From: Sphingosinicella sp. LHD-64
GTDB lineage: Bacteria > Pseudomonadota > Alphaproteobacteria > Sphingomonadales > Sphingomonadaceae
Reading direction: 5' to 3'
Assembly (NCBI RefSeq): GCF_031157375.1
Contig: NZ_JAVIFV010000004.1
Span: forward strand, 558,001 to 622,000
DNA: 64,000 nucleotides
The notes below the pieces were generated by a model. It was not told the DNA's origin. It made no database searches and worked only from the letters and a program-made list of their open reading frames with translations. A program made the translations under genes and the position numbers. Numbering within the stretch: the stretch's first letter is position 1; each line of letters starts with the position of its first letter. Of this stretch, positions 1 to 64,000 are shown in pieces.

Positions 1-2
1 GC

Positions 3-1046
3 GATCTCGTGGCGTCAGTCGCGCGGACCGAGGTCGCCGATCCCGAGGTTCCGGCGGGGACCGAGATGGTCAAGCAGACCGTTCGCGAGGCGCTGCGCGA
101 TGCGATGGCCGAGGAAATGCGCACGGACGAGCGCGTCTTCGTGATGGGCGAGGAGGTCGCCGAATATCAGGGCGCCTACAAGGTGACCCAGGGGTTGCTC
201 GAGGAGTTCGGCGACAGGCGCGTCATCGACACGCCGATCACCGAATATGGCTTTGCCGGCCTCGGCGCCGGCGCGGCGATGGGCGGCCTGAAGCCGGTCA
301 TCGAGTTCATGACGTTCAACTTCGCCATGCAGGCGATCGATCACGTCATCAATTCGGCCGCCAAGACCAACTACATGTCCGGCGGCCAGATGCGCTGTCC
401 GATCGTGTTCCGCGGCCCCAACGGCGCCGCCGCACGCGTCGGCGCGCAGCACAGCCAGAATTACGGGCCGTGGTATGCGGCGGTGCCCGGCCTGATCGTG
501 ATCGCGCCCTACAGCGCGGCCGACGCCAAGGGTCTTCTGAAGGCCGCGATCCGGTGCGAGGATCCGGTCGTGTTCCTGGAGAACGAGCTGCTCTACGGCC
601 ACAGTTTCGAGGTGCCGAAGCTCGATGACTATGTCCTGCCGATCGGCAAGGCGCGGGTGGTGCGCGAGGGGCGTGACGTGACCCTGGTCTCCTATTCGAT
701 CGGCGTCGGCGTCGCGCTCGACGCGGCCGAGCGGCTGGCGGGCGAGGGGATCGACGCCGAGGTGATCGACCTTCGTACCCTCCGTCCGCTCGACAAGGAC
801 ACGGTGCTGAAGAGCCTCAAGAAGACCAACCGCATGGTCTGCGTCGAGGAAGGCTGGCCGGTCTGCTCGATCTCCTCCGAGCTCGCCGCGGTCGCGATGG
901 AGGAAGGATTCGACGATCTCGACGCCCCGGTCCTCCGGGTGACCGACGAGGATGTGCCGCTCCCCTATGCCGCCAACCTCGAGAAGCTCGCGCTGGTGAA
1001 GGCCGAGGACGTGGTCGAGGCGGCGAAGAAGGTCTGCTATCGATAA
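3..1046 (+). CDS. pdhB: Pyruvate dehydrogenase E1 component subunit beta, 5'-truncated by window edge
   Basis: E1-beta subunit of the pyruvate dehydrogenase complex, which with E1-alpha and thiamine diphosphate decarboxylates pyruvate and acetylates the lipoyl group of E2. The visible 347 residues cover the transketolase pyrimidine-binding domain (with [15 protein letters not shown] and [19 protein letters not shown]) and the C-terminal transketolase domain ([25 protein letters not shown]). The frame stays open upstream of the first GTG to the window edge, and the first ~20 residues look like a linker. Alphaproteobacterial PdhB is often about 460 aa with an N-terminal lipoyl domain, so the gene probably starts outside the window. 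A REP-like palindrome follows the stop codon. Confidence 0.95.
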
Positions 1047-1049
1047 TCC

Positions 1050-1131
1050 CGTCATCCCGGCGCAGGCCGGGATCTCGGGACAAGAGGTCTCGGCCCTTCC
1101 CAGCAAGACCCCGGCCTGCGCCGGGGTGACG
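1050..1131. repeat. REP-like dispersed palindromic element (copy 1)
   Basis: Two inverted-repeat arms face each other: CGTCATCCCGGCGCAGGCC at the left and its near complement ending in CCGGGGTGACG at the right. The same design recurs at 18883-18961 and 38802-38886, and a related one at 23369-23443. All copies are intergenic. Translated shadows give the 'TPAQAGV' peptide common in sphingomonad annotations. Confidence 0.85.
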
Positions 1132-1138
1132 GTTTGAA

Positions 1139-1789
1139 ATGGCCGATCTCGACCCCGACCGCGCGCTCGCGCTGGCCTATGTGCCGGCCGCGAAGCGCCC
1201 TGCGCTGGAGGCGCTCTGGCGGCTGGACGCCGCCCTGGGTTCCGTGCTCGCAACGGGAAGCGAGCCGATGGTGACGCGTATCCGCCTGGCCTGGTGGCGC
1301 GAGGCGCTGGAGCGGCTGGACCGGGAAGCGCCGCCGCCCGAGCCCTTGCTGCAGGCGCTTGCCGTTCATGTCCTGCCGGCCGGCATAACCGGCGACGAGC
1401 TGGCCGCAATGGAGGAAGGCTGGGAAGCGATCGTGGCGCCTGGAGCTCTGGCCGCCGAAGACCTGGAAATCTACGCCCGCGCACGGGGAGCCATCCTGTT
1501 CCGGCTGTCCGCCCGGCTGCTGGGGCGCGGCGATTTTTCGGTCGGGGTGGTCGGTGAGCGGTGGGCTATGGTCGACCTCGCGCGTCACAGTTCCGCGCCG
1601 ACCGATGTCCGAGATGCCCTGACGATCGCGCGGGAAAAACACGTCGATATGACCTGGCCCAGCGCGCTGCGCCCGCTGGGTATGCTTGCGATCCTCGCCA
1701 ACCGTGACTTGAGTCGCACCAGTCCCGAGCGAGCCGGCTCGCCGAAGCGCATGATGCGGATGGCGCTACACCGAATGACCGGTCGCTAG
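1139..1789 (+). CDS. Squalene/phytoene synthase family protein (short, NDUFAF6-like)
   Basis: A 216-aa protein with the all-helical isoprenoid synthase look of the squalene/phytoene synthase family. RIRLAWWREALERLD (about residues 47-61) matches the conserved 'RLAWWR' helix, and ALEALWRLDAALG precedes it. The DxxxD prenyl-diphosphate-binding motifs of true phytoene synthases are not obvious, and the protein is shorter than the 270-300 aa enzymes. It is therefore more likely the non-catalytic subgroup resembling the complex I assembly factor NDUFAF6; this is inference. It starts 7 nt after a REP-like element. Confidence 0.75.
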   Translation: MADLDPDRALALAYVPAAKRPALEALWRLDAALGSVLATGSEPMVTRIRLAWWREALERLDREAPPPEPLLQALAVHVLPAGITGDELAAMEEGWEAIVAPGALAAEDLEIYARARGAILFRLSARLLGRGDFSVGVVGERWAMVDLARHSSAPTDVRDALTIAREKHVDMTWPSALRPLGMLAILANRDLSRTSPERAGSPKRMMRMALHRMTGR

Positions 1790-1806
1790 TCTACTTTAAG
1801 TTAACT

Positions 1807-1834
1807 TTGACTCTTCTTGAGATAGAGCTAAATT
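1807..1834 (+). promoter_or_regulatory. Candidate sigma70-type promoter for the EF-hand gene
   Basis: TTGACT (1807-1812) and TAAATT (1829-1834) are separated by 16 bp in a locally AT-rich stretch just upstream of the EF-hand gene. A GGAG ribosome-binding site follows, 7 nt before the ATG at 1856. Inferred from consensus only. Confidence 0.45.
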
Positions 1835-1855
1835 CGCTCCGATCTGGAGTGAATC

Positions 1856-2299
1856 ATGCTGAGATACTTCGCGGGCGCAGGATCCGCATTGCTGCTGATT
1901 CTGACGGGATTCTTCGCCTGGAAAGGTATGGCGCAGGAGGATCAGAATCCGGTGCCCGCGCCACCCGCGGCCGTTGCGGCGCCAGCGCAGCCCGATGCTC
2001 CGCCCCGTCCGCCCGCGGCCGACGAGCGCACCAAGGAGCAGCGCCGCTTCGACCGCGCGGACCAGGACAAGAACGGCCGGATCACGCTCGAGGAACTCTA
2101 TTTGCCCCGCCGCCGCGCCTTCCAGCGGCTCGACACCAACGGCGACGGCCGCCTCGCCTTCGAGGAATGGGCGGTGCGCACCCAGACCAGGTTCGCCGAG
2201 GCCGACGCCAATCGCGACCGCGCGCTCGACCGCGCCGAATATGCCGCCACGGCGCCGCGGCCAAGGGCACCGGCGCGGCAGAAGGGATGCAGCTGCTAA
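1856..2299 (+). CDS. EF-hand domain protein, exported or membrane-anchored
   Basis: A 147-aa protein with an N-terminal hydrophobic segment (about residues 8-22), then a Pro/Ala-rich linker, then three EF-hand-like loops: [26 protein letters not shown] and [13 protein letters not shown]. The first two have the D-x-D/N-x-D/N-G pattern of calcium ligands. The role is probably periplasmic Ca2+ binding; no partner is evident. The tail ends in KGCSC. The stop codon overlaps that of the convergent trmFO gene. A good GGAG ribosome-binding site supports the start. Confidence 0.8.
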
Positions 2300-3612
2300 G
2301 AGGCGGCCGCCCAGGCGGCGAGATCGGCCTTCGCCCGCTCCGTGTAGCGCTTCTTCCGGTCCGCCTTCCTCGCGCGGCCTTCGATCGGCGGGAACAGGCC
2401 GAAATTGACGTTCATCGGCTGGTAGCTCTCCGCATCCGCACCGCCGGTGATGTGGCCGAGCAGGGCGCCGAGCGCAGTGGTGGGCGGGGGTGGGGCGAGC
2501 GCCTCGCCTCTCAGCTCCGCGGCCGCGAAGCGGCCGGCGAGGAGGCCGACGGCGGCGGATTCGACATAGCCCTCGCAGCCGGTGATCTGGCCGGCGAAGC
2601 GGACGTGCGGCGCGGACTTGAGCCGCAGTGTTGTATCCAGCAGCTGCGGGGAATTGATGAAGGTGTTGCGGTGAAGGCCGCCGAGGCGTGCGAACTCGGC
2701 CTGCTGCAGCCCGGGAATGGTGCGGAACAGGCGGACCTGCTCGGCATGTTTCAGCTTGGTCTGGAAGCCGACCATGTTCCAGAGCGTGCCGAGCGCATTG
2801 TCCTGGCGGAGCTGGACGACGGCATAGGGCCAGCGGCCGGTCTTCGGATCGTCGAGGCCCACCGGCTTCATCGGGCCGTAGCGCAAGGTGTCCTCGCCGC
2901 GCTCGGCCATGACCTCGATCGGCATGCAGCCCTCGAAATAGGGCGTGTCTTTCTCCCAGTCCCGGAATTCGGTTTTTTCGCCGTCGAGCAGGCCCTGATG
3001 GAAGGCGAGATACTGCTCTCTCGTCATCGGGCAGTTGATATAGTCCTTGGTATCCCCCTTATCCCAGCGCGAGGCCATCCAGCAGATGTCCATGTCGATC
3101 GTGTCGCGATGGATGATCGGGGCAATGGCGTCGAAGAAGGCGAGGGCATCCGATCCGGTGGCGGCCCCGATCGACTCGGCCAGCTTCGCCGCGGTCAGCG
3201 GCCCGGTGGCGACGATCGTGAGGCCGGTGGCGGGGAGAGCGTCGATCCGCTCGCGGACGATCTCGACATTGGGATGGGCGGCAAGCTTCGCCGTCACCGC
3301 GGCCGAGAAGCCGTCGCGGTCGACCGCCAGCGCCGAGCCCGCCGGCACGCGATGGGCGTCGCCGGACGTCATGATGATCGAACCGAGCGCCCGCATCTCG
3401 GCATGGAGCAGGCCGACCGCGTTGTTCTCGGCGTCGTCCGAACGGAAGCTGTTCGAGCAGACCAGCTCGGCGAGGCCGTCGGTCTGATGGGCCGGCGTCA
3501 TTTCGCCGCTCCCGCGCATTTCGGAAAGGCGGACCTTCATGCCCGCCTCGGCCAGCTGCCACGCCGCTTCCGATCCGGCGAGACCGCCGCCGATGATGTG
3601 GATGTCATGCAT
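2296..3612 (-). CDS. trmFO: tRNA (m5U54) methyltransferase, folate/FADH2-dependent
   Basis: A 438-aa flavoprotein that makes 5-methyluridine at position 54 of tRNA (T loop), using methylenetetrahydrofolate and FADH2. The N-terminus carries the FAD-binding Rossmann motif ([20 protein letters not shown]), followed by the family block [14 protein letters not shown]. Further signature segments are [33 protein letters not shown] and [21 protein letters not shown]. Length and block order match TrmFO rather than its paralogue GidA/MnmG. The ATG at 3612 is directly followed by the family-typical start and faces away from the next plus-strand gene. Confidence 0.96.
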
Positions 3613-3689
3613 GACCTGCCCTTATCGGCGAAAGCGTTCGATGATAAGGCTCGCGCGCCAGTTCCCTTGTCGATTCTCGAAGGTCGCGG

Positions 3690-4274
3690 ATGAAATCGTT
3701 CGTCCTTGTCCTGATGTTGGTCGCGGCGGTTTCCGCGATCGCGCAGCCTGCGCCTACCGCGAACGACCGTCTGAACGCGGCCGGCCCGGAAGCACGGAGC
3801 CTGGCCGAACGGACCGGAACGTGGGAGGTCGTCGCAACCTTCTGGCCTGCGCCGGGGGCGCAGCCGGTCGTCACGCAAGGGCTTGTTGCCGAACGACGCA
3901 TGGTCGGCAGTTTTCTCGAAGAACGGATGATGCCGGGCGGCGACGGCCCGGCCTTCACCCGCATTGACTATCTCGGCTTCAACCGTGTCGAGGGACGCTG
4001 GCAATATGTTTCCCTGGATACCCGGTTGCCCGTCGGGATCATGCCCGCGACGAGCTTCGATCGGGGTGATCCAGACCGTCTCTCGCTGGTCTTCGAGCCG
4101 CTCGCCTTTGCCGGCTTTGGTGACACGGTCGAGGGCCGGATGATGCGCGCCGACCTCACGATCTCACGCGAAGGGCCGGATCGCGAGGTCAAGGAGCAGC
4201 GTTTCGTCTTTGCCTCGGGCGACGGTACGCCATGGCGGGCCGTGCGCTACGAATATCGTCGCCGGCGCCAATAG
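3690..4274 (+). CDS. Exported DUF1579-like protein of unknown function
   Basis: A 194-aa protein with a Sec-type signal peptide (MKSFVLVLMLVAAVSAIAQP). The mature part, with LAERTGTWEVVATFWPAPG and VAERRMVGSFLEERM, resembles the DUF1579 beta-barrel family, for which no reaction is established. It starts a short co-directional run: a VOC protein begins 6 nt after its stop, then a glycolipid-binding-domain protein and a DUF488 protein. Assignment rests on motif recognition only. Confidence 0.65.
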   Translation: MKSFVLVLMLVAAVSAIAQPAPTANDRLNAAGPEARSLAERTGTWEVVATFWPAPGAQPVVTQGLVAERRMVGSFLEERMMPGGDGPAFTRIDYLGFNRVEGRWQYVSLDTRLPVGIMPATSFDRGDPDRLSLVFEPLAFAGFGDTVEGRMMRADLTISREGPDREVKEQRFVFASGDGTPWRAVRYEYRRRRQ

Positions 4275-4280
4275 GAGAGG

Positions 4281-4673
4281 ATGATGCTCGACCATGTCGG
4301 TTTCGCGGTTGCGGATGCGGAGCGGTCCAGGCGCTTCTACGAGCAGGCGCTGGCGCCGATCGGCATCACCCTCATCATGAGCGTCACGCCCGAGCAGACA
4401 CAGGCTGGCGGAACCGCCCATGGCTTCGGCGCGAACGGCAAGCCGTTCTTCTGGATCGGGGACAATGAAAAAGTCGGCACGGGCACGCATGTCGCCTTTG
4501 CGGTCGACAGCCGCGCCGAGGTGGATGCTTATTATCAGGCTGCGCTGGCCGCCGGCGGGCGCGACAATGGCGCGCCGGGGCTGCGGCCGCATTACCATCC
4601 CGATTATTACGGCGCCTTCGTCTACGACCCGGACGGGAACAATATCGAGGCGGTGTGCCATCGGCCGGAGTGA
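4281..4673 (+). CDS. VOC (glyoxalase/dioxygenase-fold) family protein
   Basis: A 130-aa single-unit vicinal oxygen chelate protein. MLDHVGFAVADAERSRRFYEQAL is the typical first beta-alpha unit, with a His metal ligand near residue 5; the second half ends in YYGAFVYDPDGNNIEAV with the usual Glu ligand. Substrate cannot be read from sequence; the closest families are small lactoylglutathione lyase-like proteins. AGGAGAGG just before the ATG is a strong ribosome-binding site, and it lies 6 nt after the DUF1579 gene, so the two are probably co-transcribed. Confidence 0.85.
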   Translation: MMLDHVGFAVADAERSRRFYEQALAPIGITLIMSVTPEQTQAGGTAHGFGANGKPFFWIGDNEKVGTGTHVAFAVDSRAEVDAYYQAALAAGGRDNGAPGLRPHYHPDYYGAFVYDPDGNNIEAVCHRPE

Positions 4674-4678
4674 ATGGG

Positions 4679-5260
4679 ATGTCCGAGACTTTGACGGCCT
4701 TCTGGCGCCGGATCGACGAACCCGGCCATGACGCAGCGATGCTGACGCCGACGCCCGGCGGCTGGACGCTGACCGGCATTGCCGCTTTCCACGAGAAAGG
4801 GGACACGGGCCTTCGCTATCGGGTCGATCTCGCGCCCGATTTCAGCACCCGCAGCGCGGCGATCGAGGGTTTCCGCTCGGGTCGGGCCTTCGTTCATCGG
4901 TTTCGCCGGCAGGACGGCGAATGGTTCCTCGATGACATGCATATGCCGGGGCTCGGCGATCTGCTCCACCTCGATTTCGGCTTCACCCCCTCGACCAATC
5001 TCCAGCAGCTTCGTCATGCCGGCCTGGCGATCGGCGAGGAGGCTGACATCCCCGCCGCCTGGTTCGACATCGGCGAGGCCAGCCTCGCCCGGCTGCCGCA
5101 GCATTACCGGCGGCTCGACGAAGATCGCTATCATTACGCGTCGCCGACGGCCGGCTACGAGGCGGAGCTGGAGCTTGCGCCGAACGGCTTCGTGCGCTTG
5201 TATCCGGGCCTGTGGGAGATGGAGCGGTCCGCAGATGCGCATCTTCACCATCGGCTATGA
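4679..5260 (+). CDS. Putative glycolipid-binding domain protein
   Basis: A 193-aa protein similar to the putative glycolipid-binding family once called DUF1089. The signature stretch is LDFGFTPSTNLQQLRHAGL (about residues 100-118), with YRVDLAPDFSTRSAAIEG earlier. No signal peptide or membrane segment. I chose the ATG at 4679 rather than an upstream in-frame ATG inside the VOC gene because the protein then begins MSETLTAFWRR, like family members. The 3' end overlaps the next gene by 26 bp, implying coupling. Function is unproven. Confidence 0.7.
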   Translation: MSETLTAFWRRIDEPGHDAAMLTPTPGGWTLTGIAAFHEKGDTGLRYRVDLAPDFSTRSAAIEGFRSGRAFVHRFRRQDGEWFLDDMHMPGLGDLLHLDFGFTPSTNLQQLRHAGLAIGEEADIPAAWFDIGEASLARLPQHYRRLDEDRYHYASPTAGYEAELELAPNGFVRLYPGLWEMERSADAHLHHRL

Positions 5261-5666
5261 GGGCAGCACGCAGGCGGAGTTCATTGCGGCGCTGACGCAG
5301 GCCGGCGTTCGTCGGGTGATCGACGTGCGCGCCGTGCCGTTGTCGCGCAAGCCGGGCTTCTCGAAGAACGTCCTCGCCGCCGGGCTGAAGGAGGCCGGCA
5401 TCGACTATGTCCACCTGAAGGCACTCGGCACCCCGCCGGAGGGGCGTGAGGCGGCGCGCAAGGGCCAGCGCGAGGTCATGGCGCGGGTCTATGCCGGCCA
5501 GCTCGAGACGCCGGAAGCCGGCGTGGAGGCCGCGCGGATGGCGGCGCTTGCGGGGGAGAAGCCGTCGGCCCTGCTCTGCTTCGAGCGCGATCCGGCGCAA
5601 TGCCACCGGACGCTGCTGTGGGAGAGCGTCCTGCCGGACGCCGAGGTGGTCGATCTCTACGCCTGA
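5235..5666 (+). CDS. DUF488 family protein
   Basis: A 143-aa protein of the DUF488 family: TIGYEGSTQAEFIAAL near the start, VIDVRAVPLSRKPGFSK in the middle and LLCFERDPAQCHR near the end, which are the conserved blocks. The Cys pair in the last block is family-typical. Biochemical role unknown. It overlaps the previous gene by 26 bp. The following methyltransferase remnant begins at or just after its stop. Confidence 0.88.
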   Translation: MRIFTIGYEGSTQAEFIAALTQAGVRRVIDVRAVPLSRKPGFSKNVLAAGLKEAGIDYVHLKALGTPPEGREAARKGQREVMARVYAGQLETPEAGVEAARMAALAGEKPSALLCFERDPAQCHRTLLWESVLPDAEVVDLYA

Positions 5667-6288
5667 ACCTGCCGGCGACATTGCCGCGTTCATCGCCGCA
5701 AATTTGCCCGTCCAGCCGGTGCCTGACCTGCCCGAGATCCGGCTGCACAAGGCGGGGCCGGCGAGCGGCCTGTGGCGGCTCGGGCGCGGGGCCGCGGCGC
5801 CTTACTGGGCCTATTACTGGGCGGGGTGGCCTTGCGCTGGCGCGGTTCCTCCTCGACCGGCCCGATTGGGTACGCGGGCGGCGCGTGCTCGATCTCGGCG
5901 CGGGCTCGGGGATCGTGGGGATTGCCGCGGCCGTGGCGGGTGCGCGCCAGGTTCTGGCGGCGGAGATCGATGGCCATGCGGTGGCAGCGTTGCGGCTCAA
6001 TGCGGCGCTGAACGGCGTGTCGATCGAGGTGCTGCCGGGCGATCCGCTGGGGCAGCCGCCGCCCGAGGTCGATCTCGTGGCGGTCGTGACCTGTTCTACG
6101 AGGCCGGGCTGGCGGCGCGGGTCGGTGCCTTTCTCGGCCTTTGCCGGGCGCGCGGGGCGGACGTGCTGGTCGGCGACCCGCGCCGGGCGCCGCTCCCGCG
6201 CGGTCGCCTCGAGCTGCTGAGCGAGCAGCCCGTGCGCGAGACCGGGAACGGGGTTCAGCCCGGCGCGGTGTTCGTCTTCACCGGCTGA
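5667..6288 (+). pseudogene. Class I SAM methyltransferase (ETFB-lysine/L11-methyltransferase type) broken by two frameshifts
   Basis: Three consecutive frames must be joined to give a full methyltransferase: LPEIRLHKAG...PYWAYYWAG in one frame, GGLALARFLLDRPDW...VLDLGAGSGIVGIAAA in the next, then DLFYEAGLAARV...VFVFTG back in the first. VLDLGAGSG is the SAM-binding motif I. The first shift is cured by removing one G from the run at 5823-5826. The second is cured by adding one G near 6085, which restores the family 'GDxFYE' motif. Two opposite single-base errors in G runs could be sequencing artefacts as easily as true decay. No convincing start codon is visible after the DUF488 stop. Confidence 0.75.
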
Positions 6289-6290
6289 GC

Positions 6291-9038
6291 CTATTCGCCC
6301 TCATCCGGACCGGCGGCGAGGTCGTCGCCGATCGTCGCGCCCGTTTCCGGTGCGACTTCCGCCTCGTGATCGCCGAGATCGGCGTCCGCCTCCTCCTCGC
6401 TCTCCTCGATCCGCGCGGCGGAGACGACATGCTCGTTCTCGGCGACGTGGAAGAGGCGGACGCCGGCGCTGTTGCGGCCGATGACGCGGGTGTCGCCGAC
6501 GCTCATCCGGATGAGCTTGGCCTGGTCGGTGACGAGCATGAGCTGTTCGCCATTGTGCGCCGGGAAGCTCGCGACCACCGGGCCGTTGCGACCGAGATTG
6601 TCGATGTTGGTGATGCCCTGGCCGCCGCGGTTGGTACGGCGATATTCATAGGCCGAGCTGCGCTTGCCGTAGCCGTTGGCGCAGACGGTGAGGATGAACT
6701 CCTCGGCAGCCGCGAACTCGGCCATGCGCTCGTTTGACAGGGTCGCCTCGCGCTCGCCCTCCTTCCAGGGCGCGGCCTTGAGATAGGCTTCGCGTTCGTC
6801 GGTGGTGGCGGCGAAGCCCTTGAGGATGGAGAGCGAGATGACCTCGTCGCCGCCCTTGAGAGTGATGCCGCGCACCCCGGTCGAGGTGCGGCTCTGGAAC
6901 TCGCGCACCGCAGTCGCCTCGAAGCGGATCGCCTTGCCCTGGCGGGTGGCGAGGAGGACGTCGTCGTCCTCGGTCAGCAGAGCCACGCCGATCAGGCGAT
7001 CCGTAGCGTCCTCGTCGAAGCGGATCGCGAACTTGCCGTTCGAAGGCACGTTGGCGAAGGCGTCCATGGAGTTGCGCCGGACGCCGCCATGGGCCGTGGC
7101 GAAGATGACGTGGAGCTTGCCCCACTCCCTCTCGTCCTCGGGCAGCGGCAGGACGGTGGAAATCGTCTCGCCCTCGGCGAGCGGCAGCAGGTTGACCATC
7201 GGCCGGCCGCGCGTGTTGGCCGCGCCCTCGGGCAGGCGCCAGACCTTGAGGCGGTAGACCTTGCCGTGGGTCGAGAAGAACAGCACCGGATTGTGGGTCG
7301 AGGTCACGAACAGGTTGGTGACGGCGTCCTCGTCCTTGGTCGCCATGCCGGCGCGGCCCTTGCCACCGCGATTCTGGGTACGGAAGGTCTCCAGCGGAGT
7401 GCGCTTGATGTAACCGCCGAGGGTCACGGTCACGACCATGTCCTCGCGCTCGATCAGGTCCTCGTCGTCGATGCCGTCGGCGGCCGGCGCGATCTCGGTG
7501 ACGCGTGGCGTGGCATAGGCGGCGGCGATCTCGTCGAACTCCGCGCGCATCACCGCGTAGAGCTTCACCCGGTCGCCGAGGATTTCGAGCAGCGCGCCGA
7601 TCGAGGTGGCGAGCTCGCGCAATTCGCCGGCGATCTCGTCGCGGCCGAGCGCGGTGAGGCGGTGCAAGCGCAGCTCGAGGATGGCGCGGACCTGGGCCTC
7701 GGACAGGCTGTAGCTGTCGCCCTCGACCTCGGTCTCGATCGCCTCGACGAGGCGGATATAGGGCGCGATCTCGGCGACGGGCCATTCGCGGGCGATGAGC
7801 GCGGCGCGGGCCTCGGCGGGGGAGGCGGAGCCGCGGATGATCCGCACCACCTCGTCGAGATTGGTGACCGCGATGACAAGGCCGAGCAAGATGTGCGCCC
7901 GCTCGCGCGCCTTGTTCAATTCGAACTTGGCGCGACGGGTGATGACCTCCTCACGGAACTTGACGAAAGACTCGATGATGTCCCTGAGGTTCAGTGTTTC
8001 CGGCCGGCCGCCGCGGATGGCAAGCATGTTGGCCGGGAAGGAGGATTGCGCAGGTGTGTGCCGCCAGAGCTGGTTCAGCACCACTTCGGGCGTCGCGTCA
8101 CGCTTGAGGTCGATGACGATGCGCACGCCGTGACGGTTGGATTCGTCGCGGATGTCCGAAACGCCCTCGATGCGCTTGTCCTTGGCCGCCTCGGCGATGC
8201 GCTCGACCAGACCGGATTTGCCGACCTGGTAGGGGATGGAGGTCAGCACGATCGACCGGCGGTCGCCGCGGCCTTCCTCGATCTCGTGGCGGGCGCGCAT
8301 CATGATCGAGCCGCGTCCGCTCTGATAGGCGGCGCGGGCGCCGGCCTGGCCGAGGATCAGCGGCTTGGTCGGGAAATCGGGCGCCGGGATATGCTCCATC
8401 AGCCCTTCGACGGTGATGGCGGGGTCGTCCATATACGCCTTGCAGGCGGCGATCACCTCGCCGAGATTGTGCGGTGGGATGTTGGTTGCCATGCCGACGG
8501 CGATGCCGCCGGCGCCGTTGACCAGCAGGTTCGGGAAGCGCGCGGGCAGGACCTGCGGCTCCTCGCGCGACGCGTCGTAGTTCGGCGTGAAATCGACGGT
8601 ATCCTTGTCGAGATCGTCGAGCAGGGTCATCGCGATGCGGTTCAGGCGGGCCTCGGTGTAGCGCATCGACGCCGGCGGATCGGGATCCATCGAGCCGAAA
8701 TTGCCCTGGCCGTCGATCAGCGGTACCCGCATCGACCAGTCCTGGGTCATGCGGGCGAGCGCGTCGTAGATCGCGCTGTCGCCGTGCGGGTGGTAATTGC
8801 CCATCACGTCGCCGACGATCTTGGCCGACTTGCGATAGGGCCGCCCGGCGACCATGCCGCCTTCGAGCGCCGAATAGAGGATGCGCCGGTGCACCGGCTT
8901 CAGGCCGTCGCGCACGTCGGGCAGCGCGCGCGCCACGATCACCGACATCGCGTAGTCGAGGTACGAGGTCTTCATCTCGTCGACGATGGAGACGGGGGAA
9001 ATGTCGGAGGGCTCGATGGTCGGCGGTTCGCTGGCCAA
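6291..9038 (-). CDS. gyrA: DNA gyrase subunit A
   Basis: Breakage-reunion subunit of DNA gyrase, acting with GyrB to introduce negative supercoils. The start region [20 protein letters not shown] and the topoisomerase IV/GyrA core are intact, with the catalytic Tyr in MRYTEARL. The quinolone-determining stretch is [15 protein letters not shown], keeping the Ser and Asp of susceptible enzymes. Six beta-propeller repeats of the C-terminal domain follow, including the GyrA-box region [15 protein letters not shown] place the start at the TTG at 9038 ([11 protein letters not shown]) because residues upstream are low-complexity Arg-rich shadow and GGGA lies 8 nt upstream. That gives 915 aa, normal for alphaproteobacteria, ending in an acidic tail. 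Confidence 0.97.
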
Positions 9039-9373
9039 TTCAGGGTTCCCGGGATCTGAAAACAAGGGGTGAGGCACGTATCCGCGCCGGCGAGGAGCGA
9101 CCCTAGCCGATGGATACGGCCGGCGCCACCCCCGCGCGCGTACGCGCGTACGCGCGCGAGAAACCTTGATGTAGGTCTGGCCGGCGCGGATAGCCAGCCC
9201 GGGCGACGGGCACAAGTCCGGCCGTGGGCTCCGTCGTTTCGCCCTGATTCAAGCGGCATTCGTTGCCCGCCCCCTAGCAAGCCTTTAGGGTTGCCGTTAG
9301 AAACCCGGCCCAAAGGCCGCGCGCGGGATTCGACCCTTCGCGGGGTTGGGTGAGAGTGGGAGAGCCCGGTTCG
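9039..9373. other. Divergent intergenic region between gyrA and a TPR-like gene
   Basis: 335 bp without a credible gene; open frames here are Arg/Pro-rich shadows. It must hold the gyrA promoter (minus) and the promoter of the TPR-like pair (plus), though no clear -35/-10 pair is visible. Its striking content is the 26-bp alternating purine-pyrimidine palindrome at 9133-9158. Confidence 0.7.
9133..9158. repeat. 26-bp perfect palindrome, strictly alternating purine-pyrimidine, upstream of gyrA
   Basis: CGCGCGCG, then TACGCGCGTA, then CGCGCGCG: the whole unit equals its own reverse complement and alternates C/G or T/A at every step. Such tracts favour Z-DNA or cruciform extrusion under negative supercoiling. 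It lies 95 bp upstream of the predicted gyrA start. Confidence 0.9.
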
Positions 9374-10600
9374 ATGCGCATGACGAAGATTGCCCGGTTG
9401 ACCGTGGCCGCGATCGGCACGGCCGCCATCTTTGCTTCCGCTGCCTTCGCCCAGATCCAGCCGCATATCCTCAACATCAGCCGGGACGAACGGATCGCGC
9501 TGAACGCGCTCCAGACGGCGACGGCGACGCCCGACCGGGCGGCGCAGGATACCGCGCTCAACACGGCGCGGGCGGCGGCGCAGAGCGCCAGTGCGCGCTA
9601 TGCCGTGGCCAATCTCCAGTTCCAGCTCGGCCGGGCACGGGGTGACGCCCAGATGCAGAACCAGGCGATCGACGCGCTCGTCGCCTCGGGCGTGCCGCAG
9701 GGCGCGGAGCTCGCGCCGCTCCTCGCCGCACAGGCGAGCAGGGCCTACAGCGCCGGTGACCTGCGCGGCGCCGACCGGTTGCTCACCCGCGTCGTCGAGC
9801 TGCAGCCCAACAATCCCGTGCTCGTCGCCGACCACGCCCAGTACAAGGCGCGGCTCGGCGAGCGGCCGCAGGCGGTGACCCTGTTCCAGCGCGCCATCGA
9901 GCTGCAGCAGGCGGCCGGCCAGCCGGCGCCGCAGAGCTGGCATCAGCGGGCGCTGGCGCTCGCGTTCGACGGTCGGCTGGCGCCGCAGGGCATCGCGCTC
10001 GCCCGCGGGCTCGTCGCGGCCTATCCGTCACCCTCCAACTGGCGCGACGCGCTGCTCGCCTATCGGCAGCTCGGCACGGTCGATGCGACGCTCGACGTCG
10101 ACATCGGTCGGCTGATGCGCGCGACCGGCGCGCTGTTCGGCGAGCGCGACTATCTGGAGCTCGCCCGCAGCCTCGACGGCACCAGCCTGCCTGGCGAGGC
10201 CAAGGCGGTGCTCGACGAAGGGGTGCAGCGCGGCCAGCTCAACGCCAGCGAGGCGGAGGTCCGCCAGCTCATCACCCGGACCAATCCGCGCGCCACCACT
10301 GCCCGCAACGGCCTTGCCCGCGCCCGCACCCAGGCGCTCGCGGCCGACACCGGCGCGCCCGCGCTTGCTGCCGCTGACGCCCAGTTCGGCTTCGGCAATT
10401 ATGCAGAGGCGGCCGAGCTCTACCGCGCCGCGCTCCAGAAGGGTGGGCAGGACCCCAATCTCGTCAACAGCCGGCTCGGCGCGGCCCTCGCGCTGGCGGG
10501 CCAGCGGGCGGAGGCGGAAGCCGCCTGGCGGGCCGTCACCGGCCCGCGCGCCGACCTGGCCGGCTTCTGGATGACCTGGCTCGCCCGCCGCGCTTCGTGA
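9374..10600 (+). CDS. Exported TPR-like repeat protein (first of a tandem pair)
   Basis: A 408-aa protein with a signal peptide (about residues 1-26, ending ASAAFAQ), then helical tetratricopeptide-like units. AGDLRGADRLLTRVVELQPNN and GNYAEAAELYRAALQKG are clear TPR helices. Residues SNWRDALLAYRQ onward align block by block with the next gene, as do the C-terminal halves (RLGAALALAGQRAEAEAAWRAV), so the two are tandem duplicates. Likely a periplasmic scaffold; no catalytic motif. Start at ATG 9374 or the in-frame ATG at 9380. Confidence 0.8.
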   Translation: MRMTKIARLTVAAIGTAAIFASAAFAQIQPHILNISRDERIALNALQTATATPDRAAQDTALNTARAAAQSASARYAVANLQFQLGRARGDAQMQNQAIDALVASGVPQGAELAPLLAAQASRAYSAGDLRGADRLLTRVVELQPNNPVLVADHAQYKARLGERPQAVTLFQRAIELQQAAGQPAPQSWHQRALALAFDGRLAPQGIALARGLVAAYPSPSNWRDALLAYRQLGTVDATLDVDIGRLMRATGALFGERDYLELARSLDGTSLPGEAKAVLDEGVQRGQLNASEAEVRQLITRTNPRATTARNGLARARTQALAADTGAPALAAADAQFGFGNYAEAAELYRAALQKGGQDPNLVNSRLGAALALAGQRAEAEAAWRAVTGPRADLAGFWMTWLARRAS

Positions 10601-10658
10601 CGTCGGCGGAACTCATGCCCGATCGGCGCGTAAGGCGCCTACAAGGAGACTGACCTCG

Positions 10659-11966
10659 ATGAACAAGACCAGAATTACTCTTGCCACCGCGGTGGCGCTC
10701 GGCGTGACCGGTGAGTTCTTCAACGTCTCGGCTGATGCCCAGGGCCTCAGGATGCGCGACCGCGACAAGGAGCAGCGCGAGCGCGGCCGGGGCCAACAGG
10801 AGGGGCAGCAACAGCAGGGACAGGCCCGGATCGACCAGCTCAGCCGCGAGGAGAATGCGGCGATCGTCCCGGTCTATCAGGCGGTCCAGTCGCAGGACTG
10901 GGCGACGGCCCAGGCCGGGCTGCCGGCGGCGCAGCAGGCGGCGCAGAGCCCCTATGCGCGCTACGTCGTGGGCCAGCTCCAGCTCCAGATCGGGACCGGC
11001 ACCAACAATACCCAGCTTCAGGCCCAGGCGGTCGATGCGATGGTCGCCAGCGGCGGCGCGCCTGCGGAATCGGTGCCGCAGCTGCTGCGCGCCCAGGCGA
11101 ATTTCGCCCTCCAGGCATCGAATTACCCTGTCGCGGAGGCCGCGCTGACCCGCCTCCTGGAAGCCAATCCCAACGATGCGGATCTCATCGGCACGCTCGG
11201 GCAGGTGAAGCTGCGCCAGAACAAGAACGATGAGGCGCTCGCCCTCTTCCGCCGCGCCATCGAGGTCGGCTCAGCCGGCGGCCAGCGGCCGTCGGAAGAC
11301 GTCTACAAGCGCGCCCTCGCCGCGGCCTATCAGGCGCGCATGGTCCAGCCCTCGCTCGAGCTCGCCCAGGCGCTGGTGACGGCCTATCCGACGCCGGCCA
11401 ACTGGCGCGACACCCTGCTGATCTACAAGGAGTTGGTCGGCGTCCAGGGCTCGGTCGATCTCGATCTCTTCCGCCTGATGCGCGCGGTCGGCGCGCTCAC
11501 CAGCGAGGCGGACTATGTTCTCTATGCCGAGCAGCTCAATCGCGGCGGCCTGCCCGGCGAGGTGAAGGCGGTGCTCGATCAGGGCGTGTCGCGCAATGTG
11601 CTGCGCGCCGGCGGCGCCCACGCCCAGCTGCTGTCGGCGGCGAACGGGGCAGTTGCCGACGACCGCGCCGGGCTCGCCGGCCAGCGCGCGGCCGCCATGT
11701 CGGCGCCCGATGCGCGGCGCGCGGTCGGTCTGGCCGACGCCTTCGCGAGCTACGGCCAATATGCCGAGGCGGCGACGCTCTATCGCGCGGCGCTGCAGAA
11801 GAGCGGCGCCGATGCCGGGATGATCAACACCCGTCTCGGCGCGGCCCTGGCCCAGGCCGGGCAGCGCGCCGAGGCCGAAGCGGCGTTCCGGGCGGTCGGC
11901 TCCGGGCCCTATCAGCAGCTCGCCGCCTTCTGGCTGCTCTGGCTGCAGAGCCGCCCGGCCGCCTGA
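10659..11966 (+). CDS. Exported TPR-like repeat protein (second of a tandem pair)
   Basis: A 435-aa paralogue of the preceding gene with a signal peptide followed by a charged, Gln-rich segment (RDRDKEQRERGRGQQEGQQ, about residues 33-51). TPR-like helices follow: ASNYPVAEAALTRLLEANPND and GQYAEAATLYRAALQKSG. Shared blocks include NWRDTLLIYKEL, LFRLMRAVGALTSEADY and LPGEVKAVLDQGVSRN. The Gln/Arg insert is absent from the first copy. A ribosome-binding site (AAGGAGA) supports the ATG at 10659. Function unknown; export and repeats suggest protein-protein contacts in the envelope. Confidence 0.8.
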   Translation: MNKTRITLATAVALGVTGEFFNVSADAQGLRMRDRDKEQRERGRGQQEGQQQQGQARIDQLSREENAAIVPVYQAVQSQDWATAQAGLPAAQQAAQSPYARYVVGQLQLQIGTGTNNTQLQAQAVDAMVASGGAPAESVPQLLRAQANFALQASNYPVAEAALTRLLEANPNDADLIGTLGQVKLRQNKNDEALALFRRAIEVGSAGGQRPSEDVYKRALAAAYQARMVQPSLELAQALVTAYPTPANWRDTLLIYKELVGVQGSVDLDLFRLMRAVGALTSEADYVLYAEQLNRGGLPGEVKAVLDQGVSRNVLRAGGAHAQLLSAANGAVADDRAGLAGQRAAAMSAPDARRAVGLADAFASYGQYAEAATLYRAALQKSGADAGMINTRLGAALAQAGQRAEAEAAFRAVGSGPYQQLAAFWLLWLQSRPAA

Positions 11967-11977
11967 GCCGGTTTTTT

Positions 11978-12006
11978 CCGGCCCGTCCCGATTTGCGACG
12001 GGCCGG
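11978..12006. terminator. Strong stem-loop after the TPR-like pair
   Basis: CCGGCCCGTC pairs perfectly with GACGGGCCGG across a 9-nt loop, starting 12 nt after the stop codon. A run of six T residues lies before, not after, the stem, so a standard rho-independent terminator is not fully satisfied. It may instead protect the 3' end of the transcript. Confidence 0.5.
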
Positions 12007-12078
12007 AATCGCCCACTTCCGCAGGTCGAACGCCACGGTTAGTCCTCCGCTTGAGGCTTTGAGCGGGGCAGACGGACG

Positions 12079-13737
12079 ATGCGTTTCGATGACAGGATCG
12101 CGACGGTGCTGGCGCGGCCGGCCGACCATCGCGACCGCGCGACCGCGCAGTGGCGCCAGCTCGTCGACCTGCTCGCTCAGCATCGCGGCGAGGAGAGCGA
12201 GGAGGTCGGGCGCGCCTATGCGTTCCTCGAAGCGCGTCGGAGCGCGATCGAGCCTGCCACGCGTCGCCGCATCGCCGCGGCGCTGGCGGGACGCGCGGTC
12301 GCGCCGGGGCTGGTCGAATTCTTTGCCGCCGACAGTCCGCCGATCGCCGCGCCATTGATCGCCGGCGCCCGGCTCGAAGCCGACCAGTGGCTGGCCCTGC
12401 TGCCCCGCCTCGGCCCGTCGGCGCGCGCCCTGCTGCGCCATCGCCGGGATCTGCCCCCGTCGGTCACCCAGGCGCTCGCCGCCTTCGGGCGGAGCGACTT
12501 CGTGCTGGAAGGCGCGGTCGCCGAAGCGCCGGTCGCCGTCCCGCCGGCACCCGAGCGCAGCGAATCGCAGATTCGCGAGCTGGTCGAGCGGATCGAGGCT
12601 TATCGCCGGCACAAGGAGGAAGAGCGGCCCACGGCCGCATTCTCCCCGCCGCCGCCCGATCCGGACGAGCCGATCGACGCGTTCCGCTGGGAGACGGCCA
12701 GCGACGGCACGATTTGTTGGGTGGACAGTCCGGCGCGGGGGCCGCTGGTCGGCCAGACGATCGCCGCGATCGCCGCCCCGGGTCATTATGGCGTCGACGG
12801 CCAGGCGGCCGGCGCATTCGAGAAGCGGGCGCCGTTCCGCGATGCCCGCTTCCGGGTGCCGGGGGAAGGGGCGTCGGGCGGCGACTGGCGGATTTCGGGC
12901 GTGCCCTATTTCGATCCGCACCGCGGTGGCTTTCTCGGCTATCGCGGGACCGCGCGCCGCCCGCGCGTCGACGAAACCGCACGCACGGCTGGGGCCAGCG
13001 GGGTGTTCGGCACCGAGTTTCCAGCTGATTCGCTGCGTCAGCTGATCCACGAGCTGCGCACGCCGCTGAACGCGATCATCGGCTTCTCCGAGATGATCGA
13101 GGGCCAGTATCTTGGCCCGGCCGCGAGCGGCTACCGCGCCCGCGCCGGCGACATGATCGGCCAGGCGCGCCGTCTCCTTTCCGCAGTCGACGATCTCGAC
13201 ACGGCGGCGCGGATCGAATCGCGCCGGCTGGAGCTGGACGACAGCGCAGTCGACGCAGTGGCCTTGCTCTGCCGTCTCCACGAATCCTACGAGCGGGTCG
13301 CCGCCGACCGCGGTGCACGCCTGTCGCTCGACATCGCGCTCGATCTGCCGCTCGCCCGGGTGGCGCCGGCCGCGGCCGAGCGGATGATCGCCCGCCTGCT
13401 CGCCGCCACCATCGGCCTTGCCGAGGAAGGGGAGACGATCGCGGCGACGATGGCGACCGCAGGGGCCGCGGACCGCCCGATGTTGCGCCTCTCGCTCGAT
13501 CGCCCGCGCGCGATCGCCGGCGCCGGCGAGGCGGCCTTGCTCGACCCCGGCTACAGCCCGGAGGGCGACTGGCCCGCCGCCCCGGTGCTCGGCCTCGGCT
13601 TCGCGCTGCGCCTGGTACGCAACCTGGCCCAGGCGGTGGGCGGCGAGCTGTTGATCGGCAGTGCGCGCATCGCGCTGGACCTGCCGGCGCTTGCCGAGGC
13701 GGAAGCTTTCGCGGGGCAGAGCGAAAGCGGCAGCTGA
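12079..13737 (+). CDS. Sensor histidine kinase with DUF2336-like helical N-terminus and reduced ATPase domain
   Basis: A 552-aa soluble protein. Residues 1-160 are Ala/Arg/Leu-rich helices resembling the DUF2336-type repeat segment found in some alphaproteobacterial kinases. A PAS-like region follows (about 195-300), then a clear HisKA box LIHELRTPLNAIIGFSEMI with the phospho-accepting His. The ATPase part keeps a G2-like segment GLGFALRLVRNLAQAVGGEL, but the N box reads RMIARLLAATIGLA, without the usual Asn. No response regulator is adjacent and no transmembrane segment is seen, so it probably reads a cytoplasmic cue. Whether it can bind ATP is open. Confidence 0.75.
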   Translation: MRFDDRIATVLARPADHRDRATAQWRQLVDLLAQHRGEESEEVGRAYAFLEARRSAIEPATRRRIAAALAGRAVAPGLVEFFAADSPPIAAPLIAGARLEADQWLALLPRLGPSARALLRHRRDLPPSVTQALAAFGRSDFVLEGAVAEAPVAVPPAPERSESQIRELVERIEAYRRHKEEERPTAAFSPPPPDPDEPIDAFRWETASDGTICWVDSPARGPLVGQTIAAIAAPGHYGVDGQAAGAFEKRAPFRDARFRVPGEGASGGDWRISGVPYFDPHRGGFLGYRGTARRPRVDETARTAGASGVFGTEFPADSLRQLIHELRTPLNAIIGFSEMIEGQYLGPAASGYRARAGDMIGQARRLLSAVDDLDTAARIESRRLELDDSAVDAVALLCRLHESYERVAADRGARLSLDIALDLPLARVAPAAAERMIARLLAATIGLAEEGETIAATMATAGAADRPMLRLSLDRPRAIAGAGEAALLDPGYSPEGDWPAAPVLGLGFALRLVRNLAQAVGGELLIGSARIALDLPALAEAEAFAGQSESGS

Positions 13738-13790
13738 CTCGGGCTGGTCTTGTTCTCCCGGCTCGGCTATCTCACCGCCGGCTTCGGGAC

Positions 13791-13865
13791 GGGCCTGTAG
13801 CTCAACGGTAGAGCCGGCCGCTCATAACGGCTTGGTTGCAGGTTCGAATCCTGCCGGGCCCACCA
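13791..13865 (+). tRNA. tRNA-Ile(CAU), lysidine type
   Basis: A 75-nt cloverleaf with encoded CCA. The acceptor stem GGGCCTG/CGGGCCC pairs with one G-T, the D arm is GCTC/GAGC, the anticodon loop is CTCATAA (anticodon CAT), and the T loop is TTCGAAT. The CAT anticodon fits Met or Ile; the stem and variable loop (CGGCTTGGTTG) look like bacterial tRNA-Ile2, whose C34 becomes lysidine, rather than elongator tRNA-Met. Confidence 0.85.
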
Positions 13866-13882
13866 GGAGTTCGACCGGGTCG

Positions 13883-13931
<49 letters not shown>

Positions 13932-13938
13932 GCAATGC

Positions 13939-14145
13939 TCAATCATTGGCGGCTTTCTGCGGTTTTTGAAATATTGACGGAACTGGTTCGGGACTATTCC
14001 GGGACTCGGCTGCAATCATGGCCTGGCGCACGGCGTCCTCATCCGTGTGGAAGTAGCGCTTCGTCGTCCTGATATCGCTATGCCCGGCCAGCCGATTGGC
14101 CGCCTCGATGCTTCCCGTGACCTTCTCCATCCGCAACAACGTAGT
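13939..14145 (-). pseudogene. Tyrosine recombinase (integrase) C-terminal remnant
   Basis: The last ~68 codons of a phage-type integrase: LRMEKVTGSIEAANRLAGHS, then DIRTTKRYFHTDEDAVRQAM. The H-x-x-TT-RY motif carries the late catalytic His and the nucleophilic Tyr. Upstream of about 14145 the frame no longer resembles an integrase, and the N-terminal and core-binding domains are missing. It ends 8 bp from the left attachment repeat, as expected for the gene that made the insertion. Confidence 0.8.
13985..14007. repeat. 23-bp direct repeat, left copy (integrase tail)
   Basis: GGTTCGGGACTATTCCGGGA plus CTC is found here and, in the same orientation, at 16261-16283. Here it encodes ESRNSPEP of the integrase tail on the minus strand. 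Confidence 0.8.
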
Positions 14146-14255
14146 GCTCTCCACTTTCCATCTCCACATGCTGTTCGAACCGGGCAATCCCTTCCACCGT
14201 AACCCTGCGAAACGGGAGCGGTTCGGCAATCGGCGCTGGGGCGATCACGTCGCGG

Positions 14256-14567
14256 ATGGCGAGCGCGGGCCGCACAAAGACCTTTTTCATCGATTTCACG
14301 TTGGGGACCGGGTTCAACTTCGGAACCACGCCGCGACTGCGGTTGCCGCTGTCAGTGGGATTGATGGGCGCCACCGGCACTGGTTTGGTGTTCAGCAATG
14401 GCGCGCCCTATGTGGTGGCGGTCCAGTGCCCTCCTTCGACGACAGATGTCTATCCCTATTCGGCTTTGAATTCGGCTTCCGCGTGGACCACGACCTCGCC
14501 GAATACCTGGGTGTCAGGCGACAGCGGCAATTTCACCGTGACCATGGAATATGAGTACACGGTATGA
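14256..14567 (+). CDS. Small hypothetical protein of the integrative element, phage-structural-like
   Basis: A 103-aa protein rich in Thr, Ser, Gly and aromatic residues (LVFSNGAPYVVAVQCPP, TWVSGDSGNFTVTMEYEYTV), a composition typical of beta-rich phage tail or decoration proteins. I do not recognise a family. The frame is open upstream to 14145 without a standard start, so the gene may be 5'-truncated by the event that removed the integrase body. It converges on the FkbM gene with 8 bp between stop codons. Confidence 0.45.
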   Translation: MASAGRTKTFFIDFTLGTGFNFGTTPRLRLPLSVGLMGATGTGLVFSNGAPYVVAVQCPPSTTDVYPYSALNSASAWTTTSPNTWVSGDSGNFTVTMEYEYTV

Positions 14568-14575
14568 GCCGGACC

Positions 14576-15394
14576 CTACGCGTGGCGAGCGACCACGTTG
14601 AAGCCCGGCTCATATTGCTCATCGAGAGCGGCAACGCGTGCCTTGATGCCCGCAGCGTCCAAGCGGTGCCCGCCCATGTCCTCAAAGACGTAGCCCAATT
14701 TGGCGAGGATGCGGAACGGATCGGGGCGCCCCTGTTCGTATTGGTACACGCTCGCCTCTGCGATGATCGGCGGACGGAAGCGCATGAGCGTGGATCTCGC
14801 GCCCTCAAAGGCGAGACCCTCAAAGCCGTCGATGTCGATCTTGATGAGGTCGACGTGGGCAATTCCATTCTGCGCGACCCAGTCGTCCAATCGGACGAAG
14901 GTGATGTGCGCTGGCCCACCATCAGCTCTGGTTCCATTGTGCTGCCAGCTCGACCGGAAATCCATCATCGCCGCTCTTGCGTGGTCCGAGAGGGCAAGAC
15001 GAAGCGGCTCGATCGAGAGATGGGGATTGAGGCCGGCGTTCTTCGCGAGTTTGTCGAAGGCGAAGGGCGTAGGCTCGAAAGCGTAAACCTTCCCGCCTTT
15101 TGCAAGAGCCGCGAATCGCAGGGCGTGAAGACCAACATTGGCGCCAATGTCGAGGACGGTCATTCCCGGCTTGGTCATGGTTTCGATGCGCGCAACCACG
15201 TCGCGTTCAAAGCTGCCCTGATAGGCCGCCATTTCCATGATCTCGTCGAGGTGGAGCTCAGCCTTATAGGCGCCGAAGTCCTTAACCACGATGCGCCCTC
15301 GGTAAGGTGCAGCCGCGATCCGGAGCGCCATGCCTCTGAGAGATGGAGGAAGCGCGTAATAAACACGCCGAGCGACAGCTTTCGCGAGCGACAT
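14576..15394 (-). CDS. FkbM family SAM-dependent methyltransferase
   Basis: A 272-aa methyltransferase. MTVLDIGANVGLHALRFAA (about residues 77-95) is SAM motif I, followed by VYAFEPTPFAFDKLAKNAGL (motif II), and VDLIKIDIDGFEGLAFEGA is the FkbM signature. Members O-methylate sugars, polyketides or other small molecules; the substrate is unknown. It is the only apparently intact enzyme in the tRNA-Pro element and has no glycan or polyketide genes nearby, so it is probably imported cargo. ATG 15394 begins MSLAKAVARRVYY. Confidence 0.88.
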   Translation of the reverse strand: MSLAKAVARRVYYALPPSLRGMALRIAAAPYRGRIVVKDFGAYKAELHLDEIMEMAAYQGSFERDVVARIETMTKPGMTVLDIGANVGLHALRFAALAKGGKVYAFEPTPFAFDKLAKNAGLNPHLSIEPLRLALSDHARAAMMDFRSSWQHNGTRADGGPAHITFVRLDDWVAQNGIAHVDLIKIDIDGFEGLAFEGARSTLMRFRPPIIAEASVYQYEQGRPDPFRILAKLGYVFEDMGGHRLDAAGIKARVAALDEQYEPGFNVVARHA

Positions 15395-15697
15395 GCCGCA
15401 TGAATAGCAACAGAAACAGGAGAAGGTCTATAGCCATGCCAGCATTCTCTGAAGCCGCCTCGCCATGACCCCCGACGCCTTCGCCTTTCTCCACGGCCCG
15501 ACGCTTCTCGCCTGCGCATTCGAGCCCGTCCTGGACGCGCGTTGTGGGTCCGGCGACGATTGCCGCCGTCAAGGTTTGGATAGCGTCTGTGGGCGTGTCT
15601 GGCGCGGTCTCAGCCTATCAGGACGCGCGCCGAGGCTTCACCGCCAGCTCGGCACGTTCGACACGTTCGGGCGCGGCTGGCTGCGACGGGTCGATGA
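15395..15697. other. Degenerate stretch inside the integrative element
   Basis: About 300 bp with no intact gene. A plus-strand frame from the GTG at 15544 encodes VGPATIAAVKVWIASVGVSG, which looks like the N-terminus of a small hydrophobic phage protein, but it decays into Arg/Ser-rich shadow. On the minus strand a hydrophobic run (MAIDLLLFLLLF) lies upstream of the FkbM start. I read this as remnants. Confidence 0.5.
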
Positions 15698-15763
15698 GGT
15701 CGAGGCGGAAGCGAAGCCTTTTACTGGATCGACATCGACGACCCGGAGACGACCTTCGCCAAT

Positions 15764-15949
15764 ATGCGCAAATCGATGGTTCGCCGGAGAGAGCAAATGG
15801 TGGACGATGGTGTCCAACTCTCCCTCGACCTCGATCATTGGAATGGCATTCGGCCAGCCGAAGAGCATATCAATCTGCCGATGGATCTGGACCCAGATAT
15901 TGAATGGCGGAAGAACTCTTTGGACGACGAAGAGCCAAAAGCGGCCTAA
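15764..15949 (+). CDS. Small acidic hypothetical protein, probably 5'-truncated
   Basis: The 61-aa product reads MRKSMVRRREQMVDDGVQLS then LDLDHWNGIRPAEEHINLP, with coherent codon use. The same frame continues upstream without a stop to 15698, giving EAFYWIDIDDPETTFANM before the first ATG, so the natural start was probably further upstream and lost. No family recognised; such acidic proteins are common in prophages and islands. Its stop codon overlaps the stop of the convergent frameshifted gene. Confidence 0.5.
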   Translation: MRKSMVRRREQMVDDGVQLSLDLDHWNGIRPAEEHINLPMDLDPDIEWRKNSLDDEEPKAA

Positions 15950-16169
15950 TCGTCCCGCTTCCAGCGGGCCAGCGCGGCGACCTGCGCGATTTCCTTTCGC
16001 TGCTCAGCCGTAAGGACCTTTCGCCGGCTGCGCCGCCATGTCTGGCCCTTTCCGCAGTTTCCATACGGGCCGGAGCCTCGCCTTCTTCCGCATCACCCGT
16101 TGCAATATCCGTGATGAGCTTCGCGAGCTGGTTGGGATCGCGGGGACGCTTGGGGTGCTTCTCCGCCAT
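15946..16169 (-). pseudogene. Small conserved island-type protein with an internal frameshift
   Basis: The N-terminus MAEKHPKRPRDPNQLAKLIT followed by DIATGDAEE matches a conserved small protein of alphaproteobacteria, in which an RxGG linker and a Lys/Ala-rich tail follow. The expected tail (RKVLTAEQRKEIAQVA then ALARWKRDD) is present but in another frame, so a single-base indel lies between about 16021 and 16035. Read-through in the first frame gives only Arg/Ser-rich shadow. Confidence 0.7.
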
Positions 16170-16377
16170 CCCAGCTATATGGCACCGGCCCCGCCGAGGC
16201 GCCAGACCGGGAAAATTTCAAACTGACCCACTACCGGGCGATCGGTGTTCTTGGCACCCCGGTTCGGGACTATTCCGGGACTCTCTTTGCAGCTTCCTGC
16301 CATGTTCTGCCGCGAAACTGCCGCGAACGAATGGCCGGTTGACCGCGCAAGAGAGGCGCCCCTAAGGGGAAACCCGT
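16170..16377. other. Non-coding right part of the integrative element
   Basis: 208 bp with no gene. It contains the right copy of the 23-bp repeat. Read on the minus strand, the repeat again gives ESRNSPEP followed by a stop about 45 nt later, which suggests the tail of a second related integrase rather than chance. Confidence 0.5.
16261..16283. repeat. 23-bp direct repeat, right copy
   Basis: Identical to 13985-14007 in the same orientation. It lies 95 bp left of the right tRNA-Pro repeat. Either an integrase arm-type binding site or a fragment of a second integrase gene. Confidence 0.75.
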
Positions 16378-16379
16378 GT

Positions 16380-16458
<79 letters not shown>

Positions 16459-16462
16459 CGTC

Positions 16463-18184
16463 TCAGGGCGTTTCCTTTGTCAGCGCCTCGTCGAGCGCGG
16501 CGGCCAGCGTCTCCAGCCGGTAGGGCTTGAGGATAAGCGGCCGCCCGCCGGTGGCGCCCTCGGCGATCTCGTCGGAAAAGCCGGTGGTGAGGATGACGGG
16601 CAGCTCCGGATGGGCCTCGCGCAGGGCCTCGGCGAGCTCGAGGCCGCTCATGCCCGGCATGACGACGTCGCTGAATACCGCGTCGAACGGCGCGCTGGCG
16701 GCGGTCTCCAGCGCCTTGCGGCCGGAGCGGACCCGGGTCACGTCATGGCCGAGCTCGCCGAGCAGGATCGCGGCAAACTCGCCGACCTCGTCATTGTCCT
16801 CGACCAGCAGGATCCGGCCGGTCCGGCCGCTCGCGATCCGCCGGGCGCCGTCGCCGTTCGGCCGCACCGCCTGGCCGCCGCTGCAGGGAAGGAGGAGCGT
16901 CACGGTGGTGCCCGCGCCCGGGGCGCTGACGATGCGCACGTCGCCGCCGGACTGGGTGGCGAAGCCGTAGACCTGGCTGAGCCCGAGGCCGGTGCCCTTG
17001 CCGGTCGCCTTGGTGGTGAAGAACGGCTCGATCGCCCGGGTCAGCGTCTCCTCGTCCATGCCCGAGCCGCTGTCGCTGACCGAGACGCCGACCATGTTGT
17101 CGGTGGCGGCGGTGCGGATGGTGAGCGTGCCGCCGTCGGGCATGGCGTCGCGGGCATTGACCGCGATGTTGAGCAAGGCCGATTCGAGCTGGGCCCGGTC
17201 GGCCTCGACCGCGCAGGGCAGCACCGCCAGCTCGGTGCGCACCGCGATCCGCTCGCCGAGCGTGCGGTCGAGCAGGTCGGTCATGCCCTCGATCAGGGCG
17301 TTGACGTCGATCACCTCGGGCTGGAGCGGCTGGCGGCGGGCAAAGGCGAGGAGCTGGCCGGTAAGGGCCGCGGCGCGGTCGGCGGACTGGACGATCGCCT
17401 CGGCCATGCGCGCGCGCTTCTCCTCGGCGAGACCGGGCCGGCGCAGCATGTCAGCCGAGCCCTGAATGACGGTCAGCAAGTTGTTGAAATCGTGGGCGAT
17501 GCCGCCGGTGAGTTGGCCCAGTGCCTGGAGTTTCTGGGCCTGGCGGAGCTGGTCCTCCGCCTTCTCGCGCTCGCCGATCTGGACGCGCAGCTCGGTATTG
17601 GCCTCGGCGAGCGCGTCGGCGCGCTCCAGCAACTCGCGGTTGGCGCGCCGGAGCGCCGCCTGGGCGAAGCCGAGCACGGCGACGACGAGCACCGCCATGA
17701 CCACCAGCAGCACGATGACGAGGTTGCGCGAGAGGCGCCGCGAGAGCGGCTCGGCATCGGCGGCGAGATAGACCGCGCCGATCCGCTCGCCGCCGCGCGT
17801 CACCGGCACGCTCGCCTGCGTGAGCGATGCGGGGACGGGGAAGGGGCGGTCGAGCCGGGGCGGCGGATCGGCGCCGTCGCGGCCATAGCCGGCGATCCGC
17901 GCGCCGCTGCGGTCATAGACGCCGATGGTGCGGATCTCGCGGTTGACTCTCAGGACGTCGACCGCTTCCTGCGCTGCGCGCGCGTCGCCGAAATCGAGCG
18001 CCGCGGTGACGCTGGCGGCGAGGATGTCGGCCTGGACCCGCGTCTCCTGCTCCTGCAGCTCGCGGTAGGAGGCTTCGCTCTGCAGGATGACGCCGATGCC
18101 GGCGAGGAGCAGCAGTGCGACCGTCGCCAGGATCGCGAGGGGTGCCGAGCTCCAGCTCAGCGGGACCTGGGCCGGTCGCCTCAT
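16463..18184 (-). CDS. Hybrid sensor histidine kinase with CHASE8-like sensor and receiver domain
   Basis: A 573-aa membrane kinase: TM segment (about residues 12-32), a periplasmic region with [20 protein letters not shown] and the regularly spaced blocks of CHASE8 sensors, a second TM near 150-172 and a coiled coil ([18 protein letters not shown]). A HisKA box follows with [20 protein letters not shown], then the ATPase domain with [24 protein letters not shown] and [13 protein letters not shown], and finally a receiver domain ([18 protein letters not shown], phospho-Asp in FSDVVMPG). The true start is the ATG at 18184, overlapping the YfiR-like gene by 4 bp (ATGA), so the two are translationally coupled and presumably act together. 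Confidence 0.9.
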
Positions 18185-18738
18185 GAGCGCCTTTGCCGCA
18201 CCCCCATCGCCAGCGCCAGCAGCCGCGAGCTGATCGTCAGGCCGCGCGCGGCCGCTGCCGCATCGTCGATGAGGAAGCCGACACGGCCGCGCCGGGTGGT
18301 GAAGTGGATCATGCCATGGGGCATGCCGTCGCCGTCGGTGACGGTGAGCACCGGCCGGTCGGCGAAGGCGCCGAGCAGGCGGGTCGTGTCCTCGACAGTG
18401 GTGCCGTGCACGAAAGCGACGTGGCAGGTGCCGGCCTCGGCGGCGTCGGGCAGCCGCCGGATGGCGACGGGGCGGCCGTCGACCTGCTCGGACGCGGCCG
18501 CCTGGTCGAGCCGGGGTCCGAACGGATCGGTGCCGACGACGCAGAGCTGGAACGGCTGGCCCTCGCCCGGCCGCGCCGTCGCCGGCCATTCGACATAGCG
18601 GGGGAATTTGGGCAGGAAATCGGCCTTGACCACCCCGGCATTGCCGCGCGGAGGCGGCGCCTGCGCCACAGCCGTCGTGACCAGCAGCAGGGCGGCGAGC
18701 GAAGCGAGCCACACACGGACGGGACTGGAAAGCCTCAA
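18181..18738 (-). CDS. YfiR-like periplasmic protein (DUF4154)
   Basis: A 185-aa protein with a signal peptide (ending ...LLVTTAVAQA). The mature domain has the YfiR pattern: ADFLPKFPRYVEWPATA, FQLCVVGTDPFGPRLDQAA, GTCHVAFVHG and a C-terminal GLTISSRLLALAMGV. In Pseudomonas YfiR represses the membrane cyclase YfiN from the periplasm; here the coupled downstream partner is a kinase with a CHASE8-like sensor, the same sensor type found in YfiN. A periplasmic repressor role toward that kinase is inference. The two Cys residues of the mature part could be redox-active. Confidence 0.82.
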   Translation of the reverse strand: MRLSSPVRVWLASLAALLLVTTAVAQAPPPRGNAGVVKADFLPKFPRYVEWPATARPGEGQPFQLCVVGTDPFGPRLDQAAASEQVDGRPVAIRRLPDAAEAGTCHVAFVHGTTVEDTTRLLGAFADRPVLTVTDGDGMPHGMIHFTTRRGRVGFLIDDAAAAARGLTISSRLLALAMGVRQRRS

Positions 18739-18882
18739 GACAGCGCGTCCGTCGGCGGCGGCGAAGGGTCAGCGGAACACAAGCTCATCGTCGCGCCTCG
18801 AGCCAAGAAAACCGCCCCCTGCACGCCGAGTCTCGGGTCCCCGGCGCCAAAGGTCAAGCTTTGACGCTTCGCCAACATGTTT

Positions 18883-18961
18883 CGTCATGCCAGCGCAGGC
18901 TGGCATCTCGGGACGGAAGAGGCACGATTTCCCTGAGACCCCAGCCTTCGCTGGGGTGACG
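18883..18961. repeat. REP-like dispersed palindromic element (copy 2)
   Basis: Starts CGTCATGCCAGCGCAGGCTG and ends CCTTCGCTGGGGTGACG, with inverted arms as in copy 1; the internal GGCATCTCGGGACG also matches copy 1. It lies between the YfiR-like gene and the M28 peptidase stop. Confidence 0.85.
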
Positions 18962-18968
18962 ACAGACC

Positions 18969-20354
18969 CTACCGCGTCCCCGCCGGCTCGATCGCCTCCG
19001 GCGCGTTCGCCGTGGCGGCGAGGACGGCGGTCCAGGCGGCGACATTCTGGCGGAGCTGCACCGGATCGACCTTGTCGAGCGTGTCGTCCGGGGTGTGGTG
19101 ATAGTCGAAATAGCGGGTGCCGTCCTGGTTGAGGTCGACCGCCGCCGTGCCGGCGCGCGGCCAGGCGCCGAGATCGGCGCCGGCACCGGCCCGGTCCGCG
19201 CCCCGCACGATGCCGAGCGGCGCAAGCAGCGCCGTGATCCGGTCGGACAGCGCCGCATTGCCGGGGCCGAAGTTGAACTCGACCCGCCACACCCGGTCCG
19301 CGCCGAAATCGGATTCTCCGACCAGAACGACATTGTTTTCCGGATGGTGGAGGCGGAAATGGGTCGGACCGCCGCCGCCGCCGACCTCCTCCGCGCCGAA
19401 CAGGACGACGCGGATGGTGCGGCGCGGCTGGCCGGCCTGCATGATCCGGTGCGCCGCCGCGGTGGTGATGGCGACGCCGGCAGCATTGTCGATTGCGCCG
19501 GTGCCCATGTCCCAGCTGTCGAGATGGCCGCCGATCACGATGACGCCGGCATCGGGGTCGCTGCCCGGCACCTCGGCGACGACATTGCCGGACTGGTGGG
19601 TGCCGGTGTTGCGCGGGGTGAGGGTGAGCCGCATCCGCACCGGCTGGCCGCGGCTCAGGATGCGCTCGAGCTGCTCGGCGTCCGGCACGGTCAGCGCGCC
19701 GGCCGGAATCGGCCGCACGCCCTCGGCGAAGCTCTGGTTGCCGGTGTGCGGATTGCGGTGAAAGTCGGTGCCGATCGAGCGCACGACGATGGCCGCAGCG
19801 CCCTTGCGGCTGGCGATGGTCGGCCCCTGACGGCGCGGCGCGCCGAACTGCCCGTAGCCCGATCCGTCCTGGGTCGGCGCCATGGCATGGTTGATGAAGA
19901 CGATCTTGCCGCGCACCGCCGAATCCGGCGCCGCCTCAAGTTCGGCGACGCTGTTGAAGCCGATCACCTCGGCCTCGATGCCGCGCGCCGGGGTCGCGCC
20001 GCTGTTGCCGAGCGCGGTGACGACCAGAGGCTGCGGGAAGGGTGCGGAGATCTCGGCGCGCTCTTCGCCGCGGACCCAGACCGGCATGTCGAACGGCTCG
20101 ACCCGCACATTGCTGAAGCCCAGCGCGGTCAGCCGCGCCACCGCCCAGTCGCGCGCCCGCGCCTCGGCCTCGGTCCCTGCCTGGCGCGGGCCGACTTCGG
20201 TTGTGAGACCTTCGAGAATGTCCCAGGCGAGATTGTCGGACAGCGCCTGATCGCGCAGCGTTGCGGCCGGATCCGCCTGTGGCGGCGGCTGGAGCGCGTT
20301 GGCTGGCGAGAGGAGGAGGGGAAGGGCGGCGGCGGCGAGCAGCAGTTTTTTCAT
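18969..20354 (-). CDS. M28 family zinc metallopeptidase, exported
   Basis: A 461-aa peptidase with a Sec signal peptide (MKKLLLAAAALPLLLSPANA). A PA-type insert occupies roughly residues 120-260, and the M28 catalytic core follows: VIGGHLDSWDMGTGAIDNAA supplies the zinc His/Asp pair, FGAEEVGGGG the general base and second ligand, ESDFGAD a further Asp, and YHHTPDDTLDKV the last His. The arrangement resembles carboxypeptidase Q-like aminopeptidases and dipeptidases. Probably degrades peptides in the periplasm for nutrition; exact specificity cannot be read. Confidence 0.92.
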   Translation of the reverse strand: MKKLLLAAAALPLLLSPANALQPPPQADPAATLRDQALSDNLAWDILEGLTTEVGPRQAGTEAEARARDWAVARLTALGFSNVRVEPFDMPVWVRGEERAEISAPFPQPLVVTALGNSGATPARGIEAEVIGFNSVAELEAAPDSAVRGKIVFINHAMAPTQDGSGYGQFGAPRRQGPTIASRKGAAAIVVRSIGTDFHRNPHTGNQSFAEGVRPIPAGALTVPDAEQLERILSRGQPVRMRLTLTPRNTGTHQSGNVVAEVPGSDPDAGVIVIGGHLDSWDMGTGAIDNAAGVAITTAAAHRIMQAGQPRRTIRVVLFGAEEVGGGGGPTHFRLHHPENNVVLVGESDFGADRVWRVEFNFGPGNAALSDRITALLAPLGIVRGADRAGAGADLGAWPRAGTAAVDLNQDGTRYFDYHHTPDDTLDKVDPVQLRQNVAAWTAVLAATANAPEAIEPAGTR

Positions 20355-20456
20355 GAGCGGAGGGCTTAGAGGGGCCCCGCGCGTTTGCCAATCCCGCCGC
20401 GCGCCACTAGATGGGCGCCAACAGTTTCACCCGCATTTTCCGGAGATCAGCGACCG

Positions 20457-22136
<1,680 letters not shown>

Positions 22137-22148
22137 CGCCAAACAAGA

Positions 22149-22170
22149 GCCCCTCCCGCTTGGGAGGGGC
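22149..22170. terminator. Stem-loop between convergent ettA and a membrane-protein gene
   Basis: GCCCCTCCC pairs perfectly with GGGAGGGGC across a GCTT loop, 13 nt after the ettA stop and 20 nt from the opposite stop. No T tract on either side, so it may act as a weak bidirectional terminator or a 3'-end stabiliser. Confidence 0.6.
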
Positions 22171-22189
22171 AGTCATCCGACAAGATGGT

Positions 22190-23299
22190 TCAGGCCGCGA
22201 TGGCGGTGCGGTCGAGCACCGGCAGGCGCGCGCGCAGGCCGTCGGGCAGCGGCTTCACCACCGCACGGCGGGCGCCGGTCCAGAAGGCGGAGAGCAGCAG
22301 CAACGCCGAGCCGATGACGAGGGCGGTGAAGGCGACGGAGAGCTCGACCGCGCCATAGGTCTCGAACAGGCTGTTGAGCGCGTAGAGCACGTAGGCCAGC
22401 GCCGAGACGAGCAAGGCGCGCCGGTCGATCGCCAGCGCCACCAGGCCGAGCGCGACGTAGAGCAGGATCACGGTGACCGCGCCCAGCGTCGAGACCACGC
22501 CCTCGGTGAGGCCGAGCAGGGTGAAGATCGGATGGACGATCAGCGGGGCGGCGAGCAGGTGCAGCCAGAAGGCGACGTCCGAACGGCGCGTCTCGCGCTT
22601 CGGATCGGCGCCGTCCCACCACATCGCGAACAGGAAGGTGCCGATGCCGAGCACCAGAGCGGCGCCGAGCAGCACGTTCTCCAGCGTCTGCTGCTGCGCC
22701 GGCGTCATCATGTCCGGATCGCCGGCGAGAGTCGAGGCGATCAAAGCGAGCACCAGACCGACCAGGGCGGCCGTGCCCGCGGCGATGGTGATCGGGACGC
22801 GGAAGCGCCGCCAGTGGGCATAGGCGCCGCCGGCGGCCACCGCAGCGGCGAAGGCCAGCACCAGCGCCACCGCCTGGCCGTTGTCGTTGACATAGTCTTC
22901 GCCGAGCGCCGTCGCGGCGGCGACGGCGATGCTGGCGAAGACGCCGCCGACGAAGGCGAGCAGCAGCAGGATGCTGGGCAGCGCCATCCGCCGCTTCAGC
23001 GTGAAGAATTCGGCGAGCCCCCAGGCGGTCGCGGCGACGAACAGGCCGGCGAACAACGACGGGCCGTCCCCCTCCAGCTGCGGCGGCAGCGACTGGCCGA
23101 TCCAGGCGACCGCAACGAGCAGGATCGCGGTCGCGATGCCGACGAAGATGTCGTTGAACCCGGTCAGCAGCCGGAAGCTCTCCTCGTCGACGACCGGCGT
23201 CTGGCGGCCTGCGGCGATGAAATTGCGGAAGGCGTCCGCCTGCTGCGGCGTCAGCGCGCCGCCGGCGACGGCAGCTTCGAGATCGCTCTCGCTGTACAT
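22190..23299 (-). CDS. Multi-pass membrane protein of unknown function
   Basis: A 369-aa protein with a soluble N-terminus of about 50 residues (SESDLEAAVAGGALTPQQAD, a short helical segment also seen at the start of DUF2157-type membrane proteins) and then about ten hydrophobic helices. No transport or catalytic signature is visible. The ATG at 23299 is preceded by GGGGAGAAG, a strong ribosome-binding site; the longer upstream frame runs into a REP-like repeat and is rejected. Confidence 0.75.
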   Translation of the reverse strand: MYSESDLEAAVAGGALTPQQADAFRNFIAAGRQTPVVDEESFRLLTGFNDIFVGIATAILLVAVAWIGQSLPPQLEGDGPSLFAGLFVAATAWGLAEFFTLKRRMALPSILLLLAFVGGVFASIAVAAATALGEDYVNDNGQAVALVLAFAAAVAAGGAYAHWRRFRVPITIAAGTAALVGLVLALIASTLAGDPDMMTPAQQQTLENVLLGAALVLGIGTFLFAMWWDGADPKRETRRSDVAFWLHLLAAPLIVHPIFTLLGLTEGVVSTLGAVTVILLYVALGLVALAIDRRALLVSALAYVLYALNSLFETYGAVELSVAFTALVIGSALLLLSAFWTGARRAVVKPLPDGLRARLPVLDRTAIAA

Positions 23300-23368
23300 T
23301 GGCACTTCTCCCCTGAAGTGTGGGGAGACTAGCACAGGTGTTTTATTCATGCAATACACTTGAAGTAT

Positions 23369-23443
23369 CGTCGTTGCGAGCCGCAGGCGAAGCAATCCGG
23401 CGTGGAAGCTGATCGCCATGGCGCTGCGCATCTCGCGATGACG
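23369..23443. repeat. REP-like dispersed element, second type
   Basis: Starts CGTCGTTGCGAGCCGCAGGC and ends CTCGCGATGACG; the ends are inverted repeats with 10 of 12 positions matching. The internal GAAGCAATCC is characteristic of a dispersed repeat common in sphingomonads. Related in design to the other REP-like copies but not the same family. Confidence 0.7.
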
Positions 23444-23447
23444 TCGG

Positions 23448-24341
23448 CTAGTGGCCCTGCAGCCGCTGCATGATGGTCATCGCCTGCTCGGCGCCGGACC
23501 GGGGCACGATTTCGCCGGTCCGATCGGTGATCGCGGGGAAGTTCGCGGCGACCGCTTCGGGAGTGGCTTCGGGAAGTGCGACGCCGCGGGTCAGTGTGAC
23601 ATAGGCCGCTTGGACCACGCCGGCACCGGCACCGAGGATGGTGTTGGTGGGCGCGTCCTCCGACACCAGGAAGAGCGCCGCGGGCGCGACCAGCTCCGGC
23701 GTGAAGCGCTCCAGCAGCTCGGCCGGAAAGATGTCCTCGGTCATCCGCGTGGCGGCGGTCGGGGCGATCGTGTTGACCTTCACGTTGTACTTGGCGCCTT
23801 CGAGCGCGAGTGTCTTGGCGAGACCGGCGAGGCCGAGCTTGGCGGCGCCGTAATTGGCTTGGCCGAAATTGCCGTAGAGGCCGGTCGAAGAGGCGGTCAT
23901 CAGGATGCGGCCGTAAGCTTGACTACGCATCGTCTCCCACACCGCCTTGGCGCAGTTGGCGGAGCCGTTCAGGTGCACGTCGACGACGAAGCGGAAATCC
24001 TCGGGCTCCATCTTGGCGAAGCTCCTGTCCCTGAGCACGCCGGCATTGTTGATCAGGATATGAATCCCGCCCCAGGCTTCCTTCGCCTTCGCGACCATTT
24101 CCTCCATCTGGGCGCAGTTGGTGACGCTGCCGCCATTCGCCATTGCTGTGCCGCCGGCGGCTTCGATCTCCTCGACGACCTTGAGCGCGGCGTCGCTGCG
24201 GCCGGTGCCGTCACGCGAACCGCCGAGATCGTTGACGACCACCCTGGCGCCGCGTTTGGCCAGCTCGAGCGCATAGGCGCGGCCCAGGCCGCCGCCGGCG
24301 CCGGTGACGATCGCGACACGGCCTTCGAAACGGATGGTCAT
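23448..24341 (-). CDS. Short-chain dehydrogenase, (3R)-hydroxyacyl-CoA dehydrogenase type
   Basis: A 297-aa classical SDR. The NAD(P) motif is TGAGGGLGRAYALELA, the NNAGV motif is present, and the catalytic Ser-Tyr-Lys lie in MTASSTGLYGNFGQANYGAA. The start RFEGRVAIVTGAGGGLGRAY and NDLGGSRDGTG are typical of the dehydrogenase part of peroxisomal multifunctional enzyme 2. It probably oxidises 3-hydroxyacyl-CoA in a beta-oxidation-like route. The C-terminal extension beyond 250 residues is usual for this subgroup. No partner hydratase is adjacent. Confidence 0.85.
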   Translation of the reverse strand: MTIRFEGRVAIVTGAGGGLGRAYALELAKRGARVVVNDLGGSRDGTGRSDAALKVVEEIEAAGGTAMANGGSVTNCAQMEEMVAKAKEAWGGIHILINNAGVLRDRSFAKMEPEDFRFVVDVHLNGSANCAKAVWETMRSQAYGRILMTASSTGLYGNFGQANYGAAKLGLAGLAKTLALEGAKYNVKVNTIAPTAATRMTEDIFPAELLERFTPELVAPAALFLVSEDAPTNTILGAGAGVVQAAYVTLTRGVALPEATPEAVAANFPAITDRTGEIVPRSGAEQAMTIMQRLQGH

Positions 24342-24421
24342 AAGCTGAAAACCCTACTCCACGTTCTTGAAGAACGAGCGCGGAGTAGGGGATCGTATGC
24401 CGGGCGAAAAGCCCCGCACGC

Positions 24422-24781
24422 TTATTGCGGACTGCGACCCCGTTCGTAGGCCTGCAGGCAATTGTCCGTGACGGTGCGCGAGCAGTTCGGCTTGGGGCCG
24501 GTGTCCGGCTGGGGCGTCGGCGCGGCGGCAGGCGATGCGCCGGTTCCGCCCGGCTGCGGCGGCTGGTTGAAGCCCGGCGGCGCGGTGGCGGGATCCGAGA
24601 CGACCGGAATGCCGCGCGCATCGCGGGCCGGCGCCTGGTTGCCGGGCGCGACCGTCTGGCCCGAAGCGGGCGGGGCGGTCTCGGCCGGGGGCGAGGTGGT
24701 GGCGGGCGCGGGCGGAGTCGTGCCCTGCGCGAAGGCGGCGCCGCCGATCATCAGGGCAGCCGCGAAAAGAGCCGATTTCAT
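24422..24781 (-). CDS. Small exported Pro/Ala-rich protein of unknown function
   Basis: A 119-aa protein with a signal peptide (MKSALFAAALMIGGAAFAQG) followed by a low-complexity region of Pro, Ala, Thr and Gly, and a short ordered tail with two Cys residues (PNCSRTVTDNCLQAYERG), which could form a disulfide. An upstream in-frame extension is rejected because the signal peptide starts exactly at the ATG at 24781, with AGGAGGACAGGC before it. No family recognised. Confidence 0.65.
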   Translation of the reverse strand: MKSALFAAALMIGGAAFAQGTTPPAPATTSPPAETAPPASGQTVAPGNQAPARDARGIPVVSDPATAPPGFNQPPQPGGTGASPAAAPTPQPDTGPKPNCSRTVTDNCLQAYERGRSPQ

Positions 24782-24860
24782 GCCTGTCCTCCTGGATGTG
24801 TCGGAATGACGGAGGACCAAACGTTGCGGCTGCGGTTTTTCTCCCTCGTATTTGTGAGGA

Positions 24861-25559
24861 TCAGACGGCCCCTTCCGAATCAAGGGCATAGCCGGCGGAG
24901 CGGACAGTCCGGATGATGTCGGCGCGGCCGCCGATGTTCACCGCCTTGCGCAGGCGCCGGATGTGGACGTCCACGGTCCTGAGCTCGATGTCGCTGTCAT
25001 GGCCCCAGACCGAATCGAGCAGCCGCTCGCGCGAGAAGACGCGGCCGGGATGTTCGAGGAAGTGGCGCAGCAGCCGGAACTCGGTCGGCCCGAGTTGAAC
25101 TGATTCGCCGCCACGCTTCACCTTGTGGCCGACCAGGTCCATCTCGATATCGGCATAGGCGAGCTGCTCGCCGGCCAGCGCCGGCCGCACGCGGCGGAGC
25201 ACCGCGCCGACGCGGGCGATCAACTCGCGCGGGGAGAAGGGCTTGGTCACATAGTCGTCGGCGCCGGTCTCCAGGCCGCGGATCCGGTCCGCCTCCTCGC
25301 CGCGGGCGGTCAGCATGATGATCGGCACGTTGGCGGTCTCGGGGAGGCGGCGCAGACGCCGGCATACCTCGATCCCCGACGTGCCCTCGATCATCCAGTC
25401 GAGGATGACGACGTCCGGCGGGGATTCGCGCGCGATCAGCAGCGCCTCGTCGCCGTCCGGGGTGGTGTCGAGCTCGAACTCCTCGCGTTCGAAATGGAAG
25501 GTCAGGAGTTCGACCAGGCCCTGGTCGTCCTCGACCAGCAATATGCGTGCTTTAGTCAA
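24861..25559 (-). CDS. phoB: Phosphate regulon response regulator PhoB
   Basis: A 232-aa OmpR-type regulator. The receiver domain begins RILLVEDDQGLVELL, with the phospho-Asp in VVILDWMIEG (about residue 54) and the conserved Lys in DDYVTKPFSPREL. The winged-helix DNA-binding domain follows, with GPTEFRLLRHFLEHPG and the recognition helix in TVDVHIRRLRKAV. It activates the pst genes when phosphate is scarce. The start is best placed at the TTG at 25559, inside the end of phoU (8-bp overlap); no ATG or GTG fits better. It is the last gene of the pst operon. Confidence 0.95.
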   Translation of the reverse strand: MTKARILLVEDDQGLVELLTFHFEREEFELDTTPDGDEALLIARESPPDVVILDWMIEGTSGIEVCRRLRRLPETANVPIIMLTARGEEADRIRGLETGADDYVTKPFSPRELIARVGAVLRRVRPALAGEQLAYADIEMDLVGHKVKRGGESVQLGPTEFRLLRHFLEHPGRVFSRERLLDSVWGHDSDIELRTVDVHIRRLRKAVNIGGRADIIRTVRSAGYALDSEGAV

Positions 25560-26265
25560 TGAGGTCGTCCGCTCCGATTTCGGTCGTGTCCGCACCCTTC
25601 GGCCGGTCGGCGAGGTGCTCGCCGGTCGCGGCGAAATAGACCATCTCCGCGACATTGGTCGCGTGGTCGCCGATCCGCTCCAGGTTCTTCGCGGCGAACA
25701 GGAGGTGCGTCGCCGGCGTGATGTTGTGCGGGTTCTCCATCATGTGGGTGAGGAGCGCCCGGAAGATCGAATTGTAGAAATCGTCCACCGCCGCATCGCG
25801 CTCGACCACGCCGAGCGCCTTGGCGGCGTCGCGGGCGGCGAAGGCATCGAGCGCGTTGTGGACCATCTCGCCGGCGATCCGCGCCATTTCGGGGAGCAGC
25901 GACATCGCGCGGATCCTGCTGTCCTCGATGCTGGCGACGCGCTTGGCGATGTTCTTGGCATAATCGCCGATCCGCTCGACCACGCCGGCGATCTTCAAGG
26001 CCGCGACGACGTCGCGCAGGTCGTCCGCCATGGGGGCGCGGAGCGCGATGATCTGCACCGCGCGGCGCTCGATCTCGGCCTCCAGATCATCGATCTTCTT
26101 GTCGCGGACGACCACCTCGGCCGCGCTGTCGGGGTCGCGGCGGATCAGCGCCAGCATGGAATCGCGGATCGCCTCCTCGGCGAGGCCGCCCATCTCGCAG
26201 ACGGTTGCGCGGAGCTGGTCCAGCTCCTCGTCGAAGGCTTTGACGGTGTGGCCGGTGGTCGCCAT
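25552..26265 (-). CDS. phoU: Phosphate signalling protein PhoU
   Basis: A 237-aa all-helical protein made of two PhoU three-helix repeats. EAEIERRAVQIIALRAPMAD and the later NPHNITPATHLLFAAKNLER followed by IGDHATNVAEM carry the metal-binding E/D-x3-D type motifs. PhoU links the Pst transporter to PhoR and keeps the regulon off when phosphate is plentiful. It begins at the ATG at 26265 behind AAAGGAAC and overlaps phoB at its end. Two tandem stem-loops fill the gap between pstB and this gene. Confidence 0.95.
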   Translation of the reverse strand: MATTGHTVKAFDEELDQLRATVCEMGGLAEEAIRDSMLALIRRDPDSAAEVVVRDKKIDDLEAEIERRAVQIIALRAPMADDLRDVVAALKIAGVVERIGDYAKNIAKRVASIEDSRIRAMSLLPEMARIAGEMVHNALDAFAARDAAKALGVVERDAAVDDFYNSIFRALLTHMMENPHNITPATHLLFAAKNLERIGDHATNVAEMVYFAATGEHLADRPKGADTTEIGADDLID

Positions 26266-26309
26266 CTTAGTTCCTTTGTTGTCGCATGATGGCCGGAAGT
26301 GAATTGGCC

Positions 26310-26352
26310 GTCGTGCCCCCGGCACGACTACAGATTGCCGGGGGCAATCTGT
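26310..26352 (-). promoter_or_regulatory. Two tandem perfect stem-loops between pstB and phoU
   Basis: GTCGTGCC/GGCACGAC (26310-26328) and ACAGATTGCC/GGCAATCTGT (26330-26352) are perfect 8-bp and 10-bp stems, each with a 3-nt loop and one base between them. They sit in the 131-bp gap of an otherwise tightly packed operon. Probably transcript-processing or stabilising elements that set pstB and phoU-phoB levels apart. No T tract follows. Confidence 0.65.
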
Positions 26353-26396
26353 ACCAGTTCACGGTTCCCACTTTTCCTATCATGCTTTCTGTCTCC

Positions 26397-27212
26397 TCAG
26401 CCGTAGCGGCCGGTAATGTAATCCTTCGTGCGCGTTTCGCGGGGGTTGGTGAAGATTGCGGACGTTTCGCCATATTCGACAAGAACGCCCAGATGGAAGA
26501 AGGCGGTGCGCTGCGAGACGCGCGCGGCCTGCTGCATGTTGTGGGTGACGATGACGATGGCGTAGCGGCCCCGCAATTCGTGGATCAGCTCCTCGATCTT
26601 GGCGGTGGCGATCGGGTCCAGCGCCGAGCAGGGCTCGTCCATCAGGATGACCTCGGGATCGACCGCGATCGCGCGGGCGATGCACAGGCGCTGCTGCTGG
26701 CCGCCGGACAGCGCGGTGCCGCTCTCGGCGAGGCGGTCCTTCACCTCCTCCCACAGGCCGGCGCGCTTCAGGGATCGCTCGACGATCTGGTCCATCTCCG
26801 CCTTGCCATGGGCGAGCCCGTGGATGCGCGGGCCATAGGCGACGTTCTCGTAGATCGACTTGGGGAAGGGATTGGGCTTCTGGAACACCATGCCGACCCG
26901 CGCGCGCAGCTGCACCACGTCCATCGACTTGTCGTAGATGTTCTCGCCGTCCAGGCGGATGTCGCCCTCCACCCGAGCGCTCGCCACGGTGTCGTTCATC
27001 CGGTTGAGGGTGCGCAGGAAGGTGGACTTGCCGCAGCCCGAGGGGCCGATGAAGGCGGTCACATTCTCCTGGCCGACGTCGATCGAGACGTTGCTGATCG
27101 CCTGCTTCTCGCCATAGAAGACGTTGACGTTGTGCGCCGTCATCTTCGGCCCGCTTTCGGGCACCGTGACTTCGGCGGCAGCAATTTCCCTCAAGTCGGT
27201 CATATGATTCAC
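26397..27212 (-). CDS. pstB: Phosphate ABC transporter ATP-binding protein PstB
   Basis: A 271-aa ATPase of the high-affinity phosphate importer. Walker A is GPSGCGKST, the signature [20 protein letters not shown] and Walker [14 protein letters not shown], all as in Pst[19 protein letters not shown] is the usual beginning. The GTG at 27212 overlaps the pstA stop by 4 bp (GTGA); an in-frame ATG at 27203 is the alternative start. Confidence 0.96.
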
Positions 27213-28495
27213 CAGCGCCGTTCAAACTTGTTGCGAAGATAGATGGCCAGCCCGTTCATCGCGAGCAGGAAGACCAGAAGCACGATGATCGCGGCCGACG
27301 TCTTCTCGACGAAGCCGCGGCTGACCTCGTCCGACCACAGGAAGATCTGGACCGGCAGCGCGGTCGCGGGGTCGGTGAGGCCGCCCGGCGGCGCGGCGAT
27401 GAACGCACGCATGCCGATCATCAGCAGGGGCGCGGTCTCGCCGAGCGCCCGGGCCATGCCGATGATCGTGCCGGTGAGGATGCCGGGCAGCGCCAGCGGC
27501 AGCACGTGGTGGAAGACGACCTGCACCCGGCTGGCGCCGACGCCGAGCGCGGCGTCGCGGATCGAGGGCGGGACCGACTTGATCGCGTTGCGGCCGGCGA
27601 TGACGATGACCGGCATGGTCATCAGCGCCAGCGTGAGTCCGCCGACGACGGGGGCCGAGCGCGGCAGGTGCATCATGTTGAGGAACACGGCGAGGCCGAG
27701 CAGGCCAAAGATGATCGACGGGACTGCTGCGAGGTTGTTGATCGAGACCTCGATCATGTCGGTCCAGCGATTCTTCGGCGCATATTCCTCGAGATAGACG
27801 GCCGAGAGCACGCCGATCGGAAAGGCGAGGGCGAGGGTGACGATCATGGTCAGCAGCGAGCCCTTGAACGCGCCCCAGATGCCGACGAGGGTCGGATCGG
27901 TGGAATCGGCGCCGGTCAGGAAGGACCAGTTGATCGCGGTCTGGACACGGCCTTCGTTCGAGAGCCGCGCGTAGACCTGCTCGGCGTCGGGCGCGCCGTT
28001 GCCCTTGGCGGCGATGTCGATCCCGGTCGCGGCGGGGAGCCACAGCGTCGCGGACCCACGCAGGATATCGGGATTGTCGCGCACCGCCTCGCGCAGCCTG
28101 AGGCGGGCGCCGTCCGAGAAGAGGCGGACGCCGTCGGGGCCATATTGCACCTCGGCCGCCTGGGTCAGCACCCGATCGAAATCGGCATTGGCGAGCGCCT
28201 GGTCGGCGCCGAAGCCGCGCAGCGCCGCCGGATCGAGGAAGAGCTCGCTGCGCGGGAAATCTACGTCGAGCCGGAGGTCGGTCTGGGTGAAGCCGCGCAC
28301 GCCGTTCGCCATCATCGTGACGAGCAGGAAAGCGAGGAATCCGGCCGAGATCAGGATCGCGGCGAGGCCCCAGAGCTTGAAGCGCTTCTCCGCGCCATAG
28401 CGGCGGCGGATGCGCGCCTGCATGACCGTGCCATGCCAGTCGGTCGGCATCGGATCGACGCGGCCGGCGGCGGGGGAAAGGGCGGCGTCACTCAT
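27209..28495 (-). CDS. pstA: Phosphate ABC transporter permease PstA, long form
   Basis: A 428-aa permease. After an N-terminal cytoplasmic stretch and one TM comes a ~150-residue periplasmic insertion of the DUF3333 type ([20 protein letters not shown]), then the normal permease core with the EAA-type loop [20 protein letters not shown]. The core matches E. coli PstA, which lacks the insertion; the long form is common in alphaproteobacteria. The start overlaps the pstC end by 8 bp and the stop overlaps pstB. Confidence 0.95.
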
Positions 28496-29870
28496 AGGCT
28501 TCGCGATACTTTTTGACGACCCGCAGCGCGACGATGTTGAGCGCCAGGGTGACGAGGAAGAGGACGAGGCCGAGCGCGAAGGCGGCGAGCGTCTTCGGGC
28601 TGTTGAACTCCTGGTCGCCGGTGAGGAGCTGGACGATCTGGGTCGTCACCGTCGTCACGCTGTCGAACGGGTTGAGCGTGAGATTGGCGGCGAGGCCCGC
28701 GGCCATCACCACGATCATCGTCTCGCCGATCGCGCGGCTGACGGCGAGCAGCACGCCGCCGACCACGCCGGGCAGTGCGGCGGGAACCAGCACCTTCTTG
28801 ATCGTCTCGGAGGTCGTCGCGCCCATCGCGAGGCTGCCGTCGCGCATCGCCTGCGGCACCGCGGCGATCGAATCGTCGGCCATCGAGGAGACGAAGGGGA
28901 TGATCATGATGCCCATGACGAGTCCGGCGGCGAGCGCCGATTCCGTCGAGGCCGGGATGCCGAGCGTCAGGCCGAGGTCGCGGATCGCCGGGGCGACGGT
29001 CAAAGCGGCGAAATAGCCGTAGACCACGGTCGGCACGCCGGCGAGGATCTCGAGGATCGGCTTCATCCAGGCGCGGAAGCCGGGCGCGGCATATTGGGTG
29101 AGATAGATCGCGCTCATCAGACCCAGGGGGATGGCGACGATCATCGCGATGATCGCGCCGATGAAGATCGTGCCCCAGAACAGCGGGATCGCGCCGAACG
29201 CGCCCGACGAACCCGCCTGATCGGCGCGGATCGCCATTTGCGGGCTCCAGTTGAGGCCGAACAGGAACTCGACCGGCGAGATCATCGAGAAGAAGCGGAA
29301 GCTCTCGAACAAGAGCGAGACGATGATGCCGAGCGTGGTCAGGATCGCGATCAGCGAGGCGGCGAGCAGCGTCCCCATCACCACCCGCTCGACCCGGGTG
29401 CGCGCGCGGAAATGCGGCGACATGCGGCTGAACGCCCAGGCGCCGGCGGCGAAGGCGATGAGCAGCGCGACCGCGAAGCCGATCCAGGTGTAGAAGGAGA
29501 TGGCTTCCGCGTAGACCGGGGCGAGGGTGAAGGCCTCGCGGTTAAACGCGGCGGTCGAGGCGCCGGTCGCCAGCGCATAGGCTTCGTTGAGGATCGCCGA
29601 GCGCTGGATGCCGAAGGCGGGCAGGGACTGCGCCTCCGGGCTGGCCATCACCTGGCTGTAGATCAGGCCGCCCGAGACCGCGTCCCAGACGATCAGGAAG
29701 ACGAGCGCCGGCACCACCGTCCAAAGGGCGACGTACCAGCCGTGCTGGCTCGGCAGCGAATGCGGGCGCGGCTGGCCGGGCGCGGCGAAGGCCGCGGCGC
29801 GGACGCGCGCCGAGATCCAGGCGACGAGGCCCAGGCCGACGACCAGCACTGCAATGACCGCAAGAGACAC
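28488..29870 (-). CDS. pstC: Phosphate ABC transporter permease PstC, long form
   Basis: A 460-aa permease with an extra N-terminal part (two early TM helices and a periplasmic segment around EAQSLPAFGIQRSAILNEAY, the PstC N-terminal domain of alphaproteobacterial proteins) before the permease core. The EAA loop reads AAVPQAMRDGSLAMGATTSE. It pairs with PstA to form the phosphate channel. It begins 66 nt after the pstS stop; a stem-loop lies in that gap. Confidence 0.95.
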   Translation of the reverse strand: MSLAVIAVLVVGLGLVAWISARVRAAAFAAPGQPRPHSLPSQHGWYVALWTVVPALVFLIVWDAVSGGLIYSQVMASPEAQSLPAFGIQRSAILNEAYALATGASTAAFNREAFTLAPVYAEAISFYTWIGFAVALLIAFAAGAWAFSRMSPHFRARTRVERVVMGTLLAASLIAILTTLGIIVSLLFESFRFFSMISPVEFLFGLNWSPQMAIRADQAGSSGAFGAIPLFWGTIFIGAIIAMIVAIPLGLMSAIYLTQYAAPGFRAWMKPILEILAGVPTVVYGYFAALTVAPAIRDLGLTLGIPASTESALAAGLVMGIMIIPFVSSMADDSIAAVPQAMRDGSLAMGATTSETIKKVLVPAALPGVVGGVLLAVSRAIGETMIVVMAAGLAANLTLNPFDSVTTVTTQIVQLLTGDQEFNSPKTLAAFALGLVLFLVTLALNIVALRVVKKYREAYE

Positions 29871-29897
29871 GCGCGAAGTTTCCTGACCTAAGAACCC

Positions 29898-29930
29898 GGC
29901 GCCGGCACCAAAGGGGTAGATGCCGGCGCC
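29898..29930 (-). promoter_or_regulatory. Stem-loop between pstS and pstC
   Basis: GGCGCCGGCA and TGCCGGCGCC form a perfect 10-bp stem around a 13-nt loop, right after the pstS stop. Such hairpins commonly let a periplasmic binding protein be made in excess over its membrane partners by 3'-end protection or partial termination. No T tract, so protection is more likely. Confidence 0.7.
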
Positions 29931-29936
29931 ATTACG

Positions 29937-30995
29937 CTAACGCTGTTGCAGATCGGCCGCGGTGACCGGCCGCGGAGTCTGGACCGCCTGGAGCGCCGCC
30001 TGGCGCTCGTTGTCGGGCAGCGGGATCATGCCGCGTTGGGTGAGGTAGCCACCCGGATTCCACGCCTGGGAAAAGGCGGTGAGGAACTCGCGCAGGCCCG
30101 GAATGGCGTTCAAATGCTCGCCCTTCACGTAGATGTAGAGGCGGCGGGCGCCGGGATAGGTGAAGTTCTGGATCGTCTCCGCGCTCGGCGCGACGCCCTG
30201 GACGGGAATGCCGCGCACGCGATCCGTATTCTCCTCGAGGAAGGAATAGCCGAGGATGCCGATAGCGCCCTGGTTCTCGGCGACGCGCTGGACGAGCAGA
30301 TTGTCGTTCTCGCCGGCCTCGATGAAGGCGCCGTCCTCGCGCAGCTGACGGCAGACCTGCTGATGGCGATCCGAGTCGCTTTCCTTCAGCGCCTCCATCG
30401 CCGGATCGGAGTCGCAGCCCTTGTCGAGGATCAGCTCGGCGAAGCTGTCGCGCGTGCCCGAGGTCGGCGGCGGACCGTAGACGCGGATCGGCACGTCGGG
30501 GAGCGCAGGGTTGACGTCGCGCCAGGTGCGGGCGGTCTGCGGACGGCCGAACGGATTGGCGGCGAGCGCCGCATAGATGTCGCGCTCGGAAAGGTTGAAG
30601 TTGGTCGGGCGGCCGGCCGATTCGATGAGGGCGAGCCCATCGATGCCGATCGGCACCTCGAGGATCTGGTTGACGCCGTTGCGGTTGCACAGCTCGATCT
30701 CGGTCGCCTTGATCCGCCGCGACGCATTGGCAACGTCCGGGTGCTGCGGACCGACGCCGCCGCAGAAGAGCTGCAGGCCGCTGCCGCTGCCGGTCGATTC
30801 GACGATCGGCGCGCCGAAGTTCGGGCTGGACTGGGCGAAGCGCTCGGCCACCGCCACCGAGAAGGGGTAGACGGTCGACGAACCGACGATCCGGATCTGG
30901 TTGCGCGAACCGCCGGCCTCGCCGCCGCCGGTCGCGCCCTGGCCGCAGGCGGTCAAAGCGAGCGCCGCCATCAGCGAAAGAATCGTCTTCTTCAA
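29937..30995 (-). CDS. pstS: Phosphate-binding protein PstS (lipoprotein)
   Basis: A 352-aa solute-binding protein. The start at the TTG at 30995 gives MKKTILSLMAALALTAC, a signal peptide with a lipobox Cys at residue 17; GGAGGGG lies 5 nt before it, whereas the upstream GTG lacks a ribosome-binding site. Phosphate-contact segments are IVGSSTVYPFSVAVAERF, ESTGSGSGLQLFCGG and GPPPTSGTRDSFAELIL. It delivers phosphate to PstC/PstA. A Pho box lies 67 bp upstream. Confidence 0.95.
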   Translation of the reverse strand: MKKTILSLMAALALTACGQGATGGGEAGGSRNQIRIVGSSTVYPFSVAVAERFAQSSPNFGAPIVESTGSGSGLQLFCGGVGPQHPDVANASRRIKATEIELCNRNGVNQILEVPIGIDGLALIESAGRPTNFNLSERDIYAALAANPFGRPQTARTWRDVNPALPDVPIRVYGPPPTSGTRDSFAELILDKGCDSDPAMEALKESDSDRHQQVCRQLREDGAFIEAGENDNLLVQRVAENQGAIGILGYSFLEENTDRVRGIPVQGVAPSAETIQNFTYPGARRLYIYVKGEHLNAIPGLREFLTAFSQAWNPGGYLTQRGMIPLPDNERQAALQAVQTPRPVTAADLQQR

Positions 30996-31061
30996 TTGCC
31001 CCTCCACGGGAATGCAGCCCGCGCCATAGCGACGGGTTTAGATTGGAACCACCTGCGTTTT

Positions 31062-31090
31062 GTGACGGATGGATGACAGGATGATGACAC
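31062..31090 (-). promoter_or_regulatory. Pho box (three PhoB half-sites) upstream of pstS
   Basis: On the minus strand three 7-mers, GTGTCAT, CTGTCAT and CCGTCAC, are spaced by exactly 4 bp (11-bp period), matching the PhoB half-site consensus CTGTCAT/C. The box ends 66 bp before the pstS start, leaving room for a -10 element (TCTAAA about 19 bp downstream). It is the best-supported PhoB site in the window. Confidence 0.85.
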
Positions 31091-31104
31091 CGGCTCCGGG
31101 CCCT

Positions 31105-32319
31105 TCAGAAATCGACCTGGGCGCGGGCGCCGAACACGTCGACGGTGTAGTCGCGCAGACCGCCGGCCGCCGGGATCGCCGCGTCGTCATAGGCGATCCG
31201 CACATAGTTGACGATGAAGCGGACATAGTCGGTCGGGATCCAGACGAGCGAGGCGGCGTAGGCATTCTGCTCGCCGCCCGAATCCAGATCGAGCCGGTCG
31301 TAGCGCAGGTTGAGCTGGAAGGCGCCGGTGCCGCCTTCCTCGATCGCCCCGCCGGGACGGACCCGGGTGCGGTCCCAGCGGGCGCCGCGATAGCCGCGCG
31401 TCTCGCCGGTCAGAAAGTATCCGATCTCGGCATAGCCGCCAAAGAAGGTGACGTCGTCATCGGGGGCCGCGACGTCGGCCTGCAGCCATTGCGCCTCGGC
31501 GACGGCGTGGAACGGGCCGCTGATGACGGCCGCCTCGAGGCCGTAGCGGGTCTCGTTCTCCACGGCGAGCGGCCGGGTGCCGATGAAGCGGATGTCGGTG
31601 ACGTTGATCAGCGGGCGCTGGCGATAGCGGATGGTGGCGCCGGTCGCGGCAATGTTGTCGATGTCGAGCCAGTGAGCCGAGGCGGCGAGATGGAGTCGGG
31701 TGCCGTTCCATTGCGGCGCATAGATGATCCGCCCGTCGATCGCGTGCGGCTCCACATCGTCGTCGATCTCGAGGAAATTGTCGCCGAAAACACCGAACTG
31801 CGCGGTGAACGGTCCGCGATTGATCTCGGTCGAGACACCGAGTCGCCGCTCGAAGCTGAACGCGTCGGTGAAGGCCGCCCGCTCCAGGAAGCCGCCGAAC
31901 CGCTCGCTGGTGAGCTCGTCCAGTGCCTGGAAATTGTTGTGCTGGCCGACAGTGAGACCGAGACTGCGCGACGGCTTCCAGGTGACCGTCGCTTCGGTGA
32001 TCTCGGCGATGCCGTCCGCGAACTCGGCCTCGAACAGGTAGGAGATGCCGCCCGGCCCGGTGCCCTCGACGCCCAGCTGGGCGCGGCGCAGCCCGGCGAC
32101 AGTGCCGGTCCCCTCCGCGGTGACGCCCTCGGGCCGCGAGACATAGCCGGCGTCGAGCTGGATGCGGCCGCGCGGCTTCACCGACCAGCCCTCGCTCGAC
32201 CCGATTCGCGGGATGCCGGAGAAGCGGCGGTTCTGCTGGCCGGAATCCTGCGCAAGCACCGCCTGACCCGAAAAGGCCAATGCCGTCAGCAGCAGCGCGC
32301 GACAGAAACGGGCCATCAT
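31105..32319 (-). CDS. Phosphate-selective porin O/P-like outer-membrane protein
   Basis: A 404-aa protein with a signal peptide (ending QAVLAQ) and an OprO/OprP-type beta-barrel pattern. WSVKPRGRIQLDAGYVSRPE is the typical first strand pair of this porin family, LGLTVGQHNNFQALDELTSE the following conserved block, and the C-terminus VDVFGARAQVDF ends in Phe as outer-membrane barrels do. Its place between phoR and pstS points to phosphate or pyrophosphate uptake across the outer membrane. The start is the ATG at 32319. Confidence 0.88.
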   Translation of the reverse strand: MMARFCRALLLTALAFSGQAVLAQDSGQQNRRFSGIPRIGSSEGWSVKPRGRIQLDAGYVSRPEGVTAEGTGTVAGLRRAQLGVEGTGPGGISYLFEAEFADGIAEITEATVTWKPSRSLGLTVGQHNNFQALDELTSERFGGFLERAAFTDAFSFERRLGVSTEINRGPFTAQFGVFGDNFLEIDDDVEPHAIDGRIIYAPQWNGTRLHLAASAHWLDIDNIAATGATIRYRQRPLINVTDIRFIGTRPLAVENETRYGLEAAVISGPFHAVAEAQWLQADVAAPDDDVTFFGGYAEIGYFLTGETRGYRGARWDRTRVRPGGAIEEGGTGAFQLNLRYDRLDLDSGGEQNAYAASLVWIPTDYVRFIVNYVRIAYDDAAIPAAGGLRDYTVDVFGARAQVDF

Positions 32320-32357
32320 CCCTCCCCCATGGAGTGTTACGGAATCATTCCGGAACG

Positions 32358-32386
32358 GTGACGCCTATGCTTCTTTCTTATGACAT
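32358..32386 (-). promoter_or_regulatory. Candidate degenerate Pho box upstream of the porin gene
   Basis: On the minus strand ATGTCAT and GCGTCAC are spaced 22 bp apart (two 11-bp turns), with a poor middle half-site AAGAAGC in register. The last half-site ends 38 bp before the porin start. Weaker than the pstS box, but the register and locus support it. Confidence 0.5.
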
Positions 32387-33624
32387 TATTGTTGCACACC
32401 ATGCCCGGCCAGCGCGCGCGGCAGGTAGACGCGGATCGTGGTGCCCTGACCCAGCACCGAATCGATGTCGAGCCGGCCGCGGTGGCGCAGGACGATATGC
32501 TTGACGATGGCGAGGCCAAGCCCGGTGCCGCCGGCGGCACGGCTGCGGCCGGTGTCCACCCGATAGAATCGTTCGGTCAGGCGCGGCAGGTGCTCGGCCG
32601 GGATGCCCTCGCCCTCGTCGATGACGGAGAGGCGGATCATCTCGCCGCCGGCGCCTTCCAGGCGGACGCGGACGGGCGCGCCGGCGCGGCCATATTTGAG
32701 CGCGTTGGCGATAAGATTGTTGAGCAGCTGGGCGAGCTGCGGCCGATCGCCCTGGACGACGGTGTCGGGCGTTTCCTTCTCGACCACGACGCTGGCCTGC
32801 TTCGCCTCGATCAGCTGCCCAAGCGCCGCCTTCACCTCGCCGATCACCGGCATCAGGTCGACGGGCTCGCGCGGGACGGTGAAGCGCTCGGCCTCGATCC
32901 GGCTCAGCGACATCAGGTCGTCGACAAGATTGCGCATCCGCGTCCCCTCGTCGAACATGATCCTGAGGAAGCGCTCGCGGGTCTTGCGGTCGCCGCCCGC
33001 ATCCTCGTCCTGCAGCGTCTCGATGAAGCCGAGCACCGTGGCGAGCGGGGTCCTGAGCTCGTGGCTGGCATTGGCGACGAAATCGACGCGCATCTGCTCG
33101 GCGGCCCGGGCGGCGCTGAGATCGGAAAGGCGGACCAGCCGGCTCTGGTCGGGGAGCACCGTCACCGCCATCGCCCAGTGGCGGCCCGGATCGCCGATGC
33201 CGACCAGCTCGGTGCGCCGGTTCTGATCGTCGGCGCCGGCGGGGCCCGCGAGTCGCTCGGCCGCCGCCGGGTGGCGGATGGCGAGACGGACGTCGACGCC
33301 CTCGATATGGGCGCCGAGCAGCTGCCGCGCCGCGGCGTTGGCGGCGAGCACGCGGCGGTCGCGCACGACCAGCAACGGCTCGTCCACCGCGCGCAGCAGC
33401 TCGGCGATGCCGGGGAGCGGTGCCGGCTCGTCCTCCTCGTCTTCGGGCTCGGGCGGGGCCGGGGCCGGGCGCTCGACCTGTACCGCGAGCGCGTAGGCGG
33501 CGACGCCGCCAAGCGCCGCGAGCAGGGCGGCGAAAGGCGATGCGCCGGCCCAGGCGGCGAGCGCGATCCCCGCGCCCGCCGTCGCGGCCGCGGCGATGAT
33601 CCGGATCGCCTGCCTGCTCGCCAT
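32386..33624 (-). CDS. phoR: Phosphate regulon sensor histidine kinase PhoR
   Basis: A 412-aa membrane kinase. Two close TM helices (about residues 6-47), an acidic linker and a PAS domain (LLRAVDEPLLVVRDRRVLAA) are followed by the HisKA box VANASHELRTPLATVLGF (His at about 188). The ATPase has NNLIANALKYG, DEGEGIPAEHLPRL and GGTGLGLAIVKHIV. It has no large periplasmic sensor, as expected if phosphate status is read through PstB/PhoU. The ATG at 33624 is preceded by GGAAGGGG; an upstream extension is rejected. It lies at the upstream end of the Pho locus, with phoB at the far end. Confidence 0.95.
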   Translation of the reverse strand: MASRQAIRIIAAAATAGAGIALAAWAGASPFAALLAALGGVAAYALAVQVERPAPAPPEPEDEEDEPAPLPGIAELLRAVDEPLLVVRDRRVLAANAAARQLLGAHIEGVDVRLAIRHPAAAERLAGPAGADDQNRRTELVGIGDPGRHWAMAVTVLPDQSRLVRLSDLSAARAAEQMRVDFVANASHELRTPLATVLGFIETLQDEDAGGDRKTRERFLRIMFDEGTRMRNLVDDLMSLSRIEAERFTVPREPVDLMPVIGEVKAALGQLIEAKQASVVVEKETPDTVVQGDRPQLAQLLNNLIANALKYGRAGAPVRVRLEGAGGEMIRLSVIDEGEGIPAEHLPRLTERFYRVDTGRSRAAGGTGLGLAIVKHIVLRHRGRLDIDSVLGQGTTIRVYLPRALAGHGVQQ

Positions 33625-33721
33625 CCGACCCCTTCCGTCCCGAAGCGGGACAGGCGCCCCCGTCCGCTCGATTCGGCCCGGCTTTACCCTTATTAAAGCG
33701 GCGGCGTGTATCGGAATTTCC

Positions 33722-34165
33722 ATGAGCGAGAGCGATCAGAAGGCGCGCGATAGCGGGCAGCCCCCGGTCAGCAGCGAGGACGACCCGGCGGACGGCGGCT
33801 TCGTGCCGAGCCGCCGTGCCGTGCTCATGCTCGGCGCGGCCGCGGCGTCGACCGTGGTGACGATCCGTCCGGCGCTGGCCCAGACCGCGGGCTCGGTGCT
33901 CAACTGCGAAATCCAGGTGCCTGGGCCGCAGGCGGCCGGGAGCTATGTCGCCCCGGACGGCCGCCTGGTCGCGGCCGGCACGCCCGGCGCCGCACCGCCG
34001 CTGGCGCGCCCGCTGACCGGCGAGCAGGCACGCGTGCTGCTGCGCGGCTCGACGCCGCCGGGGGTCAATCCGCAATCCGCTCAGGCCTATGCGAACTATA
34101 TTCGGCGCCTGCAGGCGGGGATGAGCGGCTTCACCTGCTACGCCTCGCTGCAGATGCCGCGCTGA
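33722..34165 (+). CDS. Small predicted Tat-exported protein preceding the HPr-rel-A genes
   Basis: A 147-aa protein. A hydrophilic N-terminus is followed by SRRAVLMLGAAAASTVVTIR (about residues 34-53), a twin-Arg plus hydrophobic segment like a Tat signal, with probable cleavage after PALAQ. The mature part is about 90 residues, has two Cys (LNCEIQ and FTCYASL), a Pro/Gly-rich middle and a C-terminal helix (NPQSAQAYANYIRRLQ). I know no family. It ends 14 bp before the PqqD-like gene, in the same direction, so it is probably in the same operon and may be the substrate or effector of that system (inference). It diverges from phoR. Confidence 0.75.
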   Translation: MSESDQKARDSGQPPVSSEDDPADGGFVPSRRAVLMLGAAAASTVVTIRPALAQTAGSVLNCEIQVPGPQAAGSYVAPDGRLVAAGTPGAAPPLARPLTGEQARVLLRGSTPPGVNPQSAQAYANYIRRLQAGMSGFTCYASLQMPR

Positions 34166-34179
34166 CCGGAGGGGCCGCG

Positions 34180-34446
34180 ATGGCCGCGCCGCGCTATGTC
34201 GCCGATCCGGTGGAGGATATCCGCACGGTCGCGCTCGATGGCCTTTGCGTCCTCTATCATGCGCGGTCCGGCGCCACCCACATCGTCGCGCCCCCCGTGC
34301 CGGAGATTCTGGAGGCCTTGCGGGAAGGCCCGGCCGGTGCCGCCGAGCTGTTGCGGCGCCTCGAGCGCCAGTTCGAGATCGAGGGCGACGGGATCGCGGC
34401 CCGGCTCGAGGAGCTGGAGGCGGCCGGTCTGGTCCGGCGCGCATGA
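34180..34446 (+). CDS. PqqD family protein of the HPr-rel-A system
   Basis: An 88-aa protein with the PqqD/RRE winged-helix fold pattern: VALDGLCVLYHARSGATHIV forms the beta-strand region, and LREGPAGAAELLRRLERQFE plus LEELEAAGLVRRA form the helices. PqqD-like domains bind leader peptides of ribosomally made peptides and hand them to modifying enzymes. NCBIfam defines a subgroup of this size next to an HprK-related kinase as the HPr-rel-A system, of unknown function. The stop overlaps the kinase start by 4 bp. Confidence 0.85.
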   Translation: MAAPRYVADPVEDIRTVALDGLCVLYHARSGATHIVAPPVPEILEALREGPAGAAELLRRLERQFEIEGDGIAARLEELEAAGLVRRA

Positions 34447-35306
34447 GGCACCGCCTCGCCTTCCAGGTCGGCCCGGTGGCCTTCCGCATCGGCTCGGCGT
34501 GGCGGGCGCCGATCGATGCGCTCGGCGCGCTCTATGCCGGCTATCCGGAGCCGGAGGACGGCATCTGTGACTTCACGGTGCGGCTGGAGCCGGAGCAGCC
34601 GTGGCGGCGCTGGCTGCGGCCGTCGGTCGCGATCCGCGGCGATTACATGCTGCCCGACGCCATGCCGATGGCGCTCGCCCACGGCCTGCTCGCTGCCGAG
34701 ATGGGCATGAACCTGCAGATGGCGCTGGGCCAGAAGCGCTATCTGCTGCTCCACGCCGCGAGCGTCGAGAAAGGCGGCCGGTCGCTCATCCTCACCGGCG
34801 AATCCGGCGCGGGCAAATCCACCCTCGCGGCGCTGCTCGGCGAACGCGGCTGGCGGCTGATGGGGGACGAGTTCGCCTTGCTCGACCTGGCGAGCGGCGC
34901 GCTTCATCCGTTCCCACGCGCGGTCAGCCTCAAGAACGGCGCGATCGCCGTCGTGGAGCGCGAGGTGATCCCGACCCGCTTCGGTCCGCGCCTCGACGGC
35001 ACGCCCAAGGGCGCGATCCGCCACATGCGGCCCGCCGCGGACGCGCTGCAGCGCATGGGGGAGGGCGCGCCGCCCGCCTTGATCCTGTTCCCGCGCTTCG
35101 GCGTCGCCGAAGAGGTGCGGCCGGTGGGGCAGGCGGAGATCTTCATGCGCCTGACCCAGGCCTCGACCAACTATGTCGCGCTCGGCGCGGCGGGCTTCGA
35201 CGCGCTGACGCGGCTGGTCTCGGAAACGCCTGCAGCCGCCATCGACTATCCCGATACCGACGCCGCCGTCGCGCTGGTCGAGGACCTGTGGAGACAGGCG
35301 GCATGA
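34443..35306 (+). CDS. HprK-related kinase A
   Basis: A 287-aa P-loop kinase related to the C-terminal half of HPr kinase/phosphorylase. Walker A is LTGESGAGKST (about residues 117-127) and a DE pair follows in LMGDEFALLD (140-148), where HPr kinase has its catalytic acidic residues. The N-terminal 100 residues are particular to this subgroup. True HprK motifs for HPr recognition are not evident, so the substrate is probably something else in the operon. ATGA coupling to the PqqD-like gene and to the next gene shows one functional unit. Confidence 0.88.
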   Translation: MRHRLAFQVGPVAFRIGSAWRAPIDALGALYAGYPEPEDGICDFTVRLEPEQPWRRWLRPSVAIRGDYMLPDAMPMALAHGLLAAEMGMNLQMALGQKRYLLLHAASVEKGGRSLILTGESGAGKSTLAALLGERGWRLMGDEFALLDLASGALHPFPRAVSLKNGAIAVVEREVIPTRFGPRLDGTPKGAIRHMRPAADALQRMGEGAPPALILFPRFGVAEEVRPVGQAEIFMRLTQASTNYVALGAAGFDALTRLVSETPAAAIDYPDTDAAVALVEDLWRQAA

Positions 35307-36310
35307 GGGACGCCCGACTCCTCGTCCAGGCGCTGCGCGATCCCGACAGCCTGCACGACCCCGACTGGTCGGCGCTGGTCGCCACGGCGCGGGCCGAGCA
35401 GCTGATCGGCAGCCTCGCCGCCCGGCTGGCGGGCAAGGCGGTGCCGCCGCGGGTGGAGGCGATCCTCGAGTCCGCCCGTCGCGACTCCGCTTATGCGCGG
35501 ACCCAGGCGCTCTGGGAGGCGGAAATGTGCCGCCGCGCGCTGGCGCCGCTCGGCATGCCGGCGATCCTGCTCAAGGGTACTGCCTTTCATGCCGCAGACC
35601 TCGATGCCGCCGAGGGCCGTTCGGTCGGCGATCTCGACATCCTGGTCCCGCGCGACCGGATCGAGGAGGCGGAGGCCGCCCTGATCGCGGCCGGCTGGGA
35701 GCGGATGAAGGCCGCCGAGGGCTATGACGATCAATATTACCGGCGCTGGATGCACGAGCTGCCCCCGCTCATCCACCATACCCGGGACCGGATGATCGAC
35801 GTCCACCACACCATCCTGCCGCTCACCGCCCGGCCACGGCCGGACGCCACGGCACTGATCGCGGACAGCGTCGTGCTGGAGAGCGGCCTCAGGATGCTGT
35901 CGCCGGCCGACATGATCGTCCATGCTGCCGCCCATCTCCTGGCGGACGGCGATCTGGCCGGAGGGTTGCGCAACCTCTGGGACATCGACCGCCTGCTGCG
36001 CGAATTTGCCGCACGGGATGACGATTTCTGGCGCAAGCTCGCCGAACGGTCGCGGCTGCATCAACTGCGCGGACCGGTGGCGCTGGCGCTGCGCCTGGCC
36101 CGCCGTCTCTACGGCACGCCGGTCGACCGCGTCGTCGCCGGTCGCACGCGCCTCGGTGACCGCCTGTTTGAAGCCCGTCTGCTCGCGCGCAACGGCTGGG
36201 GCCAGGAACGCCACAAGGCGCTTCGCTTCGCCTTCTACATTCGCTCGCACTGGCTGCGCATGCCGCCGCTGATGCTCGCGCGGCATTTGTGGGTGAAGGC
36301 GCGCGCCTAG
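35303..36310 (+). CDS. Nucleotidyltransferase family protein of the HPr-rel-A system
   Basis: A 335-aa protein of the 'uncharacterised nucleotidyltransferase' family. ILLKGTAFHAADLDA (about residues 88-102) and SVGDLDILVPRDRIEEAE (107-124) give the GD-x-D acidic motif of the polymerase-beta-like fold; ADMIVHAAAHLL is a later conserved helix. Relatives accompany HprK-like kinases in HPr-rel-A loci and in lasso-peptide clusters. Whether it transfers nucleotides is not shown. The start ATGA overlaps the kinase stop; the end overlaps the convergent VOC gene by 4 bp. Confidence 0.85.
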   Translation: MRDARLLVQALRDPDSLHDPDWSALVATARAEQLIGSLAARLAGKAVPPRVEAILESARRDSAYARTQALWEAEMCRRALAPLGMPAILLKGTAFHAADLDAAEGRSVGDLDILVPRDRIEEAEAALIAAGWERMKAAEGYDDQYYRRWMHELPPLIHHTRDRMIDVHHTILPLTARPRPDATALIADSVVLESGLRMLSPADMIVHAAAHLLADGDLAGGLRNLWDIDRLLREFAARDDDFWRKLAERSRLHQLRGPVALALRLARRLYGTPVDRVVAGRTRLGDRLFEARLLARNGWGQERHKALRFAFYIRSHWLRMPPLMLARHLWVKARA

Positions 36311-36696
36311 GCCTCGCTCTCACTGCCGTAGGGGCGGGTAATGACCTCCAGAAGGTGCCCGTCCGGGTCGGGGAAATAGACGCCACGGCCGCCGAAATGG
36401 TGGTTGATCTCTCCCGGCTGAGTCCGTGCGGGATCGGCCCAGTGATCGAGGCTGCGCGCGCGAATCCGCCCGTAGACCGCGTCGAAATCCTCCTCGCCGA
36501 TCAGGAACGCATAGTGCTGGAGGGCGATGTCGCCGCTCTTCTCCATGAAATCGAGCGAGACATTGTTGTCGAGGTCGACGACGAGGAAGTTGAAGAAGGC
36601 GTGCGGCGCCGGGCGGCCGAGCATCTCGGCAAGGAAGGTCGCGGACGCATGCTTGTCATGGCACCAGACGATCGTGTGGTTGAGCTCGGCGCTCAT
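36307..36696 (-). CDS. VOC (glyoxalase-fold) family protein
   Basis: A 129-aa single VOC unit. ELNHTIVWCHDKHASATFLA gives the first His ligand, HYAFLIGEEDFDAVYGRI the internal one, and RGVYFPDPDGHLLEVITRPY the terminal Glu. The WCHDK pattern is typical of a glyoxalase-like subgroup without assigned substrate. The start ATG at 36696 overlaps the gph stop by 4 bp, so the two form a small operon. Confidence 0.85.
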   Translation of the reverse strand: MSAELNHTIVWCHDKHASATFLAEMLGRPAPHAFFNFLVVDLDNNVSLDFMEKSGDIALQHYAFLIGEEDFDAVYGRIRARSLDHWADPARTQPGEINHHFGGRGVYFPDPDGHLLEVITRPYGSESEA

Positions 36697-37370
36697 GGCG
36701 CGTCTCCTTTCAGCCTCTCCAGGGTCGGAATCAGCTCCGCATGGGAATGGATCAAGGCGTCCGCGCCGAGCTGTTCCGCCGGCCGGTCGGAAAAGCCGAA
36801 GCTGACCGCGACGAACGGTATCCCGGCCGCCTTCGCCGTATCGGCATCCGTGATCGAATCGCCGACGAAGACCGCCCGGCCGCCGCCGGCGCGGGCGATC
36901 GCTTCGTGGAGCGGGGCGGGATCGGGCTTGCGCACCGGCAGGGTGTCGCCGCCGACGATCGCGTCGAAGCGCCCGGTCCAGCCGATCGCGTCGATCAGCA
37001 GGTGAGTCAGCCCTTCCTGCTTGTTCGTGCACAGCGCCAGCTTCACGCCGCGCGCCTTCAACGCGTCGAGGGCGTCGTCGAGGCCCGGATAGGCGGAGGA
37101 GCCGTCGCAGATATGCGCGGCATAATGTTCGAGGAAGAACGGGAAGCCCTGCTCGACCAGTGCCTCCGACGCGTCGCCGCTGGTCGCCAGCCCCTTGCGC
37201 AGCAAGGTCCTCGCGCCGTGGCCGACCAGATGACGGACCGAATCGACCGGCACCGTCGGCCGTCCCAGCCGCGCCAAGGCATGGTTCAGCGCGGCGGCAA
37301 GGTCGGGCGCGGTGTCGGCGAGCGTGCCGTCGAGATCGAACGCGACCATGTCGAAGGGAAAGTCGGCCAT
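36693..37370 (-). CDS. gph: Phosphoglycolate phosphatase
   Basis: A 225-aa HAD hydrolase that dephosphorylates 2-phosphoglycolate, formed for instance during DNA repair. The nucleophile motif is VAFDLDGTLADTAPDLAAAL, motif II LALCTNKQ, motif III lies in GGDTLPVRKPDPAPLHEAI and motif IV in AVFVGDSITDADTAKAAG. The cap domain and length fit Gph rather than other HADs. It diverges from glmU with about 65 bp between starts and overlaps the VOC gene downstream. Confidence 0.92.
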   Translation of the reverse strand: MADFPFDMVAFDLDGTLADTAPDLAAALNHALARLGRPTVPVDSVRHLVGHGARTLLRKGLATSGDASEALVEQGFPFFLEHYAAHICDGSSAYPGLDDALDALKARGVKLALCTNKQEGLTHLLIDAIGWTGRFDAIVGGDTLPVRKPDPAPLHEAIARAGGGRAVFVGDSITDADTAKAAGIPFVAVSFGFSDRPAEQLGADALIHSHAELIPTLERLKGDAP

Positions 37371-37435
37371 GGCGGCGCTTTCCGTCGCGGCTCTGGAAAT
37401 GGCAAGGTTTCCGTGCCATCTGGCCGCCAAGGGCC

Positions 37436-38794
37436 ATGACCAGACAACGTGATTTCGCCGCCGTGATCCTCGCCGCCGGCAAGGGCACACGGATGAAATC
37501 GGATGTGCACAAGGTGCTGCATCCGATCGCCGGCCGCGCCATGCTCGATCACCTGCTCGGCGTGCTCGACACGCTTTCGCCGGCGCGCAAGGTCGTCGTC
37601 GTCGGCGCCGGCCGCGAGCAGGTCGCGGGGCTGGTCGAGGCACGCGGCGGGGACATCGTGGTGCAGGAGCAGCAGCTCGGCACCGCCCATGCCGTCCGCA
37701 TGGCCGAGCCGGCGCTGGGCGGGTTCGCCGGCGATGTCCTCATCCTCTACGGCGATACGCCGCTGATCGAGGCGGAGACGATGGCGCACATGCTCGATCG
37801 GCTGCACGCGCCGGATGCGCCGGCGCTGGTCGTCGTCGGCTTCCGGCCCGCCGATCCCATGCAATATGGTCGCATCCTCGCCGCGCCCGACGGCACCATC
37901 GAGAAGATGGTCGAATACAAGGATGCGACGCCTGAGGAACGTGCCGTAAACCTTTGCAATTCTGGCATGATGGCGGCGCGGGCGGAGGATCTGTTCCCGC
38001 TCCTCGCCCGGGTCGGCAACGACAATGCGGCGGGGGAATACTACCTCCCCGACGTGGTGATGCTGGCCGCCGGGGACGGCCGCAAGTCGGCGGTGATCGA
38101 GGCCGAGCCCTGGGAGATGGCCGGCGTCAACAGCCGCGCCGAGCTGGCCCTGGTCGAGGCCGAGTGGCAGCGACGGCGGCGGCTGAGGGCGATGGCCGAC
38201 GGCGTGACGCTGGTCGCGCCGGACACGGTCTGGTTCGCCCATGACACCCAGATCGGCCGCGACACGGTGATCGAGCCGAACGTCGTCTTCGGTCCCGGCG
38301 TGAAGCTCGGCGAGGGCGTGCGGATTCGTGCCTTCAGCCATGTCGAAGGCGCCATCGTCGCCGCAGGCGCGGAGATCGGCCCCTATGCGCGCCTGCGTCC
38401 CGGGGCGGAGATCGGCGAGCGGGCCAGGGTCGGCAATTTCGTCGAGGTGAAGAAGGCGAAGCTCGGGCCCGGCGCCAAGGCCAACCACCTGACCTATCTC
38501 GGCGATGCCGAGATCGGCGCCAATGCGAACATCGGCGCCGGCACGATCACCTGCAATTATGACGGCTTCTTCAAATACCGGACGGTGATCGGGGAGGGGG
38601 CGTTCATCGGCTCCAATTCCGCGCTGGTGGCGCCGGTGACCATCGGTGCCGGCGCGCTCGTCGCAGCCGGATCGGTCGTCACGAAGGACGTCGCCGCCGA
38701 TGCGATCGCGATCGCGCGGGGCGAGCAGGTCGAGAAGCCCGGTCGCGCCAGGCGCTTCCGCGACTTCATGACGGAGCGAAAGAAGAAGTCTTGA
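37436..38794 (+). CDS. glmU: Bifunctional GlmU (GlcN-1-P acetyltransferase / GlcNAc-1-P uridyltransferase)
   Basis: A 452-aa enzyme making UDP-GlcNAc for peptidoglycan and LPS. The N-terminal pyrophosphorylase domain starts AVILAAGKGTRMKSDVHKVL (its LxxGxGTxMxSxxxK signature), with MLYGDTP-like ILYGDTPLIEAETM following. The C-terminal left-handed beta helix has hexapeptide repeats and acetyltransferase residues in HLTYLGDAEIGANANIGAG and NYDGFFKYRTVIGEGAFIGS. The short tail matches alphaproteobacterial GlmU. glmS follows after a REP-like element, so the amino-sugar steps are neighbours. Confidence 0.97.
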   Translation: MTRQRDFAAVILAAGKGTRMKSDVHKVLHPIAGRAMLDHLLGVLDTLSPARKVVVVGAGREQVAGLVEARGGDIVVQEQQLGTAHAVRMAEPALGGFAGDVLILYGDTPLIEAETMAHMLDRLHAPDAPALVVVGFRPADPMQYGRILAAPDGTIEKMVEYKDATPEERAVNLCNSGMMAARAEDLFPLLARVGNDNAAGEYYLPDVVMLAAGDGRKSAVIEAEPWEMAGVNSRAELALVEAEWQRRRRLRAMADGVTLVAPDTVWFAHDTQIGRDTVIEPNVVFGPGVKLGEGVRIRAFSHVEGAIVAAGAEIGPYARLRPGAEIGERARVGNFVEVKKAKLGPGAKANHLTYLGDAEIGANANIGAGTITCNYDGFFKYRTVIGEGAFIGSNSALVAPVTIGAGALVAAGSVVTKDVAADAIAIARGEQVEKPGRARRFRDFMTERKKKS

Positions 38795-38801
38795 AACCTG
38801 T

Positions 38802-38886
38802 CGTCACCCCGGCGAAGGCCGGGGTCCAGACGAACTCTGTGCCAGATGACGAGACAGTCTGGATTCCGGCCTTCGCCGGAATGACG
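38802..38886. repeat. REP-like dispersed palindromic element (copy 3)
   Basis: Begins CGTCACCCCGGCGAAGGCCG and ends CCTTCGCCGGAATGACG, with a second internal inverted pair (CCAGACG/CAGTCTGG). It fills the gap between glmU and glmS and must be transcribed if the two are co-expressed. Confidence 0.85.
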
Positions 38887-38900
38887 TGGAGAGCTTGAGT

Positions 38901-40724
38901 ATGTGCGGAATCATCGGAATTGTCGGCCGTGAGGATGCGGCGCCGCGGCTGATGGATGGCCTGAGGCGGCTCGAATATCGCGGCTATGACTCGGCGGGCC
39001 TCTGCACGATCGTCGATAGCCGGCTCGAGCGCCGCCGCGCCGAAGGCAAGCTCGACAATCTCGCGAAGGTGCTCGAGAGCGAGCCACTGCCCGGCGCGGT
39101 CGGCATCGCTCACACGCGCTGGGCGACCCATGGCGCACCGACCGTCGGCAACGCGCATCCGCACGTCGTCGGCGGGGTGGCGGTCGTCCACAACGGCATC
39201 ATCGAGAATTTCAAGCCGCTGCGCGAGGAGATGCAGGCCAGGGGCCGCAGCTTCGCCAGCCAGACCGACAGCGAGGTCGTCGCCCATCTCGTCGCCGATC
39301 GCCTCGAAGCCGGGGACGATCCCGAGGCCGCCGTCGCCGCGGTGCTGCCGCGCCTCCACGGCGCCTTCGCGCTCGCCATCCTGTTCCGCGACCATCCGGG
39401 CCTGATCGTCGGCGCGCGGCTCGGTGCGCCGCTCACCGTCGGCTATGGCGAAGGGGAGAATTATCTCGGCTCCGACGCGCTGGCGCTGGCCGCGCTGACG
39501 CGCAGGATCGCCTATCTCGACGAGGGCGACTGGGCGGTCGTCACCCACGACAAGATCCGGATTTTCGATCGTGAGAACCAGCCCGTCGAGCGCGACACGG
39601 TCGAATCCGGCGCAAGCGCGGCGCGCATCGAGAAGGGCAATTACCGCCACTATATGCTCAAGGAGATTTTCGAGCAGCCGCTGGTCGTCGGCGACACGCT
39701 CGGCTCCTACCTCCGCCCGCTCGAGCAGAAGGTCGCGCTGCCGGACATGGACTTCTCGTTCATGGCCGTGCCGCGGATCACCGTCGTCGCCTGCGGCACC
39801 TCCTATTATGCCGGCATGGTCGCGAAATACTGGCTGGAGCGCTTCGCCCGGGTGCCGGTCGATCTCGATGTCGCGAGCGAGTTCCGCTACCGCGATCCGG
39901 TGCTGGAGCCGGGCGGGCTGGCGCTCTTCATCAGCCAGTCGGGAGAGACCGCCGACACGCTGGCCGCGCTCCGCCATGCTCGGGCGCAGGGCCAGCGCAT
40001 CGCCGTGGTGGTCAACGTGCCGACCAGCTCGATGGCGCGCGAGGCGGACCTGCTCCTCCCCACCCATGCAGGTCCGGAGATCGGGGTCGCCTCGACCAAG
40101 GCCTTCACCTGCCAGCTTGCCGTGCTCGCCGCGCTCGCCGCCAAGGTCGCGCGCGACAAGGGGCGGATGACCGCCGAGGAGGAGCACGAGATCGTCCGGC
40201 ACCTGACCGAAGCGCCGGCCGCGATGAACGCCGCGCTCGCCCATGACGAGGACATCGCCGCGCTCGCGCCGCTCGTCGCCCAGGCCCGCGACGTCCTCTA
40301 TCTCGGCCGCGGCCAGGACTATCCGCTCGCGCTCGAAGGCGCATTGAAGCTCAAGGAAATCAGCTACATCCATGCTGAAGGTTATGCCGCGGGCGAGATG
40401 AAGCACGGGCCGATCGCGCTGATCGACGACGCCGTCCCGATCATCGTCCTGGCGCCGTCGGGCCCGCTGTTCGAGAAGACCGTCTCCAACATGCAGGAGG
40501 TCCAGGCACGCGGCGGCAAGGTCGTGCTGATCTCCGACGCCGAGGGCATCGCCCAGGCCGGAGAGGGCGCGATGGCCACGCTGGAGATGCCGGCGGTCCA
40601 CCCGCTGATCGCCCCGCTCGTCTATGCGGTGCCGGTCCAGCTGCTCGCCTATCATGTCGCGGTGGCGAAAGGCACCGACGTCGATCAGCCGCGCAACCTC
40701 GCCAAGAGCGTCACGGTGGAGTGA
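38901..40724 (+). CDS. glmS: Glutamine-fructose-6-phosphate aminotransferase (isomerizing)
   Basis: A 607-aa enzyme making glucosamine-6-phosphate from fructose-6-phosphate and glutamine. It starts MCGIIGIVG with the N-terminal nucleophile Cys2; LEYRGYDSAGL, HTRWATHGAPTVGNAHPH and the two SIS domains (VVACGTSYYAGMVAKYWLER and DVLYLGRGQDYPLALEGALK) follow. The end KSVTVE is the standard GlmS tail. No glmS ribozyme fold is visible upstream, which is normal outside Firmicutes. It starts 106 nt after glmU. Confidence 0.97.
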   Translation: MCGIIGIVGREDAAPRLMDGLRRLEYRGYDSAGLCTIVDSRLERRRAEGKLDNLAKVLESEPLPGAVGIAHTRWATHGAPTVGNAHPHVVGGVAVVHNGIIENFKPLREEMQARGRSFASQTDSEVVAHLVADRLEAGDDPEAAVAAVLPRLHGAFALAILFRDHPGLIVGARLGAPLTVGYGEGENYLGSDALALAALTRRIAYLDEGDWAVVTHDKIRIFDRENQPVERDTVESGASAARIEKGNYRHYMLKEIFEQPLVVGDTLGSYLRPLEQKVALPDMDFSFMAVPRITVVACGTSYYAGMVAKYWLERFARVPVDLDVASEFRYRDPVLEPGGLALFISQSGETADTLAALRHARAQGQRIAVVVNVPTSSMAREADLLLPTHAGPEIGVASTKAFTCQLAVLAALAAKVARDKGRMTAEEEHEIVRHLTEAPAAMNAALAHDEDIAALAPLVAQARDVLYLGRGQDYPLALEGALKLKEISYIHAEGYAAGEMKHGPIALIDDAVPIIVLAPSGPLFEKTVSNMQEVQARGGKVVLISDAEGIAQAGEGAMATLEMPAVHPLIAPLVYAVPVQLLAYHVAVAKGTDVDQPRNLAKSVTVE

Positions 40725-40731
40725 GCACCAG

Positions 40732-41055
40732 ATGATCACCTGCCATGTCCGCTACGTGATCGACAGCGCCAGGGCGGCCGAGTTCGAGCGCTATGCGAAG
40801 ATGTGGCTCGATCTGGTGCCGCGCTTCGGCGGCGTCCATCACGGCTATTTCCTGCCGTCCGAGGGCGAGAGCGATGTCGCGCTGGCGATCTTCAGCTTCC
40901 CGAGCCTCGCCGCCTACGAACAGTATCGCAAGGACGCAGCGAGTGATCCGGACGTGCAGAAGGCGATGGACTTCGCCAACGAGACGCGCTGCTTCCTGCG
41001 CTACGAACGGTCATTCTTCCGCCCCTTGCTGCCGGAGGCTCCACCTGCGGCTTGA
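40732..41055 (+). CDS. NIPSNAP-like small protein
   Basis: A 107-aa protein with the ferredoxin-like NIPSNAP pattern: CHVRYVIDSARAAEFERYAK, then VPRFGGVHHGYFLPSEGESD and the FPSLAAYEQYRKD block. The biochemical role of bacterial members is not established. It starts 7 nt after the glmS stop and is probably co-transcribed with it. A SoxR-type promoter for the next gene overlaps its stop codon. Confidence 0.78.
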   Translation: MITCHVRYVIDSARAAEFERYAKMWLDLVPRFGGVHHGYFLPSEGESDVALAIFSFPSLAAYEQYRKDAASDPDVQKAMDFANETRCFLRYERSFFRPLLPEAPPAA

Positions 41056-41082
41056 CCTCAACCGTGGTTGAGCTTTTATCAA
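41052..41082 (+). promoter_or_regulatory. SoxR-type (MerR family) operator-promoter
   Basis: TTGACC (41052-41057) and TATCAA (41077-41082) are 19 bp apart, the over-long spacer typical of MerR-family activation. In the spacer lies a perfect inverted repeat CTCAACC-GT-GGTTGAG. ACCTCAA...TTGAG closely matches the SoxR box (CCTCAA...TTGAGG) with one end mismatch. It would let redox-sensing SoxR switch on the FMN reductase gene 37 bp downstream. No soxR gene is in the window. Confidence 0.72.
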
Positions 41083-41118
41083 CCGGCTCCTGTCGATTCG
41101 CATGTACAGGAGCCAGCC

Positions 41119-41655
41119 ATGCAGGAACCCGTCAGGGTGGCCCTCATCTACGGAAGCACGCGGGAGAACCGCTTCTGCGATACCGTCGCCCACTGGACCG
41201 CGGACCGGATCTGGAACGACAGCGGCTTCCGGCTCGACTTCGTCGATCCGCGCGAGCCGGGGAACTTCGCCCGGACCGCCGATGCCGCCGAGGCCTTCGT
41301 CGTGGTGACGCCGGAATATAACCATTCCTATCCGGCGCCATTGAAGGCGCTGATCGATTCGCTCTCGCGCGAATGGTGGTTCAAGCCGGTGGGATTCGTT
41401 TCCTATGGCGGCATTTCCGGAGGATTGCGGGCCGTGGAGCATCTGCGCGCGGTGTTCGCCGAGCTGAATGCGGTGGCGATCCGCGACTGCGTGAGCTTCG
41501 CCAACGCCGCCGACCAGTTCGACGCCGAGGGTTGCCCGATCGATCCGGAGGCGGCATCGCGCGCCATGTCGCGCATGCTGGCCAGCCTGGCCTGGTGGGC
41601 GCGTGCGCTGCGCGCGGCACGGCGGGCCGATCAATGTTCGGGAGTGGCGGCATGA
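41119..41655 (+). CDS. NAD(P)H-dependent FMN reductase family flavoprotein
   Basis: A 178-aa flavodoxin-like reductase. VALIYGSTRENRFCDTVAHW is the phosphate-binding loop for FMN, VVVTPEYNHSYPAPLKALID is the family hallmark and FVSYGGISGGLRAVEHLR the flavin-ring contact. It probably reduces FMN or quinones. The ATG at 41119 follows AGGAGCC. The stop overlaps the start of the arylamine N-acetyltransferase gene by 4 bp, and the SoxR-type promoter upstream suggests induction by redox-cycling compounds. Confidence 0.88.
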   Translation: MQEPVRVALIYGSTRENRFCDTVAHWTADRIWNDSGFRLDFVDPREPGNFARTADAAEAFVVVTPEYNHSYPAPLKALIDSLSREWWFKPVGFVSYGGISGGLRAVEHLRAVFAELNAVAIRDCVSFANAADQFDAEGCPIDPEAASRAMSRMLASLAWWARALRAARRADQCSGVAA

Positions 41656-42758
41656 GTGCACGGGTGCTGGTTCTCGGTAGGCTGCCTGAGGTGCTCGACG
41701 CGGTGGTCGGCGAGCTCCGGGATGCCGGCCTCGACGTCGAAGGCTCGACTGCGGCAGTTGAGACTGCCGGGATGTTCGATGCCCGCGGGTTCGATCTGAT
41801 CGCGTTCGGCGGCGGCCTGCGCGGGCCCGTGGAGGACCAGCTCAAGCAGAGCTCTACGGCACAGAATCCAGCGGTCCGTTTCGTGGACGTCTATGCACCA
41901 CAGGCGGCGCACCAGATCATGTCGGCCCTCAATGGCAACCATGCCGACGCTGTCGATCTCGAAGCCTATTGCGCGCGGATCGGTTACGAGGGAGCGCTGA
42001 CGCCGACGCTCGAAACCTTGCGCACGCTCATCGCGCAGCACACCGCCGGTATTCCCTTCGAGGCGATCGACGTGCTGCTCGACAAGGGCGTCGATCTTGC
42101 GCCGTCGGCCGTCGATGCCAAGCTGATCGCGGCGCGGCGCGGCGGCTATTGCTACGAGCATAACGGGTTGCTGCGGCGCGTGCTCTCGGCGATCGGGTTC
42201 GAGGTCGGGCCAATGGTCGCGCGGGTGCGCTGGATGCTGGCGCCGGGCGCGCCGCCGACGGCGCGCAGCCATATGGCGCTCAGGGTGACGATCGACGGCG
42301 AGGCCTGGCTCGCCGATGTCGGCTTCGGCTCCTGCGTGCCGACCTCGCCGCTGCGGCTGGACACGCAAGAGCCGCAGCCGACGGCGCACGAGACCTTCCG
42401 CATCATCCCGTTCGGCGACGGACAGCTGCTTCAGGCCGATGTCCTCGGCCGCTGGATGCCGGTCTACCAGCTCGATCCGGGGCGGCAGCTGCCGATCGAC
42501 TATGAAGTGGCCAACTGGTTCACGGCCACCCATCCCAGCTCGCATTTCCGTCATCGCCTGATCGTGACCCGTACCACACCGGACGCGCGCGATGTGCTGC
42601 TGGCGAACCGCCTGACGATCCGGCGCCCCGGCAGCGAGGCCGAGCAGCGTTTCCTCGATGCGAATCAGCTCGAGCGTGCGCTGGCCGACATCTTCACGCT
42701 TCCGGTCGATCCCGCCTGGCGGCCGATCATCGAGCGGGCCGTTGCGGCCGGACCCTGA
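41652..42758 (+). CDS. Arylamine N-acetyltransferase with an extra N-terminal Rossmann-like domain
   Basis: A 368-aa protein. Residues from about 98 form an arylamine N-acetyltransferase with a complete triad: Cys167 in ARRGGYCYEHNGLL, His207 in ARSHMALRV and Asp222 in WLADVGFGS. It moves acetyl from acetyl-CoA to arylamines or hydrazines. Residues 1-97 (MSARVLVLGRLPEVLDAVVG; FDLIAFGGGLRG) are an additional alpha/beta domain with a receiver- or Rossmann-like beginning, absent from standard ~280-aa NATs. ATGA coupling to the FMN reductase gene joins reduction and acetylation, a logical detoxification pair. The start is the ATG at 41652. Confidence 0.87.
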   Translation: MSARVLVLGRLPEVLDAVVGELRDAGLDVEGSTAAVETAGMFDARGFDLIAFGGGLRGPVEDQLKQSSTAQNPAVRFVDVYAPQAAHQIMSALNGNHADAVDLEAYCARIGYEGALTPTLETLRTLIAQHTAGIPFEAIDVLLDKGVDLAPSAVDAKLIAARRGGYCYEHNGLLRRVLSAIGFEVGPMVARVRWMLAPGAPPTARSHMALRVTIDGEAWLADVGFGSCVPTSPLRLDTQEPQPTAHETFRIIPFGDGQLLQADVLGRWMPVYQLDPGRQLPIDYEVANWFTATHPSSHFRHRLIVTRTTPDARDVLLANRLTIRRPGSEAEQRFLDANQLERALADIFTLPVDPAWRPIIERAVAAGP

Positions 42759-42816
42759 GCGTTGAGGCGGTCTTAACCAGCCGGCGCTAGAAGCTCGTGC
42801 CAGCACGGAGCTTCAC

Positions 42817-43944
42817 TTGACCCGCCAGATCGTCCACCTGATCGCCGCCGCGCGCCCCAATTTCATGAAGGTGGCGCCGCTCTGGCACGCGCTCGCCGGC
42901 TCCGGCGATTTCGCGCCGGTGCTGGTCCATACCGGCCAGCATTACGACGCCAACATGTCGGGCGACATCCTCGCCGACCTCGGCCTGCCCGATCCCGATT
43001 TCCACCTCGGCATCGGCTCCGGCAGCCATGCCGAACAGACCGGCAAGGTGATGATCGCTTATGGCGAAGTTGCCGCGGCGCGTCGGCCCGACTGGCTGGT
43101 GGTGGTCGGCGACGTCAACTCGACCCTTGCCGCCGCTTTGGTGGGGGTGAAGCTTGGCATTCCGACCGTGCATCTCGAGGCGGGCCTGCGCTCACGCGAC
43201 CGGACGATGCCGGAGGAGATCAACCGCATCGCAACCGACGCGATCTGCGACGTGCTGTGGACGCCGTCGCCCGACGGCGACGAGAATTTGCTTGCGGAAG
43301 GGGTACCGGCCCAGCGGATCACCCGCGTCGGCAACATCATGCTCGACAGCTTCGAGATGAAGCGCGGCGCGATCGCGGCGGCGGCGGAGCCGACGGCGCT
43401 GGATCTGAAGGGCGATTACGCCGTGGCGACCTTCCATCGTCCGTCCAATGTCGACGATCCGATCAAGCTCGCTGCCCTCGTCGCATGCCTGATCGAGATT
43501 CAGGGGGCGCTTCCGATCGTGTTTCCGGTCCATCCGCGGACCGCGGCGCGTCTGCAGGCGAGCGGGCTCGACACCCAGCTGGGTGCCGCCGGCATCCGGC
43601 TGATCGATCCGCTGCCTTATGTCCGCTTCATGAGCCTGGTCGCCGGGGCGCGGGCGGTGGTCACCGATTCGGGCGGGATCCAGGAAGAGACGACCTATCT
43701 CGGCATTCCGTGCATCACTCTGCGCGAGAATACCGAGCGGCCGATCACCGTGACCGAGGGCACCAACCGCCTCTCCGATGCGTCCGGCGCGCCGGCCTTG
43801 CTGCGCGCCGCGCTGCGCTGGCGAGGCGAGGGCGCGCTGGCCCGGCCCGAATATTGGGACGGCCGCACCGCCGCGCGCTGCCTGGACGATCTCAGAAGGC
43901 GCGCGGGGATGCTGGACAACGTCGGACGCCGGTTGGCCTTATAG
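42817..43944 (+). CDS. wecB: UDP-N-acetylglucosamine 2-epimerase (non-hydrolysing)
   Basis: A 375-aa GT-B-fold enzyme interconverting UDP-GlcNAc and UDP-ManNAc for surface polysaccharide. Family blocks: LIAAARPNFMKVAPLWHAL, LVHTGQHYDANMSGDILADL, TVHLEAGLRSRDRTMPEEIN and VTDSGGIQEETTYLGIPC, with the catalytic Asp/Glu/His positions present. It starts at a TTG preceded by GGAG. It stands alone, with no glycan cluster in the window, and overlaps the end of the convergent permease by 6 bp. Its substrate is the product of glmU. Confidence 0.93.
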   Translation: MTRQIVHLIAAARPNFMKVAPLWHALAGSGDFAPVLVHTGQHYDANMSGDILADLGLPDPDFHLGIGSGSHAEQTGKVMIAYGEVAAARRPDWLVVVGDVNSTLAAALVGVKLGIPTVHLEAGLRSRDRTMPEEINRIATDAICDVLWTPSPDGDENLLAEGVPAQRITRVGNIMLDSFEMKRGAIAAAAEPTALDLKGDYAVATFHRPSNVDDPIKLAALVACLIEIQGALPIVFPVHPRTAARLQASGLDTQLGAAGIRLIDPLPYVRFMSLVAGARAVVTDSGGIQEETTYLGIPCITLRENTERPITVTEGTNRLSDASGAPALLRAALRWRGEGALARPEYWDGRTAARCLDDLRRRAGMLDNVGRRLAL

Positions 43945-45372
43945 GCCGGTCACCGGGTGGTCCTTGCCGGCGAGGCTCCGCCAGCGGCCGTAGGCGAAAT
44001 AGACTGCCACGCCGATCAGGTTCCAGATCAGGAAGCGTTCCAGCGTCGCCGTCGGCAGGCTCGCCATCAGGTAGATGCAGCCGAGCACCGCCAGCGTTCC
44101 GACCACATAGGGCGCCGGGCATCTGAACACGCGCGGCAGGTCCGGCCGGGTCTTGCGCAGGATCATCATGCAGGCGCCGACCGCGATGAAGGCGAGCAGG
44201 GTGCCGGCATTGGCGAGCTCGGCGAGGTCGCCGATCGTGAAGAAGCCGGCGAAGGCGGCGACGAACAGGCCGGTGATGCCGGTGATCAGCACCGGCGTGC
44301 CGGTCCGCGGCGAGACCCGGCTCGCCCAGGCGGGGAGCAGGCCGTCGCGCGACATCACGAAGAAGATCCGGCTCTGGCCGTACATCATGACGAGGATGAC
44401 CGAGGGCAGGGCGATGATCGCGGCGAGCGCCACCGCCGAGGCGGCACCCGGATAGTCGAGGGTGCGCAGCACGAAGGCGAGCGGCTCGGCCGAGCCGCCG
44501 AGCGCGACGTAGCTCATCGCGCCCACCGCCGCGATCGCGACCAGCATGTAGATGGTCGTCGAGATCAGCATCGAGCCGACGATGCCGATGGTGAGGTCGC
44601 GGCCGGGATCCTTGGCTTCCTCCGCCGAGGTCGCGACCGCGTCGAAGCCGTAGAAGGCGAAGAAGACGATGGCCGCCGCCGCCATCACGCCGCGCTTGAC
44701 GCCGTCCTGCTCGAGGCTGCCGAACCCGTAGGGCGCGAACGGGGTCAGGTTGTCGCTGTTGAAGGCGGGCAGCGCGAGCAGCACGAACACCGCGAGCGCG
44801 GTCAATTTGATGATGACGAGGATGATGTTGAGCGTGGCGCTCTCGCGGGTGCCGGCCATCAGCATGCCGGAGATGGCGAGCGCGACGAAGACGGCGGGCA
44901 GGTTGATGATGCCGCCGCCATGCGGACCGGCCAACAGCATCGGCGGCAGGGTGATGCCGATCGCCTGGAGCCAGCCGACCAGATAGGCCGACCAGCCGAC
45001 CGCGACGGTGCTGCAGGCGAGCGAATATTCGAGGATCAGGCTCCAGCCGACGATCCAGGCCGCGGTCTCGCCGAGCACGGAATAGGTGTAGGTGTAGGCG
45101 CTGCCCGAGGTCGGGATGAGCGTCGCGAGCTCGGCATAGGCAAGGGCGGCGCAGGCGCAGACCGCGCCGGCGACGGCGAAGGCGAGGATCACCGCCGGAC
45201 CGGCGCGATCGGCACCGACGCCAGTCAGCGTGTAGATGCCCGTGCCGACGATTGCGCCGACGCCAAGCGCGACGAGATGCGGCCAGCTCAGCGTCTTGCG
45301 CAGGCGGTGATGCTCCGCCACCGCGCCCTGGGTGTCGATGGGCTTCACCGGCCCCCAGAATGATCGCGCCAT
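43939..45372 (-). CDS. APC family amino acid permease
   Basis: A 477-aa permease with 12 predicted TM segments. The N-terminal HLVALGVGAIVGTGIYTLTG is the APC substrate-binding unwound helix 1, AAAAIVFFAFYGFDAVATSA is helix 6 and YGQSRIFFVMSRDGLLPAWA the following loop, a cationic-amino-acid-transporter-like (CAT) pattern. It is the last gene of the hydroxyproline-type operon, 37 bp after the GntR gene, so proline-like or hydroxyproline uptake is the likely role (inference). Confidence 0.85.
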   Translation of the reverse strand: MARSFWGPVKPIDTQGAVAEHHRLRKTLSWPHLVALGVGAIVGTGIYTLTGVGADRAGPAVILAFAVAGAVCACAALAYAELATLIPTSGSAYTYTYSVLGETAAWIVGWSLILEYSLACSTVAVGWSAYLVGWLQAIGITLPPMLLAGPHGGGIINLPAVFVALAISGMLMAGTRESATLNIILVIIKLTALAVFVLLALPAFNSDNLTPFAPYGFGSLEQDGVKRGVMAAAAIVFFAFYGFDAVATSAEEAKDPGRDLTIGIVGSMLISTTIYMLVAIAAVGAMSYVALGGSAEPLAFVLRTLDYPGAASAVALAAIIALPSVILVMMYGQSRIFFVMSRDGLLPAWASRVSPRTGTPVLITGITGLFVAAFAGFFTIGDLAELANAGTLLAFIAVGACMMILRKTRPDLPRVFRCPAPYVVGTLAVLGCIYLMASLPTATLERFLIWNLIGVAVYFAYGRWRSLAGKDHPVTGL

Positions 45373-45409
45373 AATCGCCCCTCCCGTCCCTTGCTTGTGT
45401 TGTCTGTGG

Positions 45410-46060
45410 TTACTGATCGATCAACTGCCGGGCCAGGTCGTCCTGGGTCTGGCCGATATGCGCGCTGAGCAGCGTCGAGACGGTCTTGCCGTCGCGGGCC
45501 AGCCAGGCGTCGAGCAGGTCGCGATGCTCGCGATTGGCGCGGCTGTCGCGCCCGTGGGGCTCGAGATGCTTGCGGACATAGCGTTCCGACAGGATGTGCA
45601 GCCGCTCGATGATCTCGAAGGTGACCGACTGCCGCGCCGGTCGCACCAGCGCGAGGTGGAAGGCGCGGTTGAGCACGCCGACCTGCGCTTCATGGGCCTC
45701 GGTCGCCGCGTCCAGCGCCTCCAGCGCCGCTTCGGCGATCTCGCGGTCTTCGGTCGTGGCGTTCGCAGCTGCCGCGGCGGCGGCCGCCGGCTCGAGGTTG
45801 AGGCGCAGATCATAGACCTCGCGCGCTTCGGCGGCGGTCAGCTCGCGCACGAAATAGCCGCGATTGGCCTCGGAGCGGAGCAGCCCTTCCTGCTCGAGCC
45901 GGGCCATCGCCTCGCGGAGCGGGATTTTGCTCACGCCCAGCTCGGCGGCGAGGGCGTCTTGGCGGACGGGATCGCCGGGCGCGGCGATGCCGGAGAGGAT
46001 GCGCTCGCGCAAAAGCTCGACGAGCTGGTCGGGAAGGTTGCGAGTGACGATCCCGCCCAC
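45410..46060 (-). CDS. GntR family (FCD subfamily) transcriptional regulator
   Basis: A 216-aa regulator: N-terminal winged helix (LAAELGVSKIPLREAMARLE) and a C-terminal all-helical FCD ligand domain with its metal-binding Asp/His residues (VYDLRLNLEPAAA, FHLALVRPARQ, EHRDLLDAWLARD). The start at the GTG at 46060 lies 3 bp after the epimerase stop. It probably senses a hydroxyproline-pathway intermediate and binds the 12-bp palindrome at 48010-48021 between the divergent catabolic genes. Confidence 0.9.
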   Translation of the reverse strand: MGGIVTRNLPDQLVELLRERILSGIAAPGDPVRQDALAAELGVSKIPLREAMARLEQEGLLRSEANRGYFVRELTAAEAREVYDLRLNLEPAAAAAAAANATTEDREIAEAALEALDAATEAHEAQVGVLNRAFHLALVRPARQSVTFEIIERLHILSERYVRKHLEPHGRDSRANREHRDLLDAWLARDGKTVSTLLSAHIGQTQDDLARQLIDQ

Positions 46061-46063
46061 GAC

Positions 46064-47065
46064 TCAGGTTACCGTGAAGCCGGCGTGGAAAGGATCGTCG
46101 GTGTCGATCCAGATCGTGTTGAATCCGGTCGCGATCGCCGCGCCCTCGATCGAGGGGATGATCGCAGGGATGTCGCCAACCTTCGCCTCCGCTTCGACCC
46201 GGCCGATGAAGCGGCTGCCGATATAGGATTCATGGACAAAGCGGTCGCCCACCGTCAACCGCCCCGTCGCGGCGAGATGGGCGAGGCGCGCCGAGGTGCC
46301 GGTGCCGCACGGGCTACGATCGATCGCGCGCTCGCCGTAGAATACCGCGTTGCGCCCGTCCGCGCCTTCGCCCCTGGGCTTGTCTGCCCACAGCACGTGG
46401 CTGACGCCGCGAATGGTCGGCTCCAGCGGGTGGATGGGTTCGTAGGTCTCGCGAATGAGGGCGCGGATGGTTCGGCTGAGCTCGATGATCCGCGCCGCGC
46501 CCAGAATGTCGAGGCCGGCATAGGGGCCCTGCGGCTCGATTACCGCATAGAAGTTTCCACCATAGGCGACGTCGATGGTCAGCGGTCCGAAATCCGGAAC
46601 GTCGATCGCGAGGCCCTGCTTCGCGAGATAGGCCGGGACGTTGCGGATCCTGACCGCCGTCACGCGGTTGCCGTCCCGCTGATAATCGATCTCGATCGTG
46701 CCGGCGGGTACTTCAAGCTTCAAATGTCCGGGTGTGCGTGGCGTGATGAGGCCGTTTTCCAGCGCGAAGGTGACGATGCCGATCGTGCCGTGGCCGCACA
46801 TCGGCAGACAGCCGCTGGTCTCGATGAACAGGATCGCGCCGTCGGCCTGCGGATCGGCGGAGGGGTAGAGGAACCCGCCCGACATCATGTCGTGCCCGCG
46901 CGGCTCGAACATGAGGCCGGTGCGGATCCAGTCGAAGCGGGCCAGGAAGTCCTGGCGCCGCTCGGCCATCGTGGCGCCCTCCAGCCGGGGCGCGCCGCCC
47001 GTCACGAGGCGGACCGGGTTGCCCGCCGTATGGCCGTCGATGCAGGTGAAGGTGTGGCGTGTCAC
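46064..47065 (-). CDS. 4-hydroxyproline 2-epimerase (proline racemase family)
   Basis: A 333-aa member of the proline racemase superfamily. The two catalytic thiols are in GCLPMCGHGTIGIVTFALE and in DRSPCGTGTSARLAHLAA; MFEPRGHDMMSGGFLYP is the family's substrate loop. Having Cys at both positions separates it from trans-3-hydroxyproline dehydratases, which have Thr or Ser at the second. It converts trans-4-hydroxy-L-proline to cis-4-hydroxy-D-proline. The GTG at 47065 overlaps the deaminase stop by 4 bp. Confidence 0.9.
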   Translation of the reverse strand: MTRHTFTCIDGHTAGNPVRLVTGGAPRLEGATMAERRQDFLARFDWIRTGLMFEPRGHDMMSGGFLYPSADPQADGAILFIETSGCLPMCGHGTIGIVTFALENGLITPRTPGHLKLEVPAGTIEIDYQRDGNRVTAVRIRNVPAYLAKQGLAIDVPDFGPLTIDVAYGGNFYAVIEPQGPYAGLDILGAARIIELSRTIRALIRETYEPIHPLEPTIRGVSHVLWADKPRGEGADGRNAVFYGERAIDRSPCGTGTSARLAHLAATGRLTVGDRFVHESYIGSRFIGRVEAEAKVGDIPAIIPSIEGAAIATGFNTIWIDTDDPFHAGFTVT

Positions 47066-47976
47066 GCGGCGGCAGCCACCTCGAGCGGGCGGGTCGCGGC
47101 CGCCTTCTCGACCATCGCCGTCACCTCGGCCCGCCGGGCGCCCGCGAGCGGCAGGCGGGGCATGCGGACGCGTTCGGTGCCGCGGCCCATGATCTGCTCG
47201 GCGAGCTTGATCGACTGGACGAGATCGTGCTCGGCGTCGAGGTGGAGCAGCGGCATGAACCAGCGGTAGATGCGCCGCGCCTCGACCCAGTCGCCGCGGT
47301 CCGCCGCGGCCACCAGGGCGACGGATTCGCGCGGGAAGGCGCTGGTGAGGCCGGACACCCAGCCCGAGGCGCCGAGCATCAGCCCTTCCAGGGCGACGTC
47401 GTCGAGACCGGCCATCACCTGATAGCGATCGCCGTAGCGGTTGATGAGGTCGGTGAAGCGCCGGGGATCGGGGGCGCTCTCCTTGACCGCGACGATGTTG
47501 GGGACGTCCTGCAGCGCGTCGAGCGTCGCGACGTCGATCTCGACGCGGTAGGCGGGCGGGTTGTTGTAGAGCATGACCGGCAGGCCGGTCGCGGCCGCGA
47601 CGGCGCGGAAATGGGCCTGAAGCTCCTCCGGCGTCGGCACGTAGACCATGGCCGGCAGCACCATCAGCGCGTCCATGCCGATCGCTTCGGCGTCGCGGGC
47701 ATAGTCGATCGCGCGGGCGGTGGTGAGCTCGGAGACGCCGGTGACCAGCGGCACCTTGCCGCCGACCGCTTCGACCGCCGCCGTCAGCACCGCGCGCTTT
47801 TCTTCGGGAAGGAGCGAATTGTTCTCGCCGCAGGTGCCGAGGATGATCAGGCCGTTGACTCCATCGTCGACCAGCGCGGAGAAGACCTGCTTGGTCGCTT
47901 CGATGTCGACCTTGTCGTCGGCGGTGAACTGGGTGGTGGCGGCGGGATAGACCCCCGTCCAGAGCTTGGTTGCCAC
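47062..47976 (-). CDS. DapA/NAL family protein, probable 1-pyrroline-4-hydroxy-2-carboxylate deaminase
   Basis: A 304-aa TIM-barrel lyase. The Schiff-base Lys is in NIVAVKESAPDPRRFTDLI, GTCGENNSLLPEEKRAV is the substrate-carboxylate loop (normally GTTGE) and VMLYNNPPAYRVEID carries the catalytic Tyr. Next to a hydroxyproline epimerase and a D-amino-acid dehydrogenase, the best assignment is the deaminase that gives 2-oxoglutarate semialdehyde. The start is the GTG at 47976 (an overlapping ATG is out of frame). It is the first gene of the minus-strand operon, divergent from the FAD dehydrogenase. Confidence 0.85.
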   Translation of the reverse strand: MATKLWTGVYPAATTQFTADDKVDIEATKQVFSALVDDGVNGLIILGTCGENNSLLPEEKRAVLTAAVEAVGGKVPLVTGVSELTTARAIDYARDAEAIGMDALMVLPAMVYVPTPEELQAHFRAVAAATGLPVMLYNNPPAYRVEIDVATLDALQDVPNIVAVKESAPDPRRFTDLINRYGDRYQVMAGLDDVALEGLMLGASGWVSGLTSAFPRESVALVAAADRGDWVEARRIYRWFMPLLHLDAEHDLVQSIKLAEQIMGRGTERVRMPRLPLAGARRAEVTAMVEKAAATRPLEVAAAA

Positions 47977-48009
47977 ATGCTACTCCCTGATTGAACGCCG
48001 GAATCATAT

Positions 48010-48021
48010 ATCGTATACGAT
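48010..48021. promoter_or_regulatory. Perfect palindromic operator, probable FCD-GntR site
   Basis: ATCGTATACGAT is a perfect 12-bp palindrome between the divergent starts at 47976 and 48027. The central GTATAC is typical of FCD-family GntR operators. One dimer here could control both directions of the hydroxyproline-type locus. Confidence 0.75.
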
Positions 48022-48026
48022 TTTGG

Positions 48027-49238
48027 ATGACAACAGCGATCGTGATCGGCGGCGGCGTGATCGGCTCGGCGGCCGCGCTGGCCCTGCAGCAGCGGGGCAT
48101 CGCAACGCGCCTGGTCGATCCCGATCCGGAATGGCGCGGCGCGAGCCGCGGCAATGCGGGTCTCATCGCGATCAACGAATGCGATCCGCTCGCATCCCTT
48201 GCGACGCTGAGGGCCATGCCCGGAATGCTGTTCTCGCGGGGCGGCCCGGTGTGCCTGCCTTGGCGCGAGATCGGCACCTGGCTTCCATTCGGCCTGCGCC
48301 TCATCGCCGCCAGCGGACCGGCGCGCTTTGCAGCGGGGCGACGGGCGCTGGGCGCGTTGCTGTCCGAAGCGCTTCCGGCCTGGCGGCGCCTGACGGCCGA
48401 GGTCGCCGTGCCGGAACTGCTCCGCGAGCGCGGCCACTATATCGTGTGGGAATCCGCCGAGACGGCCCGCAAGGGGCGCTCGGCGTTGCCCGCCGACCCG
48501 GTGACGTTCCATGATGCGACCCCGGACGAGCTGACCACGATCCGGTCCCTCGTGAGGACGGCGACCCAGGCCGTCCGGTTCGAGGATACCGCCCAGATCG
48601 TCGACCTCGACCGGCTCGCCGAAGCGATGGCGGCGCGCTTCGCCGCGCTCGGAGGTGCCCGGTTGCGGGGCCGCGCCAGGCTCGACGGCCGCGGCATCCG
48701 TCTCGAGACGGGGGAATGGCTGGAGGCGGACGCCGTCCTCGTCGCGGCCGGGCCCGCCTCCGGCGAGGTCCTTCGCCCGCTCGGCCACCGCGTTCCGATC
48801 ATCGCCGAGCGCGGCTACCATATCCAGGCCGCCGCGCCCGCCTGGCCGGAAGACATGCCATCGATCCTGTTCGAGGACCGGTCGATGTTCGTCACGCGCT
48901 TCCGCACCGGGCTGCGCGCGACCAGCTTCGTCGAGTTCGGCCGCGCCGAAAGCCCGCCCGACCCGCGGAAATGGGCGCGCCTCAGGCGCCATGCGGCGGA
49001 TGTCGGGCTGCCGTTCGAGGGTCCGGTCGCCGAATGGATGGGCGCGCGGCCGACCCTGCCGGACTATCTGCCGGCGATCGGCCGCAGCACGCGCGCGGAC
49101 AATGTCTTCTACGCCTTCGGCCATCAGCATCTCGGCCTGACCCTGGCGGCGATGACCGGCGAGACCATCGCTGCCGTCGTCGCCGGCGAGCCTCCGGCAC
49201 TCGATCTGGCACCCTTCGATCTCGACCGTTTCGGCTGA
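48027..49238 (+). CDS. FAD-dependent D-amino-acid dehydrogenase, probable cis-4-hydroxy-D-proline dehydrogenase
   Basis: A 403-aa DAO-family flavoprotein. AIVIGGGVIGSAAALALQQR is the FAD Rossmann motif, GASRGNAGLIAINECDPLAS the isoalloxazine-side segment and GHQHLGLTLAAMTGETIA the C-terminal flavin contact. In alphaproteobacterial hydroxyproline loci this position is held by the single-subunit D-hydroxyproline dehydrogenase that feeds the deaminase encoded opposite. The operator palindrome lies 5 bp before its ATG. 2-oxoglutarate semialdehyde dehydrogenase, the last step, is not in the window. Confidence 0.86.
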   Translation: MTTAIVIGGGVIGSAAALALQQRGIATRLVDPDPEWRGASRGNAGLIAINECDPLASLATLRAMPGMLFSRGGPVCLPWREIGTWLPFGLRLIAASGPARFAAGRRALGALLSEALPAWRRLTAEVAVPELLRERGHYIVWESAETARKGRSALPADPVTFHDATPDELTTIRSLVRTATQAVRFEDTAQIVDLDRLAEAMAARFAALGGARLRGRARLDGRGIRLETGEWLEADAVLVAAGPASGEVLRPLGHRVPIIAERGYHIQAAAPAWPEDMPSILFEDRSMFVTRFRTGLRATSFVEFGRAESPPDPRKWARLRRHAADVGLPFEGPVAEWMGARPTLPDYLPAIGRSTRADNVFYAFGHQHLGLTLAAMTGETIAAVVAGEPPALDLAPFDLDRFG

Positions 49239-49439
49239 TCCAGCCGCCCTAACCCTGTCGCCGGGCCCTGTGCCAGAATGGACCAGCGACCCTAAATGGA
49301 CGCAACGGCGCGCTTTTTCACACGCGCGTCATCGGTTCATACCCTATTTAGGCGATGGACAGCCCGGGTGGCTGGTTAAGAATGGGTTAACGGGCGACTC
49401 GCGGGAAAGGGTCGGCCCGGTCGGGGAAAGGGGTGCAAG

Positions 49440-49892
49440 GTGAGACCTGTTAACGCGTACCGGCGGGTGCGGCGCGGCGGCCGGATGGCGATCGCGGTCG
49501 CGCTGTTCTGCGGATTGGCGGGAACCGCCCGGGCGGACGAGCTCGTCTACACGCCCAACAACCCGACCTTCGGCGGCAACCCGTTCAACTCCTCCCACCT
49601 GCTCGGCATCGCCAACGCGCAGAACAATTATCGCGACCCGTCGACCGCGACGTCCAACTCGCAGGCGGACATCTTCGCGCGCCAGCTCCAGTCGCGGCTG
49701 CTCTCGGCGCTGTCGTCGCAGATCGTCGACGCGATCTTCGGGGAGAATCCGCAGGAGCGCGGCACCATCAGCTTCGGCGGCCAGACGATCGAGTTCGTCC
49801 GCGGCCTCGAGGACGTGACGATCACGATCACCAACGACGCGACGGGCGAGGTGTCGACGATCATCGTCCCCACCTTCCTCGACGTTCCCTGA
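49440..49892 (+). CDS. csgF: Curli assembly protein CsgF
   Basis: A 150-aa exported protein. After an Arg-rich start and a hydrophobic signal (AIAVALFCGLAGTARA), the mature sequence is typical CsgF: ELVYTPNNPTFGGNPFNSSH, LGIANAQNNY, and a C-terminal beta region ending TTIIVP-like STIIVPTFLDVP. CsgF sits in the CsgG pore and nucleates curlin at the cell surface. It starts at the GTG at 49440; an ATG at 49485 is an alternative. csgG follows after 17 bp. Confidence 0.92.
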   Translation: MRPVNAYRRVRRGGRMAIAVALFCGLAGTARADELVYTPNNPTFGGNPFNSSHLLGIANAQNNYRDPSTATSNSQADIFARQLQSRLLSALSSQIVDAIFGENPQERGTISFGGQTIEFVRGLEDVTITITNDATGEVSTIIVPTFLDVP

Positions 49893-49909
49893 TCGTTCGC
49901 GCTGCTCCC

Positions 49910-50935
49910 ATGAACATCAGGAAACTCGTTCCGACCGTTGGCGCTGCATTGCTCGTTGCCGGCTGCATGAGCCTCGGCGCACCAGGCGAGCCGCCGTCCG
50001 ACATCCCGGCGATGAACCGCCTGGCGATCTATCCCAAGCAGACCCAGACGCAGCGCCAGCTGATGGAGTTGCCGCCGCCGGCGCGCCCCGTCGCCATCGC
50101 CGTCTACAACTTCACCGACCAGACCGGCCAGTTCCGCACCACCCAGCAGGGCGGCCAGACGCTGTCGCGCGCCGTGACCCAGGGCGGCGCCTCGATCCTG
50201 ATGCGCGCGCTCCAGGACGCCGGAAGCCGGCGCTGGTTCACGATCGTCGAGCGCGAGCAGCTGCGCAACCTGCTGAACGAGCGCCAGATCATCCGCGAGA
50301 TGCGCGAACGCTATCTCGGCGAAACCGCGGTCAACCCGCAGGCGCTGCCCGCGATGCTGTTCGCCGGCGTGCTGCTCGAGGGCGGGATCGTCAGCTTCGA
50401 CACCAACACGGTGACCGGCGGCGCCGGCGCGGCGCTGCTCGGCATCGGCGCGCGGACCGAATATCGGCAGGATACGGTCACCGTCTATCTGCGCGCGATC
50501 TCGGTGCGCACCGGCGAGGTGCTGACCACCGTCACCGCCTCCAAGACCATCGCCTCGCGGTCGCTCGGCGGCAGCGCATTCCGGTTCGTCGCGTTCAGGG
50601 AATTGCTCGAGGCCGAAGCCGGCTTTGCCGTCAACGAGCCCGACCAGATCGCCGTCCAGCAGGCGATCGAGAAGGCGGTCTATGCCCTCATCATGGAAGG
50701 CATTGGCCTCAATCTCTGGGACTTCGCCGATGCGAACGCCGGCTGGCCGTTCCTGTGGCGCTACCGTCAGGAACGCGACGGCGTTTTCACCCCGCAGCAG
50801 GTCGAGGCCGCGATGGAGACCGCGCGCAACGCACCGCCAATGCGGATGCGGGCGAGGGAGGTGCCGGTCCGTGAGGTCACGCCGGCGATCGACCCGCCCG
50901 CGATCAGACGAGAAGAGCAGGAAGGAGGGACCTGA
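49910..50935 (+). CDS. csgG: Curli secretion channel lipoprotein CsgG
   Basis: A 341-aa outer-membrane lipoprotein forming the nonameric curlin secretion pore. Lipobox Cys at residue 19 (LLVAGC). Family blocks: VAIAVYNFTDQTGQFR, GASILMRALQDAGSRRWFTI and VEREQLRNLLNERQIIRE, plus the transmembrane hairpin region DTVTVYLRAISVRTGEVL. It is about 60 residues longer than E. coli CsgG at the C-terminus, the extra part being charged and rich in Glu and Arg. csgE and csgC are not present. Confidence 0.94.
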   Translation: MNIRKLVPTVGAALLVAGCMSLGAPGEPPSDIPAMNRLAIYPKQTQTQRQLMELPPPARPVAIAVYNFTDQTGQFRTTQQGGQTLSRAVTQGGASILMRALQDAGSRRWFTIVEREQLRNLLNERQIIREMRERYLGETAVNPQALPAMLFAGVLLEGGIVSFDTNTVTGGAGAALLGIGARTEYRQDTVTVYLRAISVRTGEVLTTVTASKTIASRSLGGSAFRFVAFRELLEAEAGFAVNEPDQIAVQQAIEKAVYALIMEGIGLNLWDFADANAGWPFLWRYRQERDGVFTPQQVEAAMETARNAPPMRMRAREVPVREVTPAIDPPAIRREEQEGGT

Positions 50936-51084
50936 CGTGCCTGACGCGGCGCAGCGTCGAGCACGGAGCGCGCCTGGCGCTCGCGAATAGGGGAAGAAAA
51001 CCCAGGCCAACATACGCACGGCGGGCATGAGTTTCCCCGCCTGCGCGCAAGAACAAGCGCCCGTCAATGTTGTCGATCAACGGA

Positions 51085-51108
51085 CCCGGCATGCCCCTGC
51101 ATGCCGGG
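51085..51108. promoter_or_regulatory. Stem-loop between csgG and the first curlin gene
   Basis: CCCGGCATG and CATGCCGGG form a perfect 9-bp stem around a 6-nt loop, 37 bp before the first curlin start. The surrounding 209-bp gap has no gene. It could be a terminator/attenuator between secretion and subunit genes or a 5' element of the curlin mRNA. Confidence 0.55.
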
Positions 51109-51144
51109 AAGGAGTGCTTTTGACCTTTTGAAAGGATCGGGGAA

Positions 51145-53742
51145 ATGAAAGGCAAGATCTTCACCACCGTTTCGCTTCTTGCGCTGGCCACCGCAACGCC
51201 GGCCTTTGCGCAGAACAACGTCTCCAACGTCACCCAGAGCGGCAGCGGCAACGGCGCCACGGTCGACCAGACCGGGTCGAGCTCGCTGTCCGACCTCGTC
51301 CAGAGCGGCAGCACGAACGACGCGGCCATCACCCAGGCGGGGGCCGACAACGAATCCACTGTCGATCAATCCGGCGCCGGCTCCAGCGTCAGCGTCGATC
51401 AGGACAGCAGCGGCGACGCGCCGACCAGCAACGATCCGACCAACCAGGCCGCGGTCGACCAGTCCGGCGACGGCTCGTCGGTGGCCGTCGAGCAGGACGG
51501 CGAGGGCAATGCGGCCGACGTGACCCAGACCGGCAACGGTTCGGCCGCCAGCGTCACGCAGCTCAACGCCAATCGCCCGGCGCCGGGCGCCGCCAACCGG
51601 CTGAACCAGGCGTCGATCGCCCAGGACGCCGACGATGCCGACGCCGCGATCGACCAGAATGGCGAAGGCGACGTCTCGGCGATCACCCAGACCGCGACGG
51701 CCACCGGGGCGAGCGCCAGCTCCACGCAGTTCGGCGAGGACAATGTCTCGACCATCGACCAGTCCGGCGCGGGCGCGATCGCAAGCGTCTACCAGCAGTC
51801 GGGGCCGGGCACGTCCGGCAACGGCAGCACGTCGACGGTCACCCAGAGCGGCGACGGCGCCGATGCGGAGGTCTCCCAGCTCGGCGACGGCAACGACTCG
51901 CTCGTCGATCAGACCGGCGCCTCGCAGGCGCAGGTCGACCAGACCGGCAGCGACAATTTGTCGACCGTCTATCAGGGCGACGGCAATACCGCCACGGTGT
52001 CGCAAGCCGGCGACAACAACGATTCGAGCGTCGACCAGACGGGCACCGGCAACAGCGCGGCGGTGGCGCAGACCGGCGACAGCAACGTCTCGAGCGTGAT
52101 CCAGCCGGGCGCGGACGCCACCGCGATCGTCAGCCAGAACAGCGACGGCAACACCTCGCGCATCACCCAGACCGCCGGCGCCTCGGCCAATGTGACGCAG
52201 GGCGGCGGCGTCAACACTCTCGGGCCGCGCACCTGGGACGGCAGCGACCTGCCGCCGCCGAACGGCGCCGGGCCGGCTTACGCCAACAACGTCTCGCTGA
52301 TCGACCAGTCGGCCGACGGCGCCGACGCGACAGTCAACCAGGACGGCATCCTGAACCGTTCGAACATCGACCAGGATTCGGCCGCCGCCGCGGACGTCAC
52401 CCAGTCGGGCGTCTACAACACGTCGGTGGTCCAGCAGACCGCGACGGCGGCCGGGTCGAGCGCCACCGTCGACCAGGGCAGCGTCACCGGCGACTTCGCC
52501 CGCAATGCATCGCGCATCACCCAGTCGGGCGCGGGCGCGAGCGCGCTCGTCACCCAGCGCGGCGGCAATCTCGGGCCGCCCTTGAACGCGCCGACCAACA
52601 CCTCGCTGATCGAGCAGACCGCCGCCGCGACCGCCACCGTCTCGCAGACCGGCGACGGCAACACGTCCGACGTCGGCCAGTTCGGCGACGGCGATACGGC
52701 GACGGTGACGCAGAACGGCTTCGGCAACGATTCCGACATCGTCCAGTCCGGCAACACCGACAATGTCGCGGCGGTGACGCAGGACGGCACCGACCAGAGC
52801 TCGTCGGTCGTCCAGAGCGGCACCAGCGCGGCGGCCACGGTCGGCCAGAGCGGGGCGAACAACGTGTCGACGATCACCCAGACCTCGGGCGGCACCGTGA
52901 CGGTCAGCCAGAACGGCGTGACCGGATCGACCTCGACCGTCACCACGGGTGCCGACGATCGTCCGCCGGAAAGCCGGGTCGACGTCGTCCAGAGCGACAC
53001 CGGCACCGGCAGCGCCGGCACGAGCCAGGCCAACGTCTCGACGGTGGTCCAGGACAATGTGAACGGCTTCGGCGCCAGCGGCACCGGCTCGACGGTTGCG
53101 GTCACCCAGGCCCACAATGCGGCCGGCGCGGGGCAGAATGTCTCGACCGTCCAGCAGGGCCGCAACGCGGTCAGCGGCCAGGTGAGCGTCAACCAGAGCG
53201 GCGGCGAGAACGCGTCGACCTACAGCTCGTTCACCTCGTTCGACAATGACGCGGTGATCACCCAGACCGGCGTCGGCAACAATTCGGACGTCCAGCAGGA
53301 CTTCCAGGCCGGCGGCGCCCGGGCGGAGGTCAACCAGAACGGGACCGGCGGTGCGGACAACAATGTCTATATCGACCAGATCTCGGCCGGCTACGCGCAG
53401 AGCCCGGCCCAGTTCGCGGTCGGGGCGGAGGCCTACGCGACCCAGAACGGGCAGGGCAACACGTCGACGATCGTCCAGACCGGCTATGCCGACCTCGCGA
53501 CCGAATCGAACTATGCGAGCAGCAATCAGCAGGGCGATTCCAACAGCTCGCTGATCAACCAGAGCGGGATCGAGAACAGCGCGGCGGTCACCCAGACCGG
53601 CGCCGGCCACATCTCGACCGTTCTCCAGAGCGGCGACGGCAACACCGCGACCGTCGGCCAGACCGGCAGCGGCAACCTGTCGACCGTCACCCAGAGCGGC
53701 AACGGCAGCACCGCCACCGTCACCCAGGGCGGCGGCATCTGA
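51145..53742 (+). CDS. Giant curlin-repeat amyloid protein 1
   Basis: An 865-aa exported protein. Signal peptide MKGKIFTTVSLLALATATPA with cleavage before QNN. The rest is built from dozens of curlin-type repeats (pattern V/I-x-Q-x-G-x-x-N-x-x-x-V-x-Q), for example SSVDQTGTGNSAAVAQTGDS. E. coli CsgA has five such repeats in 151 aa. The array is interrupted by a non-repeat block near residues 350-375 (GPRTWDGSDLPPPNGAGPAY). It probably polymerises into curli-like fibres after export through CsgG. The C-terminus VTQGGGI is shared with the second protein. Confidence 0.9.
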   Translation: MKGKIFTTVSLLALATATPAFAQNNVSNVTQSGSGNGATVDQTGSSSLSDLVQSGSTNDAAITQAGADNESTVDQSGAGSSVSVDQDSSGDAPTSNDPTNQAAVDQSGDGSSVAVEQDGEGNAADVTQTGNGSAASVTQLNANRPAPGAANRLNQASIAQDADDADAAIDQNGEGDVSAITQTATATGASASSTQFGEDNVSTIDQSGAGAIASVYQQSGPGTSGNGSTSTVTQSGDGADAEVSQLGDGNDSLVDQTGASQAQVDQTGSDNLSTVYQGDGNTATVSQAGDNNDSSVDQTGTGNSAAVAQTGDSNVSSVIQPGADATAIVSQNSDGNTSRITQTAGASANVTQGGGVNTLGPRTWDGSDLPPPNGAGPAYANNVSLIDQSADGADATVNQDGILNRSNIDQDSAAAADVTQSGVYNTSVVQQTATAAGSSATVDQGSVTGDFARNASRITQSGAGASALVTQRGGNLGPPLNAPTNTSLIEQTAAATATVSQTGDGNTSDVGQFGDGDTATVTQNGFGNDSDIVQSGNTDNVAAVTQDGTDQSSSVVQSGTSAAATVGQSGANNVSTITQTSGGTVTVSQNGVTGSTSTVTTGADDRPPESRVDVVQSDTGTGSAGTSQANVSTVVQDNVNGFGASGTGSTVAVTQAHNAAGAGQNVSTVQQGRNAVSGQVSVNQSGGENASTYSSFTSFDNDAVITQTGVGNNSDVQQDFQAGGARAEVNQNGTGGADNNVYIDQISAGYAQSPAQFAVGAEAYATQNGQGNTSTIVQTGYADLATESNYASSNQQGDSNSSLINQSGIENSAAVTQTGAGHISTVLQSGDGNTATVGQTGSGNLSTVTQSGNGSTATVTQGGGI
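52143..52680. repeat. Paralogous block shared by curlin genes 1 and 3 (copy in gene 1)
   Basis: This ~180-codon block, holding GPRTWDGSDLPPPNGAGPAY and NASRITQSG, aligns with 56240-56770 in gene 3 at both protein and DNA level, far above the background similarity of the repeats. It implies duplication or gene conversion. Confidence 0.8.
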
Positions 53743-53750
53743 TCCGAAGA

Positions 53751-53782
53751 CCGGCGGTCGCCGCACCCGCGGCGGCCGCCGG
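53751..53782 (+). promoter_or_regulatory. GC-rich stem-loop after curlin gene 1
   Basis: A 14-bp stem (CCGGCGGTCGCCGC with GCGGCGGCCGCCGG, one G-T pair) with a 4-nt loop, starting 8 nt after the stop. Comparable hairpins follow curlin genes 2 and 3. Confidence 0.75.
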
Positions 53783-53808
53783 ACCTGTATGATTAAAGGA
53801 GAAGTGTG

Positions 53809-55215
53809 ATGAGCAAGACCATTCTGACCAGTGTTTCGACCCTCGCGCTGATTGCCGCGGTACCGGCCTTCGCGCAGAACAACACATCGACGGTGACGCA
53901 GAGCGGCACGGCGCAGACCGCGGCCGTCGGTCAGTCCGGCTCGAGCAATGCCTCGACGGTGACCCAGTCGGGCGCCTACAACAGCGGCACGGTCGATCAG
54001 AGTGGTTCGAACGCGACATCGACCATCCTGCAGTCGAGCACCGCCAGCAGCGCCGCCAATGGCGGCCAGGCCAGCGTGACCCAGACCGGCAACGGCGCAA
54101 GCTCGCTGGTCACCCAGTCGGGCACCAACCTCAATGCCGCCCAGGTCACTCAGGACGGGGCGAGCGAGTCCGAGATCACCCAGAATGTCGGCCGCAACGA
54201 GGCCGAGGTCGTGCAGGGCGGCGGCGACGGCAACAGCTCGGTGATCAACCAGAACGGAATCGGCAACGGCGTCGGCGATGCGCTCAACGGCGCCGCGAAC
54301 ACCGGCGTCAGCCAGTTCGGCAACGACAATCTCTCGAACGTCAACCAGGATCCGTCGAACAATGCCCGCGCGACAGTGGCGCAGACCGGCGACGGCAACG
54401 ATTCCGACATCCAGCAGACGCTGGCCGTGACCGGCGGCGACAACACCACGGCCGCGGTCAGCCAGACCGGTACCGGCAACGTCTCGTCGGTCGCGCAGAG
54501 CGCGCGCGAGAATGACGCGGTCGTCGCGCAGACCGGCGACGGCAACCTCTCCGCCGTGACGCAGACCGGCGCCGGCGCAAACGCCACGGTGACGCAGAAC
54601 GGCACCGCGAACGATTCGAGCGTCGACCAGGCCGATTCCGCGACCGCGGACGTCACCCAGTCGGGGCAGCAGAACCTCTCGCAAGTCGATCAGAGTGCCG
54701 GCGCGGCCGGTGCGGGCGCGACCGTCGAGCAGGCGGGTGGGACCAACGAATCCCAGATCAGCCAATCGGCAACCAGTGTCGCCTTCGTCGAGCAGATCGG
54801 CGACAACAACTACTCGACGATCGCCCAGTCGGCGTCGGGTACGCAGGCGAATGTCAGTCAGCTCGGCGACGACGGCACGTCCGACGTCACCCAGACCGGC
54901 GCCGACAACCAGGCCAACGTGAACCAGCTGGCCGGCAGCAGCCTCGCCAACTCGCTGATTCTTCAGTCGGGCACGGGTAATACGGCGACTGTCACCCAGG
55001 GCGGTGCAGGCAATGACTCCGACGTCCTCCAGGCGGCGAATGACAGCCAGGCCGACGTCACCCAGCTCGGCAATTCCAACATCTCGCTGGTCGATCAGGC
55101 GTCCGGTTCCGGCCACAGCGCCACCGTCACCCAGAATTCGAACAGCAACATTTCCACCGTCACGCAGAACGGCACCGGCAACTCGGCCGTCGTCACGCAG
55201 GGCGGCGGCATCTGA
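53809..55215 (+). CDS. Curlin-repeat amyloid protein 2
   Basis: A 468-aa exported curlin-repeat protein. Signal peptide MSKTILTSVSTLALIAAVPA ending FAQ, then N-terminal curlin repeats beginning NTSTVTQSGTAQTAAVGQSG. About half the length of its neighbours and lacking the GPRTWDG block. The last repeats (NISTVTQNGTGNSAVVTQ then GGGI) match the end of protein 1. The start is the ATG at 53809 behind AAAGGAGAAG; the preceding GTG is less likely. Confidence 0.9.
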   Translation: MSKTILTSVSTLALIAAVPAFAQNNTSTVTQSGTAQTAAVGQSGSSNASTVTQSGAYNSGTVDQSGSNATSTILQSSTASSAANGGQASVTQTGNGASSLVTQSGTNLNAAQVTQDGASESEITQNVGRNEAEVVQGGGDGNSSVINQNGIGNGVGDALNGAANTGVSQFGNDNLSNVNQDPSNNARATVAQTGDGNDSDIQQTLAVTGGDNTTAAVSQTGTGNVSSVAQSARENDAVVAQTGDGNLSAVTQTGAGANATVTQNGTANDSSVDQADSATADVTQSGQQNLSQVDQSAGAAGAGATVEQAGGTNESQISQSATSVAFVEQIGDNNYSTIAQSASGTQANVSQLGDDGTSDVTQTGADNQANVNQLAGSSLANSLILQSGTGNTATVTQGGAGNDSDVLQAANDSQADVTQLGNSNISLVDQASGSGHSATVTQNSNSNISTVTQNGTGNSAVVTQGGGI

Positions 55216-55221
55216 ACTGGG

Positions 55222-55255
55222 ATCGGCGGCCGGCGCATTTGGAGACGCGCCGGCC
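55222..55255 (+). promoter_or_regulatory. GC-rich stem-loop after curlin gene 2
   Basis: GGCGGCCGGCGC pairs perfectly with GCGCCGGCCGCC (12 bp) around a 10-nt loop, 7 nt after the stop codon. Same core (GGCCGGCGC) as the hairpin after gene 3. Confidence 0.78.
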
Positions 55256-55286
55256 GCCATCACCATAGAAAGTGGGGGAAGAAATC

Positions 55287-57833
55287 ATGAGAAAGACAAT
55301 CCTGGCCGGCGTTTCGACGCTGGCACTGCTGGCCGGCGCGCCTGCGCTGGGCCAGAACAACAGCTCCACCGTCGCGCAAAGCGGTACCGGGCAGTCGGCG
55401 ACGGTCACCCAGACCGGCGCCAATTCGGACTCCGAGATCAGCCAGAGCAACGCCACCAACACGGCGGACGTCACCCAGGCCGGCGGCACGGGCAGCCGGT
55501 CCGACGTGTTCCAGAGCGGCGCGGGCAATAGCGCGACCGTCAACCAGGACGACGACACGACCGGATCCACGCCGGTCCAGACATCGTCTATCGACCAGTC
55601 GGGCAACGGCAATACCGCGTCCGTCGACCAGAACCTGACGAGCGCGTTCGGCGCCGACCCGGGCACCAAGAACGATTCGACGATCTTCCAGTCCGGCAAC
55701 GATAATCTTGCGGAGGTCAGCCAGGCGGACGACGATCAATATTCGCTGCTCATCCAGAATTCCGACGACAATGCGGCGAGCGTGTCGCAAGGCGTTGACG
55801 GCGCGCCCGAGGGCGACGAGGGCGGCACCACCTACGGCAACGACTCGCTGATCGTCCAGGCGGGCGTCGGCGGGCACAGCGCCACGGTGGAACAGAGCGG
55901 CATCAACAACATCAGCGGGGTCGCCCAGGACGGCAGCGACAATATCGCCACCGTCGCGCAGGCGGGCACCGTCGGCTTCTCGAGCATCAACCAGCTGGGC
56001 GCCGGCGACACCGCGACGGTCGCGCAGACCGACGGCGAGTTCAACGACTCCTTCGTTGGCCAGGGCGGCGGCTCCGGCAACAGCGCCGATGTCACCCAGG
56101 GCGGCGGCGACAACAACGAGTCGGACGTCTTCCAAGGCGGCAGCGACAACAGCGCCTCCGTCCTCCAGAACGGCAGCGACAATGCGTCCCTGGTGGATCA
56201 AACCGCCACCGGCGCTGCGGCGACGGTCGTGCAGGCCAGCGACGGCAACACATCGCGCATCACCCAGACGGGGGGTGCTTCGGCCAATGTGACGCAGACC
56301 GGCGGGGTCAACACTCTCGGCCCGCGTACCTGGGACGGTAGCGACTTGCCGCCGCCGAACGGCGCCGGGCCGGCCTATGCCAACAACGTCTCGCTGATCG
56401 AACAGTCGGCCGACGGCGCGAGCGCGGCCCTGTTGCAGGACGGCACGCTCAACCGGTCGAGCATCGACCAGGCGGCCGACGCCTCTGCGGACGTCAGCCA
56501 GAGCGGCGTCTACAACACGTCGGTGATCGACCAGACCGCCACGGCGACGGCGACGGTTGACCAGGGGAGCGGCACGCCCTCGGGCTTCGGCCGCAACGCC
56601 TCGCGGATCACCCAGTCGGCGGACGGCGCCTCGGCGAGCGTGAGCCAGATCGGCTCCAACCTCGCCCCGCCGGCCAATGCGCCGACCAACGTGTCGCTGA
56701 TCGACCAGTCGGCGGACGCCAATGCCGCGGTCGCGCAGATCGGTGACGAGAACCTCTCCGATGTCAGCCAGACCGGCGATTTCGCCGATGCCGACGTCGC
56801 GCAGGACGGCACCAACCTGACGTCGGACGTCAACCAGTCGGGCATCGCCGTGTTCGCAACCGTCGACCAGACGGGATCGGGCAACGTCTCGACCGTGACC
56901 CAGACCGGCGCGCTCAGCGCCGCGGACGTGATCCAGAGCGGCTCCGGCAACACCTCCACCGTCGCCCAGTCTTCGACGATCCTGAGCGGCGCGGTGGTCG
57001 AGCAGAGCGGCAACGGCAACACGTCGTCGGTCACCCAGCGCCCCACCGGCGGGCACCAGGCGAACGTGCTGCAGACCGGCGATACCAACCAGTCGGTCGT
57101 CGATCAGGGCGGGCTCGGCAACCAGGCCGGCGAATATGTCGACCAGACGGCGAACGGCGTCATCCAGGCGGGCGATGCCGGCATCTCGCAGATCACCCAG
57201 CGCGGCGGCCTGCAGACCGCCTATGTCGATCAGCTTGCCGGCGGCTACGGCAACCAGTCGACGATCGACCAGGGAACCAATGGCGGCTTCCTGGGCATCG
57301 GTGCGGGCGTTTCGCAGGATGCGAGCGTGGTGCAGGCGGGCGTCTCGAACGCGTCGTCGGTCACCCAGCGCGGCCTCGATCAGACCGCGTCGGTGAACCA
57401 GCTGGGCGCCGACAATGAGTCGGAGATCGAGCAGGGCGGCAATTTCGGCGCCTCGCACTTCGCCTCCGTCACCCAGAGCGGCAATGACGGCACCTCGCGG
57501 GTGGTCCAGCTCGGCACCGATCAGGTGGCGCTGGTCAACCAGTCGGGCGCGAACAACGACTCCGACGTCGATCAGGGCGGCAATTCGGGCGAGGCGCACT
57601 TCGCCTCGGTCACCCAGACCGGCAGCGGCGGCAGCTCGACGATCCTGCAGCGCGGCAGCGAGCAATCGGCGACGCTGGAGCAGGACGGCGTGGGCAACGC
57701 CTCGCTGATCAGCCAGTTCGGCAGCGGCAACACGGCGGTCGTCGGCCAATATTCGGACGGCAACAACTCGACCGTGACCCAGACCGGCAGCGGCAACAGC
57801 GCGACGGTGACGCAGGGCTCGCCCGGCATCTGA
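55287..57833 (+). CDS. Giant curlin-repeat amyloid protein 3
   Basis: An 848-aa exported curlin-repeat protein. Signal peptide MRKTILAGVSTLALLAGAPA ending LGQ, then dozens of repeats such as NSSTVAQSGTGQSATVTQTG. The block GPRTWDGSDLPPPNGAGPAY is shared with protein 1. The region around residues 610-720 has a different texture (more Gly, Ala, His: NFGASHFASVTQSGNDGTSR occurs twice in variant form). I choose the ATG at 55287; GGGGGAAG precedes it. The third subunit gene of the locus. Confidence 0.9.
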   Translation: MRKTILAGVSTLALLAGAPALGQNNSSTVAQSGTGQSATVTQTGANSDSEISQSNATNTADVTQAGGTGSRSDVFQSGAGNSATVNQDDDTTGSTPVQTSSIDQSGNGNTASVDQNLTSAFGADPGTKNDSTIFQSGNDNLAEVSQADDDQYSLLIQNSDDNAASVSQGVDGAPEGDEGGTTYGNDSLIVQAGVGGHSATVEQSGINNISGVAQDGSDNIATVAQAGTVGFSSINQLGAGDTATVAQTDGEFNDSFVGQGGGSGNSADVTQGGGDNNESDVFQGGSDNSASVLQNGSDNASLVDQTATGAAATVVQASDGNTSRITQTGGASANVTQTGGVNTLGPRTWDGSDLPPPNGAGPAYANNVSLIEQSADGASAALLQDGTLNRSSIDQAADASADVSQSGVYNTSVIDQTATATATVDQGSGTPSGFGRNASRITQSADGASASVSQIGSNLAPPANAPTNVSLIDQSADANAAVAQIGDENLSDVSQTGDFADADVAQDGTNLTSDVNQSGIAVFATVDQTGSGNVSTVTQTGALSAADVIQSGSGNTSTVAQSSTILSGAVVEQSGNGNTSSVTQRPTGGHQANVLQTGDTNQSVVDQGGLGNQAGEYVDQTANGVIQAGDAGISQITQRGGLQTAYVDQLAGGYGNQSTIDQGTNGGFLGIGAGVSQDASVVQAGVSNASSVTQRGLDQTASVNQLGADNESEIEQGGNFGASHFASVTQSGNDGTSRVVQLGTDQVALVNQSGANNDSDVDQGGNSGEAHFASVTQTGSGGSSTILQRGSEQSATLEQDGVGNASLISQFGSGNTAVVGQYSDGNNSTVTQTGSGNSATVTQGSPGI
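56240..56770. repeat. Paralogous block shared by curlin genes 1 and 3 (copy in gene 3)
   Basis: Partner of 52143-52680. The stretch encoding NTLGPRTWDGSDLPPPNGAG is almost identical in DNA between the two genes, with silent third-position changes. Confidence 0.8.
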
Positions 57834-57843
57834 TGAGGGGAGA

Positions 57844-57871
57844 GGCCGGCGCTCTCGAATGGGCGCCGGCC
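57844..57871 (+). promoter_or_regulatory. GC-rich stem-loop after curlin gene 3
   Basis: GGCCGGCGC pairs perfectly with GCGCCGGCC around a 10-nt loop, 11 nt after the stop codon. Third of the set of intercistronic hairpins in the curlin array. Confidence 0.75.
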
Positions 57872-57931
57872 ATTTCCACGGTGCCAAATCCGGACGTCTT
57901 GCGTTAACATGGCTGGGAGAAAGGAACGGAT

Positions 57932-58642
57932 ATGACCCGCGCCGCGCCCTGGCTTGTTCTCGCGATACTGGCTGCTCCCGCGGCCGCGCAGGAGTCCGCT
58001 TCGGGCGTCGAGCAGATCGGTGCCGGGGCTGCGCAGCCGATCGGCACGCCGCAAATCTCCACCGGACGCCGCGGCGTCGACGTCCAGCAGCGCATCGAGC
58101 GGGAGACCGCGCCGCCGCCGCAGCTGAGCAGCAGCGACGAGAGCGGCTCGGCCACGCCCCAGCTCACGCGCGAGGCCGAAAGCGCCAGGCCGGCATCGCA
58201 GCTCTATCGTGGCGGTCGCACCGCCCAGCCGTCCACGCCCTTGTCGTCGCCAGCCGAAGGCCGCACCTCGGCCGTTGCAAGGGTCGAAGGTCGGGATCGC
58301 TGCGATCCGCGCGCGCCGCGCGAATCGGTGTCGCCCGAATGCCGGCGCGTGATCGAGACTCGCGCGGCCGAATTCGCGCAGCCCGATCCGACCCGGCTCT
58401 CGCCCGAACAGCGCCTGCTCGGCGAGCAGCGGATGATGCCGGCCAGCTCGGCGCAGGCGGCCGCGCAGCGGCTTGCGACCAATGTCGGCAATCCGAACGC
58501 GATCGAGGACCAGAGCATCGCATCGGTGGTGCTGAGTCGCGCCGCGCCGCCGCCGGGCCGGCCGGAAGAGCCGGAGCCAACCGAATCGTCCGCGGCGATC
58601 GAGGCGATCGTGAATGCGGTCGTCAATCCGCCGCAGCCGTGA
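57932..58642 (+). CDS. Exported protein of unknown function in the curli locus
   Basis: A 236-aa protein with a signal peptide (MTRAAPWLVLAILAAPAAAQ). The mature part is largely disordered in composition (Gln, Ser, Pro, Ala, Arg), with two Cys in RDRCDPRAPRESVSPECRRV that could pair. The start ESASGVEQIGAGAAQPIG has a faint curlin-like flavour but no real repeat. AGAAAGGA precedes the ATG. Position between the curlin genes and the CsgH-like gene suggests a helper or minor subunit; this is inference. Confidence 0.7.
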   Translation: MTRAAPWLVLAILAAPAAAQESASGVEQIGAGAAQPIGTPQISTGRRGVDVQQRIERETAPPPQLSSSDESGSATPQLTREAESARPASQLYRGGRTAQPSTPLSSPAEGRTSAVARVEGRDRCDPRAPRESVSPECRRVIETRAAEFAQPDPTRLSPEQRLLGEQRMMPASSAQAAAQRLATNVGNPNAIEDQSIASVVLSRAAPPPGRPEEPEPTESSAAIEAIVNAVVNPPQP

Positions 58643-58666
58643 CATGGGCGAGTGGAGCCCTCAGGA

Positions 58667-59017
58667 ATGTTGTCGTTCTTTTCCGCGGCCCTTGCGCTGA
58701 TGACCGCCGGGCCAGGGACAAGCCAGCCGATCCAGCTCGTCGTCGAGCCGCGCGGCGATGGCGTGCAACTGCGGGTCGTGGGCGACTCCGATCATGCGGT
58801 GGAAGCGACCTACACGCTCGAAGTCGCGAGCGATGCCGCCGCCGGGGGCAACCGCACCACCCAGCGCGGGCGAGCCAATCTGCAGCCGGGGACGCCCGCG
58901 GCGCTGATGACGCTGACACTCGGCAATGCCGCCCGCGGCCGCTGGACCGCCCGGCTCAGGGTCGAACCGGTGGGCGCGGCGGCCTATGAGGAGGTTCGTT
59001 CCGGCCCGGACGAATGA
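58667..59017 (+). CDS. CsgH-like curli assembly inhibitor
   Basis: A 116-aa protein with an N-terminal signal (MLSFFSAALALMTAGPGTS) and an immunoglobulin-like beta pattern: IQLVVEPRGDGVQLRVVG, TYTLEVASDAAAGGNRTTQR and a closing RWTARLRVEP strand. This matches CsgH, the alphaproteobacterial counterpart of CsgC that blocks premature curlin polymerisation in the periplasm. It lacks the CsgC CxC motif. The start could be the ATG at 58667 or a GTG 15 nt upstream. Confidence 0.78.
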   Translation: MLSFFSAALALMTAGPGTSQPIQLVVEPRGDGVQLRVVGDSDHAVEATYTLEVASDAAAGGNRTTQRGRANLQPGTPAALMTLTLGNAARGRWTARLRVEPVGAAAYEEVRSGPDE

Positions 59018-59032
59018 ATGTGTCGAAGCGGG

Positions 59033-59046
59033 ATTCTTCGAAGAAT
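59033..59046. promoter_or_regulatory. 14-bp perfect palindrome before the LuxR-type gene
   Basis: ATTCTTCGAAGAAT reads the same on both strands. It is followed on the plus strand by TGATTTTTCTT. Either a weak terminator for the curli genes (short stem plus T-rich tail) or an operator for the regulator downstream. The area is AT-rich against the GC-rich surroundings. Confidence 0.55.
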
Positions 59047-59120
59047 TGATTTTTCTTGTAAAAATTGCACGCTAAGATGGCCGGTCGGCGGCACCGGCAT
59101 GCCGCCGACAGGGGGCTCAT

Positions 59121-59720
59121 GTGCTGAGGACGGCTTTCGAGGACGAAGCGACCCCTCCCGGTGCGATCTCACCGGCGGAGCAGGCGCTTACCTGGCTTGG
59201 ATCGGATGCTTGGCCGCGTTTGCTGGTCGACAATGACCTGCGCCTGCTTTGGTACAACCCGGCGGCGCGCAAGATGCTCGGGGCGAGCGCGTGCCTGGTG
59301 CTGAGGGGCGGCTGCATCGCGGTGGCGGATCCCGGTCATCAGGATCTGCTCGAGGCCCTGATCCAGTCGGCCGACGATGACGAGCGTGTCCGGGCATTCC
59401 GCTCGGACATTGGCGGCGAACATTTCGCGCTGCAGGCGCAGCGCCTGTCGCATGTGACGGTCGGCCTCCAGGTCCGGCTGCTCGACGTCGACATCAGCCG
59501 GCGCAACGACCGCCACCTGCGCGAGATGTTCCGGCTCACCCGGGCCGAGCATCTGGTGCTGCAATCGATGCTCGACGGTCATACCGCCGACGAGATCAGC
59601 CGCCAGCGCGGCAGCTCGATCGAGACGGTGCGCACCCAGATCCGCAACATCTATGTGAAGGTCGGCGTCTCCTCGCGCGAGCGCCTGTTCCGGACGGTCC
59701 AGCCGCTGCTGTTCAGCTGA
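59121..59720 (+). CDS. LuxR-type transcriptional regulator with PAS-like domain
   Basis: A 199-aa regulator. Residues ~30-130 resemble a PAS domain (LLVDNDLRLLWYNPAARKML). The C-terminus is a LuxR-type HTH: RLTRAEHLVLQSMLDGHTAD, EISRQRGSSIETVRTQIRNI, then YVKVGVSSRERLF. It starts at a GTG (an overlapping ATG is out of frame). Placed right after the curli genes, it may play the role CsgD plays in enterics; that is inference. The end overlaps the convergent dgoA by 8 bp. Confidence 0.85.
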   Translation: MLRTAFEDEATPPGAISPAEQALTWLGSDAWPRLLVDNDLRLLWYNPAARKMLGASACLVLRGGCIAVADPGHQDLLEALIQSADDDERVRAFRSDIGGEHFALQAQRLSHVTVGLQVRLLDVDISRRNDRHLREMFRLTRAEHLVLQSMLDGHTADEISRQRGSSIETVRTQIRNIYVKVGVSSRERLFRTVQPLLFS

Positions 59721-60357
59721 GAGCGCTGCCCTGCGCCGCCCGCCAGGCTCCAGCCAGGCCCGCGGCGCGCGCGCGAACCTCCGCCGCGGACCTTCCTGGC
59801 CGGTAGAGGGCGGAGCCGAGGCCGAAGCCGGACGCGCCGCCGTCGCGCCACGCCTGCAGTCCGTCCCGATCGATTCCGCCGACCGGAAGGATGCGGGTGG
59901 CCGGGGGAAGGACGGCACGCATCGCAGCGAGCGCCGCGGGGGTGGAGGCTTCGGCCGGGAAGAGCTTCAGGGCATGCGCGCCGTGGCGCAGGGCGATGAA
60001 CGCCTCGGTGACGGTCGCGACGCCCGGGATCGAGACCAGCCCGACGGCGACGGCCGCCTCGATCACGGCCGGGGCGCAGTCCGGCGACACGATCAGCGAC
60101 CCGCCCGCGCGCTTGACCTCGGCCACTTCGTCCGACGACAGGACGGTGCCGGCACCGACGATCGCGCGGCCGGCGAGGCGCCGCGACAGGCGGGCGATGC
60201 TGTCCAGCGGATCGGGCGAGTTGAGCGGGACCTCGATCAAGGTGAAGCCGCTCTCGACCAGCGCATTGCCGATCGGCTCGGCCTCGGCCGGCGTCAGGCC
60301 GCGCAGGATCGCGACCAGCGGCAGGCGGTCGAAGGCGTGGTCGAAATCGATGCTCAT
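59713..60357 (-). CDS. dgoA: 2-dehydro-3-deoxy-6-phosphogalactonate aldolase
   Basis: A 214-aa class I aldolase of the KDPG/KDPGal family. LPLVAILRGLTPAEAEPIGN carries the catalytic Glu region, VGAGTVLSSDEV the phosphate loop and HALKLFPAEASTP the Schiff-base Lys. It splits 2-dehydro-3-deoxy-6-phosphogalactonate into pyruvate and glyceraldehyde 3-phosphate. The LFPAE rather than FFPAE motif and the partner kinase support the galactonate enzyme over KDPG aldolase. ATGA overlap with dgoK. Confidence 0.9.
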   Translation of the reverse strand: MSIDFDHAFDRLPLVAILRGLTPAEAEPIGNALVESGFTLIEVPLNSPDPLDSIARLSRRLAGRAIVGAGTVLSSDEVAEVKRAGGSLIVSPDCAPAVIEAAVAVGLVSIPGVATVTEAFIALRHGAHALKLFPAEASTPAALAAMRAVLPPATRILPVGGIDRDGLQAWRDGGASGFGLGSALYRPGRSAAEVRARAAGLAGAWRAAQGSALS

Positions 60358-61223
60358 GCCAGCTCCGCCCGGATCGCGGCCGCGCCGGCGCAGAATGCCT
60401 CGCGGCTGGAGACCAGCGCTGCCTCGCGTCCACAGAGCCGGATCGCCTCGGCGTAGAGGGTGCCGAGCTGCCCGTCGTCGAGCACATGGATGGTCGCATC
60501 GTCCGTGTCGCGCAGCCGCGCGGAAACGTCGGCGCCGATCAGGAGGCCGCTGGTCAGCGCCCCCGCATCGGCATCGTCCAGCCCGTCCAGGAGCCCCGCC
60601 GCGCGGACTGCGAACAGCTCGTGCCCCAGATCGCCCGCGCTCCCGCGCGCGACGCCCTCGGCGAAGGCGGCACCGGGCACGACCGCTCCGTCGAGCTGCG
60701 GCGCCAGCAGGCTGTGCGCGCGCAGCAAAGCGTAAATCTCGCCGGTCATCGCTGTGGTGAAGTCGGTGATCTTGCCGTCCTCGATCCGCGCCCATTTCGC
60801 GTGCGTGCCCGGCTGGCAGAGCGTCGCCCGCGGCGGCACCTTGCCGCAGAGGGCCGCGCCGAGCAACTGCACCTCCTCGCCGCGCATCACGTCCGGCCGC
60901 CCGGCCCGCCGCGCCACGCCCGGCACGATCCGGACGTCGGGCGCCGCCGTCACGGTCCCGGCCGCAAGCTCGGCGATGCCGGCGGGCAGGTCGACATAGG
61001 GAAGTTCCTGCCAGCCGATCCGCGAACCCACCATGCCCGCGCAGAGCAGCGGCCAGGCGCCGAGCCTTTGCCGGAGGCCGGCGATCTCGGCGGAATAGGC
61101 CCCGGGCGCGACCTGCCTGGCGCCGGGGCCCTCAACCTCGGCCGCGACGATCACGCCGTCGGCGACGAGATAGGCGCGCCGGTTGGTCGTGCCCCAGTCG
61201 ACGGCAATGAAGGTGTCGGTCAT
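60354..61223 (-). CDS. dgoK: 2-dehydro-3-deoxygalactonokinase
   Basis: A 289-aa sugar acid kinase with an actin-like fold: [19 protein letters not shown] is the first phosphate loop, [19 protein letters not shown] the substrate loop and [20 protein letters not shown] the DgoK hallmark. It phosphorylates 2-dehydro-3-deoxygalactonate before the aldolase encoded just downstream. The dehydratase and transporter of the De Ley-Doudoroff route are not in the window. Confidence 0.92.
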
Positions 61224-61270
61224 CCTCTGGCCTCGTCAGGCATCGACCGCATCCACCACGTTTCGGAGAA

Positions 61271-61347
61271 TGGCGCACCCAAGAGGATTCGAACCTCTGA
61301 CCTCTGCCTTCGGAGGGCAGCGCTCTATCCAGCTGAGCTATGGGTGC
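61271..61347 (-). tRNA. tRNA-Arg(CCG)
   Basis: A 77-nt cloverleaf on the minus strand with encoded CCA. Acceptor stem GCACCCA/TGGGTGC, D arm GCTC/GAGC, anticodon arm CTGCC-CTCCGAA-GGCAG with anticodon CCG, T loop TTCGAAT. Confidence 0.95.
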
Positions 61348-61396
61348 GTGCCAGCGGAGCTGGGCGCTTAGCAAAGGGGCGGCAAGGGAGCCAGAG

Positions 61397-62062
61397 TTAA
61401 GTTTGCCTCGCCCGCACCTCCGCAGCCGGCGGCGGCGTCTTCGGCTTGAACCGGCAGAGATCGATGACGACGCAGCGCCAGCATTCGGGCCTTCGCGCCT
61501 TGCAGACGTAGCGGCCGTGCAGGATGAGGAGGTGGTGCGCGCTGTTGCGCCAGGGGGGCGGCGTCTCCTTCTCCAGCCGCGCCTCGACCGCCCGCTCGTT
61601 CTTGCCGGGCGCGAGGCCGGTGCGGTTGGCGACGCGGAAGACGTGCGTGTCGACCGGGAAGGTCTCCGCCCCGAAGGCGACGTTCATGACGACGTTGGCG
61701 GTCTTGCGCCCGACGCCGGGCAGGGTCTGGAGCACGTCGCGATCGGCGGGAATCTTGCCGTCATATTGCTCGACCAGGATGCGCGAGAGGGCGATGACGT
61801 TCTTCGCCTTCATGTTGAACAGGCCGATCGTGCGGATGTGGCGCTTCAGGCCTTCCTCGCCGAGCGCGAGCATCTGCGCGGGCGTCCTCACCGTCCTGAA
61901 CAGGTCGCGCGTCGCGATGTTGACCCCCGCGTCGGTCGCCTGCGCCGAGAGGACCACGGCGACCAGCAGCGTATAGTCGTTCACATAGTCGAGCTCGGTC
62001 ACCGGGTCGGGCGTGCGTTCGGCGAGCCGGCGATAGAATTCGGCGATGTCGGCCTTCTTCAC
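61397..62062 (-). CDS. nth: Endonuclease III
   Basis: A 221-aa DNA glycosylase/AP lyase removing oxidised pyrimidines. The helix-hairpin-helix LPGVGRKTANVV holds the catalytic Lys, FPVDTHVFRVANR the catalytic Asp, and a C-terminal 4Fe-4S site is made by Cys spaced C-x6-C-x2-C-x5-C (CKARRPECWRCVVIDLC). The GTG at 62062 overlaps the aminotransferase stop by 4 bp (GTGA), so the pair is coupled. Confidence 0.95.
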   Translation of the reverse strand: MKKADIAEFYRRLAERTPDPVTELDYVNDYTLLVAVVLSAQATDAGVNIATRDLFRTVRTPAQMLALGEEGLKRHIRTIGLFNMKAKNVIALSRILVEQYDGKIPADRDVLQTLPGVGRKTANVVMNVAFGAETFPVDTHVFRVANRTGLAPGKNERAVEARLEKETPPPWRNSAHHLLILHGRYVCKARRPECWRCVVIDLCRFKPKTPPPAAEVRARQT

Positions 62063-63120
62063 CTCAGCGAATCCAGCGCCGCGCCGAGCCGCTCCAGCCC
62101 GCCCTCGACGACCTCGGTCGGCTGGCCGACGCCGATCCGGAAGCGGTCGGGCGAGCCGAAGAAGCGCCCGGGCACGATCGCGGTGTCGTAGCGTTCGCGC
62201 AGCAGCCGGTTCAGCGCGTCGACGTCGCCGGCCAGGAGCCGGGGAAAGGCGGTGATGCCGCCGGTCATCGGCACGCAGTCGAGGTCGTCGCGGCCGGCGA
62301 AGAAGGCGTTGGCGAGGGCGCGGTTGCGGTCGAGCAGCGCCGGCAGGTCGGCGGCGACCTCGTCCAGCCGGTCGAGCGCGAGCAGCGACAATTGCTCGGC
62401 GGCATGGGCCTGGGCGACACCGTAGAGTTCGTTGAGGCGCCAGATCCGCTCCGCCAGGTCCGGTGCGGCGAGGATCCAGCCGCAGCGCAGGCCGCTCAGG
62501 CCGTAGCATTTGGTGAGGCTGGAGATGCACACGAAGGCGTCGCCGAGCAACGCGGCGCTGGACTGGGCGGGGATCGCCGCATCGAGGAAGATCTCGTCGA
62601 TCAGCACCCTGGCGCCGACCCGCTCCGCCATCTCGCCGAGCGCGCGCAGCGTCCCGGTGTCGGTGCGGTTGCCGGTCGGATTGTGGAGGTTGGTGAGGAC
62701 GATCAGCTTCGTCGCCGGCGTCAGCGCGCGTTCGACGGCGTCGAGGTCGATCCGGAAGTCCGGCTCGGCGCGGGCGAAATGGCGCACCTCGGCCCCACAA
62801 TGCAGCGCCGCGGCGGTCATCGGCTCGTAGACCGGATGCTCGACCAGCACCGCATCGCCCGGCGCGATCAGCGCCGCCATCGCCAGCATCGTCGCCATCG
62901 AGGCCCCGTCGGCCATGACCACCTGATCGGGCGAGACGCCGCACTTGCGCGCGATCGCGGCGCGGAGCGCCGGGTAGCGGTAGCGGCTGGCGCCGTCGAG
63001 CTCGAGATCGGCGATGGTGACCGGGAAGCGGTCGAGCCGGCAGGGCGGCACCTCGCTCGACGACAGACCGTAGCGGACCGGGGCCTGGGTCTTCGCCCAG
63101 TACATGTAGTCGGACGCCAT
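62059..63120 (-). CDS. Class I/II PLP-dependent aminotransferase
   Basis: A 353-aa fold-type I aminotransferase. NLHNPTGNRTDTGTLRALGE is the NPTG block, VLIDEIFLDA the PLP-ring Asp segment, and SSLTKCYGLSGLRCGWILA holds the Schiff-base Lys. The short N-terminus and the SRYRYPALRAAIARKCG block resemble archaeal and alphaproteobacterial aspartate/aromatic-type enzymes. Substrate not determinable. Coupled to nth downstream; the permease gene lies 5 bp upstream, suggesting amino acid use. Confidence 0.85.
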   Translation of the reverse strand: MASDYMYWAKTQAPVRYGLSSSEVPPCRLDRFPVTIADLELDGASRYRYPALRAAIARKCGVSPDQVVMADGASMATMLAMAALIAPGDAVLVEHPVYEPMTAAALHCGAEVRHFARAEPDFRIDLDAVERALTPATKLIVLTNLHNPTGNRTDTGTLRALGEMAERVGARVLIDEIFLDAAIPAQSSAALLGDAFVCISSLTKCYGLSGLRCGWILAAPDLAERIWRLNELYGVAQAHAAEQLSLLALDRLDEVAADLPALLDRNRALANAFFAGRDDLDCVPMTGGITAFPRLLAGDVDALNRLLRERYDTAIVPGRFFGSPDRFRIGVGQPTEVVEGGLERLGAALDSLR

Positions 63121-63125
63121 CGCCC

Positions 63126-64000
63126 TCACGCGCCGAGCTTCCGCCTTCGCAGCCACCAGAGGCAGACCGGCACGCCGGCGAGCAGGATGAGGAAGCCGAT
63201 CGCGCTGTTGACCGGATGGTTCCAGATCGTGCCGATCACCGTCACCGCGCAGGCGACGACGAAGAACAGGGTCGTCCAGGGATGGCCGGGCACCTGGAAC
63301 GAGGCCGGCGCGGGATCGCGCCTGCGGAACACCAGCAGCGCCGCGCCGGTCATCGCGAACCAGATGAAATCGACCGAGACGACATAGCTCAGGATCTGGC
63401 CATAGGTGCCGGAGAGCGCGATCACGGTGGCGGCGGCGCCCTGCAGCAGGATGGCGGCGATCGGCGCATGCGTTTTCGGGTGCACCGCGGCAATGCCGCG
63501 GAAGAACAGCCGGTCCTCCGCCATCGCGAAATAGACGCGCGGGGTGGTGAGCATGCCCTGGCTCAGGAAGCCGAGCGCCGAGATCGCGATGCCGAGCGCG
63601 ATCAGGGTGGCGCCGGTCTCTCCCAGCGCGAGCCGCATCACTGCGGTGGCGGGGGTCGGCGATGCCGCGAGCCCCGCCGGCCCCAGCACGACCACGCAGG
63701 TCAGCGCGACGAGCGCATAGAGCGTCACCACGCCGATCACGCCGAACAGCAGGCCGCGGGCAAGGTCGCGACGCGGATCGCGCATCTCGCCGGCGACGAA
63801 GCTGGAGGTCTGCCAGCCGCCGTAAGCGAACATCACCGGCGTCAGCGCGGCGCCGATCGCGGCCAGCGTGCCGAGCGGCGGGGCCGGCGGGGGCGGGGCG
63901 TCGGCGCTCGCCGGAAAGGCCTGGGCGAGGAGGAGGCCGCACAGCACGAGCATGATGATGGCGCCGATCTTGAGCACCATCAGCACGGTCTGCACCGTGC
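63126..64000 (-). CDS. APC family amino acid permease, truncated by window edge
   Basis: The C-terminal ~290 residues of an APC permease; the frame runs off the window. TM helices with ALTPVMFAYGGWQTSSFVAG (helix 6 region) and LGFLSQGMLTTPRVYFAMAE followed by DRLFF are typical of the LAT/basic amino acid subgroup. Ends 5 bp before the aminotransferase ATG, so permease, aminotransferase and nth form one transcription unit. Confidence 0.88.
   Translation of the reverse strand, partial: TVQTVLMVLKIGAIIMLVLCGLLLAQAFPASADAPPPPAPPLGTLAAIGAALTPVMFAYGGWQTSSFVAGEMRDPRRDLARGLLFGVIGVVTLYALVALTCVVVLGPAGLAASPTPATAVMRLALGETGATLIALGIAISALGFLSQGMLTTPRVYFAMAEDRLFFRGIAAVHPKTHAPIAAILLQGAAATVIALSGTYGQILSYVVSVDFIWFAMTGAALLVFRRRDPAPASFQVPGHPWTTLFFVVACAVTVIGTIWNHPVNSAIGFLILLAGVPVCLWWLRRRKLGA

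Follow-up and report, generated by a model that had tools for sequence, protein, structure and literature searches.

A sphingomonad HPr-rel-A cassette as a probable modification system for an exported protein

Among the systems closest to the locus described here are those in which an HprK-like kinase acts on a peptide. In the portions of the reports considered here, PadeK phosphorylates the C-terminal serine of its own precursor, and PsmN attaches a hexose to phosphoserine (PMC9266682). LppK, which phosphorylates Ser3, belongs to LPP, a non-lasso system of Bacillota that consists of an RRE protein, an HprK-like kinase and an NTP transferase (PMC13381572). Curated models also exist for the HPr-rel-A system, which was not named in the literature searched and for which no described function was found there. 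We analyzed an HPr-rel-A cassette in a window of 64,000 nucleotides (the whole stretch of DNA studied) from Sphingosinicella sp. LHD-64. First-pass annotation had likened the cassette to phosphorylating RiPP systems, and the likeness is apt, because a non-lasso system with this set of RRE, HprK-like kinase and NTP transferase has been published from Bacillota (the parts considered of PMC13381572). Our best reading is that the cassette would work like paeninodin tailoring and LPP, yet is not a lasso cluster. We judge it probable, well short of certainty, that the RRE-type protein, HprK-type kinase and nucleotidyltransferase form a posttranslational modification system for one exported protein, which is modified before export.

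Layout and gene families of the cassette

Four open reading frames (ORFs) on the plus strand make up the cassette. The first (33722..34165) encodes a 147-aa exported protein with a twin arginine at residues 31/32 and two cysteines, Cys62 and Cys139. Only 14 bases separate it from the second gene (34180..34446), which encodes an 88-aa RRE-type protein, PqqD_rel_X (HPr-rel-A system PqqD family peptide chaperone; TIGR04353, 65.6 bits, cut-off 35); the sequence GGAGGGG at 34168..34174, likely the ribosome-binding site of this gene, precedes its ATG at 34180. The third and fourth genes encode HprK-related kinase A (HprK_rel_A; 34443..35306, 287 aa; TIGR04352, 240.8 bits, cut-off 200) and an NTP_transf_5 nucleotidyltransferase-like protein (35303..36310, 335 aa; PF14907, 174.9 bits, cut-off 31.2). 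ATGA overlaps at 34443 and 35303 join the PqqD-like, kinase and NTP_transf_5 genes. The ORFs, families, overlaps and coordinates of the first-pass annotation were thus all confirmed, and with HprK_rel_A and PqqD_rel_X as neighbors, both above curated cut-offs, the locus belongs to the HPr-rel-A system.

The model of the PqqD-like protein (pLDDT 89.7) has the secondary-structure order EEE-HHH-E of an RRE-type fold, which, together with the TIGR04353 score, bears out the earlier PqqD/RRE-like assignment. Foldseek searches with this model gave no match at E<=0.001; the best rows were TbiB1 with its leader peptide, ThcOx, lasso B1 and other RRE proteins, so that the predicted structure resembles leader-bound RRE proteins. 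By sequence, solved relatives of the family were weak only (PqqD family protein 9x8z, E 0.47). The kinase is related in sequence to the HprK/P structures 1jb1 and 2qmh (E 0.002). It shares with HPr kinase/phosphorylase a P-loop core with a conserved histidine and acidic residue, but only about 40 residues align, and the kinase scores 20.2 bits against TIGR00679, for which the cut-off is 240. Residues H104, G122, G124, K125, S126, T127, D142, E143, K164 and K189 are invariant in 17 diverse HprK_rel_A members, and the histidine, P-loop and first acidic residue align with 1jb1. The NTP_transf_5 gene lies directly 3' of hprK in most loci examined.

The cassette is flanked by phoR, pstS, pstC, gph, glmU and glmS. 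On one side a divergent PhoR-like histidine kinase ORF (32386..33723, minus strand; TIGR02966, 297.6 bits, under the cut-off of 334.2), whose true start probably lies downstream of 33723, is accompanied by an ORF with no family assigned (31105-32319); on the other lie a VOC-like ORF (36310-36783) and gph, encoding phosphoglycolate phosphatase (36693..37643, minus strand; TIGR01449, 198.7 bits, cut-off 180). In 6 of 14 cassette-free genomes examined, phoR directly adjoins gph, an empty site at which kinase and exported protein are present or absent together. A phosphate-regulated promoter was considered because phoR is a neighbor, and no PhoB-like box was seen by eye in the sequence of the cassette region. 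Neither an asparagine-synthase-like lasso cyclase nor a B2 protease was found in the cassette or the flanks scanned, which rules out a lasso cluster and agrees with the non-lasso use suggested at first pass. The same genes and flanks contained no SpI-like peptidase or MsbA-like transporter.

Joint occurrence of the kinase and the exported protein

Among 149 genomes in the family of the window, HprK_rel_A exceeds its cut-off in 45, and each of these also encodes the exported protein. The 104 genomes that lack the kinase gave two weak, non-credible matches (G027, 5.6e-4, with an internal stop; G118, 6.7e-4). Four genera (g1, g36, g51 and g68) contain both states, and in each the kinase and the exported protein go together. 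A signal-only profile of 27 residues (A6), of which the window's 33806-33886 is the first row, recovers 44 of the 45 HprK_rel_A genomes and two weak others among the 149, and is thus specific for kinase-bearing genomes; one HprK_rel_A genome, G049, gave no match to it. The association of the Tat-type protein with the cassette, on which the earlier proposal had been staked, therefore holds in all 45 genomes. The suggestion that its gene always stands first in the cassette holds in 42 of them and fails in three (G040, G042 and G122), where the exported protein is unlinked but still kept. At the level of loci, the arrangement goes beyond what chance would give: the exported-protein profile matches an ORF no more than 2 kb ahead of hprK in 164 of 219 HprK_rel_A loci (E<=1e-3), or 197 of 219 with a wider profile (E<=1e-2), a set in which some genomes are counted several times through repeat fetches. 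Joint function of the genes is what these patterns show; they do not establish the exported protein as the substrate of the kinase, and part of the co-occurrence is explained by shared inheritance of the operon.

In other families, a protein with a related signal occurs in 37 of 43 HprK_rel_A genomes and mostly carries an [ST]C[WYFL]xS[LIF] tail; among the matches listed, one (G239) is counted with an internal stop, and one weak match (G364, 6.8e-4) lies outside the HprK_rel_A genomes of these lineages. The signal is the only part of the sphingomonad protein that can be aligned to the other-lineage family (hhalign probability 95.7, E 8.9e-9, 45 columns). Four other-lineage copies, in draft genomes, are on contigs other than that of the kinase, and the two that were read (G271 and G228) both have the C-terminal motif. 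PqqD_rel_X adjoins the exported protein and is separated from the kinase in G040, G271 and G216, and accompanies the kinase, not the exported protein, in G042 and G122.

Signal and tail of the exported protein

Against Pfam and NCBIfam, in the copies searched, the exported protein gave no match at E<=1, and we regard the 147-aa protein as a new family and a candidate substrate. No solved relative was found (best E 0.18). Its model has a mean pLDDT of 66.5 and a pTM of 0.48, the C-terminal motif lies within a low-confidence tail, and the lowest E value that Foldseek returned for it was 3.4, against a threshold of 0.001. Conservation is concentrated in two regions, the signal and the tail, while the sequence between them drifts.

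The signal, R31-Q54 (RR..LMLGA..AS.VVTIRPALAQ; 33812..33883, plus strand), is the proposed leader for the PqqD-like protein. It has the sequence features of a Tat substrate, namely a twin arginine followed by a hydrophobic stretch and AxA. At E<=1, no generic Tat model was matched in the Pfam and NCBIfam searches, which leaves the twin arginine alone as the basis for assigning the export route. By our own pattern, RR precedes an LxLGA-type motif in 52 of 53 sphingomonad proteins, the 53rd having RRALMLGS. In the aligned sphingomonad proteins the mean top-residue share is 0.77 over residues 30-54, against 0.20 over residues 1-29. Just past the predicted AxA cleavage site lies the stretch from Ser58 to Cys62 (33893..33907, plus strand); both residues are invariant in the 53 aligned sphingomonad proteins, Ser then Cys follows AxA in 131 of 138 motif-bearing proteins, and Ser58 is our second candidate phosphosite.

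Conservation is highest in the C-terminal tail (mean top-residue share, 0.87). This tail contains the motif T138-C139-Y140-A141-S142-L143 (TCYASL; 34133..34150, plus strand), in which T138, C139 and S142 are invariant in 53 of 53 sphingomonad proteins. Ser142, our first candidate phosphosite, corresponds to a serine found 4 to 6 residues before the protein end. A C[WYFLI]xS motif is present in 137 of 140 distinct proteins (all except L097, L099 and L116), with 25 variants that all fall within [ST]C[WYFL]xS[LIF], a count that is partly circular for other lineages, as this motif was used to pick 30 of the rows that seeded the wider profile. A less circular check, on the off-kinase sphingomonad copies L245 and L247 and on L278 and L279, found it in four of four; L245 and L247 were matched by a sphingomonad profile that covers the motif region, and L278 and L279 by profile A3, whose rows bear the motif. 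In seven other-lineage genomes (G434, G167, G408, G410, G163, G248 and G272) the protein before pqqD has an RR signal, but its body differs and the C-terminal motif is missing, which means that Ser142 cannot serve as the site in every case. The modification site of the Tat-type precursor is probably the C-terminal serine.

A proposed pathway, its alternatives and known systems

From these patterns we infer a pathway, including its binding and catalytic events, the residues modified, the route of export and the sequence in which the steps follow one another. The first gene would supply a precursor whose twin-arginine signal doubles as a leader. The PqqD-like protein would bind this signal in the cytoplasm and recruit HprK_rel_A, which would phosphorylate the precursor with ATP, the likeliest site being the invariant Ser142 of TCYASL, or else Ser58. 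The NTP_transf_5 enzyme could then add a nucleotidyl or sugar group to the phosphoserine. Tat export would follow, with ordinary signal peptidase cutting after ALA and Cys62-Cys139 pairing possible outside. A dedicated protease and exporter would be unneeded, because the leader is itself the export signal.

An unlikely alternative gives the exported protein the role of a partner or effector, not of substrate: the kinase and nucleotidyltransferase would modify a sugar, lipid or polysaccharide precursor, on whose product the exported protein acts outside. Other-lineage cassettes do lie within XrtA-type polysaccharide loci (neighbors TIGR03087, TIGR03088 and TIGR03108), and a glycosyltransferase gene sits between the exported protein and pqqD in 15 of 80 named sphingomonad loci. 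However, this explanation accounts neither for the presence of a PqqD/RRE-type protein, nor for conservation of the signal alone across otherwise unlike proteins, nor for the position of pqqD next to the exported protein in genomes where the kinase lies apart. Exosortase (TIGR02602) occurs in all 13 family genomes of the phylum sample; of the 43 HprK_rel_A genomes from other families, many of them drafts, 14 have it. The window's own genome has one (C1:96594), but in that sample five genomes of the family have one and lack HprK_rel_A, so dependence on exosortase cannot be claimed.

Tat chaperones that bind signals and proofread are known, and the PqqD-like protein might be one, with the kinase and nucleotidyltransferase regulating export or stability of the complex and leaving no permanent decoration on the cargo. 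Binding of this kind would target the unusually conserved signal, but a signal chaperone leaves the still higher conservation of the tail unexplained, and in the known systems with related enzymes it is the precursor itself that is modified (PMC9266682 and PMC13381572, in the parts considered); we think this improbable. That HprK_rel_A is instead a regulatory HPr kinase of a PTS-type pathway with incidental neighbors, as its relation to HprK/P might suggest, is rejected as very improbable, given how closely the presence and absence of the exported protein follow those of HprK_rel_A, and given a second, short HprK-like ORF elsewhere in the genome (C1:449225, 29.4 bits). Mere shared inheritance of one neutral operon, in which adjacency in 42 of 45 family genomes would lead one to expect joint gain and loss anyway, is equally hard to credit when both genes are kept though unlinked in three family and four other-lineage draft genomes, and when signal and tail are held while the sequence between them drifts.

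The modification reading thus names a specific candidate target for HPr-rel-A, with a leader-like conserved signal and two invariant serines. If it is true, HprK-type peptide phosphorylation reaches beyond the lasso and LPP peptides of Bacillota to include an exported protein that is widespread in Proteobacteria, and a Tat signal would be serving as modification leader. We tentatively extend it, as a serious possibility, to a Proteobacterial class of protein-sized, RRE-guided exported proteins in which the leader is the Tat signal and cytoplasmic modification, by phosphorylation together with addition of a nucleotidyl or sugar group, is coupled to Tat export with no protease or exporter dedicated to it; in such a class, the protein may be attached through its decorated [ST]CxxS tail to the exopolysaccharide of the cell.

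Among known systems, the cassette matches HPr-rel-A as modeled, with window genes above the TIGR04352 and TIGR04353 cut-offs and a model name that already speaks of a peptide chaperone; the exported protein falls outside any Pfam or NCBIfam family searched. The paeninodin type (PadeK, ThcoK and PsmK/PsmN), as far as the consulted text of PMC9266682 describes it, likewise combines an RRE, a nucleotidyltransferase-like partner and an HprK-like kinase acting on the C-terminal serine of the precursor. The cassette differs in having no adjacent cyclase or leader peptidase, and in that the serine, terminal there, is here a candidate 4 to 6 residues from the end of a Tat-type protein. LPP, in the parts examined of PMC13381572, makes no mention of Proteobacteria, Pseudomonadota or twin-arginine signals. 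It shares with our locus an RRE, an HprK-like kinase and an NTP transferase without lasso cyclase, a precursor with a conserved N terminus and a variable body, serine phosphorylation (as proposed here) and, with other-lineage HPr-rel-A loci, a polysaccharide-locus setting. By the same parts of that report, LPP relies on a protease of its own, which resembles signal peptidase, and on an MsbA-like exporter, neither of which is in the cassette, and the LPP leader is of the YxxP type, whereas here a twin-arginine signal would serve as leader and a small protein is the proposed substrate.

Cassette genes and their site beside phoR

The first-pass annotation had described four plus-strand genes, all of which are present in the window: a gene for a 147-aa exported protein with a twin-arginine (RR) signal (33722-34165), PqqD_rel_X (34180-34446; TIGR04353, 65.6 bits, cut-off 35), HprK_rel_A (34443-35306; TIGR04352, 240.8 bits, cut-off 200), and NTP_transf_5 (35303-36310; PF14907, 174.9 bits, cut-off 31.2). 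Genes 1 and 2 are 14 bases apart, and ATGA overlaps join gene 2 to gene 3 and gene 3 to gene 4. The exported protein had no match at E<=1 in Pfam or NCBIfam. On one side the cassette is flanked by phoR (32386-33723; TIGR02966, 297.6 bits, under the cut-off), pstS, and pstC, and on the other by a VOC-like open reading frame, gph, glmU, and glmS. This VOC-type frame (36310-36783, minus strand) is weakly Fos-like (best 27.3 bits versus a cut-off of 180) and is not called a resistance gene. Among named genomes, the HprK_rel_A loci nearest to this one belong to Sphingosinicella and its relatives.

We inspected the surroundings of phoR in 14 cassette-free genomes. In six (G129, G053, G110, G028, G003, and G137), phoR adjoins gph and glmU with none of the four genes present, the gap between BLAST matches being 30 to 361 bases; in the other eight, phoR has a different neighborhood. 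At this site, then, the four genes are gained and lost as a unit.

Linkage of the exported protein to the kinase

Within the Sphingomonadaceae, HprK_rel_A scored over cut-off in 45 of 149 sampled genomes, and a profile of the sphingomonad exported protein (A2) found that protein in 47 (E<=1e-3). All 45 kinase genomes are among the 47; the only extras are G027 (5.6e-4, containing a stop) and G118 (6.7e-4, within a 673-codon open frame). Genera g1, g36, g51, and g68 each mix genomes carrying both genes with genomes carrying neither, the weak G118 match aside. The exported-protein gene lies directly upstream of the kinase genes in 42 of the 45 and is retained in the other three, though at another place than the kinase. 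In these three phoR still adjoins it: in G040 together with PqqD_rel_X, with hprK and the nucleotidyltransferase gene on a different contig, and in G042 and G122 with pqqD-hprK-nucleotidyltransferase located elsewhere. The proposal that the PqqD-like protein presents the exported protein, or another peptide, to the kinase before Tat export thus survives the conservation analysis by which it was to be judged.

Among 80 named loci, 78 contain an exported-protein match. Genome searches recovered the remaining two: in Sphingomonas sp. AX6 the gene lies some 4 kb farther upstream, and for locus L148 it is on a different contig. In AX6 (L185:2046-6000), the roughly 4 kb between the exported-protein gene and pqqD holds frames that by eye resemble an ECF sigma factor and partner. 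A GT4-like glycosyltransferase gene separates the exported-protein gene from pqqD in 15 of the 80, chiefly Sphingobium (e.g., L197:4334-5494), and may act on the cassette's product. One record titled Bacillus sp. 2B10 (L216, RPSH01000014.1) shares 89% identity with Sphingomonas hankookensis (L201) across 12.9 kb and is probably mislabelled or contaminated.

Across a phylum sample, HprK_rel_A scored over cut-off in 51 of 299 genomes, 43 of them outside the Sphingomonadaceae, and in these other lineages an RR-signal protein often precedes pqqD. A profile of that protein (A3) matches 37 of the 43, with a single weak match outside kinase genomes (G364, 6.8e-4). By position, 32 of the 37 precede the kinase on its own strand, G281 has its copy next to the kinase on the opposite strand, and in G271, G228, G216, and G170 the gene sits on a different contig from the kinase. 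PqqD_rel_X adjoins the RR-signal protein in three of these genomes, scoring over cut-off in G271 and G216 and slightly under it in G281 (33.4 bits). The six unmatched genomes comprise G332, where the locus is at a contig end, and G434, G167, G408, G410, and G163, where an RR-signal protein of different body precedes pqqD. Bodies also differ in G248 and G272, whose A3 match is mostly in the signal. Ten RR-signal proteins of other lineages had no Pfam or NCBIfam match over cut-off. A second group before pqqD (L082, L084, L093, L096, and L100) has other bodies, with GYWKN or TPGFFKNH and AAYLN-like stretches, and likewise no such family over cut-off. XrtA/PEP-CTERM-type genes (TIGR03087, TIGR03088, and TIGR03108) neighbor the scanned loci of other lineages, and the exosortase itself was detected in only 14 of the 43 genomes. 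The TIGR03108 amidotransferase 3' of the cassette (L088:7619-9511, L089:8198-10105, and L098:7923-9839) scores 238 to 281 bits against the lasso cyclase model NF033535 (cut-off 525).

Signal, enzymes, and candidate modification sites

Profiles of the sphingomonad and other-lineage families are alignable only over 45 signal columns (probability 95.7, E 8.9e-9). At E<=0.01, a signal-only profile (27 residues, sphingomonad) matched 46 of the 149 Sphingomonadaceae genomes: 44 of the 45 kinase genomes, missing only G049, plus G057 (0.0016) and G016 (0.0035). Confinement this close to kinase genomes is not what a generic Tat signal would show. In 53 sphingomonad proteins, the mean share of the top residue is 0.20 over positions 1-29, 0.77 in the signal (30-54), 0.67 over 68-99, 0.73 over 100-131, and 0.87 in the tail (132-147).

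The PqqD-like protein is modeled (pLDDT 89.7) in the order EEE-HHH-E. Foldseek returned no row at E<=0.001; TbiB1 with its leader peptide came first (TM 0.59, probability 1.00, E 1.1e-3), followed by ThcOx, a leader-bound lasso B1, and an enzyme of sactipeptide synthesis, and then winged-helix rows of NO66. Seventeen diverse HprK_rel_A members keep H104, the P-loop (K125, S126, and T127), D142, and E143; the alignment with HprK/P spans 41 residues.

Cys139 and Ser142, 4 to 6 residues from the end, are invariant in 53/53 sphingomonad proteins, as is Ser58 after the predicted cleavage site. Across all lineages, a C[WYFLI]xS motif occurs in 137 of 140 distinct proteins, and Ser then Cys downstream of AxA in 131 of 138. 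The exported-protein model (pLDDT 66.5) is confident for residues 70-130 and not for the tail. PadeK phosphorylates the precursor's C-terminal Ser (reviewed in PMC9266682), and LppK phosphorylates Ser3 (PMC13381572). Since PadeK targets a C-terminal Ser whereas the LppK target is close to the leader, Ser142 and Ser58 are both plausible phosphosites, and of these Ser142 is the favored candidate.

Comparison with known phosphorylating systems

Computation establishes that the cassette genes and the exported protein work together. Phosphorylation of the exported protein is inferred from conservation and from related systems. PsmN, a nucleotidyltransferase by annotation, adds hexoses to phospho-Ser (PMC9266682), and Bacillota LPP clusters, found in capsule loci, combine an RRE, an HprK-like kinase, an NTP transferase, an SpI-like peptidase, and an MsbA-like exporter (PMC13381572). 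In the library searched, no paper turned up on the HPr-rel-A system, on HprK-related kinases, on an exosortase paired with an HPr kinase, or under the model names; three lasso papers were listed for PqqD, HPr kinase, and peptide. We class the cassette as a new form of the RRE/HprK-kinase/nucleotidyltransferase kind rather than as a lasso or LPP member.
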